Shown piece by piece: positions 1 to 32,130 of a stretch of 32,130 nucleotides of DNA (positions within the stretch are counted from its first letter, which is position 1; every line of letters begins with the position of its first letter). The notes under the pieces are model-generated. The model was not told the origin of the DNA and searched no databases. It saw nothing but the letters and a program-made list of their open reading frames with translations. The stretch covers positions 1-32,130 of the forward strand of contig CAIZLD010000066.1 of assembly GCA_903933715.1 (NCBI GenBank). Direction: 5' to 3'. The stretch comes from an uncultured Spartobacteria bacterium (GTDB taxonomy: Bacteria > Verrucomicrobiota > Verrucomicrobiia > Chthoniobacterales > Chthoniobacteraceae). The position numbers and the translations under genes are program-made.

Positions 1-91
1 AAAACCGCGAGTTTACAGATCAAGCCTTCTGGATCATCTTCGATTTTTTACGCAATCCACGATTGTCGAAACAGAGTTTCGCGGACACTTG

Positions 92-116
92 CGTTCCCAA
101 TCGGAGATTGGGAACG
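92..116. repeat. CGTTCCCAA hairpin repeat, copy 1
   Basis: Perfect inverted repeat: CGTTCCCAATC at 92-102, a 3-nt loop, and its reverse complement at 106-116, followed by AGG. The same outer word (CGTTCCCAA...TTGGGAACGAGG) recurs at the other end of the window (32080-32104 and partial copies nearby). It is therefore a dispersed short palindromic family rather than a local terminator. There is no T-run on either side. Confidence 0.75.
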
Positions 117-200
117 AGGCTGGGCTTGTGTCTTTACCCATCGCTTAACGTGTGACAGCCCACTAGTAACTTGTATCTCGGTTATTTTCGGAAGAAGAGA

Positions 201-270
201 ATCCGCAGATTGCGCCGATTTTCGCCGATTTTTTCGGTATAATCTGCGTTCATCTGCGAAATCTGCGGAT
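201..270. repeat. CGCAGATT-type inverted repeat element
   Basis: The ends form a perfect 11-bp inverted repeat, ATCCGCAGATT at 201-211 and AATCTGCGGAT at 260-270. The interior has further degenerate copies of the same words (GCGCCGATT, TCGCCGATT, AATCTGCG, CATCTGCGA). A related run lies at 25807-25838. It looks like a small non-autonomous dispersed repeat. Function is unknown. Confidence 0.65.
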
Positions 271-322
271 AACTCCTCTGTCTTTTATGCGCAAAGCTTC
301 ATGATAGATCCCACCCGTTTCG

Positions 323-916
323 TCATGAAGCGCTTTTGATGTTCAAGCGTTCCAGCAAATCGCGAAGAATTTTCCTGGCTCGGTAGAGCCGGGTTTCGAC
401 AGCCTTGGGGCTGCAATTCAGGACGCCCGAGATTTCCTCGTACGAAAGATTCTCGTATTCAAACAATAACACCACGGTCTTGAGATCGTGGGGCAGGCTT
501 TGAATGCTTTGTTTGACGCACCGGGCGGTGTCGTTGTCGGCGGCGGTGTCCAGCGGGGTTCCACCCGTGCTTGGAAACGTGTCGGCGGCATCCGAGGGGC
601 CGCCGCTCCCATGATCGCGTGCCAGCATGACGGTCGGGTGACGCTTTTCCCACCGGATATAGTTTTTGCAGAGATTGCTGGCAATGGTGAACAGCCAGCT
701 CGAAAATTTCGCACTCGGGCGGTAGGCGTGCCGGTTTTGATAGACCCGGACAAACGTCTCTTGCGCCAGATCGAGCGCTTCCTCGTGATTGCCGATATAC
801 CGGTAGATGAACCGGACCAGCGGGGTCTGCCACTGGTTCATGATGAGGTTCAAGGCGGAATCGTCCCCATTCTGCAAACGAAGCATCAGGCTGGGGTTGT
901 TGGGTCCGGTCTCCAT
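323..916 (-). CDS. ECF sigma factor, CnrH-like
   Basis: A 197-aa RNA polymerase sigma factor of the extracytoplasmic-function type. It has only the two expected domains. Region 2 spans roughly residues 25-95, with the core-binding/-10 stretch LDLAQETFVRVYQNR followed by FSSWLFTIASNLCKNYIR. Region 4 spans roughly 140-190, with a helix-turn-helix around LSYEEISGVLNCSPKAVETR. The two are joined by an Asp/Gly/Ser-rich linker. The ATG at 916 lies 26 bp after the stop of the metal-sensor-like gene. It is therefore the last gene of a three-gene operon: membrane protein, periplasmic sensor, sigma. In Cupriavidus CnrYXH the sigma is held by membrane-bound CnrY and released when CnrX senses metal. The same logic is inferred here. 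The likely targets are the two mirror-image promoter elements at 1766-1794 and 1848-1876. The sigma assignment is firm; the Cnr analogy rests on gene order. Confidence 0.93.
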   Translation of the reverse strand: METGPNNPSLMLRLQNGDDSALNLIMNQWQTPLVRFIYRYIGNHEEALDLAQETFVRVYQNRHAYRPSAKFSSWLFTIASNLCKNYIRWEKRHPTVMLARDHGSGGPSDAADTFPSTGGTPLDTAADNDTARCVKQSIQSLPHDLKTVVLLFEYENLSYEEISGVLNCSPKAVETRLYRARKILRDLLERLNIKSAS

Positions 917-942
917 GAAGCTATAAAACCGGGTTCATCGGA

Positions 943-1410
943 TTACTTCGTCACCAGGGTTGCGTGTTCCATTCCAGAGCTCACGATGCGCCCGGTGGCC
1001 ATTTTGATATACCGCCGACCTTCTTCCGGGGGCATCTCGGCACTTACGGCATAAACGTGCCGCAACATCGCCACCCGGCATTCATTCTGTAACAAGGCCC
1101 ATTCTTTGAGGGCAGCTTCGGTTTCCGGGGTCGCCGTGCTGTTGGAGTCGATGAGGGCGCGGACTTTCGCATTCGCTTCGGCAATGCGCCGGCACATCCG
1201 CTCGCAGGTCGGACGATAATCGCCGTGCATCTGCGCGATCCTGGCGTATTGCGCATCGGAAAGATGGTATTCCCTTTTTAGCCAAACCATGCCGGCGTTC
1301 GGGTGCTCCATCATGCACTTGGCGGGGCGGGTCGCCAGCTCGTAGGAAACAAGATAACCGGCCAGCGATACCGCCGCGGTGACAAGCAGGATGAGAAGGG
1401 CTCGCCTCAT
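943..1410 (-). CDS. Periplasmic heavy-metal sensor-like protein (CnrX/Spy-type fold)
   Basis: A 155-aa protein starting at the ATG at 1410. Earlier in-frame starts would run through the upstream gene. One N-terminal membrane helix (about residues 4-22) anchors a helical periplasmic domain of the metal-resistance/CnrX/CpxP type. The pattern LSDAQYARIAQMHGDY, then YRPTCERMCRRI, then a C-terminal hairpin with MLRHVY is typical. Candidate metal ligands are C32, M33, M34, H36, M61, H62, C69, C73 (a C-x3-C pair on one helix), C111 and H118. By my alignment H118 matches CnrX His119, but the position of CnrX Met123 is Val and the CnrX N-terminal His pair is not conserved. Metal specificity has therefore probably changed, perhaps to a thiophilic ion. 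Its ATG overlaps the upstream gene's stop (ATGA), which implies translational coupling. The role as signal receiver for the sigma is inferred from context. Confidence 0.8.
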   Translation of the reverse strand: MRRALLILLVTAAVSLAGYLVSYELATRPAKCMMEHPNAGMVWLKREYHLSDAQYARIAQMHGDYRPTCERMCRRIAEANAKVRALIDSNSTATPETEAALKEWALLQNECRVAMLRHVYAVSAEMPPEEGRRYIKMATGRIVSSGMEHATLVTK

Positions 1411-1727
1411 GTCGAATGGCTCATGTGGGCAAGCGGGTTGATGGTTTCCAGGTACCGCGCTTCCAATTCTTTCCCCTTCATCACGTTCGTATCCTGCGCC
1501 TGCATATAAGCCAATGCGATGCTGAGGGTGAGGCCCAGCGTAACGAGGGCGGGAGCCAGATGGGGTTTGCAAAACTCCGCGGCCACCCAGTCGCGAAGCT
1601 GGTCCCACAACGGGCGGCGGGAGCTTTCTCTCGCGGCGATTTGCGCCCACACGTTCGCCTGGAAGCGGGGCGGAATTTCAACCTTGACCGTCCAGGTCGG
1701 GAAAAGTTGGTTTTCGTCAGAGTTCAT
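1407..1727 (-). CDS. Small single-pass membrane protein, candidate anti-sigma factor (CnrY-like)
   Basis: A 106-aa protein starting at the ATG at 1727. The frame extends upstream into the promoter element, so longer starts were rejected. Residues 1-57 are predicted cytoplasmic and include a PPRFQANVWAQIAARE segment. One hydrophobic helix (about 58-76) follows, then a short periplasmic tail. Size, topology and first position in an operon with a periplasmic metal-binding protein and an ECF sigma match CnrY. I cannot show sequence homology to CnrY by eye, so the anti-sigma role is inference from architecture. No Shine-Dalgarno site precedes the ATG. The predicted leader from the promoter element is about 30 nt. 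Confidence 0.65.
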   Translation of the reverse strand: MNSDENQLFPTWTVKVEIPPRFQANVWAQIAARESSRRPLWDQLRDWVAAEFCKPHLAPALVTLGLTLSIALAYMQAQDTNVMKGKELEARYLETINPLAHMSHST

Positions 1728-1765
1728 TTGTTCGGATTCAAAGCGGGATCTGCCGCTCACCCTTA

Positions 1766-1794
1766 TAAAACACCCCAAAACTGCCAAACCCTTG
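1766..1794 (-). promoter_or_regulatory. Predicted ECF-sigma promoter of the sensor-sigma operon
   Basis: Read on the minus strand: a T-tract, CAAGGG (1794-1789), 15 bases, then GTGTTTTA (1773-1766). The ATG of the first operon gene follows 38 bases later. The same words with the same 15-base spacing occur in mirror image at 1848-1876. Conserved blocks with fixed spacing upstream of both divergent transcripts are the signature of a shared sigma factor. Autoregulation by the ECF sigma of this operon is inferred. Confidence 0.65.
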
Positions 1795-1847
1795 AAAAAA
1801 TTCAACACCCCATTGGGCATCCCTGAAAAGCAGGATCAAATTTTTTT

Positions 1848-1876
1848 CAAGGGTTTTTGCCAAACCGGGTGTTTTA
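1848..1876 (+). promoter_or_regulatory. Predicted ECF-sigma promoter of the efflux arm
   Basis: Plus-strand copy of the element: T-tract, CAAGGG (1848-1853), 15 bases, GTGTTTTA (1869-1876). The ATG of the small metal-binding protein follows 37 bases later. The flanking T-tract and GGGTTT are also shared with the minus-strand copy, while the spacer differs. This argues that the two blocks are the conserved functional parts. Confidence 0.65.
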
Positions 1877-1913
1877 CCTGATGTGCGGGACCAAACCACC
1901 TGCCAAAATTAAA

Positions 1914-2117
1914 ATGAAACAAATTCTTTCAATAGCTCTTCTGTTCACAGCTCTTGCGATTTCCCCGGTGATCGCCCATGCCCAAAACGGGGAAAAACCC
2001 AAATCGGGCGCGCCCGCCGCCGCTCAAAAATATACCTGCCCCATGCACCTTGAGGTTATCTCCGAGAAGCCGGGCAAATGCCCGAAATGCGGAATGAATC
2101 TTGTTCCCTTGAAATAG
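1914..2117 (+). CDS. Secreted heavy-metal-binding-domain miniprotein
   Basis: A 67-aa protein. The ATG at 1914 gives a clean signal peptide (Lys, hydrophobic core, cleavage probably after AHA at 21-23). Starting further upstream would spoil it and overlap the promoter. The mature part is one heavy-metal-binding domain: YTCPMH (C42, M44, H45) and CPKCGM (C56, C59, M61). The same domain sits at the N terminus of the pump adaptor encoded 1.4 kb downstream. As first gene of the efflux arm and predicted periplasmic, it may hand metal (probably Cu(I) or Ag(I)) to the pump, the job CusF does in E. coli. No CusF-like gene is present in the window. The chaperone role is inferred; the domain is clear. 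No Shine-Dalgarno site is visible. Confidence 0.8.
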   Translation: MKQILSIALLFTALAISPVIAHAQNGEKPKSGAPAAAQKYTCPMHLEVISEKPGKCPKCGMNLVPLK

Positions 2118-2221
2118 CGCATCCAGAGACTCTGGCCTCAAAGCGGCAGTTCCTTTGATTCTCGCATCGTCCGGCATTTTGCGATAGAATGCAGGAGGAG
2201 GTCTAAAGGATAGATATTTCC

Positions 2222-3484
2222 ATGAAACGGTCCCTGTTTTTTGCCATTCTGATGTTCTCCCTGGTCCAGGGACTCTTGGCCGCGGAGCCGCTTTCCAAAG
2301 ACGCCCTGTTGCGGACAGCCCTCCGGGATAATCCATCGCTCAAAGCAGCCCGCGCCCGTTGGGAGATGATGAAGCAGCGCGTGCCCCAGGCAAAGGCCTG
2401 GGACGATTTGATGGCGGGGGTTGATCTTCAACGGACGGGGACAACCAATCCGTTCAAGGTCTCGGATGTGGAATGGATGGTTTCTCAGACCCTCCCCATC
2501 TCCGGGAAAAACTTGAGCCGGGCGCGGGCCTCGGTCGCGGAGGCGCTGGGCGCGTTTCAGGAATTTCGGCGTGTTCAACTCGATCTCGTGACGCAGGTTC
2601 AGGCAGCTTACTTCCGGCTCGCCGGAGCGTACGGGCAACTCGAAATCAACCAACGCAACCAGGAATTGCTCAAGGAGGTTGCCGAAATCAGCCGCAAAAA
2701 ATACGAGGTCGGCACGGCGACGCAATCCGACGTGCTGCTCGCCGAAACGGAGTTGGCGCGACTCTCCGAAGGGAAGTCGATGATCGAGCGCGACATTTCA
2801 GATCAACAAACCCAATTGAACGTGCTGATCAACTGTCCGGCCCGTACGCCGGTTGCAAGACCGGAACCTCTGGCCTTTCGGGCATCGCCCTGGTCATCCG
2901 GGAAAGTGGAAGCGGTGGTGGCGGCTTGCCGCCCCGAACTGCTGATGGCCTGGCGCAAAATCGAGGCCGAGAAAGCCAGGCTTCAACTGGCGCACCGCCA
3001 ATGGATCCCTGACCCGGCCATTCAGATCAAAGCCCGCGAGTTTGCCGGAAAAACCGGCATCCAGGAATACGATACGGGGATTTTTTTCAGCGTGCCGTGG
3101 GCGAACGAGAGGAAATATTCCGCCGGGGTAGCGGAGGCCGAAGAGAGCCTTGCGAGCGCCCGGCACGAGTACGAAGCGGCGCAAACGGCAGCCTCGGGGC
3201 TCGTGCGGAACCAACTCAAAAAAATCGAGACCTTCGCGACCAACTACCGGCTTTTTCATGACCGGATTGCGCCGATAGCCAGATCGAGCATGGAAACGAC
3301 CCGCGCCGGGTATGAAACCGAAAAGAGCAGTTTTCTGGAACTCATCACCGCCCGGCGGACTTTACAGGAGATCGACTCCGCCAGCTTAAATCAGCTCATT
3401 GAACACCAGGTAGCCATCGCGGAACTGGAAGCCATCCTCGGCGTCTCAAGCTACCTTCAGTCCTCACCAGACACCTCGAAATGA
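2222..3484 (+). CDS. cusC: TolC-family outer-membrane channel of the RND pump (CusC/CzcC type)
   Basis: A 420-aa outer-membrane efflux protein with an N-terminal signal peptide ending near LLAAEP and two long alpha-helical OEP repeats (roughly residues 30-215 and 220-410). Typical motifs are NPSLKAARARWE near the start and a long coiled segment around QAAYFRLAGAYGQLEINQRNQ. There is no lipobox cysteine, so it is not lipidated like E. coli CusC. The start is supported by purine-rich AGGAGGAG at 2193-2200 and AAAGGA at 2205-2210. It overlaps the adaptor gene by ATGA, so the two are translated together. With the adaptor and RND pump it would form the tripartite channel that expels periplasmic metal through the outer membrane. 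The family is firm; the Cus label rests on its partners. Confidence 0.9.
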   Translation: MKRSLFFAILMFSLVQGLLAAEPLSKDALLRTALRDNPSLKAARARWEMMKQRVPQAKAWDDLMAGVDLQRTGTTNPFKVSDVEWMVSQTLPISGKNLSRARASVAEALGAFQEFRRVQLDLVTQVQAAYFRLAGAYGQLEINQRNQELLKEVAEISRKKYEVGTATQSDVLLAETELARLSEGKSMIERDISDQQTQLNVLINCPARTPVARPEPLAFRASPWSSGKVEAVVAACRPELLMAWRKIEAEKARLQLAHRQWIPDPAIQIKAREFAGKTGIQEYDTGIFFSVPWANERKYSAGVAEAEESLASARHEYEAAQTAASGLVRNQLKKIETFATNYRLFHDRIAPIARSSMETTRAGYETEKSSFLELITARRTLQEIDSASLNQLIEHQVAIAELEAILGVSSYLQSSPDTSK

Positions 3485-4845
3485 AATACCTCGCGCGCAT
3501 TTTGATCCTGCTTCTTGCCGGCCTTGCCCCGTTGGGCATCGTCTCCTGCTCCAAGCCGGGCCAGCCCCCATCCGCTTCCCAGGCCAAGACGCTTTACACC
3601 TGCGGCATGCACCCCCAGATCGTTCAGGACCACCCCGGCGACTGCCCCATCTGCGGAATGCATTTGGAACCGGTTCGCCAACAAGCTGCCGCCGCAACTC
3701 CCGGAGAGCGCAAAATCAAATTTTACAAATCGACCATGATGCCCGGCGAGATCAGCCAAAAACCGGGTAAGGACAGCATGGGGATGGAGATGGCGCCCGT
3801 TTATGAAAACGAGGCCGGGGCGGCGGAAACTTCGACCCTTTCGATTGACCCTGTGACCGTGCAGAACATGGGCATCCGCACGGCGGAAGTCACCCGGGGG
3901 CCGCTACGCAAGCTCATCCGAACCGTGGGCGTTGTTGATTATAACGAAACCGCGCTGACCGATGTCACCGTGAAATACAAGGGATGGATCGAGAAGCTGT
4001 TGGTTGATGCAACGGGCCAGGAAGTAAAAAAGGGAGATCCGCTCTTTGAGATTTACTCGCCCGACTTGGTGACCGCCCAAAATGAATACTTGATCGCGCT
4101 GGGAGCGGGTGCGGGGTCGGCTAATCTGAAAGCCAGCGCGCTTCGGAAGCTCAAAAATTTCGATGTCTCAGCGGATCAAATCGCCACGCTGGAACGGACC
4201 CATGAAATCAAAAAGACGCTGACGGTCACCGCCCCCGGCAGCGGCATCGTCGTGGAAAAGATGGCTGTGCAAGGGCAGATGGTGGACGCCGGGATGAAGC
4301 TCTACCGCCTGGCGGACCTGTCGCTGGTCTGGGTGCAGTCCCAGATTTATGAGCAGGATCTCCCGTATGTGAAGCCCGGGCAGGAAGCGGAGGTCACGCT
4401 GACCTATCTGCCGGACCGCAAGTTCCAGGGGCATCTCACCTATTTATACCCGATGCTCGACGAGAAGACCCGGACCGCAAAGGTTCGGATGGAGTTTCAA
4501 AATCCCGGCCTGTTGCTCAAGCCGGGCATGTTCGCGAATGTCGTTTTGAAAGCAGATATTGACCCTGCCGCACTGCTTGTGCCCGATTCCGCCATCCTGC
4601 GCAGCGGCGAAAAGAATACGGTGTTTGTGGCGCTCGACGGGGGCAGGTTTGATCCGCGCACGGTGGTGATCGGTGCGCGCGGGGAGGGGAATACCTACCA
4701 GGTTTTAAAAGGGCTCAACGAAGGAGAACGAGTGGTGACTTCGGGCCAGTTCATGCTCGATTCGGAAAGCCAGTTGAACGAGGCCATCCAGAAAATGAGG
4801 GAGCCGGGCGGCACCGCAACGCCCCAGCCCGCGCCTGCACCTTAA
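3481..4845 (+). CDS. cusB: RND periplasmic adaptor lipoprotein with heavy-metal-binding domains (CusB type)
   Basis: A 454-aa membrane-fusion protein. The signal peptide ends in the lipobox IVSC (Cys23), so it is probably a lipoprotein. A canonical heavy-metal-binding domain follows at about residues 39-64 (YTCGMH...CPICGM). A second, degenerate one lies at about 77-110 (YKSTMMPG...KDSMGMEMAPVY), the KDSMGM form common in CusB proteins. After these come the barrel-sandwich/lipoyl and hairpin regions (VKYKGWIEKLLVDATG; VTAPGSGIVVEKMAVQGQMV) and the beta-barrel (LKPGMFANVVL). It bridges the RND pump and outer-membrane channel and probably passes metal to the pump. The start overlaps the cusC stop, and cusA follows after 12 bp, so this is a tight operon. 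The tail is Pro/Ala-rich. Confidence 0.93.
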   Translation: MKYLARILILLLAGLAPLGIVSCSKPGQPPSASQAKTLYTCGMHPQIVQDHPGDCPICGMHLEPVRQQAAAATPGERKIKFYKSTMMPGEISQKPGKDSMGMEMAPVYENEAGAAETSTLSIDPVTVQNMGIRTAEVTRGPLRKLIRTVGVVDYNETALTDVTVKYKGWIEKLLVDATGQEVKKGDPLFEIYSPDLVTAQNEYLIALGAGAGSANLKASALRKLKNFDVSADQIATLERTHEIKKTLTVTAPGSGIVVEKMAVQGQMVDAGMKLYRLADLSLVWVQSQIYEQDLPYVKPGQEAEVTLTYLPDRKFQGHLTYLYPMLDEKTRTAKVRMEFQNPGLLLKPGMFANVVLKADIDPAALLVPDSAILRSGEKNTVFVALDGGRFDPRTVVIGARGEGNTYQVLKGLNEGERVVTSGQFMLDSESQLNEAIQKMREPGGTATPQPAPAP

Positions 4846-4857
4846 TTAGATCACCCC

Positions 4858-7800
4858 ATGCTCCGCTCAATCATTGATTTTTCGCTCAAGAATAAATTCC
4901 TCGTCCTGCTTGCGACGCTGGCGTTGATCTTCGGCGGCATCTACGCCCTGCGGAATATCCCGCTGGATGCGATCCCCGACCTCTCCGATACGCAGGTCAT
5001 CATCTACACGGAATGGCCGGGGCAGGCTCCGCAGATCGTGCAGGACCAGGTGACCTACCCGATCTCGACGAAGATGCTTTCCGTGCCCAAGGCGAAGGTG
5101 GTGCGCGGCTATTCGTTTTACGGTTTCTCGTTTGTCTACGTGATTTTTGCTGACGGCACCGACCCTTACTGGGCGCGCAGCCGTGTGCTCGAATACCTCA
5201 GCTCACTCTCTTCCCGCCTGCCCAAGAACGTTTCCCCCTCGCTTGGGCCCGATGCCACGGGCGTCGGCTGGGCGTTCATCTATTCGCTCAATTCCAAGGA
5301 ACGCAGCCTCGCGGAGCTACGGTCGTTTCAAGACTGGTATTTGAAATACCAGCTCAACTCCGTCGAAGGGGTCTCCGAGGTGGCTTCCATTGGCGGGTTC
5401 GTGAAGCAGTATCAGGTCACGGTTGATCCGACAAAGCTGCGCGCCTACAACATCCCTCTCTCCGAAGTGAGCAAAGCCATCGAGCGGAGCAACGGCGAGG
5501 TGGGCGGGCGCTCCATTGAGCTGGCCGAGAAAGAGTTCATCCTGCGGGTGCGCGGTTACATCGAGAAAATTGACGATTTACAAAAGGTGGCCGTCGGAGT
5601 GGGCGCCAATGGGACGCCAATCCTGTTGGGAGATGTCGCGAATATCCAACTCGGGCCGGAGATGCGGCGCGGCATCGCGGAGCTTAATGGCGAAGGCGAA
5701 ACCGTGGGCGGGATCGTGGTGGTGCGCTACGGGGCCAATGCCCGGCAGGTGATCAAGGATGCGAAAGCGCGGCTGGACGAGGCGATGAAAGGGCTTCCGC
5801 CCGATGTGACCTACACGGTCGCCTACGACCGGACCGCGCTCATCGACCGCGCCGTAAAGACGCTGGAGGAAAAGCTCGTGGAGGAAAGTCTCGTGGTTGC
5901 GCTGGTGTGTGTCCTTTTCCTGTTGCACTTCCGCAGCGCGCTCGTGGCGATCATCATCCTGCCCGTGGCGGTCCTGATCTCTTTCATGGTGATGTACAAT
6001 CAGGGACTCAGTTCCAACATCATGTCGCTGGGCGGCATTGCCATTGCCATCGGCGCGATGGTCGATGCGGTCATCATCATGATCGAAAACGCCCACAAGC
6101 ACATCGAGCATGACGGCGGCAGGAAGCCCCATTGGGAGATCATCCGGGATGCCAGCGTGGAGGTCGGGCCGACGCTCTTTTATTCGCTGCTGGTCATCAC
6201 GATCTCCTTCGTGCCGGTCTTTGCGTTGCAAGCGCAGGAGGGCCGGCTTTTCAAGCCGCTTGCATTCACAAAGACCTACTCGATGGCCGCCGCTGCGCTG
6301 CTTTCGATAACGCTCGCGCCGATTTTAATGGGCTACTTCATCCGGGGCAAAATGATCCCCGAGGAAAAGAACCCGATCAATCGCCTGCTCATCTGGCTTT
6401 ATCATCCGGTGATCGACTGGGTGATCCGGTTCCGCTGGGCGGTCATTTCCGCCGCAGTGGCCATCGTGGCCTGGGTATTTTTTCCATGGAATAGCCTGGT
6501 GGTTAACCGGCTGCCGGAAGGCCCGTTGAAAACCATGGCCGCCGCCGCGGGCAAGGCGTTCCCGTTCCAGAATCTCGGAAGCGAGTTCATGCCGCCACTC
6601 TACGAAGGCGATCTGCTCTATATGCCGACCACCTTCCCCGGCATCTCGCCCACCAAGGCGCGCGAGGTGCTTCAGCAGACCGACAAACTCATCAAGACCT
6701 TCCCCGAAGTGGAACGGGTCTTTGGCAAGGCAGGCCGTGCCGAGACCGCGACCGATCCCGCTCCCTTCGACATGCTGGAGACCACCATCATGCTCAAGGA
6801 CGAGAAAGAGTGGCCCGCCGTGGAGATCAAGGATGCGGAAGGCAAAGTCATCGCGCATCGGAAGCGGACGCCGGACGAGTTGACCAGCGCCATGAACAGC
6901 GTCGTCCAGATCCCCGGCCTCAACAATGCCTGGACGATGCCGATCAAAACGCGCATCGACATGCTCGCGACCGGTATCAAAACTCCCGTGGGCATCAAGG
7001 TTTCCGGGGCGAACCTCGTCGAGTTGGAACGAATCGCCGAGCAGATCGAAACCATCGTCCGGGGGGTTCCCGGAACTTCGAGCGTCTTTGCCGAGCGTGT
7101 CATGGGCGGCAACTACATCGAGTTCAACATCAACCGCGACCAAATCGCCCGCTACGGTCTTTCCGTGGCCGATGTCCAGGATGTGCTGGAAGTCGCGCTG
7201 GGAGGGATGCCGCTCACAACCACCGTGGAAGGGTTGGAGCGCTACACCGTCAACCTGCGCTACGACCGCGATTACCGGGAGAACCTCGAAGCGTTGCGGG
7301 AAATCATCGTGCCGACCATGCAGGGGGCGCAAATTCCGTTGGGGCAGCTCGCCACGATAAAAACCGTCCGCGCCCCCATGGGGATCAAGAGCGAAGCTGC
7401 CGTGCCCAACGCCTGGATTTACGTGGATGTGAAGAACATCGACATCGGCACCTACGTCCAGATGGCCCGGCGCGCGGTGCAGGAAGCAGTGGCAAAGGGG
7501 ACGCTCAAACTCCCGAGCGGCACCAATGTTTTTTGGAGCGGACAATATGAGTACATGCAACGGGCAAAGCAGAGGCTCATCATTGTGATCCCCATCACGC
7601 TGCTGCTCATCTTCCTGATCATTTATCTCAACACAAAATCGGCAGTAAAGACGGCGATTGTCCTGCTGGCGGTGCCGTTCTCGCTCGTGGGGGCGTTTTG
7701 GATGCTCTATCTCTTCGGTTACAACCTGAGCGTTGCGGTCTGGATTGGGATCATTGCGCTTGCTGGGCTTGATGCCGAAACCGGCGTGGTGATGCTCCTT

Positions 7801-8133
7801 TATCTCGACCTCGCCTACGATGAATGGCGCAAATCGGGGAAACTCAAATCGCTGACCGATTTGCGGGATGCAATTTATCACGGCGCGGTGAAACGGGTCC
7901 GCCCCAAGGCGATGACGGCTGCTGTGATCATTGCGGGGCTACTTCCCATCCTTTGGAGCCACGGCGCGGGAGCCGACGTGATGAAACGCATCGCCACCCC
8001 GATGATCGGCGGTGTTGTCACCTCCACCTTGATGGAACTCATCGTCTATCCGGCCATATTTTTTATCTGGCGTTCACGCCGGATCAAACCAGGCGAGGAA
8101 GCTTCTTTGACCGAAGCTGGAACCGCGAATTAA
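4858..8133 (+). CDS. cusA: Heavy-metal-efflux RND transporter, Cu(I)/Ag(I) type (CusA)
   Basis: A 1091-aa inner-membrane proton/metal antiporter of the HME-RND family. It has the usual twelve-helix plan with two large periplasmic loops. The proton-relay acids in helix 4 are present (D403 and E410 in GAMVDAVIIMIENAHKH). The three methionines that bind Cu(I)/Ag(I) in E. coli CusA (M573, M623, M672) correspond to M589 (DLLYMPTTFPG), M639 (PFDMLETT) and M702 (RIDMLATGIKTP). This supports monovalent copper/silver rather than Zn/Co/Ni as substrate. About 14 extra residues lie between M639 and M702 compared with E. coli. It is the last gene of the efflux operon. No strong terminator follows before the convergent tRNA gene. 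Confidence 0.96.
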   Translation: MLRSIIDFSLKNKFLVLLATLALIFGGIYALRNIPLDAIPDLSDTQVIIYTEWPGQAPQIVQDQVTYPISTKMLSVPKAKVVRGYSFYGFSFVYVIFADGTDPYWARSRVLEYLSSLSSRLPKNVSPSLGPDATGVGWAFIYSLNSKERSLAELRSFQDWYLKYQLNSVEGVSEVASIGGFVKQYQVTVDPTKLRAYNIPLSEVSKAIERSNGEVGGRSIELAEKEFILRVRGYIEKIDDLQKVAVGVGANGTPILLGDVANIQLGPEMRRGIAELNGEGETVGGIVVVRYGANARQVIKDAKARLDEAMKGLPPDVTYTVAYDRTALIDRAVKTLEEKLVEESLVVALVCVLFLLHFRSALVAIIILPVAVLISFMVMYNQGLSSNIMSLGGIAIAIGAMVDAVIIMIENAHKHIEHDGGRKPHWEIIRDASVEVGPTLFYSLLVITISFVPVFALQAQEGRLFKPLAFTKTYSMAAAALLSITLAPILMGYFIRGKMIPEEKNPINRLLIWLYHPVIDWVIRFRWAVISAAVAIVAWVFFPWNSLVVNRLPEGPLKTMAAAAGKAFPFQNLGSEFMPPLYEGDLLYMPTTFPGISPTKAREVLQQTDKLIKTFPEVERVFGKAGRAETATDPAPFDMLETTIMLKDEKEWPAVEIKDAEGKVIAHRKRTPDELTSAMNSVVQIPGLNNAWTMPIKTRIDMLATGIKTPVGIKVSGANLVELERIAEQIETIVRGVPGTSSVFAERVMGGNYIEFNINRDQIARYGLSVADVQDVLEVALGGMPLTTTVEGLERYTVNLRYDRDYRENLEALREIIVPTMQGAQIPLGQLATIKTVRAPMGIKSEAAVPNAWIYVDVKNIDIGTYVQMARRAVQEAVAKGTLKLPSGTNVFWSGQYEYMQRAKQRLIIVIPITLLLIFLIIYLNTKSAVKTAIVLLAVPFSLVGAFWMLYLFGYNLSVAVWIGIIALAGLDAETGVVMLLYLDLAYDEWRKSGKLKSLTDLRDAIYHGAVKRVRPKAMTAAVIIAGLLPILWSHGAGADVMKRIATPMIGGVVTSTLMELIVYPAIFFIWRSRRIKPGEEASLTEAGTAN

Positions 8134-8186
8134 CAAAAAAAGCGCGGCGGCGGTCTGCTCGAATGCGGGGTGGAAACTGGAAAAAA

Positions 8187-8268
8187 TGCCGGGGACAGGA
8201 CTTGAACCTGCACGTCTTGCGACACCAGATCCTAAGTCTGGCGCGTCTGCCAATTTCGCCACCCCGGC
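8187..8268 (-). tRNA. tRNA-Leu(UAG)
   Basis: An 82-nt class II tRNA on the minus strand. The acceptor stem GCCGGGG/CCCCGGC pairs perfectly and is followed by discriminator A. The D-arm region includes GGCGAAATTGGCAGACGC. The anticodon stem CCAGA/TCTGG encloses loop CTTAGGA, giving anticodon UAG. A long variable arm (GTC-GCAA-GAC) is typical of Leu. The T arm is GCAGG-TTCAAGT-CCTGT with one G-U pair. CCA is not encoded. Six Ts follow the 3' end directly (8186-8181 on the minus strand) and may serve as terminator. Confidence 0.97.
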
Positions 8269-8337
8269 GGGAGATTCCCATTCAAAGCGGTTCCCGATTC
8301 GAACCGCAAGCCAATAGATGAGTTTTACTCCTCAAAA

Positions 8338-8375
8338 ACAAGGCGGCCGGAAAAGGGGATCCCTTTTCCGGCCGC
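8338..8375 (-). terminator. Rho-independent terminator of the PVGE-repeat gene
   Basis: A perfect 15-bp stem (8343-8357 with 8361-8375) with a 3-nt GAT loop. On the minus strand it is followed by CTTGTTTTT. It begins 27 bp past the stop of the leftward gene. There is no T-run on the plus strand, so it acts leftward. Confidence 0.85.
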
Positions 8376-8402
8376 ACGACCCTTAAGATAAGCTCCAATC
8401 GG

Positions 8403-9227
8403 TTACTGGGATTTTATTTCCTGACCGCTCTTTTTAAGCGTCGATTTCTGCTGTTTCTGGATGACTTGCTTTTCGCCCACCGGTTTGAGGGTCGTTTTCT
8501 TATATCCCTTTTGGATTTCTGTAAGTTCTCCCACCGGCTTCAGGTTCGCTTTGCGATAGCTCTTTTTTTCGATCCAGGTCCGCTCGCCTTCCGATTTCAG
8601 CATCTTCTGATGCTGATAACTTTTTGTGCTGAAGGTCCGTTCGCCGACCGGCCTTAACATCGCTTTGCGATGGCCTTTCACCGTTATGAATTCTTCCCCG
8701 ACCGGTCTCAACATCGCTTTGCGATGGCTCTTTACCGTGACGAATTCTTCTCCCACCGGCCTTAGCATCCGGTGATGTTTTTTGACGCTGATATACCGTT
8801 CACCCACGGGGCTCAGGTCAGATGTGCGATAGGTTCTGACGGTTGTGAACCGTTCCCCGACCGGCATCAGTCGGGTGCGCGGTTCGGCCCATTGGTTTTC
8901 ATAACTAAAGGTGTCGTAGTCGAGCCGTTCCCCTACCGGAGCAATATAGTTATCCGATGGAGAGAAGGTTCTGCCGACCGCAACAAACGGCGCACTCACG
9001 ATGTGCCCCACCGTGCGGAATGGAGCCAATAGATCCAGTCTCCGCTCAGGCATTGGGCATGTATTGAGTTCCCGTACTGCCAATGGCCTTTCCACGATGC
9101 AAGAAGGCTGCTTGATAATGCACTCTCTCACCGGCCGGACCCGGACAGTCTCCGAAGAGCATCCGCATCCAAAGGCCAAACCAGCCGAAGCGACGGTGAA
9201 GAGGGTTCCGATTAATTGTATTCTCAT
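8403..9227 (-). CDS. Exported protein with ten PVGE-type tandem repeats
   Basis: A 274-aa protein of a family I do not recognise. A signal sequence (residues 1-20) ends in LAFGC; Cys21 could be lipidated, although the lipobox is imperfect. A Cys-containing stretch (C21, C23, C36, C43, C57) follows. From about residue 95 to the end come ten copies of a unit with core L-x-P-V-G-E and a Lys/His/Arg-rich second half. Spacing between cores is 25 residues once, then 17-19. Copies 4 and 5 (LRPVGEEFVTVK and LRPVGEEFITVK) are nearly identical, so recent duplication is likely. Copies 7 and 10 have lost PV (KSEGER, KKSGQE). The last third is strongly basic. Start is firm: GGGAGG lies 8 bases before the ATG. 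A strong terminator follows, so it is monocistronic. A cell-envelope or polyanion-binding role is possible but unproven. Confidence 0.8.
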   Translation of the reverse strand: MRIQLIGTLFTVASAGLAFGCGCSSETVRVRPVRECIIKQPSCIVERPLAVRELNTCPMPERRLDLLAPFRTVGHIVSAPFVAVGRTFSPSDNYIAPVGERLDYDTFSYENQWAEPRTRLMPVGERFTTVRTYRTSDLSPVGERYISVKKHHRMLRPVGEEFVTVKSHRKAMLRPVGEEFITVKGHRKAMLRPVGERTFSTKSYQHQKMLKSEGERTWIEKKSYRKANLKPVGELTEIQKGYKKTTLKPVGEKQVIQKQQKSTLKKSGQEIKSQ

Positions 9228-9372
9228 GTTGATTTCCTCCCAGGGATGTTTTCGGACCTCCAGAGCACGTTGGCCTTACGATTCGTTATCGGGTGGTTTG
9301 ACCAGCTCTCTCCCACGGCTGGGCAATTGTTTCCCTCTGCCGCGTTCGCGAGCCGGGAGGATGAGCAAATGC

Positions 9373-10974
9373 CTACTCTTTGCCCGGTTTCCAAATGCAA
9401 AACGGAATCCCTTGAACCCAAACGGTTCTCCGGGATTTGACGTCAAGCAGAGCCAGGATCGCTTCCGAATCCGGCGCGCCGAGCCAAACGATGCCGCCAC
9501 GAAGTTGGGAACTGGAAGAAAAATAACTGAGCCAGTAGGCCGGTTTGGTGAAACCGGTGACGAGTTTACGATTAGAATAATACCAAAGCTGAGGCGTAAA
9601 ATAGGGGTCGATATTGCAAAGCACCTCGGCATCCGCCGGAAATTCGGCGCGGATGAGTTTCCCCAATTCCGGTATCAGATTTTTCGGCTCGGATTGATTT
9701 GAATCCAGTATATGCGGACGCGAGTTCAGGCTTTGAACCTGGATGCAACCAATCCCCCCGACGACGATCACCAACCCAAGGCTGACGATTGGGCCGATGC
9801 GGCCGACCTGTTTTTCCGCCCAATGCCCGACCCGTTGTGCGCCGAGCCCCGCCAGGATCGCAACCGGTGCGATGAAGTAAAATGAGGCATAGTCGTGAAT
9901 GTAGGAAGCGTTCTGAAACACGAGCACGTAAAAAGCGTTCATCACAAAAAGAGCGCCGCAAACCCATCCAAGCCAGCGCAGGTTTTTGGATTCGTTGCGG
10001 TTTTTGAACAGATGCGCCGCTCCGAGCAACGCGAATCCCAAAAAGGGCGGCGGGAAATGCCGGTTCCATGAGTTTTGCATTCGGAGCAGCCAATCCAGGA
10101 ACGTGAAATTCCGGGAATCCGCTGTCTGGCTCAGGCGCAGCGAAAATGCGGTGGCGAGATCCGGGATCGCGTGCGGTTGCACCCACGAAATCTGGCATAG
10201 AAACAGCCCGCCGCAAAAAATGGAAATTCCCACCAATAAAAGCGCAAGTCGCCCTCTCCGCTCGCGGTCAAAAAGCCAGAAATGGATGGAGAGCAGCAGC
10301 ACCAGCATATATCCCAGCCACGCGGTTAACATCGAGGCGACAAGCCCCAGCAACATGACGGCCTTCCACCGTTTTTTTCCGGTGAGATTCCAGTATCGCA
10401 GCCCAAGGAATCCGACCAGCATCCACATCAGGGCGCCGGGTTCGAAGTTCACCATCTGCCCCCATCGCAACTCCATCGGCAGCGTTGCAAAAAAGACCGC
10501 CGCAAAGGTCGCGGTTCCCGGTCCGGCGCAACTCCTTACTAAAAACCAAAGGAGAACCGTGCTTGCGACGGAACAGGTGATCGGGACCATCCGCGCGGCC
10601 CATTCGTGTTCGCCAAAAATTCGGAAAACCGCCGTGACGGTCAAGGCAAGCAAACTCGGGTGGTGCCCGTAATAGAGATGTTTGGGGATCGGCATCGGGC
10701 CGAAATGAAACGGGGCGGGCACTCCGGCTGTGGAAACAATTCCGGCTTTCAGGAAATTGTGAGCGGCCTGGGACCAGACCGCTCCATTGAAATCGGCATC
10801 ATCCGTCCAAGGGCGGCCGATGGCCCGGGAAAAGAACCAAATTTGAAAGGCAAGAATGAGGATCAAGCCGACTTCCCAAACAGCACGCGTTGCCGTGTGC
10901 GGGGATGGAATGGGGCTCGGCGTTTTTGGGGGCGCGATGGGGTCCAAAAGAATCGGAGACATGGGGAGGGGCAT
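9373..10974 (-). CDS. ArnT/PMT-like membrane glycosyltransferase (GT39/GT83 type)
   Basis: A protein of about 533 aa with 10-12 predicted membrane helices. The N-terminal periplasmic loop carries the acidic motif of polyprenyl-phosphate-sugar transferases (PWTDDADFNGAVWSQAAHNFL). It is followed by YYGHHPSLLALTVTAVFRIFGEHEWAARMVP, a classic PMT_2 pattern. The soluble C-terminal part ends in VWVQGIPFCIWKPGKE. Such enzymes move a sugar from a lipid-phosphate carrier to a periplasmic acceptor; donor and acceptor are unknown here. The frame extends to a TTG at 10992, but that lies in the loop of the terminator of the preceding gene. I therefore prefer the ATG at 10974, and ATG 10962 is equally possible. 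No Shine-Dalgarno site is seen. Confidence 0.8.
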   Translation of the reverse strand: MPLPMSPILLDPIAPPKTPSPIPSPHTATRAVWEVGLILILAFQIWFFSRAIGRPWTDDADFNGAVWSQAAHNFLKAGIVSTAGVPAPFHFGPMPIPKHLYYGHHPSLLALTVTAVFRIFGEHEWAARMVPITCSVASTVLLWFLVRSCAGPGTATFAAVFFATLPMELRWGQMVNFEPGALMWMLVGFLGLRYWNLTGKKRWKAVMLLGLVASMLTAWLGYMLVLLLSIHFWLFDRERRGRLALLLVGISIFCGGLFLCQISWVQPHAIPDLATAFSLRLSQTADSRNFTFLDWLLRMQNSWNRHFPPPFLGFALLGAAHLFKNRNESKNLRWLGWVCGALFVMNAFYVLVFQNASYIHDYASFYFIAPVAILAGLGAQRVGHWAEKQVGRIGPIVSLGLVIVVGGIGCIQVQSLNSRPHILDSNQSEPKNLIPELGKLIRAEFPADAEVLCNIDPYFTPQLWYYSNRKLVTGFTKPAYWLSYFSSSSQLRGGIVWLGAPDSEAILALLDVKSRRTVWVQGIPFCIWKPGKE

Positions 10975-10976
10975 GG

Positions 10977-11003
10977 AAAAAGCGCCCGGCAAGGGCGCTT
11001 TTT
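10977..11003 (-). terminator. Terminator after the PRC-barrel gene
   Basis: Stem GCGCCC/GGGCGC extended by A5/T5 to 11 bp (10977-10987 with 10993-11003), loop GGCAA. On the minus strand it ends in a T5 run 30 bases past the PRC-barrel stop. The A/T flanks make it symmetrical, so it could also work rightward, but no rightward gene ends here. Confidence 0.75.
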
Positions 11004-11033
11004 CGCAAAGAGGGATTTAAAATAGGATACGGT

Positions 11034-11948
11034 TCACCGCGTTGATCCTGAGGAAGGGGCCGAGCTTCCCCGGGGTGTCGATGGCGCGCCGGGAGAAGCC
11101 TCGTTGGAGCGCGTCGAGGAAGGGCTTGATTGAGCTTCCGGCTTGGCTTCCCGCCTCCGCTCCGCACTGGGACTTGCGCCCGGGCTTGCACCGGTCTCCG
11201 GACGATTGAGGTTCGACTCTGGGCTCGGGGTTGCACTTGGGGTGGCATTAGGAGTCGGGGTGGCGTTCAAGGCCGGAGTGGCACCGGGGGTCGCCACCGA
11301 TCTGGCTGGAGTCGAGCCGGGAGTGGCGGCTATCGAAGGCGTTCCCGCAGGCTGCCCCTTCTTGTTCTTCCTTACTTTCTCGCCCAGTGGGGCGGGGGTT
11401 TGCGTGACCCCGGCTTCCCCATGGGTAGTGCGGGTGCGCTCCGTGCCTCTCTGGATCTCCCGCTCGCCTCTGCGTTCGCGCACGCCGGACTCGCCGGTCA
11501 CGTTGGTTTCGGTGCGGCTTTCCCGGATGTTGATCTGTTCCTCGGGAGCCACATTGTAATAGCCGTAAACCCGTTGCGAAAATTCGGGGCTTGAGAATTC
11601 ATCAATCCGGCCGATGTCAACGACCGGGGCATTCATGAGGCGCTCCCGTTCCACTGTCACCGTGTAGGCCGACGGGCCGCTTGAACGCAGGATGCGGTAG
11701 GGAGCCGCGATGGTGCGTCCCCCTTCCATCTGGATGATCGCGAAGCGGGCACAACCGGTTTCCGGGTCCAGGATGACATCCTGAACCGTGCCGGCGTTCC
11801 CGCCGCCCTGGAACGAGATCGCGGCTCCTTTGATGCTGCTTGCGCGCACCGATTGGCGCCCGCCTTTTGATTCAGCCGCGTAGGTCGATATCGCTATCAA
11901 GCCCGCGACCACTCCCGAGACAAGTTTGAATGATGGTGCGATTTTCAT
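11034..11948 (-). CDS. Secreted PRC-barrel protein with long Pro/Ser/Thr-rich tail
   Basis: A 304-aa protein. The signal peptide ends near TYAAES (residue 25). A PRC-barrel-like domain spans about 35-120 (SIKGAAISFQGGGNAGTVQDVILDPETGCARFAIIQMEGG; then APYRILRSSG). A charged Arg/Glu-rich linker (about 145-185) follows. The final 110 residues are low complexity in Ala, Thr, Pro and Ser with ATPG/ATPSPE-type near-repeats. PRC barrels often occur in stress- or envelope-associated proteins and in RNA or photosynthetic complexes. The disordered tail may span the cell wall or be glycosylated. Start is supported by AAAGGAAA just before the ATG. A terminator follows. Specific function is unknown. Confidence 0.7.
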   Translation of the reverse strand: MKIAPSFKLVSGVVAGLIAISTYAAESKGGRQSVRASSIKGAAISFQGGGNAGTVQDVILDPETGCARFAIIQMEGGRTIAAPYRILRSSGPSAYTVTVERERLMNAPVVDIGRIDEFSSPEFSQRVYGYYNVAPEEQINIRESRTETNVTGESGVRERRGEREIQRGTERTRTTHGEAGVTQTPAPLGEKVRKNKKGQPAGTPSIAATPGSTPARSVATPGATPALNATPTPNATPSATPSPESNLNRPETGASPGASPSAERRREAKPEAQSSPSSTRSNEASPGAPSTPRGSSAPSSGSTR

Positions 11949-12051
11949 ATTTTCCTTTTTTTAAAACCGGGGTGACCACTCACCGGCTTTGATTCGAGGG
12001 CGGCGTTGTAATTGGATGCCCTGGAGGGCAGCTTTGCAGGGGGGGAAAAGG

Positions 12052-12084
12052 AGATCGGCATTCACAACGCGCGAATGCCGATCT
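12052..12084 (-). terminator. Possible terminator of the 110-aa secreted protein gene
   Basis: A 12-bp perfect stem (AGATCGGCATTC at 12052-12063, its complement at 12073-12084) with a 9-nt loop. It lies 38 bases after the stop of the leftward gene, and on the minus strand CTCCTTTTCC follows. The T-run is short, so this is less certain than the neighbouring terminators. Confidence 0.5.
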
Positions 12085-12122
12085 TGTCGGGCTCCAGAGC
12101 GAAAGCCGCGATTGCGACGGGG

Positions 12123-12455
12123 CTACTCCTCGTCCACGATCACCCGGTTGACGACCATCTCGTCCCCCTCTTTGGAATAGTAAACATGGACCGGTGCGCC
12201 GACTTTGATCCGCGTGCGCACTTCATCTTCGGAGATGGTTTTGCCGCCTTTAGTCTCATACACCACCCGTTTGCCAACCCGGTAATGGCGCGGGCCGCTG
12301 CTTTCTTTGAGCACGATGGTGCTGCCGGGAGAGTACTCGGTTATCGTGCCGGTCCCCTCGGTCGTGGTGGTCGTCGTAGTGGTCGATTCCACCTGCGCCA
12401 TCGCAAGAGGCGCGGAGGCCGCAAGAGCAATGCTTAACAATGTTTTTTTGTTCAT
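12123..12455 (-). CDS. Small secreted protein with poly-Thr segment, unknown function
   Basis: A 110-aa protein. The ATG at 12455 is preferred over an in-frame TTG at 12473. The signal peptide is MNKKTLLSIALAASAPLAMA. A run of eight threonines (about 24-31) follows, then a compact, probably beta-rich domain: SPGSTIVLKESSGPRHYRVGKRVVYETKGGKTISEDEVRTRIKVGAPVHVYYSKEGDEMVVNRVIV. The wording (charged strands, 'requires a baseline potential of hydrogen-bonding turns') resembles small beta-barrel proteins seen next to PRC-barrel genes, but I do not recognise a named family. It lies upstream of the PRC-barrel gene on the same strand, 174 bp apart with a possible terminator between, so the two may be separately transcribed. 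Confidence 0.65.
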   Translation of the reverse strand: MNKKTLLSIALAASAPLAMAQVESTTTTTTTTEGTGTITEYSPGSTIVLKESSGPRHYRVGKRVVYETKGGKTISEDEVRTRIKVGAPVHVYYSKEGDEMVVNRVIVDEE

Positions 12456-12579
12456 AGGTATCGTCTTTTCCAATTTTCCGCCCGCGCAGAGAATAAGATT
12501 CCGCCGGGGTTCAAAATGAACGGATATGCGGCGGAAGCTGGCCGGGTAAGGTTGATTTACAGGTTTCCCTTAAACCTCG

Positions 12580-13104
12580 TTAAACCGTTCGGCATTCATC
12601 CTCACCCGCTTCCTCAAAAAACAAACGCACCAATCCCCCGAGCGCCAATCCCCAGACCGCGTGTGCCCCCGCCATCAGCAGATTGCGCCGGGCGGGATGC
12701 TCTTTCGCGGAACTCAGTAACCCTGTCGCGGGCAATAACCCGAAGTAACTGCCTGCCCAAAGGAGCAGCCCAAAGAGCGCGCCGGACGCCAGCCCCGGGG
12801 TTTCTTTGGTTATGGGAAAAAACGTATAAAGCCCGCCCGCCGCCGATCCGTAACCGAAATGGGCAAGCAAGGTCGCCGCCGCTTTTTCCGGTTCGTTCAT
12901 TTGATCTCCGATGCCAATGCGATCCGAGAGATGTTCGGTTATCTCGCGCGGCGGAAGCGGGTATTTTTCGTGCGAGGGAAGCCGCCGATGCCAGAGAATC
13001 ATCGCCACCGTCATCGGTCCCGTGGCCACCATTCCCGCGATCATCCCGATGGCCGCTTTGACGAGCAGGTGTTCCGGCGTTTTGGTTCGAAAAAAGGAGG
13101 CCAT
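12580..13104 (-). CDS. DUF1440/YagU-like integral membrane protein
   Basis: A 174-aa protein with about four hydrophobic helices: AAIGMIAGMVATGPMTVAMILWH, the LLAHFGYGSAAGGLYTFF region, GALFGLLLWAGSYFGLLPATGLL, and LMAGAHAVWGLALGGLVRLFF. The pattern of Gly-rich helices with conserved His in HFGYG and GAHAVWG resembles the YagU/DUF1440 family, whose E. coli member has been linked to acid tolerance. Identification is by pattern only. It is divergent from the DUF1328 gene, 177 bp apart. The start codon is the ATG at 13104. Confidence 0.6.
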   Translation of the reverse strand: MASFFRTKTPEHLLVKAAIGMIAGMVATGPMTVAMILWHRRLPSHEKYPLPPREITEHLSDRIGIGDQMNEPEKAAATLLAHFGYGSAAGGLYTFFPITKETPGLASGALFGLLLWAGSYFGLLPATGLLSSAKEHPARRNLLMAGAHAVWGLALGGLVRLFFEEAGEDECRTV

Positions 13105-13281
13105 AAAATGACGTGAGTTTTTTTGAGGAGGATGAGTGCTTCTTCCACAGAAACATTCGTGCTTGAGCGGGTCTCAAGCCCTTCCGTCCTCCCAAGCCAT
13201 CGGCCAAACTATTTTTTCAGCATCCGATCTGGACGCCCGCAACGGAGCGGCCCACGCCGAACCCGTTTGGAGAGGTGCGTT

Positions 13282-13452
13282 ATGTTGAAATGGGCTGTAA
13301 TATTTTTGATCATCGCGCTGATAGCGGCTGCGCTCGGATTTGGCGGAGTGGCAGGGGCGGCGACGGCGATTGCGAAAATCGTTTTTGGGATTTTTCTCCT
13401 GCTCTGCCTGGTGCTCTTTGCGCTGGCGATGAGTTTCCCTCCAAACCCATAA
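13282..13452 (+). CDS. DUF1328 membrane miniprotein (YtjA-like)
   Basis: A 56-aa hydrophobic protein with two membrane helices ([24 protein letters not shown] and [20 protein letters not shown]). The [15 protein letters not shown] link is the hallmark of the DUF1328 family found widely in bacteria. The ATG at 13282 is chosen because AGAGG lies seven bases upstream and the family is always about 55 aa. Upstream in-frame sequence is not conserved-looking. Its role is unknown; members are often stress-induced. The preceding 177 bp contain a small hairpin (CTTGAG-cgggt-CTCAAG) but no clear promoter. Confidence 0.85.
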
Positions 13453-13478
13453 AGGAACTGTCTGCCGAGAAGGAGAAG

Positions 13479-14741
13479 CTACGAAATGGCTGCGAGGTTC
13501 GGGGCGGGGACGGTCGGCGGAGCAGCCGCTCGATAACCATCGGCCAAACGCAAAAAGCGGCCCGGATGATGTGCGAAAATCGGAGCCGCCGCCGCAAAAT
13601 AGAGCGTGGAGAAAACGGGGTGAATCTGTTCCGGCGACAAGCCGAAAAAGAGCTGGGGATTGGCGGTGACCAGCGTGGGGAGAATGAATTGCCCGATAAA
13701 CAAGCCAAACAACAGGATCGCGCCGCCGATTGTCAGCCGCAGAGAGGCCAGAAGCGCGACGGCCAGGAACGATTGGGCGGCGGTCAGCAAGATTTCGTGC
13801 ATTTGAAGCGATCCCATCGGCAACGGATGCTGGAGGGTTCCATGCGAAAGCGCAAAGACACCGGGAATCATCCCGACCAGCAAAGTCCATTGGTTGAGCT
13901 TGGCGGAGAGCAGACTGCCCAGCGCCATCCCGGCCTGTCCGCGCCACGCAAAAACCAGGGCGACGATGAACTCGGGGGCTTCCGAGGCAACCGGGGCCAG
14001 CCACTGAACCAAAAGGAATTGGTTGAGCCCGAACTGCTTGCCGGTACCGATCAGCCCTTCACAAAATGGCGCGGCATTGGCTAGAATCGCCAATCCCGAA
14101 AAAAGGAAAAGCAACGAGGTGGCAAAGCGGCGTTTGGTTTTCGGGAGCATCACCAGCAGCTCGGCCGGTCCCTCCGCTTCCAGTTCCCCGCACGGGCGGC
14201 GGCTCGACACGACGATATACCAGGCATAGATGCCGAGAAAAACGAGGCCATCATACCAAACCAGCGACCCTTTCAACGGGACCACAAACGCGTACAGGGT
14301 GGCCAACCCCAAAAAGAACAGTTCCGTGCGGCGATCCTTTTCGATCCGCACCGGGCGCCTGAAACGAACCCAGCAGATGAACGCGATCACCCCCCAGGCA
14401 ACGCCGATCAGCAACCGGTTGGCTCCGGTCATATTGGCGATCGCGTAAAAAGCATAGTCGCTGTCCGGGAATTTGCCTGCCTGCCAGGTGAAATACATAT
14501 CCACGGCGTATTCGGGCAGAACCGCGATCAACGCCACCACCGCCAGGGCGAGCGCTTGGGAAATATCGGCCTGGGCGGCGTCACAAGCCCAGAGCAGCAG
14601 GCAAGAGGCGCCCAGAATGGCCATCCCGGAGAGGAGCGCCATCGCGGCACACGGAAGGTGAACCCCCGTCAGGCGCAGGGAAAGCCCCGGGAGAGTTACC
14701 AGCGCCGCCATTAAGATCGGGAGTAAATTTTTGGGATTCAT
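13479..14741 (-). CDS. CaCA-family cation antiporter (sodium/calcium exchanger-like)
   Basis: A 420-aa protein with about eleven membrane helices. It carries the two alpha-repeats of the cation/Ca2+ exchanger superfamily. Repeat 1 has VLPEYAVDMYFTWQAG followed by ANMTGANRLLIG. Repeat 2 has APVASEAPEFIVALVFAWRG followed by SLLSAKLNQWTLLVG. Acidic residues in both repeats (LPEY and SEAPEF) would coordinate the cation. It exchanges Na+ or H+ for Ca2+ or another cation across the inner membrane; specificity cannot be read. A hydrophilic loop near residues 195-215 divides the halves. It converges with the DUF1328 gene (26 bp between stops). The last 15 residues are Pro/Ala-rich. Confidence 0.85.
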   Translation of the reverse strand: MNPKNLLPILMAALVTLPGLSLRLTGVHLPCAAMALLSGMAILGASCLLLWACDAAQADISQALALAVVALIAVLPEYAVDMYFTWQAGKFPDSDYAFYAIANMTGANRLLIGVAWGVIAFICWVRFRRPVRIEKDRRTELFFLGLATLYAFVVPLKGSLVWYDGLVFLGIYAWYIVVSSRRPCGELEAEGPAELLVMLPKTKRRFATSLLFLFSGLAILANAAPFCEGLIGTGKQFGLNQFLLVQWLAPVASEAPEFIVALVFAWRGQAGMALGSLLSAKLNQWTLLVGMIPGVFALSHGTLQHPLPMGSLQMHEILLTAAQSFLAVALLASLRLTIGGAILLFGLFIGQFILPTLVTANPQLFFGLSPEQIHPVFSTLYFAAAAPIFAHHPGRFLRLADGYRAAAPPTVPAPNLAAIS

Positions 14742-14897
14742 GGTCTCTCGAAAGGCGCGGTATTTTTGGAAACGGCAGAAAAATCAAAGACTCCGCCCGG
14801 CTCTGTTGCTCCCCTTTGGCAAGGGGGCGGAATTTATGCCAATTCGATGGCAGGGAGGCAAGTTCGTTTTCAGAGAACCGCCCGCATTCGGATGCCA

Positions 14898-16064
14898 TTA
14901 TAATTCCCGGGCATTGGGGAATTTGCGGAGAGCCGGAGCGTAGCGTGTCGGTTCCAGAAAAGTGAGCGCGAACGCAAAAAACGGGTTGAATGCAACGGAC
15001 GTGTGCCGCACGTAGAGGTCCAAAGGGGCCAATTGGAAGCCGAGCCGAAACTTGGCTTCATAATTAAGCTGCCCCATTTTAATCCCATTGAGATTCTGAT
15101 CGAGAGCCCACGACATCAAGTCGCGCCAAACCACATCATAAAGATGCAGGTTCAAGGCTTCGGGATAATCCATCCCCAGATTAAGATAATGGAGAACCCC
15201 CCGGTGGACCATGCACAGCGCGAAAGCGACGAGTTTCCCCTCCTTGCGCCACAAGAAAAACCGGGTGTGATCCGGCATCCGCTTTCCCAGTTGCGAAAAA
15301 AAATCTCGGGTAAGTTGTTCAAACCGGAACTCCGAGCGCAAATGAGTCTGGAGGTAAAGATCAAACAGGTCGTCGGCGTAAGGAGTGGCGTCGTTGACGA
15401 CCTCCAGGCTCAAGGTGCCCAGCTTTTGGCTGTCGCGGAACTTGCGCCGAAGCTGACTCCGGCTCTCACGGCTCAGCCTGGTTTTAAGGTAATCCTCGAA
15501 GCTGTCGAATCCGAGATCCAGCTTGGTTGAGGGCATGCTTGCCACCCGCCGGTACCCTTTGCGGAGAAGCGGTGCGAAAGCCTCGCGATCCCGGGCCGGA
15601 AAATCTTTAAAGAAAATGAGCTTGGCGTTTACCCGGGAGGCATAATGTCCCAGCGCCTCATCCAACGCCTCCAAATACCACGGTTCGGCCAGGGCGAGTT
15701 GTCCTTCACCGGCTACGCATCCAACCCCCAGCATCTTGATTTTTAATCGCCGCAAAAGCCAATCGGGCGCTCGCGAAAGGATCGAGCGGACCCGGCTGGG
15801 TAAACCGGTACTGATCTCGTGGTTAACCAAAAAGAACGGCTGCACGGCGGTTTCACCGCGGCGGTCGTTCCTCAAAATCGCGTAACGGAAGTCAAATTGC
15901 TCCCGGAGCGTCTCTTCGATCAATTCATAAAAGCGGGAATCGAGCAGATCTTCGGAAAACGTGCGTTTCCAGAGCGCTGCATCGATCTGCTTTGCCGAGC
16001 CGACGATTTGGACCGCTCCATGCGATGTCTTGATCGGCGCGCCGTCATCCGGATCGGAAATCAT
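14898..16064 (-). CDS. GNAT/FemAB-like (BioF2-type) acyltransferase
   Basis: A 388-aa cytoplasmic protein. The C-terminal half (about 190-340) has the FemAB/BioF2-like GNAT pattern: DYLKTRLSRESRSQLRRKFRDSQ, then FFLWRKEGKLVAFALCMVHRGVLHYLNLGMDYPEALNLHLYDVVWRDLMSWALDQNLNGIKMGQLNYEAKFRLGF. The last part corresponds to the acyl-CoA/tRNA-binding core and final strand. Such proteins transfer acyl or aminoacyl groups, often in exopolysaccharide or peptidoglycan metabolism. The substrate is unknown. It lies downstream of the methyltransferase gene on the same strand, separated by 318 bp mostly filled by a palindromic element (16123-16386). The ATG at 16064 lies outside that element. No Shine-Dalgarno site is seen. 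Confidence 0.75.
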   Translation of the reverse strand: MISDPDDGAPIKTSHGAVQIVGSAKQIDAALWKRTFSEDLLDSRFYELIEETLREQFDFRYAILRNDRRGETAVQPFFLVNHEISTGLPSRVRSILSRAPDWLLRRLKIKMLGVGCVAGEGQLALAEPWYLEALDEALGHYASRVNAKLIFFKDFPARDREAFAPLLRKGYRRVASMPSTKLDLGFDSFEDYLKTRLSRESRSQLRRKFRDSQKLGTLSLEVVNDATPYADDLFDLYLQTHLRSEFRFEQLTRDFFSQLGKRMPDHTRFFLWRKEGKLVAFALCMVHRGVLHYLNLGMDYPEALNLHLYDVVWRDLMSWALDQNLNGIKMGQLNYEAKFRLGFQLAPLDLYVRHTSVAFNPFFAFALTFLEPTRYAPALRKFPNAREL

Positions 16065-16122
16065 GGTGCGAGAGCCTCATGACAAGTTCGGATCAGGGCT
16101 CGAACTGGATCTTTTCCAACCA

Positions 16123-16386
16123 CTAGCTGAATCGACATTCAAAAGCCGCCGCAACCCGGAGGGTTGCCAGCGAATAGCCGGTGGTTGAGCGTTAGCGACA
16201 CCACCGGATGAGGTGTTTGAAAGAATTCACCCCAAAGGGGTGGCAGAGCCATCGCCTCGTTTTCTGCCACCCCTTTAGGGGTGAGGCGCGGTTTTGCATT
16301 GACCGGTGGTGTCGCTAACGCTCAACCACCGGCTATGGGCTTCAAACCCTTTGGGTTTGGCTCGATCTGAATGTCGATTCAGCTAG
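16123..16386. repeat. 264-bp palindromic element (family PAL, copy 1, full length)
   Basis: Perfect 18-bp terminal inverted repeats: CTAGCTGAATCGACATTC at 16123-16140 and its reverse complement at 16369-16386. Inside are nested hairpins. These are short AACCC/GGGTT loops near each end, a CCGGTGGT...ACCACCGG hairpin in each half with TGAGCGTTAGCGAC as loop, and a central hairpin built on CACCCC...GGGGTGGCAGA. There is no coding capacity. The form resembles a MITE or REP-cluster, mobilised in trans if at all. The outermost CTAG supplies the methyltransferase stop codon. Copies 2 and 3 are at 19708-19842 and 25966-26171. Confidence 0.85.
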
Positions 16387-17126
16387 GGGCGTCGGCAACA
16401 GATGATCAAATATTCAAACAAGCTTTTTTCGTCATCCGGCGCGACTCGGTGGTTTTTGCTCGAATCGTGCAGAAACCAACGGCATTTAAGGAGTTGATTC
16501 AGGCGAACGGCGAGCATGGGCCATGTCAGGCGCGCGATGCGGGACATCAGGCCGATTCGGGAACGAGACACCGGATTTTGTCCGTAAAACTCCAGCTCAT
16601 CGAATCGTTTCCCGAGCAGGCTCGAAAACTCGGGAAGAGTGTATTCTCGAACATGAAATTGATTCCAGGGTTTGTCGGCGATAGACGTTCCGGGATTTGC
16701 CACTTCGCGATTGGGGGTTGAGCAAATGAATCGCCCTCCCGGTTTCAGGACGCGATGGATTTCATCCAGGAACCCGGCATCGTTTTCAACGTGCTCTATC
16801 GTCTCCAGCGAAATGAACAAATCGCAAGATGAGCTTGGGAGTGGCAAATGGCGACCATCTCCCTTGAGGAAACGAAGATTGGGTGCCTGATGCCTGCTTT
16901 TTGCTTCTTCAAGCGCGCCGTCGTCCACGTCGATCCCGATAACGGATTTTGCCCCGTTGCGGACAAAAAGCGAGGTTCCGATGCCCGCCCCACAGGCGCA
17001 ATCCACCACGTCTTTTCCCGCGACCAACCGGGATACAAAATCGTAGCGCTCGTAATGTTCAAAGCGAACCCATGGATACATGTCGCTAGTTTCGGAAAAG
17101 CGTTCCGTTTCAAGTTTGCGTTTCAT
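16383..17126 (-). CDS. Class I SAM-dependent methyltransferase
   Basis: A 247-aa cytoplasmic methyltransferase. Motif I is VVDCACGAGIGTSLFVRNGAKSVIGIDVDD (about residues 39-69). The acidic tip of strand 2 is IGIDVDDGALEEAKSR. Motif II/III is FLKGDGRHLPLPSSSCDLFISLETIEHVEN, and motif post-I/IV is EIHRVLKPGGRFICSTPN. In motif I the usual DLGCGxG is DCACGAG, a common variant. The substrate is not predictable. The neighbours (GNAT-like protein, YfhO-like membrane protein) hint at envelope glycan or lipid modification. The last codons run to a TAG formed by the terminal CTAG of the palindromic element. The protein ends naturally (LIICCRRP), so it does not look truncated. Confidence 0.85.
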   Translation of the reverse strand: MKRKLETERFSETSDMYPWVRFEHYERYDFVSRLVAGKDVVDCACGAGIGTSLFVRNGAKSVIGIDVDDGALEEAKSRHQAPNLRFLKGDGRHLPLPSSSCDLFISLETIEHVENDAGFLDEIHRVLKPGGRFICSTPNREVANPGTSIADKPWNQFHVREYTLPEFSSLLGKRFDELEFYGQNPVSRSRIGLMSRIARLTWPMLAVRLNQLLKCRWFLHDSSKNHRVAPDDEKSLFEYLIICCRRP

Positions 17127-17184
17127 GGTCTGTAAAAGCTGGGGGAAGCATCACGGTATCGGGAAATCGTTTGCCTTTCTATTG

Positions 17185-17196
17185 CCAAACGTTTGG
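17185..17196. promoter_or_regulatory. Palindrome CCAAACGTTTGG, possible operator
   Basis: A perfect 12-bp palindrome in the 107-bp space between the divergent methyltransferase and YfhO-like genes. Size and symmetry would suit a dimeric repressor or activator. There is only one copy in the region, and no regulator gene is adjacent, so this is tentative. Confidence 0.3.
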
Positions 17197-17233
17197 TGCT
17201 TTATAGAGTGAGCAAGCTTACCTCCTCATCCCG

Positions 17234-19699
17234 ATGCAAAACAGTTTAAAATCCTTTTTCAACCGGTCGTGGCCGTATCTTTTGCTGGTGGTGTTGGCGG
17301 TGGTGTTTCTTGGCGATGTCTGGTTTGGCGGGAGAATGCTGCTTTTACGGGACTTTTTTTTCCTGGCGGAACCCCATCTTCTCTATTTTGGCGAAACCCT
17401 TCGGAGCGGCTCTTTTCCGCTCTGGTCCTCCTTTGAGCAGTGCGGCATCCCTTATGCGGCCTCTCCGTATTGCGGCACCTTTTATTTACCGAATTGGATT
17501 TTTATTTTTCCCGATACTGAACTGATGATCCGTGTGTGGTGGACGTTCCATTTTGGCCTGGTCGCGGCTTCTTGCTATGCGCTCGCACGGTATTGGCGGA
17601 TGAGTATGGCTCCCGCATTATTCGCGGCCATCAGCTTCGCTTTTAGCACGTTCATTATGGCGTGGCTTGAGTTCACCCTCACGATGGCATGGGGAATCCT
17701 GGCGATGTTGCTGGTCAGCCGCATCATTGATCGCACTGCGGAGGCCGTCGCGCGCCACATTGATGAAAAAACGGCCCTGCGGTTGTGGCCGATTTTTGTG
17801 AGCAATGCCGTTTCCATTGTCGGGTTGGCCGCCTCTCTTACCCTTTTGTTGCTGGCCACGGGGGAGTTTTTCTATTATTGCAGCCTCCTGCTGGCATCGT
17901 ATGGATTGATGCGATGGCTCTGCCACGGGAGCTGGAAGGCGTGCGGGATTTCGCTTTTATTCCTGGGGCTGGCCGGCATTCTCATTCTCGCGCTGGGGGC
18001 GCCCCAGTTGATCTCCAGTTTCGAAATGATGCGGTTTTCCGTCCGGGCGGGGAATGTCGATCCGCTTTTGAAAATGGCGTCCGAACATCCGCGTCATTTG
18101 CTCTCGCTGTTGCTCCCTTATCTCTATGGGCGGCCCGGTTATCCCGACACCTACTGGGCTCCCCAGATTTTCGAATTTGCCAACGGTTCGTGGTATATAG
18201 GCATCCTGCCGCTCATTGCGGTTTTCTTTGGATGGCTTCGTTCCAAGGCGGATGCGCTTGATTCCGCCACCCGCGAAACGCGTTTCCTGATTTGGTATCT
18301 CGTGGCGGTGCTGGTGGGGGCGTTGCTGATGTCGGCGGGTCAATTCACGCCGGTTTATCCGTTCTTGCATGATTGGCTTCCCGGGATGGGGCGCCTCCGA
18401 TTTGCCACCAAATTCCATTTCTTCTCCTCGTTTGCCTTGGCGATGCTGGGGGGGGTCGGATTCCAGTCGCTGCTGGCTTGCGGCGGGCGCGGCGAGCGTA
18501 AAACCAGGGTGCGGGTCTGGGGGATTGCGGCGGCCGTTTTTAGTGTGTTTCTGCTCGGTTACCTGGGGAGCCTGTTTAGTAACGATTTCCTGCTTTGGTT
18601 GATGGCGCATCCCAAGACGCCCTCGGCGGCACAGATGGATTCCGCAATGCTCGATTATACCTGGGCAGCCCTGTTCACGGTTTTGGGTCTGCTGCTTTTT
18701 GGGATGCTCGCGTTCCGGCGGGGGCCATTGAAATGGGTATCAGGGGCCATTGTGGCGGTGGCATTCCTTAATTTGTGTCTCATTTCGAGGCAGGCGCAAC
18801 CGACGGGACCGGCGGGGATCTATACCCGTCCGCCCAGGCAATTGGCCGAAAAGATCGGCGGCTCCCCGATGTATCGCTATTTCCTGCCTCAAACCAATCT
18901 TCAACAATATGTTTACGGTGAACCCCGCCTGGAAATCTGGCAATGGGTAATGGATATCGGCGCGACGGCGCACGGGCAGGAACTGGGCCTTGCGAGCCTC
19001 ACCCCGGTGGGGCTGTTTTTGAATCGATACCTGGTGCTTTATGAGGCGCTTCACCAGGCGTCGCCGCCGGTTCGCGAAAAAGTGGCCGACCTGCTTTCGA
19101 TGCGATTTTTCATTCGCTCGGAACCTTTTGAAAATGTTTTTTGGGCCAATGCTTCCCGCGACATCAACATCATCACACGCCCCACCGCTCTGCCGCGGGC
19201 CTATTTGATCAACGAGTGGCAGGAGGTTCCGGATGAGACGCAAGTCTTGAAGGCGATCGGTTCCGATTCCTTCGACCCGCATCAAGCGGCGATGGTCCTA
19301 TCGCTTCCGGGAGAGACCGTGCCGCCCAGCACGCTAATGCTGGCGTTTGGCAAGCAGGGAAAAGTGACTTCGTTTGCCGATCGCGGCAATACAGTGAGCC
19401 TGGAGGCTTCCACCCCATGCCGCAGCTTGCTGGTACTCGGGGACACGTTTTATCCCGGGTGGCGCGTGACGGTGGACGGGGTTCCAAAACCGATTTTCCA
19501 AACCAATTTTAATTTCCGGGGGGTTTTTTTGGAGCCGGGAACCCACCGGGTCGAATTTGAATTCACCCCGACGCATTTTGGCTTGGGCGCGGTGATCTGG
19601 GCTGCCGCCGTTGCGATTTGCGGTGGGCTGCTTTGGCTGCCACGGCGGTTCGGAGAACTGCCGGTCCCGCAAAAAAATGCCCAGCCTGCCCGCAAATGA
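17234..19699 (+). CDS. YfhO-family large membrane protein (GT-C-like fold)
   Basis: An 821-aa protein with about 12-13 membrane helices and a C-terminal periplasmic domain. The N-terminal part has the GT-C-like pattern of a first-loop acidic residue and Trp/Tyr-rich segments (FLGDVWFGGRMLLLRDFFFLAEP; FPLWSSFEQCGIPYAASPYCGTFYLPNW). The C terminus has the YfhO signature: LVLGDTFYPGWRVTVDGVPKPIFQTNFNFRGVFLEPGTHRVEFEFTPTHFGLG. YfhO is needed for glycosylating lipoteichoic acid in Gram-positives. In Gram-negatives the family is large and mostly uncharacterised, presumably moving sugars from polyprenyl-phosphate carriers. The ATG at 17234 gives an immediate membrane helix. The gene is divergent from the methyltransferase and ends 8 bp before palindromic element copy 2. 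Confidence 0.8.
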   Translation: MQNSLKSFFNRSWPYLLLVVLAVVFLGDVWFGGRMLLLRDFFFLAEPHLLYFGETLRSGSFPLWSSFEQCGIPYAASPYCGTFYLPNWIFIFPDTELMIRVWWTFHFGLVAASCYALARYWRMSMAPALFAAISFAFSTFIMAWLEFTLTMAWGILAMLLVSRIIDRTAEAVARHIDEKTALRLWPIFVSNAVSIVGLAASLTLLLLATGEFFYYCSLLLASYGLMRWLCHGSWKACGISLLFLGLAGILILALGAPQLISSFEMMRFSVRAGNVDPLLKMASEHPRHLLSLLLPYLYGRPGYPDTYWAPQIFEFANGSWYIGILPLIAVFFGWLRSKADALDSATRETRFLIWYLVAVLVGALLMSAGQFTPVYPFLHDWLPGMGRLRFATKFHFFSSFALAMLGGVGFQSLLACGGRGERKTRVRVWGIAAAVFSVFLLGYLGSLFSNDFLLWLMAHPKTPSAAQMDSAMLDYTWAALFTVLGLLLFGMLAFRRGPLKWVSGAIVAVAFLNLCLISRQAQPTGPAGIYTRPPRQLAEKIGGSPMYRYFLPQTNLQQYVYGEPRLEIWQWVMDIGATAHGQELGLASLTPVGLFLNRYLVLYEALHQASPPVREKVADLLSMRFFIRSEPFENVFWANASRDINIITRPTALPRAYLINEWQEVPDETQVLKAIGSDSFDPHQAAMVLSLPGETVPPSTLMLAFGKQGKVTSFADRGNTVSLEASTPCRSLLVLGDTFYPGWRVTVDGVPKPIFQTNFNFRGVFLEPGTHRVEFEFTPTHFGLGAVIWAAAVAICGGLLWLPRRFGELPVPQKNAQPARK

Positions 19700-19707
19700 C
19701 GGGCCAA

Positions 19708-19842
19708 AGCTGAATCGACATTCAGATCGAGCCAAACCCAAAGGGTTTCAAGCCCATAGCCGGTGGTTGAGCGTTAGCGACACCACCGGCTATTCGCTGG
19801 CAACCCTACGGGTTGCGGTGATTTTGAATGTTGTCTATTCCA
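19708..19842. repeat. Palindromic element (family PAL, copy 2, internally deleted)
   Basis: The left end AGCTGAATCGACATTC (19708-19723) matches copy 1 exactly. One half of copy 1 in reverse orientation follows, up to the CCGGTGGT hairpin. It then joins directly to the other end (GGCAACCCTACGGGTTGCGG). The central CACCCC hairpin and one CCGGTGGT hairpin are missing. The right terminal repeat is decayed (GAATGTTGTCTATTCC). That decayed end contains the stop codon of the release-factor-like gene. The copy sits 8 bp after the YfhO-like stop. Confidence 0.8.
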
Positions 19843-20236
19843 CCCGGCCGCGCAGCTTCTTTATGGCGCCCCGCTTCTTTTTTTGATCCACCATGCGGCG
19901 CTTGACCCCTTTGGGCCGGGGCCGGTTTTGGCGGCGGACCTTTTCACGAGCGGCCCGCTGGCTGGCTTTTTCGGCCCGGCGCGCTTCTTCCAAACTCGCC
20001 AGCAACCGTTCGCGGGCGATCTGACGATTCATCGCCTGGGAGCGTGAGTCCTGCACCGTGACCGAGACGCCACTGGGAACGTGCCGCAACGTGACCGAGG
20101 TGGAGACTTTGTTGACGTGCTGCCCTCCCGGTCCCGAGGAACGGGCAAACGTTTCGGCAATATCCGCTTCCTTGAGCCCCAGCCGCGCGAGCCGGGCGCC
20201 GAAGTCGATTGCCGAAATTGAGGCGGAACTGTTCAC
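19835..20236 (-). CDS. Release-factor-like GGQ protein (ribosome rescue, ArfB/PrfH-like group)
   Basis: A 133-aa protein made of a class-I release-factor catalytic domain without codon-recognition domains. The peptidyl-tRNA hydrolysis motif is ARSSGPGGQHVNKVSTSVTL (about residues 31-50), with GGQ at 37-39. The C terminus is strongly basic (RQNRPRPKGVKRRMVDQKKKRGAIKKL), like the tails that reach into the mRNA channel in ArfB/YaeJ and mitochondrial rescue factors. It probably releases stalled peptides from non-stop ribosomes. The start is GTG at 20236; no ATG is available. The stop lies inside the decayed end of palindromic element copy 2. The start is only 15 bp from the divergent nagB start, and its -10 box overlaps the nagB ATG. 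Confidence 0.85.
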   Translation of the reverse strand: MNSSASISAIDFGARLARLGLKEADIAETFARSSGPGGQHVNKVSTSVTLRHVPSGVSVTVQDSRSQAMNRQIARERLLASLEEARRAEKASQRAAREKVRRQNRPRPKGVKRRMVDQKKKRGAIKKLRGRVE

Positions 20237-20246
20237 GAATAACAGG

Positions 20247-20274
20247 ATTATATGGAAGTCATTATCAAATCAAA
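20247..20274 (-). promoter_or_regulatory. Predicted promoter of the release-factor-like gene, inside nagB
   Basis: On the minus strand: TTTGAT (20274-20269), 16 bases, then a perfect TATAAT (20252-20247). The GTG start at 20236 follows after 10 bases, so transcription would begin 0-4 nt before the start codon. The -35 is weak. The promoter overlaps the first codons of the divergent nagB gene. Confidence 0.5.
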
Positions 20275-21028
20275 TGCGGATGAAGTCAGTCGCGAAGCCG
20301 CGGCGATCTTCCGCCGTCAATTGCGGGAAAAAACGGACAGCGTGCTGGGGCTCGCGACCGGATCGACTCCCGTAGGCCTTTACGATCGGCTCGTGATGAT
20401 GGCGCGCGCGGGTGAGATTGACCTTTCCCATACTACGACATTCAACCTGGACGAATACGTCGGCCTCTCCTCGTCGCATCCGCAAAGTTACGCCGCCTTC
20501 ATGAGACGTCATCTCTTCGACCGCGTTTCGGTGGCCCGCTGGCACATCCCGGACGGGAAGGCGCGTGATATTCCCCGGCTTTGCGCCGATTACGAAGAAG
20601 CGATTCTCGAAGCGGGCGGCATTGATTTGCAATTGCTCGGGCTCGGTTCGGACGGTCATATCGGGTTCAACGAGCCGGGCTCTTCGCTCGGGTCGCGCAC
20701 GCGTCTTAAGACGCTCACCGCCCGCACGGTGGCCGATAATGCCCGCTATTTTGCCTCCCCCGGCGAGGTTCCCCGGCATGTGGTGACGATGGGGGTGGGG
20801 ACGATTTTTGATGCCCGGCACTGCCTGGTTCTGGCCTTTGGCGAGGGCAAGGCGGGGGCGGTCGCCGCGATGGTTGAAGGGCCGGTGACGGCAATGGTCC
20901 CGGCGTCGGTTTTGCAGATGCACCCGGTTTGCACATTGATCGTGGATGAAGCGGCTGCGAGCGGGCTGGAACGGCGCGATTATTACCGCTGGGTTTACGA
21001 AAACAAACCGGCCTGGCAGCGCGCCTGA
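20252..21028 (+). CDS. nagB: Glucosamine-6-phosphate deaminase
   Basis: A 258-aa enzyme that converts glucosamine-6-phosphate to fructose-6-phosphate and ammonia. It feeds amino sugars from chitin or peptidoglycan turnover into glycolysis. Motifs are the phosphate loop LATGSTPVGLY, the proton-transfer acid in FNLDEYVGL (D67), and the catalytic cluster LGLGSDGHIGFNEPGSS (D134, H136, E141). Length is about that of the short NagB forms; E. coli NagB is 266 aa. No nagA or transporter is adjacent. The ATG at 20252 has AGGA four bases upstream. It is divergent from the release-factor-like gene by 15 bp and converges with the AEC transporter, with only 3 bp between stops. Confidence 0.95.
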   Translation: MEVIIKSNADEVSREAAAIFRRQLREKTDSVLGLATGSTPVGLYDRLVMMARAGEIDLSHTTTFNLDEYVGLSSSHPQSYAAFMRRHLFDRVSVARWHIPDGKARDIPRLCADYEEAILEAGGIDLQLLGLGSDGHIGFNEPGSSLGSRTRLKTLTARTVADNARYFASPGEVPRHVVTMGVGTIFDARHCLVLAFGEGKAGAVAAMVEGPVTAMVPASVLQMHPVCTLIVDEAAASGLERRDYYRWVYENKPAWQRA

Positions 21029-21031
21029 GGG

Positions 21032-21967
21032 CTAAACCCCCAGGATTTTCAGCCCAAAGCTGATCCAATACGGCATCGTCAGCAAGGCGAGGCAGGTCGT
21101 GCCGATGACGATCTGGACGGCCAGCCCGACTTCGCTTCCGTAATGCTTGCAGAGTACGACCGGTAGCATGGCGGCAGGCATTGCCGACTGCACGACGAGG
21201 ACTTGCTTGAGTTCCACGGTGCCGGGAAGCAGATGGGCGAGACCCAGAAAAACCAGCGGCAAAACCCCCAATCGCAGTCCGCAGGCTCCGGCCAGCCTCA
21301 CGCCGTCGGTCCGGGAAGGGCGCGCTTCGCCCAGGAAATCGGTGATGATGGCCCCGGTAAGCAGCAGGGCCAGCGGGATCGCCGCCCCGCCCAGCATTTG
21401 CAGGGCCGCGAGAATCCAAACCGGTGTGTGCTCTTTCAAGTTCAGGAAATTGAGCGCCACCGCGCAGAGAATCGTGACAACCGGGGCGTTGATGACCTTG
21501 CGCCAGGCGGAGCGGTCCCGCTCGGTGGAGAGAATAAGGCTCGCCCCCATCCAGAACGCCACTTCGACCCCGAGATTGAAGATGAACAGCACGCCCAGCG
21601 CCCGGCTCCCAAAGAGGCTTCCCACGACCGGGATGGCCGTGTAGCCGAAATTATAAATGCCGGTGACGTAGGTAAACGTCCGGGTGGAGGCTCCGCGCGG
21701 CACCCGCAGCAGGCGCGCCCCGATCCAGCAAAAGAGAAACCCGAGCGCCACCGTCAGAAACCCGGCCACTGGCGGCAGCCAGACGTTGGCCCGTTGGTGC
21801 AACGCCGGGTTGCCGAGGATCGTGACGAGAATGAGGCACGGATAGAGCAGGTTGACGTAGATGCGCATGAGGCTCGCATCGGCTTGAGCCGAGAGCAGGC
21901 CGGAGCGCCGGAGCAGGAATCCGGCCAGGATGATGACGAAAACGGGAGCAATCGCGGCCAGCAACAT
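21032..21967 (-). CDS. AEC-family (auxin efflux carrier type) transporter
   Basis: A 311-aa protein with about ten membrane helices in two five-helix repeats. It begins MLLAAIAPVFVIILAGFLLRRSGLLS and contains the AEC hallmark FIFNLGVEVAFWMGASL and later QSAMPAAMLPVVLCKHYGSEVGLAVQIVIGTT. Family members export or exchange organic anions such as malate; the substrate here is unknown. The ATG at 21967 is chosen because GAGGGAAG precedes it and it starts 11 bp after the rsmE stop. It is the last gene of the grpE-dnaJ-rsmE operon, an unusual place for a transporter. Confidence 0.88.
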   Translation of the reverse strand: MLLAAIAPVFVIILAGFLLRRSGLLSAQADASLMRIYVNLLYPCLILVTILGNPALHQRANVWLPPVAGFLTVALGFLFCWIGARLLRVPRGASTRTFTYVTGIYNFGYTAIPVVGSLFGSRALGVLFIFNLGVEVAFWMGASLILSTERDRSAWRKVINAPVVTILCAVALNFLNLKEHTPVWILAALQMLGGAAIPLALLLTGAIITDFLGEARPSRTDGVRLAGACGLRLGVLPLVFLGLAHLLPGTVELKQVLVVQSAMPAAMLPVVLCKHYGSEVGLAVQIVIGTTCLALLTMPYWISFGLKILGV

Positions 21968-21978
21968 GGAATCTTCCC

Positions 21979-22719
21979 TCAGGCCAGCAATTCGTAGTTC
22001 AAGACGCTCAGGCAATAGAGCGCGGCGGTTTCGGTGCGCAGGACAATCGGCCCGAGCGTGATCGGGCGGCCCCCGTGCGCCTTGGCGAGGTCGATTTCCG
22101 CCGGGGTGAAATCCCCTTCCGGGCCGATAAGCACCAGGACACTTGTCGGTTTGCCGCCCTTTTCCTTTTCGAAATCGGCCAACACTTCCTTGGGATGGCG
22201 GGCGTCCGGCTGGAGCGAGGCAATCAAGACCAGATCAAAGCCGCCGGTCAAAAGCGCGGCGAGGTTTTGGGGCATGAGGACGGACGGGAGCCAGTTTTGG
22301 CCGCATTGTTTGGACGCTTCAATGGCGACGGTTTGCCATTTCTCCCGCTTTTTACCGGCGTCCCGGGCGTCAAATTGCACCACGGTGTGATCGGTCAAAA
22401 GCGGGGCGATCGCGGCGGCTCCCAGTTCGGTCGCCTTCTGGACGATGAGGTCCATGTTTTTCCCTTTGGGGATCGCCTGGCCGAGCGTGATCCGGCACGC
22501 GGGCACGGGGCTTTGCGACGCCTCAATGAGCTTCAATTCCACGGCCCGTTTGCTGATCGCCGCGATTTCCACCGACGCTTGCAGCCCTTCGCCATTGAAC
22601 ACGGTGGCGCGATCTCCGGTTTTGAGGCGGAGCACGCTGGCCGCATGGTGGCTCTCCTCTTCATCAAGGACGAGCCGATCCAGATTCCAGCGGGCGGGCG
22701 GGATGTAGAAGCGAGGCAT
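21979..22719 (-). CDS. rsmE: 16S rRNA (uracil-1498-N3)-methyltransferase RsmE
   Basis: A 246-aa SPOUT methyltransferase that modifies U1498 of 16S rRNA in the decoding region. The N-terminal PUA-like part is MPRFYIPPARW...HHAASVLRLKTGDRATVFNGEG. The central signature is GQAIPKGKNMDLIVQKATELGAAAIAPLLTDHTVV. The C-terminal trefoil knot is LVLIGPEGDFTPAEIDLAK and LGPIVLRTETAALYCLSVL. The usual GPEGGF is GPEGDF here. It follows dnaJ by 6 bp. A dnaJ-rsmE (often prmA-rsmE) neighbourhood is common in bacteria, so the operon makes sense. Confidence 0.96.
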   Translation of the reverse strand: MPRFYIPPARWNLDRLVLDEEESHHAASVLRLKTGDRATVFNGEGLQASVEIAAISKRAVELKLIEASQSPVPACRITLGQAIPKGKNMDLIVQKATELGAAAIAPLLTDHTVVQFDARDAGKKREKWQTVAIEASKQCGQNWLPSVLMPQNLAALLTGGFDLVLIASLQPDARHPKEVLADFEKEKGGKPTSVLVLIGPEGDFTPAEIDLAKAHGGRPITLGPIVLRTETAALYCLSVLNYELLA

Positions 22720-22725
22720 GGATCG

Positions 22726-23886
22726 CTAGCTAAACCACTCTTTGGCTTTCTCGAAGAAGCTCTTGTGGATCGGCGTGTTTTCGTCTCCGCAGAGTTCCGC
22801 GAATTCCTCAAGTTTTTTGCGAGCCGGGCTGTCGAGCTTGGTGGGGACTTCCACGAGCACACGCACCATCAGGTCGCCCCGCTGGCTGGAATGGAGCGTC
22901 GGGAGTCCCTTGCCGCGCAGTTTGAAGACGGTGGCGTTTTGCGTGCCAGCCGGGATTTTGAGCGCCGCTTTGCCTTCCAGGGTCGGCACATGGACTTCGC
23001 CGCCGAGGGCAGCCGTGCTAAAGCGGATCGGGACTTCGCAAAAAAGGTTGTCTTCGTCACGCTCAAAGACTTCGTGCTCTTTGATATGGATGACGACGTA
23101 GAGATCGCCGGGCGATCCGCCGCGCAGCCCCGCTTCGCCGTTCTGGGAACTGCGCAGGCGCGAGCCGTTATCGATCCCGGCCGGGATTTTGAGTTTGATC
23201 CGGGTGCGGGCCTCGGTCCGGCCTTCGCCACCGCAGGTTTTGCATGGGTTGGAGATCACCTGGCCCGAGCCGTGGCAGCGCGGGCAGGTCTGGGCGACCT
23301 GGAAGAATCCCCGGGATGCGATCACCTGTCCCCGGCCCCGGCAAGTGGGGCAGGTGGTGACTTTTGCTCCCGGTTCCGCGCCGGTCCCGTGGCATTTGCC
23401 GCAGGTATCGAGCTTGGAAATCTCGATCTCTTTTTCGCAGCCAAAGGCGGCTTCTTCGAGCCGGATCTGGAGATCGTAGCGGAGATCGCTTCCGCGCTGG
23501 CGTCCATCGGCTTGCGAGCCGCCGCCGCCCCCTCCACCGCCAAAGAATTGCTCGAAAACGCCGCCGCCGCCCGCGCCAAAGACTTCTCGGAACAGGTCAA
23601 ACGGATCGTGGAACCCGCCCCCCATGCCGCCGCCCGCCGGTCCGGCGGTTCCCTGGGCAAACGCAGCGTGGCCCATCCGGTCGTAGGCGGCGCGTTTGTT
23701 GTCATCCATCAGGATGTCATAAGCTTCGCCCAGTTCCTTGAACTTCTCCTCGGCGGTATGGTCGCCGGGGTTTTTATCGGGGTGGAATTTGACCGCGAGC
23801 TTGCGGTACGCCTTCTTGATTTCTTCCGCCGGAGCGGTTTTTGAAACCCCCAATATTTCGTAGTAATCGCGTTTTGTCACCGTCAT
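22726..23886 (-). CDS. dnaJ: Chaperone protein DnaJ
   Basis: A 386-aa Hsp40 co-chaperone that delivers unfolded proteins to DnaK and stimulates its ATPase. The J domain (residues 1-70) has the HPD motif ([10 protein letters not shown]). A Gly/Phe-rich linker (about 78-120) includes long Gly runs. Then come four zinc-finger repeats ([32 protein letters not shown]) and the C-terminal substrate-binding domains. Length and domain order are normal. The ATG overlaps the grpE stop (ATGA), so it is translationally coupled. No dnaK is in the window. Confidence 0.98.
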
Positions 23887-24422
23887 GCCTTGCCTTTGGA
23901 TACGAAGACGTTGGCCGCCCGGAGGAGGCGGTCGCGCAGTTTGTAGCCTTTGCGAATTTGCCGGATGACCACCCCTTCCGGGACGGTCTCGCTGGCTTCG
24001 TGGGCGACCGCTTCGTGGAGATTGTGATCGAACGGCTGCCCTTCGGCGTCGATGGTCTCGACCCCCGCGGACGTCAGAAATTCCTGGAACTGTTTGGCGA
24101 CCATTTCGAGGCCGACGAGGACGGCCTGGCTCCCCTCGGCCCGGGCGGCCTGGATGCCGAATTCATAGTTGTCGAGGATCGGGATGAGCCGTTCAATCAG
24201 GGAAGCGTTGGCGTATTTGATCGCCTCTTCTTTTTCGCGCACGGCCCGTTTGCGGTAGTTCTCGAAATCGGCCTGCGTCCTCAAGGCGAGGTCGCGGAAG
24301 CGCTCCATGTCGTTTTGGAGTTGCTCAAACGGGTTTTCTTCCGGTTGCGGCGTGGGTTCCGCCGGTTCCGTCGTGGGCTCCGGAGTTTCCGGGGCCGGTT
24401 CGGGATTCTTCTGGTTGCTCAT
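23883..24422 (-). CDS. grpE: Nucleotide exchange factor GrpE
   Basis: A 179-aa DnaK nucleotide-exchange factor. The N-terminal 35 residues are Pro/Glu-rich and disordered ([20 protein letters not shown]). A long coiled coil follows ([60 protein letters not shown]). The beta-domain ends [28 protein letters not shown], the GrpE signature. The ATG at 24422 is preferred over a TTG at 24464. A sigma70-type promoter lies about 90 bp upstream. No CIRCE element is present, so HrcA control is unlikely here. Confidence 0.97.
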
Positions 24423-24512
24423 AAAAGTAAATGACCGGTTTCGGGAAAGGGCGCTGTGCGCCAATACGCAGTTCTGCCGACCTGCGGATGCCTGCCTTCT
24501 GCCGGAACAGTG

Positions 24513-24540
24513 ATCCTACCGCACCCCTCCCGGCTGTCAA
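24513..24540 (-). promoter_or_regulatory. Sigma70-type promoter of the grpE operon
   Basis: On the minus strand: TTGACA (24540-24535), 16 bases, TAGGAT (24518-24513). The predicted leader to the grpE ATG is about 85 nt, longer than for the other genes in this part of the window. The -35 box is perfect. Confidence 0.6.
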
Positions 24541-24599
24541 TGCCCGGACGGGTTGCTCAGGGCTCACGCATCAATCGCGCCCGGAGGTCGCGATCCACC

Positions 24600-25109
24600 T
24601 TAGGAGTGGGCGAGGTCTTGCTTGAGGTATTCCAGTACGTCCTTGAACTTGGTGAGGTTTTCGGCGGAGGCTTTCACCAGCGCCTCATGGGCCTCCAACA
24701 TGGTTTGCGCTTGCTCCACACGGCCCGACCCGGCGGTTGCGCTGGGCTCGATCGGCTCCGTTTGCGGATCGTCGGAGGGAGGCATGTTGTCCATTCCGAG
24801 GACAAAAAGCTGGTTGAGCCCGAGATTGCTCAAAAGATCGCTGTTGCGGTCGTTCAAGTGAATCACGCGCAAAGTTCCTTGGCCGATCTCCCTCAAGCGC
24901 AGGGCGATCCCCGCCAAGGTTCCCATGAAAGTGGAGTCCATGACCGGGCAATTAGCCAGATCGATGATGAACTCGCGGTGGCCGCGGTTGATCATTTCGC
25001 GGGCAAATTCCTTCAGGCCCGAGCTGTTGAGAAAAGACCCTTTTCCCTCGACGCGAACCCAGACGATTTTGTTGTCGCACCCGACAAGTATGGAGCTTTG
25101 GTTACTCAC
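24600..25109 (-). CDS. STAS-domain protein (anti-sigma-factor antagonist-like)
   Basis: A 169-aa protein starting at GTG 25109 (VSNQSSILVG). Longer versions would run into the upstream lipoprotein gene. The STAS fold covers residues 5-105, with the phosphorylation-site motif CPVMDSTFMGTLAGI. Ser59 is the likely kinase target, as in SpoIIAA. The C-terminal 60 residues are an acidic linker and a helix (EQAQTMLEAHEALVKASAENLTKFKDVLEYLKQDL). Such proteins switch partners with a serine kinase/anti-sigma or act in other signalling complexes. No RsbW-like kinase or PP2C phosphatase is in the window. A sigma70 promoter ends 8 bp before the GTG, which predicts a leaderless mRNA. Confidence 0.85.
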   Translation of the reverse strand: MSNQSSILVGCDNKIVWVRVEGKGSFLNSSGLKEFAREMINRGHREFIIDLANCPVMDSTFMGTLAGIALRLREIGQGTLRVIHLNDRNSDLLSNLGLNQLFVLGMDNMPPSDDPQTEPIEPSATAGSGRVEQAQTMLEAHEALVKASAENLTKFKDVLEYLKQDLAHS

Positions 25110-25117
25110 CTGATAGA

Positions 25118-25147
25118 ATTTTAAGGGTTTCCCTTGGAGCCTGTCAA
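25118..25147 (-). promoter_or_regulatory. Promoter of the STAS gene, leaderless arrangement
   Basis: On the minus strand: TTGACA (25147-25142), 18 bases, TAAAAT (25123-25118). The GTG start codon at 25109 begins 8 bases after the -10 box, close to where transcription should start. Confidence 0.6.
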
Positions 25148-25180
25148 ATGCCCGGAAGCGTTTTTTGTGATTTTTAGGTT

Positions 25181-25708
25181 CTAATCCCAGAGAAACGATT
25201 GTGTCAAGGCGACCACTTTCCCGTTTTCGATGAGCAGGGCTCGCCAACTGATGACCCGGCCATCCTGGTGATAACGGTCGCCAATGACACTGAATTTGGT
25301 TTCGATGGTCCCGCAGGCGTTGGGGACATCGACTTCCTGGGCCTGGACGTAAGCGCCCAGGTTTTGCTGCTGGTATTCGAGCCGCACAGTGACGTTGGCC
25401 CGGCGCTCGGCCCGCCACCAAAAATCGAAATAATGGCCTTCCTTTGCCGCATTTTCCTCGTTCGTAACCGCCCCGAAGCCCATCCGCTCCCGCTCAAAGG
25501 AGATCATGTGGCTGGCGGTTTTTTTCTTTTCCAGGATGCGGTCATGGAGGAAGAGCCGGGTTTTGCGGAAAGAAAAGGAGTCGTTGAGCGCCAGCGGCAG
25601 GACGTTGGCTTGGCGCAGCAGCCGGGGTTTGGGTTGAAGCGCCGGTCCGGCGCATCCGCCGCCCAGAACGGCGAGAAACAGGCACACGATCAAAAGCGGA
25701 CGACTCAT
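25181..25708 (-). CDS. Predicted lipoprotein of unknown function
   Basis: A 175-aa protein. The signal peptide MSRPLLIVCLFLAVLGGGC gives a probable lipidated Cys19. The mature domain looks beta-rich: RKTRLFLHDRILEKKKTASHMISFERERMGFGAV, HYFDFWWRAERRANVTVRLEYQQQNLGAYVQAQEVDVPNACGTIETKFSVIGDRYHQDGRVISWRALLIENGKVVALTQSFLWD. I recognise no named family. The end of the domain (a strand, 'GRVISWRALLIENGKVVA', and a final Trp) suggests a small barrel or sandwich. The gene lies just upstream of the STAS gene (71 bp), which has its own promoter. A sigma70 promoter ends 8 bp before the ATG. Confidence 0.7.
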   Translation of the reverse strand: MSRPLLIVCLFLAVLGGGCAGPALQPKPRLLRQANVLPLALNDSFSFRKTRLFLHDRILEKKKTASHMISFERERMGFGAVTNEENAAKEGHYFDFWWRAERRANVTVRLEYQQQNLGAYVQAQEVDVPNACGTIETKFSVIGDRYHQDGRVISWRALLIENGKVVALTQSFLWD

Positions 25709-25716
25709 AGTGAGGC

Positions 25717-25745
25717 AGAGTAGGGGGGCTCTGAAGAAATCGCAA
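25717..25745 (-). promoter_or_regulatory. Promoter of the lipoprotein gene, leaderless arrangement
   Basis: On the minus strand: TTGCGA (25745-25740), 17 bases, TACTCT (25722-25717). The ATG at 25708 begins 8 bases after the -10 box. Confidence 0.5.
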
Positions 25746-25806
25746 GGCGTTTGCGGAGAGGTCTCAGGGCAAACGCATCAAACGGAGGAGAAAAAGGAAG
25801 AGTTAA

Positions 25807-25838
25807 CCGCAGATTGCGCAGATTTCCGCAGATTTTTT
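25807..25838. repeat. CGCAGATT tandem repeat
   Basis: CCGCAGATT, GCGCAGATT and CCGCAGATT follow one another at about 10-bp steps and run into a T8 tract and A6. This is the same word as the inverted-repeat element at 201-270. The helical-turn period is typical of this short dispersed repeat type. Confidence 0.65.
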
Positions 25839-25965
25839 TTAAAAAACCGGACGGATGGACGGTCCAAAAAAGAGTCAGCCCATCAGTGTAAGAAAAAAGA
25901 TAAGCCCCAAAGGGGAGTGGAACCGGCACGCCCACCACACCGGGCGTTTAGGTCTGGAAAAGAGG

Positions 25966-26171
25966 AACCCGGAGGGTTTCAAGCCGATAGCCGGTGGTTG
26001 AGGCGCGTCGCGCGCCGATACCACCGGACTCTTTGCCCAACACGGATCACCCCGAATGGGGTGGCAGAAAGCTTGGTTCTGCCACCCCATTCGGGGTGAA
26101 TGATGGGTTCCATTATCCGGGGGTATCGCTTCGCTCAACCCCCGGCTAACCGCTATGAATCCTTTGGATTC
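25966..26171. repeat. Palindromic element (family PAL, copy 3, diverged)
   Basis: Same architecture as copy 1. It starts with an AACCC/GGGTT mini-hairpin, continues CAAGCC-ATAGCCGGTGGTTGAG, and has a CCGGTGGT...ACCACCGG hairpin. A central perfect 22-bp stem (26048-26069 with 26077-26098, 7-nt loop) follows, built on CACCCCGAATGGGGTGGC. Then come a diverged right-half hairpin (CCGGGGGTATCGC...CCCCCGG) and a GAATCC/GGATTC mini-hairpin. The 18-bp termini of copy 1 are absent. Confidence 0.75.
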
Positions 26172-26209
26172 AGTGAGCCACTCAACATTGGATTCAGTGA
26201 ACCACTCAA
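26166..26209. repeat. 20-bp direct repeat next to gmhA
   Basis: GGATTCAGTGAGCCACTCAA (26166-26185) recurs at 26190-26209 with one change (A for G) at a 24-bp period. It abuts the right end of palindromic element copy 3 and may be a decayed end or slippage product. Confidence 0.6.
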
Positions 26210-26221
26210 TGAGTTGGAAGC

Positions 26222-26836
26222 CTACGCCGGGAAGAACTCTTGCTCCAGCATCAGGCAGAGGGTGTGATAAATCGGGAGATGATATTCCTGGATGAGGTAG
26301 GTTTCACAGGAGGGGACGCGAATGCTGGCTTGCGCGAGTTGCGCGGCCCGCCCGCCGCCTGCCCCGGTGAGGGCGACCGTGCGGAGGCCCAGTTTTTGCG
26401 CGGTCTCAAGGGCCAGTGCGACGTTTTTGGAGTTCCCGGAGGTGCTGATCCCGATCAGCGTGTCGCCGGGACGGCCAAGCCCCAAGGTGAGCTGGGCGTA
26501 GATGTGATCCGGGTTGCAGTCGTTTTGCCAGGCGGTGTGCAATCCCAAAAATCCGGTGAGCGGGATGACCGGGAGCGCCCCTTGGAGCTCTTTGGCCAGT
26601 TCGGCTCCCAATTGCTCAAGCTGTTTGCCGCAAATGGGACGTTTTTGCCCGAATCCCTTCAAAAGTTCCCCCGCCCAATGTTCCGCATCGGCTCCGCTGC
26701 CGCCGTTGCCGCAGATGAGGAGTTTGCCCCCGCTTGCAAGGGAACCGCGCAGGATTTCGTAGACCTGCTCGATGTCGTTGATACACGGGGCGAGCGCCGG
26801 AGCGCGTTGGAGAAGGCAGGCAAGATGGGGATTCAT
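26222..26836 (-). CDS. gmhA: Phosphosugar isomerase, GmhA-like (sedoheptulose-7-phosphate isomerase)
   Basis: A 204-aa SIS-domain enzyme. GmhA converts sedoheptulose-7-phosphate to D-glycero-D-manno-heptose-7-phosphate, the first step to ADP-heptose for the lipopolysaccharide core. Motifs are GKLLICGNGGSGADAEHWAGELLKGF near residue 45, the phosphate-binding LIGISTSGNSKNVALALETAQKLGLRTVALTGAGGG, and the closing QEYHLPIYHTLCLMLEQEFF. All match the GmhA/DiaA group. DiaA, a replication-initiation relative, is an alternative; the catalytic-type residues and sequence favour an isomerase. The ATG at 26836 is 15 bp after a good -10 box; starts further upstream would pass through the promoter. No other heptose genes are adjacent. 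Confidence 0.82.
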   Translation of the reverse strand: MNPHLACLLQRAPALAPCINDIEQVYEILRGSLASGGKLLICGNGGSGADAEHWAGELLKGFGQKRPICGKQLEQLGAELAKELQGALPVIPLTGFLGLHTAWQNDCNPDHIYAQLTLGLGRPGDTLIGISTSGNSKNVALALETAQKLGLRTVALTGAGGGRAAQLAQASIRVPSCETYLIQEYHLPIYHTLCLMLEQEFFPA

Positions 26837-26851
26837 AAGTAAATTGGAGGG

Positions 26852-26880
26852 ATCATAAAGGAGTCCCGGTTTTTTTTCAA
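26852..26880 (-). promoter_or_regulatory. Sigma70-type promoter of gmhA, very short leader
   Basis: On the minus strand: TTGAAA (26880-26875), 17 bases, TATGAT (26857-26852). The ATG at 26836 lies 15 bases after the -10, so the leader would be about 8 nt, too short for a normal Shine-Dalgarno site. Confidence 0.65.
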
Positions 26881-26949
26881 TCTTTGGCATCATGGGGTGC
26901 CATGTGCCTGATGGGACCTTATGGGAAATATGGGAAGAATGTTCCTTTT

Positions 26950-28065
26950 TCACGCGTTGCCGAGGATTCCCCGGTCCCAGTCTTTCCAGACCGGCTCGTA
27001 TCCGCGCGAATGGAGCATCGCGGCGACTTCGGCGGCGGTTCGCGGATCGGAAATCTCGAATTGCCCGGCGGCTTCGTCGTGAGGGGTGGCCTCTTCTCGT
27101 GCAATCCGCCTGCCGTGGACGGTTTGATGCAGCGCTTCCTTCCCCTGGCCGGTGTAACCGCCCGGATCGGTGTGGCTCCCGGCGCTCATCATGGTGATCC
27201 CCAACGGCACCAGGGCGTCGCGGAAGGCGATATCTTCCCGGGTGCTCATCACGATCCCCACCTCCGGGAAACAGAGCCGCACGGCGCAGACGAGCTGGAC
27301 GTAGTCGCGGTCGTTAAACTCATACCGCGGCTGGAACCCCCCCGGTGCCGGACGCAACCGGGGGAAACAGGTGGTGATCTGCGCTTTCCAGCAATGTTTG
27401 AGCAGATGCTCCAGATGGGCGGCGTTGGCCAGCGCTTCCTCGCGCCAATGCCAGAGGCCATAAAGCGCGCCGGTGCCGATCCGCCGGAACCCGGCTTCAT
27501 ACGCCCGTTCCGGGGTGTTGAGCCGCCAGGCAAAATCTTTTTTGGGCCCGGCGGGATGCAATTCCTTGTAGCTGGGCTGGTGATAAGTTTCCTGGAACAC
27601 CACGATCCCTTCCGCCCCGGCGTTCACCATCGGGCGATAGGCCTCGACGGACATCGGCGCGATCTCCACGGCGACTGCCGGGACAAATGGCGTGAGGGCG
27701 CGGATGCATTGCTCCATGTAGTCGACCGACACGAATTTGGGATGTTCCCCGGCGACGAGCAGGATGTTTCGGAACCCTTCCTCCACCAGATAACGGGCTT
27801 CGCGGACGGTTTCCTCCACGCTGAGCGTCACCCGCAGGATCGGGTTTCCCCTTGAAAAACCGCAATATTTGCAGGCGTTGATGCACTCGTTGGAGAGGTA
27901 AATCGGGGCAAAGAGGCGCATCGCTTTCCCGAAATGAGCCAGCGTGGCGAGGTGAGCTTGCTGGGCCATCGCTTCCAGTTCCGCATCGCTTTTCGGTTCG
28001 AGCAATTTTGCGAACCGCCGCAGCAGGGGCGACAAAACGAGCGTGGGCAGGAGATCGGCAAACAT
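26950..28065 (-). CDS. thiH: 2-iminoacetate synthase ThiH (radical SAM)
   Basis: A 371-aa radical-SAM enzyme. ThiH cleaves tyrosine to 2-iminoacetate and p-cresol; the imine feeds thiazole synthesis for thiamine. The cluster motif is NECINACKYCGF (Cys x3 Cys x2 Cys, about residues 55-62). Typical downstream blocks are LLVAGEHPKFVSVDYMEQC, FQETYHQPSYKELHPAGPKKDFAWRLNTPERAYEAGFRRIGTGALYGL and MSAGSHTDPGGYTG. The last is the C-terminal part shared with HydG/CofH relatives. The QETY motif and length support ThiH over the others. No thiG, thiS or thiF is in the window. The ATG at 28065 begins 7 bp after a -10 box. Confidence 0.9.
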   Translation of the reverse strand: MFADLLPTLVLSPLLRRFAKLLEPKSDAELEAMAQQAHLATLAHFGKAMRLFAPIYLSNECINACKYCGFSRGNPILRVTLSVEETVREARYLVEEGFRNILLVAGEHPKFVSVDYMEQCIRALTPFVPAVAVEIAPMSVEAYRPMVNAGAEGIVVFQETYHQPSYKELHPAGPKKDFAWRLNTPERAYEAGFRRIGTGALYGLWHWREEALANAAHLEHLLKHCWKAQITTCFPRLRPAPGGFQPRYEFNDRDYVQLVCAVRLCFPEVGIVMSTREDIAFRDALVPLGITMMSAGSHTDPGGYTGQGKEALHQTVHGRRIAREEATPHDEAAGQFEISDPRTAAEVAAMLHSRGYEPVWKDWDRGILGNA

Positions 28066-28072
28066 GGCGTTG

Positions 28073-28102
28073 ATTATGGAACGCAAGCGGCCCGGTTGAC
28101 AA
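28073..28102 (-). promoter_or_regulatory. Promoter of thiH, leaderless arrangement
   Basis: On the minus strand: TTGTCA (28102-28097), 18 bases, CATAAT (28078-28073). The thiH ATG at 28065 begins 7 bases later. There is therefore no room for a TPP riboswitch in the leader. Confidence 0.55.
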
Positions 28103-28153
28103 GGAGTTCGGCCTTTTTGTCCCGGAGCAGCGAATCTCCAGCGAGGAGGGACG

Positions 28154-28870
28154 ATGATCGAGGCGCACAAAATCCGGTGGCTGGAACGGCTTTTTCTCTG
28201 GGAAGTGCGCCGGGTGATGCGTCGGCGTTTTTTTGGAGTCTATGTGAGGGGGCTGCCGGCCCTGCAACGGGCAGCGGCTTTGGGTCAACCGCTCATTGTC
28301 TGCGCCAATCATACGAATTGGTGGGACGGTTTTGCCGCCGCGATGCTGATTCCGCTGTTGCCCCGGCACTCCCACTATCTGGCCCAATCCGAAGAGCTCC
28401 TGGCCCTGTACCGGCCGCTGCGTTGGCTGGGGGCGTTTGGGGTCGATATCCACCGCTCGCCGCTGGCCGGAACCCGTTATGCGTTGTCGCTGTTGCGCAA
28501 CGCGCGGAACGCGGTCTGGTTGTTCCCCCAAGGCAAACTGGTGCCGCAGTGGGTGCCGATCGAGGTGAAGCCCGGGGCGCTCTGGATGGCGCGCCAAAGC
28601 GGGGCTTGCGTGTTGCCCATCGCGTTTCGCTACGAATGGATGGTGGAATCGCGCCCGAGCATTTTCATTCATTGCGGCGGGTTGCTTGAGGCGGAGATCG
28701 GCGACGAGGCGCTCGCCCAAACGTTGCAAAAGCTCTACGATGCTTTGGGCGAGACGCTGAACCCGGTTGATCTGTCCCCCTACGCGTCGCTCTATCCACC
28801 CCGGATGTCGATGAACAAGGTGTGGGAATGGTGGACCCGGAGCGGCCCGGTCAATCCGCGCAACGAGTAA
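28154..28870 (+). CDS. PlsC-like lysophospholipid acyltransferase
   Basis: A 238-aa membrane-associated acyltransferase of the glycerolipid family. The catalytic H-x4-D motif is NHTNWWDGF (H53, D58). The second block is WLGAFGVDIHRS. The third motif is FPQGKLVPQWVPIEVKPG (residues 124-128), where most PlsC proteins have FPEGTR. The fourth is VLPIAFRYEW. It would acylate a lysophospholipid or another hydroxyl acceptor with fatty acid. The Glu-to-Gln/Lys change in motif 3 and the Trp pair next to the catalytic site suggest a non-standard acceptor; related proteins occur in carotenoid-ester and ornithine-lipid pathways. The start has a strong GAGGAGGG site. It is divergent from thiH (88 bp) and converges with the EamA gene (9 bp between stops). 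Confidence 0.85.
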   Translation: MIEAHKIRWLERLFLWEVRRVMRRRFFGVYVRGLPALQRAAALGQPLIVCANHTNWWDGFAAAMLIPLLPRHSHYLAQSEELLALYRPLRWLGAFGVDIHRSPLAGTRYALSLLRNARNAVWLFPQGKLVPQWVPIEVKPGALWMARQSGACVLPIAFRYEWMVESRPSIFIHCGGLLEAEIGDEALAQTLQKLYDALGETLNPVDLSPYASLYPPRMSMNKVWEWWTRSGPVNPRNE

Positions 28871-28879
28871 AGGGCTGGA

Positions 28880-29797
28880 TTATTCCCCGGGTCTCCAGAA
28901 ATTCCCGACGATTTTTTGCCAGTTTGCCTGACCGAGAATGACCCCGGCGGCAATGAAACCCATGGCCGCCCAGAAGGTCGGCGTCATCGGTTCGCCTAGG
29001 CAAAAATAAGCCCACAACATCGTGCTGACGGGGATCAGGTTATTAAAAAGATAGACCTCGCTCGTTTTCCAGTGCCGCAACGCGTTATTCCAAAGGGCAA
29101 ACGCGACCACGCCGCCGCCCAGGACACAATAGAGCTGGATGAGTGCCAGTTTCGCATCCCACGGGACAGTCAGCCGCCCGCCCGTCTCCCACGCGGCGAG
29201 AGGGATCAAAAGGACGGCCGCGCGCCACATCGTATGGGCGCTGACTTCCACCCCCGAAAGCTCCCGGTTGAGGATCTGGCACTGGCGTCCATAAAACACC
29301 CACAAGACGCTGGCGCAAATCCCCATCAACTCGCCCGGAATCGAGCCGCTTTGGGAATGGAGGGCAGGCCAAAACAGGACGAAAATCCCAAGCAGCGCCA
29401 GCCCCGCTGCCGTCGCCCGCACGAGCAGTTGGGAGGCGCGCTGATCTCCCCGGCCTTCCCAGAGCAGCGCCCAGACCGGCGACGCTCCGAGGTAAAGCCC
29501 CATGTGCGAGGCCGAAGTGAACCGCAACCCCCAGTTAAACACCACAATGTAAACCGCCAGGCTCAAGCCGCCCCGCAGCCATAACCGGCGGTTGAGCTGC
29601 GGCGAGGGCGGAACCCGCAGTTGCCTGGTCCAGCGCAAGAGCGCCAGCATCAGAAGGCTCGACATCATAAACCGCGTGCTGCCCACCCAGATGGGGGGCC
29701 ACGCGTTAACGAGATGCTTGATCCCCACATTGTTGCCGCCCCACAAAAAAACCGTGAAGAGGAGGCTGGCAATGATGGCGAAATGGCGTTGTCCCAT
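28880..29797 (-). CDS. EamA-family (drug/metabolite superfamily) permease
   Basis: A 305-aa protein with ten membrane helices in two EamA repeats. Repeat 1 begins FAIIASLLFTVFLWGGNNVGIKHLVNAWPPIWVGSTRFM. Repeat 2 begins LMGICASVLWVFYGRQCQILN and ends with the NNLIPVSTMLWAYFCLGEPMTPTFWAAMGFIAAGVILG block. The substrate is unknown; relatives export amino acids or other small metabolites. The ATG at 29797 is 4 bp after the MIF-like stop, so both are probably read from the MIF-like promoter. Earlier in-frame starts would overlap that gene. Confidence 0.9.
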   Translation of the reverse strand: MGQRHFAIIASLLFTVFLWGGNNVGIKHLVNAWPPIWVGSTRFMMSSLLMLALLRWTRQLRVPPSPQLNRRLWLRGGLSLAVYIVVFNWGLRFTSASHMGLYLGASPVWALLWEGRGDQRASQLLVRATAAGLALLGIFVLFWPALHSQSGSIPGELMGICASVLWVFYGRQCQILNRELSGVEVSAHTMWRAAVLLIPLAAWETGGRLTVPWDAKLALIQLYCVLGGGVVAFALWNNALRHWKTSEVYLFNNLIPVSTMLWAYFCLGEPMTPTFWAAMGFIAAGVILGQANWQKIVGNFWRPGE

Positions 29798-29801
29798 GCC
29801 T

Positions 29802-30146
29802 TTAAGCAAAGGTGCCGCCGTCGTGAGCCCAGCGGGAGGGGGGCATATCGGCAAAAGTGATGAACACACGCGAGGATGCGATCCCGGCGTGTCGGCTCAG
29901 CCCGTCCGTCAACGCCCAGGCCAGCCCGTTCAGATCGGGGGGGAGCCCGATGCTTTTCAAATCCAGAAAGGCCGCCGGGGTCTCCGAACCGGCAAACTGC
30001 AAAACCTTGGCCGATTGGAATGAAACCATGATGTAGGCTTGGGGTTTTTTCAGCTCGCCTGCGACGATTTTGGACAGTTCGGTGACAAGGGCTGATTCTC
30101 CTTCGGACGGGAGCGTCACGTTCGTGGTGATCGAAAGATAAGGCAT
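29802..30146 (-). CDS. MIF-like tautomerase
   Basis: A 114-aa protein, the same length as animal macrophage migration inhibitory factor. After Met removal the N terminus is Pro, the catalytic base of the tautomerase superfamily. By my recall of human MIF, TNVTLPSEG aligns with TNVPRASVP, KKPQAYIMVSF with GKPPQYIAVHV, LQFAGSETPAAFLDLKSIG with MAFGGSSEPCALCSLHSIG, SSRVFITFADM with PDRVYINYYDM, and the end GGTFA with NSTFA. The Cys-x2-Cys oxidoreductase motif of MIF is replaced (AAFL). It probably tautomerises phenylpyruvate-like keto-enols; the physiological role is unknown. The EamA gene is the downstream operon partner. A promoter ends 7 bp before the ATG. Confidence 0.92.
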   Translation of the reverse strand: MPYLSITTNVTLPSEGESALVTELSKIVAGELKKPQAYIMVSFQSAKVLQFAGSETPAAFLDLKSIGLPPDLNGLAWALTDGLSRHAGIASSRVFITFADMPPSRWAHDGGTFA

Positions 30147-30153
30147 GGGCCTG

Positions 30154-30182
30154 AGAATAGCGTGGGAAGCTCCCCTTTGCAA
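30154..30182 (-). promoter_or_regulatory. Promoter of the MIF-EamA pair, leaderless arrangement
   Basis: On the minus strand: TTGCAA (30182-30177), 17 bases, TATTCT (30159-30154). The ATG at 30146 starts 7 bases after the -10 box. Confidence 0.55.
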
Positions 30183-30230
30183 AACCGCAAAATGAGGCCG
30201 ATTGGCCGGGGGTCGCCGTAATCATTACAA

Positions 30231-31901
30231 ATGCAGAATTCGCCCTTCCAAAGATTCACTGAGGATGCGGAGCTTTCTCCGCTGGAACGCATCGACCGGG
30301 CCATCGCTTCGGTGCCGCCGGGCCATCCTCTGCAACGCGAGTTGATCGACCTGCGCAAATCCGTTTCGCAGACCGAGGGAACGATGCAGGAGGCACAGCA
30401 AGCCTTGGAGAAAATGGAGCAGATCATCCAGAAGCTCAGTGCGCCCGCCAACCGGATCGGAACCTTCCTGGGCGCGCCCAATGCGGAAACGGCCCAAATC
30501 ATCGTCGGCGGAGCGGATTATTACTGCAACGCCGATCCCCGGCTCTCGCTTGCCTCGCTCCAACGCGGCACGCGGGTGCTGCTCAACGAGGCGTTCGCGA
30601 TCGTGGGGGATCTCGGGTTCGACACTTCCGGCCCGGTGGCGAAAGTGGCCGAGGTGATCGGAGCTGACCGCCTGCGCGTGGGGACCGAGCACGGGGTGCA
30701 ATCGATTGTCCTTCAGCGCGGGGCCGATCTGGTTTCCGCGACGATCAAGGCGGGAGACGAGGTGCGGGTCGATTCCAATTTCCGCGTTGCGGTGGAGCTT
30801 CTTTCCCGCTCCAGGGGGGACGATTTTTACCTGGCGGATGTGCCGGAGCTGCCCTGGGAAAAAGTCGGGGGCCAGGAGGAGGCGCTTCAAGCGATCAAGG
30901 ACGCCGTGGAACTACCGCTTTTGCACCGGGAATTGTTTCAACGGTTCCACCATCAAACGCCCAAAGGATTCCTGCTCTACGGCCCCCCCGGATGCGGCAA
31001 GACGTTGATCGGCAAGGCGACCGCTTATAACTTGACTGCCAAGCTTCAGGAGACGACTGGAGCACAAGTAAAAGAGTGCTTCATGCATATCAAAGGGCCG
31101 GAAATTTTGAACATGTGGGTGGGGGAGAGCGAACGGATTGTGCGCGAAATCTTTGCAACGGCCCGCGAGAAGAAGCGGGAAGGGTTCCTCCCGTTCCTGT
31201 TCATTGACGAGGCGGAGAGCGTTCTCGGAACGCGCCGGGCTTCCCGTTATTCCAATATCCTTTCCACGCTGGTTCCGATGTTTTGCGCGGAGATGGACGG
31301 GATCGAATCGCTCAATGACGTCGTCATCATTCTGGCTTCCAACCGGGCGGATTTGATCGATCCGGCGATTTTGCGTCCGGGCCGTATTGACCGAAAGATC
31401 AAGGTGAACCGGCCCGACCGGGATGGCTCCCGCGAAATCTACAAGATCTATCTCACGCCCGATCTGCCGTACGATCCGGCGTTGGTTGCGCAATCGGGGA
31501 GCGTCTCGGCGACAGTGGATCGGCTCGTGGAAGGGCTCATCGAGACTCAATTCTCGCGAAGGGAGGAAAGCCGGTTTTTGGAGGTGACGTTGCGCAGCGG
31601 GAAAAAAGAGGTGCTCTACCGGGGCGACCTGGTGAGCGGCGCGATCATCGCCTCGATTGTGGAACGGGCCAAGGGGCTTGCCATCAAGCGGGCCATCGCG
31701 AGCGGTTGCACGGAGGGGATCAGCGAGCAGGATTTGCGGTGGTCGCTGGAGGCCGAATATTCCGAGAACGATATTTTCCCGCCCACGGACATCACCGAGG
31801 ATTGGCTCAAGCTGCTCGATTACGATTCGGAAAATGTCGTGCGCATCCAGCCGGTGCGGCCGGGCCTGGCGCACTCCGCGGTTAACCCGAACGTGGTCTG
31901 A
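30231..31901 (+). CDS. arc: Proteasomal AAA+ ATPase, Mpa/ARC type
   Basis: A 556-aa hexameric unfoldase related to mycobacterial Mpa. The N-terminal coiled coil is short (about 43-72). Two OB-like domains follow (about 75-195; SLASLQRGTRVLLNEAFAIV and IKAGDEVRVDS). The AAA+ module has Walker A GPPGCGKT (251-258), pore loop MWVGES (295-300), Walker B LPFLFIDEAES (D326, E327), sensor-1 ASNR (N371) and arginine-finger region LRPGRIDR. The Mpa-specific block FLEVTLRSGKKEVLYRGDLVSGAII is also present. Mpa feeds Pup-tagged proteins to the 20S proteasome; in several Gram-negative phyla a Pup-like tag (UBact) replaces Pup. The C terminus here (AVNPNVV) lacks the penultimate Tyr (QYL in Mtb) that docks to the proteasome. 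No proteasome, Dop/PafA or tag gene is in the window. The symbol denotes the family. Confidence 0.93.
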   Translation: MQNSPFQRFTEDAELSPLERIDRAIASVPPGHPLQRELIDLRKSVSQTEGTMQEAQQALEKMEQIIQKLSAPANRIGTFLGAPNAETAQIIVGGADYYCNADPRLSLASLQRGTRVLLNEAFAIVGDLGFDTSGPVAKVAEVIGADRLRVGTEHGVQSIVLQRGADLVSATIKAGDEVRVDSNFRVAVELLSRSRGDDFYLADVPELPWEKVGGQEEALQAIKDAVELPLLHRELFQRFHHQTPKGFLLYGPPGCGKTLIGKATAYNLTAKLQETTGAQVKECFMHIKGPEILNMWVGESERIVREIFATAREKKREGFLPFLFIDEAESVLGTRRASRYSNILSTLVPMFCAEMDGIESLNDVVIILASNRADLIDPAILRPGRIDRKIKVNRPDRDGSREIYKIYLTPDLPYDPALVAQSGSVSATVDRLVEGLIETQFSRREESRFLEVTLRSGKKEVLYRGDLVSGAIIASIVERAKGLAIKRAIASGCTEGISEQDLRWSLEAEYSENDIFPPTDITEDWLKLLDYDSENVVRIQPVRPGLAHSAVNPNVV

Positions 31902-31918
31902 GTGGGCCTCACTTTTTT
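31901..31918 (+). terminator. Short terminator directly after the Mpa/ARC gene
   Basis: A 5-bp stem AGTGG/TCACT (one G-U pair) with loop GCC, then six Ts. It starts at the last base of the stop codon. The stem is short, but position and T-run fit Rho-independent termination, so readthrough into a downstream proteasome operon seems limited. Confidence 0.45.
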
Positions 31919-31927
31919 ATGTCTCTC

Positions 31928-31949
31928 GCAAAGACGCAAAGACGCAAAG
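31928..31949. repeat. GCAAAGAC tandem repeat
   Basis: Two full copies of GCAAAGAC and one partial (GCAAAG) in tandem at an 8-bp period. It lies in the repeat-rich tail after the Mpa/ARC gene. There is no coding meaning. Confidence 0.6.
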
Positions 31950-31982
31950 GGAAGGAATGGCCCCGTGAGTTCTCGTGCTTCT

Positions 31983-32130
31983 CGTTCCCAAGTTGCACTT
32001 CGCAGACCTCGCCAGGCAATCCGGCCATTGAGTGTCGAAGCCCCGTGCTTCCCACCCGCAGAACCCACCGAAAGTCAGACGTTCCCAAGTGCAACTTGGG
32101 AACGAGGGGAGGATTAGACGTTCCCAAGTG
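31983..32130. repeat. CGTTCCCAA repeat cluster
   Basis: At least three copies of the CGTTCCCAAGT word occur (31983, 32080 and 32119). The middle one forms a perfect hairpin (CGTTCCCAAGT at 32080-32090, 3-nt loop, complement at 32094-32104) followed by AGG, as in copy 1 near the window start. The last copy runs off the window end, so the cluster probably continues. Confidence 0.75.

Follow-up and report, generated by a model that had tools for sequence, protein, structure and literature searches.

A mirrored pair of candidate ECF sigma promoters between a CnrYXH-like regulatory operon and a CusCBA-like efflux operon

Among described systems, the closest to the locus analysed here is CnrYXH of Cupriavidus metallidurans, a nickel/cobalt ECF circuit with the gene order Y-X-sigma, in which one promoter serves the regulators and another an RND efflux operon. 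Both promoters, cnrYp and cnrCp, are CnrH-dependent, and their mapped starts lie 24 and 25 nt upstream of the respective genes (PMC9045368). In the pMOL28 record, from which their sequences were taken, they read CAAGGG-GGAGTCCTTCGCGCAGC-CGTATA (cnrYp) and CGAGGG-GAAGCATCGACCTGGTC-CGTATA (cnrCp), with N17 between the hexamers in both cases. Canonical ECF promoters of the RpoE/SigW type carry instead GGAAC and GTC or CGTC. The window, by which we mean the whole stretch of 32,130 nt that was analysed, presents the same Y-X-sigma order and the same division of labour between two putative promoters, with the following features:

323..916, minus strand: ECF sigma factor, 197 aa, helix KAVETRLYRAR (Pfam Sigma70_r2 1.8e-18, Sigma70_r4_2 5.7e-15)
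943..1410, minus strand: CnrX-like periplasmic metal sensor, 155 aa, with conserved cysteines (Pfam Metal_resist 7e-11)
1407..1727, minus strand: CnrY-like single-pass membrane anti-sigma, 106 aa, overlapping the next gene (assigned by position, hydrophobic segment and an ortholog-conserved N-terminal motif)
1766..1794, minus strand: predicted promoter of the cnrY-cnrX-sigma operon, -35 CAAGGGTTT at 1794-1786, -10 GGGTGTTTTA at 1775-1766
1848..1876, plus strand: predicted promoter of the HMBD-peptide/OEP/MFP/RND operon, -35 CAAGGGTTT at 1848-1856, -10 GGGTGTTTTA at 1867-1876
1914..2117, plus strand: secreted HMBD peptide, 67 aa, first gene of the efflux operon (Pfam HMBD 4e-14)
2222..3484, plus strand: outer-membrane efflux protein, CusC/CzcC type (Pfam OEP)
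3481..4845, plus strand: periplasmic adaptor with HMBD, CusB type (Pfam HlyD_D23, HMBD)
4858..8133, plus strand: RND metal efflux pump, CusA/CzcA family (TIGR00914, 1155 bits, above cut-off)

The minus-strand operon thus combines a short membrane protein, a Metal_resist sensor and an ECF sigma factor, the gene set of the CnrYXH type. The CnrY-like protein gave no match in Pfam or NCBIfam and a poor, weak alignment with CnrY, and the top seven PDB matches of the sensor were all CnrX or NccX, at weak scores (E 0.005-0.05). The sigma factor, having the sigma2 and sigma4 domains only, belongs to the ECF class (group IV), and is nearer in sequence to RpoE-type structures (PDB E 1e-25) than to CnrH (4cxf, E 1e-7). 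On the other arm, the closest solved structure to the pump is CusA (1147 bits, versus 494 bits for ZneA), and the best NCBIfam model for the adaptor is CusB, with a score under its cut-off. Beyond the pump, an ORF at 8403-9227 on the minus strand encodes a putatively secreted protein in which the pattern LRPVGEEFxTVKxHRKAM is repeated many times.

The pattern CAAGGG-N15-GTGTTTTA has one exact match per strand in the window, reading CAAGGGTTTGGCAGTTTTGGGGTGTTTTA from 1794 to 1766 on the minus strand and CAAGGGTTTTTGCCAAACCGGGTGTTTTA from 1848 to 1876 on the plus strand, and no match in 100 dinucleotide shuffles. The sites lie 38 bp from the ATG at 1727 and 37 bp from that at 1914, in agreement with the preliminary description, which had placed one copy on each strand 37-38 bp before a start codon. 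A T-tract 5' of the -35 block and TTT 3' of it are common to both arms, and identity between the arms over the full 29 nt is 20/29, with shuffled spacers reaching 19. As the arms agree hardly above chance over this length, the signal consists of two blocks at a fixed distance, and such rigid spacing is what a promoter would show, as expected. The earlier statement that T-tracts and GGGTTT are shared while the spacers differ was borne out on both counts, but the borders given to the blocks were not, since evolutionary comparison moves them to approximately (C)RAGGGTTT for the -35 and CGGTGTTTTA for the -10; the best-conserved segments among the relatives compared are RAGGG(T/A)TT and CGG-TGTT. 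Transcription would start near 1759 on the minus strand and 1883 on the plus strand, positions predicted from the 7 nt that separate the -10 from the start in cnrYp and cnrCp.

Both the window and the Cupriavidus promoters have a RAGGG -35, with 16 nt from RAGGG to a 7-base -10 block, and the distance from the -10 to the ATG is similar (37-38 nt in the window, 30-31 nt in Cupriavidus). They differ in layout, tandem in Cupriavidus but divergent and mirrored in the window, and in the -10 block itself, which is CCGTATA in the former and TGTTTTA in the latter; more generally, the window -10 shows TGTT with CGG or GGG just 5' of it, versus the proteobacterial CGTA. Because the window has TGTTTTA at the register where CnrH-dependent promoters have CGTATA, its sites are best regarded as probably functioning like a CnrH-dependent promoter and are not classed as one. 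RpoE/SigW-type promoters share with the window the two-block architecture, a similar spacing and a T-run after the -35 core. In these, however, the sigma4 helix is GTVRSRIFRAR instead of KAVETRLYRAR, and the window -35 has GGG in place of AAC, so the motif was rightly set apart from the GGAAC/GTC type.

A relative of the sensor is present in 32 of 213 genomes of the order, and RAGGG-N15-GTGTT was found before cnrY and/or the divergent gene in G040, G037 and G039 from the same genus, G025 from the same family and G141 from another family. Upstream of the cnrY-like gene the sites are CAAGGG-N15-GTGTTGTA in G040, CGAGGG-N15-GTGTTGTA in G037, and AAAGGG-N15-GTGTTTCA in both G141 and G025. The divergent arm is GAGGG-N15-GTGTTTTA before the HMBD gene in G037. 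G039 also has this arm, ahead of its HMBD gene, as does G025, ahead of a gene for a small secreted protein; in its cnrY arm, which adjoins an assembly gap, G039 shows a weak -10. G040 lacks an adjacent efflux operon; there the cnrY arm stands alone at the locus, and a second site lies on another contig before a gene for a Cys-rich secreted peptide. With a leave-one-genome-out weight matrix the sites ranked first in most loci, usually by >10 bits, the core conserved across relatives being RAGGG(T/A)TT followed, ~10 nt further on, by CGG and a T-rich -10. In remoter families the top matrix matches lie ~5-85 nt 5' of genes for DUF3347-like proteins, a likeness judged by eye, or for short secreted proteins, of which many contain clusters of Cys or Met. 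The preliminary description had held that its proposal would fall if the blocks were not conserved in orthologous intergenic regions; in the orthologous spacers they are conserved, oriented and rigidly spaced, and the proposal withstands this check. Some peculiarities of single genomes were also recorded. In G141 the sigma gene follows the RND gene instead of adjoining the sensor gene, and further downstream, past the cus-like operon, a second promoter copy (L039:15545-15572) stands before the gene for a secreted protein of DUF3347-like type. The sensor match of G040 (L004:1501-1959) contains one in-frame TGA, reflecting either a pseudogene or an assembly error. Strict-pattern matches in G030, G031, G049 and G070 were discarded as apparent chance matches, none of them preceding a metal gene (4 control hits).

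A wider regulon before other metal genes, as had also been anticipated, did not materialise in the window's own genome. The 2.8 Mb assembly, 97% complete, holds no third exact copy of CAAGGG-N15-GTGTTTTA, and a search allowing 3 mismatches gave background only (13 forward and 6 reverse matches, versus 24 and 19 in the control). The best extra match, C63:7612, is inside a glycosyltransferase-like gene and was rejected. With only two convincing sites, the motif is without replication inside that genome.

Related promoters were found in Alphaproteobacteria, on sphingomonad plasmids with Y-X-sigma loci located by copC/copD or copA/copB (e.g. S. xenophagum p4 and Sphingomonas sp. AAP5 p150). There, RAGGG-N16-CGTA, for which chance would give about 0.1 match per 300 nt, is found before the cnrY-like gene, the divergent copC and copA. 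The copC cases have, as in the window, mirrored divergent promoters between the sigma operon and the metal genes, and since such pairs occur in three copper plasmids (L082, L084 and L085), the window is not unique in its mirrored layout. These loci differ from it in driving CopABCD-type genes, not CusCBA, and in their CGTA -10. In L086 the site before cnrY is GAGGG-N16-CGTACC, just beyond the scan pattern, and in L089 the motif is 121 nt from the cnrY ATG; at N16 spacing the motif is absent from L087 (Caulobacter). The occurrence of RAGGG-N16-CGTA before copA as well, beside a CnrYXH-like sigma circuit, in L084, L085, L086, L088 and L089 is an observation suggesting ECF control of copper resistance in these plasmids.

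In phylogenetic trees the sigmas of the order formed one supported group, and the CnrH-like sigmas of Proteobacteria formed another. A single clade of window-type sigmas with CnrH had a p-AU of 0.44, so that sisterhood of the two groups is neither shown nor rejected, and the likeness to the CnrH promoters may have been inherited from a common ancestor or have arisen by convergence between recognition helices that resemble each other. The second tree leaves out L042, a locus of G036 whose sigma match (7995-8538) is in two pieces in seemingly different frames, an apparent frameshift. A search for related loci based on the sigma yielded one useful locus. An Opitutaceae genome holds a relative at 40% identity, which points to Verrucomicrobiota as the probable phylum of the host. 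Within the order, family f12 has a different promoter, GGGGGATT-N11-GGTGAATYAC, upstream of the first gene of the operon, which encodes a Cys-rich peptide, and the sigma4 helix of this family is KAVERRLSHAR (KAVERRISHAR in one case) versus KAVETRLYRAR. In a strict scan of the 213 genomes, 10/10 matches were at f12 loci, with 0 in the reversed control. In the f12 loci L018-L029 (e.g. L018 793-827, on the sensor-gene strand) the promoter is followed by a secreted Cys-rich peptide of 53-59 aa, metallothionein-like and with SCCK at its end. The joint change of helix and promoter is suggestive, though not proof, of sigma/promoter covariation, and as f12 is one clade it counts as a single event. A more general proposal, which we put forward tentatively and with somewhat more doubt than conviction, is that CnrX/CnrY-coupled ECF sigmas have a common non-canonical -35 code across phyla (RAGGG, not GAAC), and that the -35 changes from RAGGGTTT to GGGGGATT where the helix changes from KAVETRLYRAR to KAVERRLSHAR, so that in metal regulons the pairing of sigma and promoter would form a code readable in nature.

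Concerning the inducer, the nickel ligands of CnrX, His, Glu and Met residues including H119 and M123, are only partly retained in the window, where the H of HVFEM is kept, M is replaced by V, and cysteines are conserved instead. The sensors of nearer relatives likewise keep C-x3-C plus a third Cys and lack part of the CnrX nickel set. Cupriavidus combines nickel-type sensor ligands with CnrCBA, the window a cysteine-bearing sensor with a CusA-like pump. Cu(I)/Ag(I) is the probable inducer, as suggested by the type of pump (CusA), by the HMBD domains and by the cysteines that stand in for much of the nickel ligand set.

From sequence comparison, we consider it very likely that the blocks are a divergent pair of ECF sigma promoters, through which the adjacent metal-responsive sigma drives its own control genes and the CusCBA-like efflux operon and is autoregulated. 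A single ECF sigma reading both arms, as the preliminary description had put it, is the best explanation because the blocks are conserved in orthologous spacers, occur singly and oriented before other operons, and match the CnrH promoters in sequence and geometry. The symmetry of the blocks between divergent operons, with a 15-nt perfect inverted repeat (AAACCCTTGAAAAAA / TTTTTTCAAGGGTTT) around a 41-nt centre, could also suggest half-sites of an operator through which a dimeric or looping transcription factor controls both operons. We judge this improbable: elsewhere in the order the motif is single and correctly oriented, at or near Y-X-sigma operons, as befits a promoter and not a symmetric operator; the distance between arms varies from 53 nt in the window to 14-15 nt in G037 and G025; each block has ECF-promoter geometry by itself; and the sigma operon provides the only regulator genes conserved alongside.

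Still less credit is given to the possibility that the blocks are promoters for another sigma, a paralogous ECF or the housekeeping one. The genome does have other ECF-like sigma genes (22-32% identity), but no sigma-70-like promoter was found in 1650-2250, the motif follows loci with the window-type sigma across the order, and it changes where the recognition helix of that sigma changes. Least probable of all is a structural role of the inverted repeat as a cruciform or RNA hairpin (terminator or attenuator). As a single strand the sequence does fold better than its shuffled versions (z -4.9), but both predicted transcripts begin outside the repeat and head away from it, and G025 and Sphingobium have the promoter blocks with no inverted repeat detected. 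As the blocks are conserved and the pairing is not, this idea was rejected, the fold being a by-product of mirrored, nearly identical promoters.

In the divergent-promoter reading, the ECF sigma would be held at the membrane without metal by the CnrY-like anti-sigma and the CnrX-like sensor and, by analogy with CnrYXH, would be released when the sensor binds metal. On each arm RNA polymerase would then recognise RAGGGTTT as the -35 and a CGGTGTTTTA-like block as the -10, with transcription beginning at the two predicted starts. Sigma, anti-sigma and sensor would be raised together with the HMBD-peptide/CusCBA-like operon, in a positive autoregulation.

The locus would therefore represent a CnrH-type autoregulated ECF circuit outside Proteobacteria, probably sensing Cu/Ag. 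This would place a nickel-type circuit known from a few Proteobacteria in another phylum, probably Verrucomicrobiota, and tie it to a pump of the copper/silver type and to small secreted proteins that bind metal. The f12 and window promoters may offer a natural case of sigma/promoter covariation, and the exact promoter signature would be usable to find such regulons in unannotated genomes.
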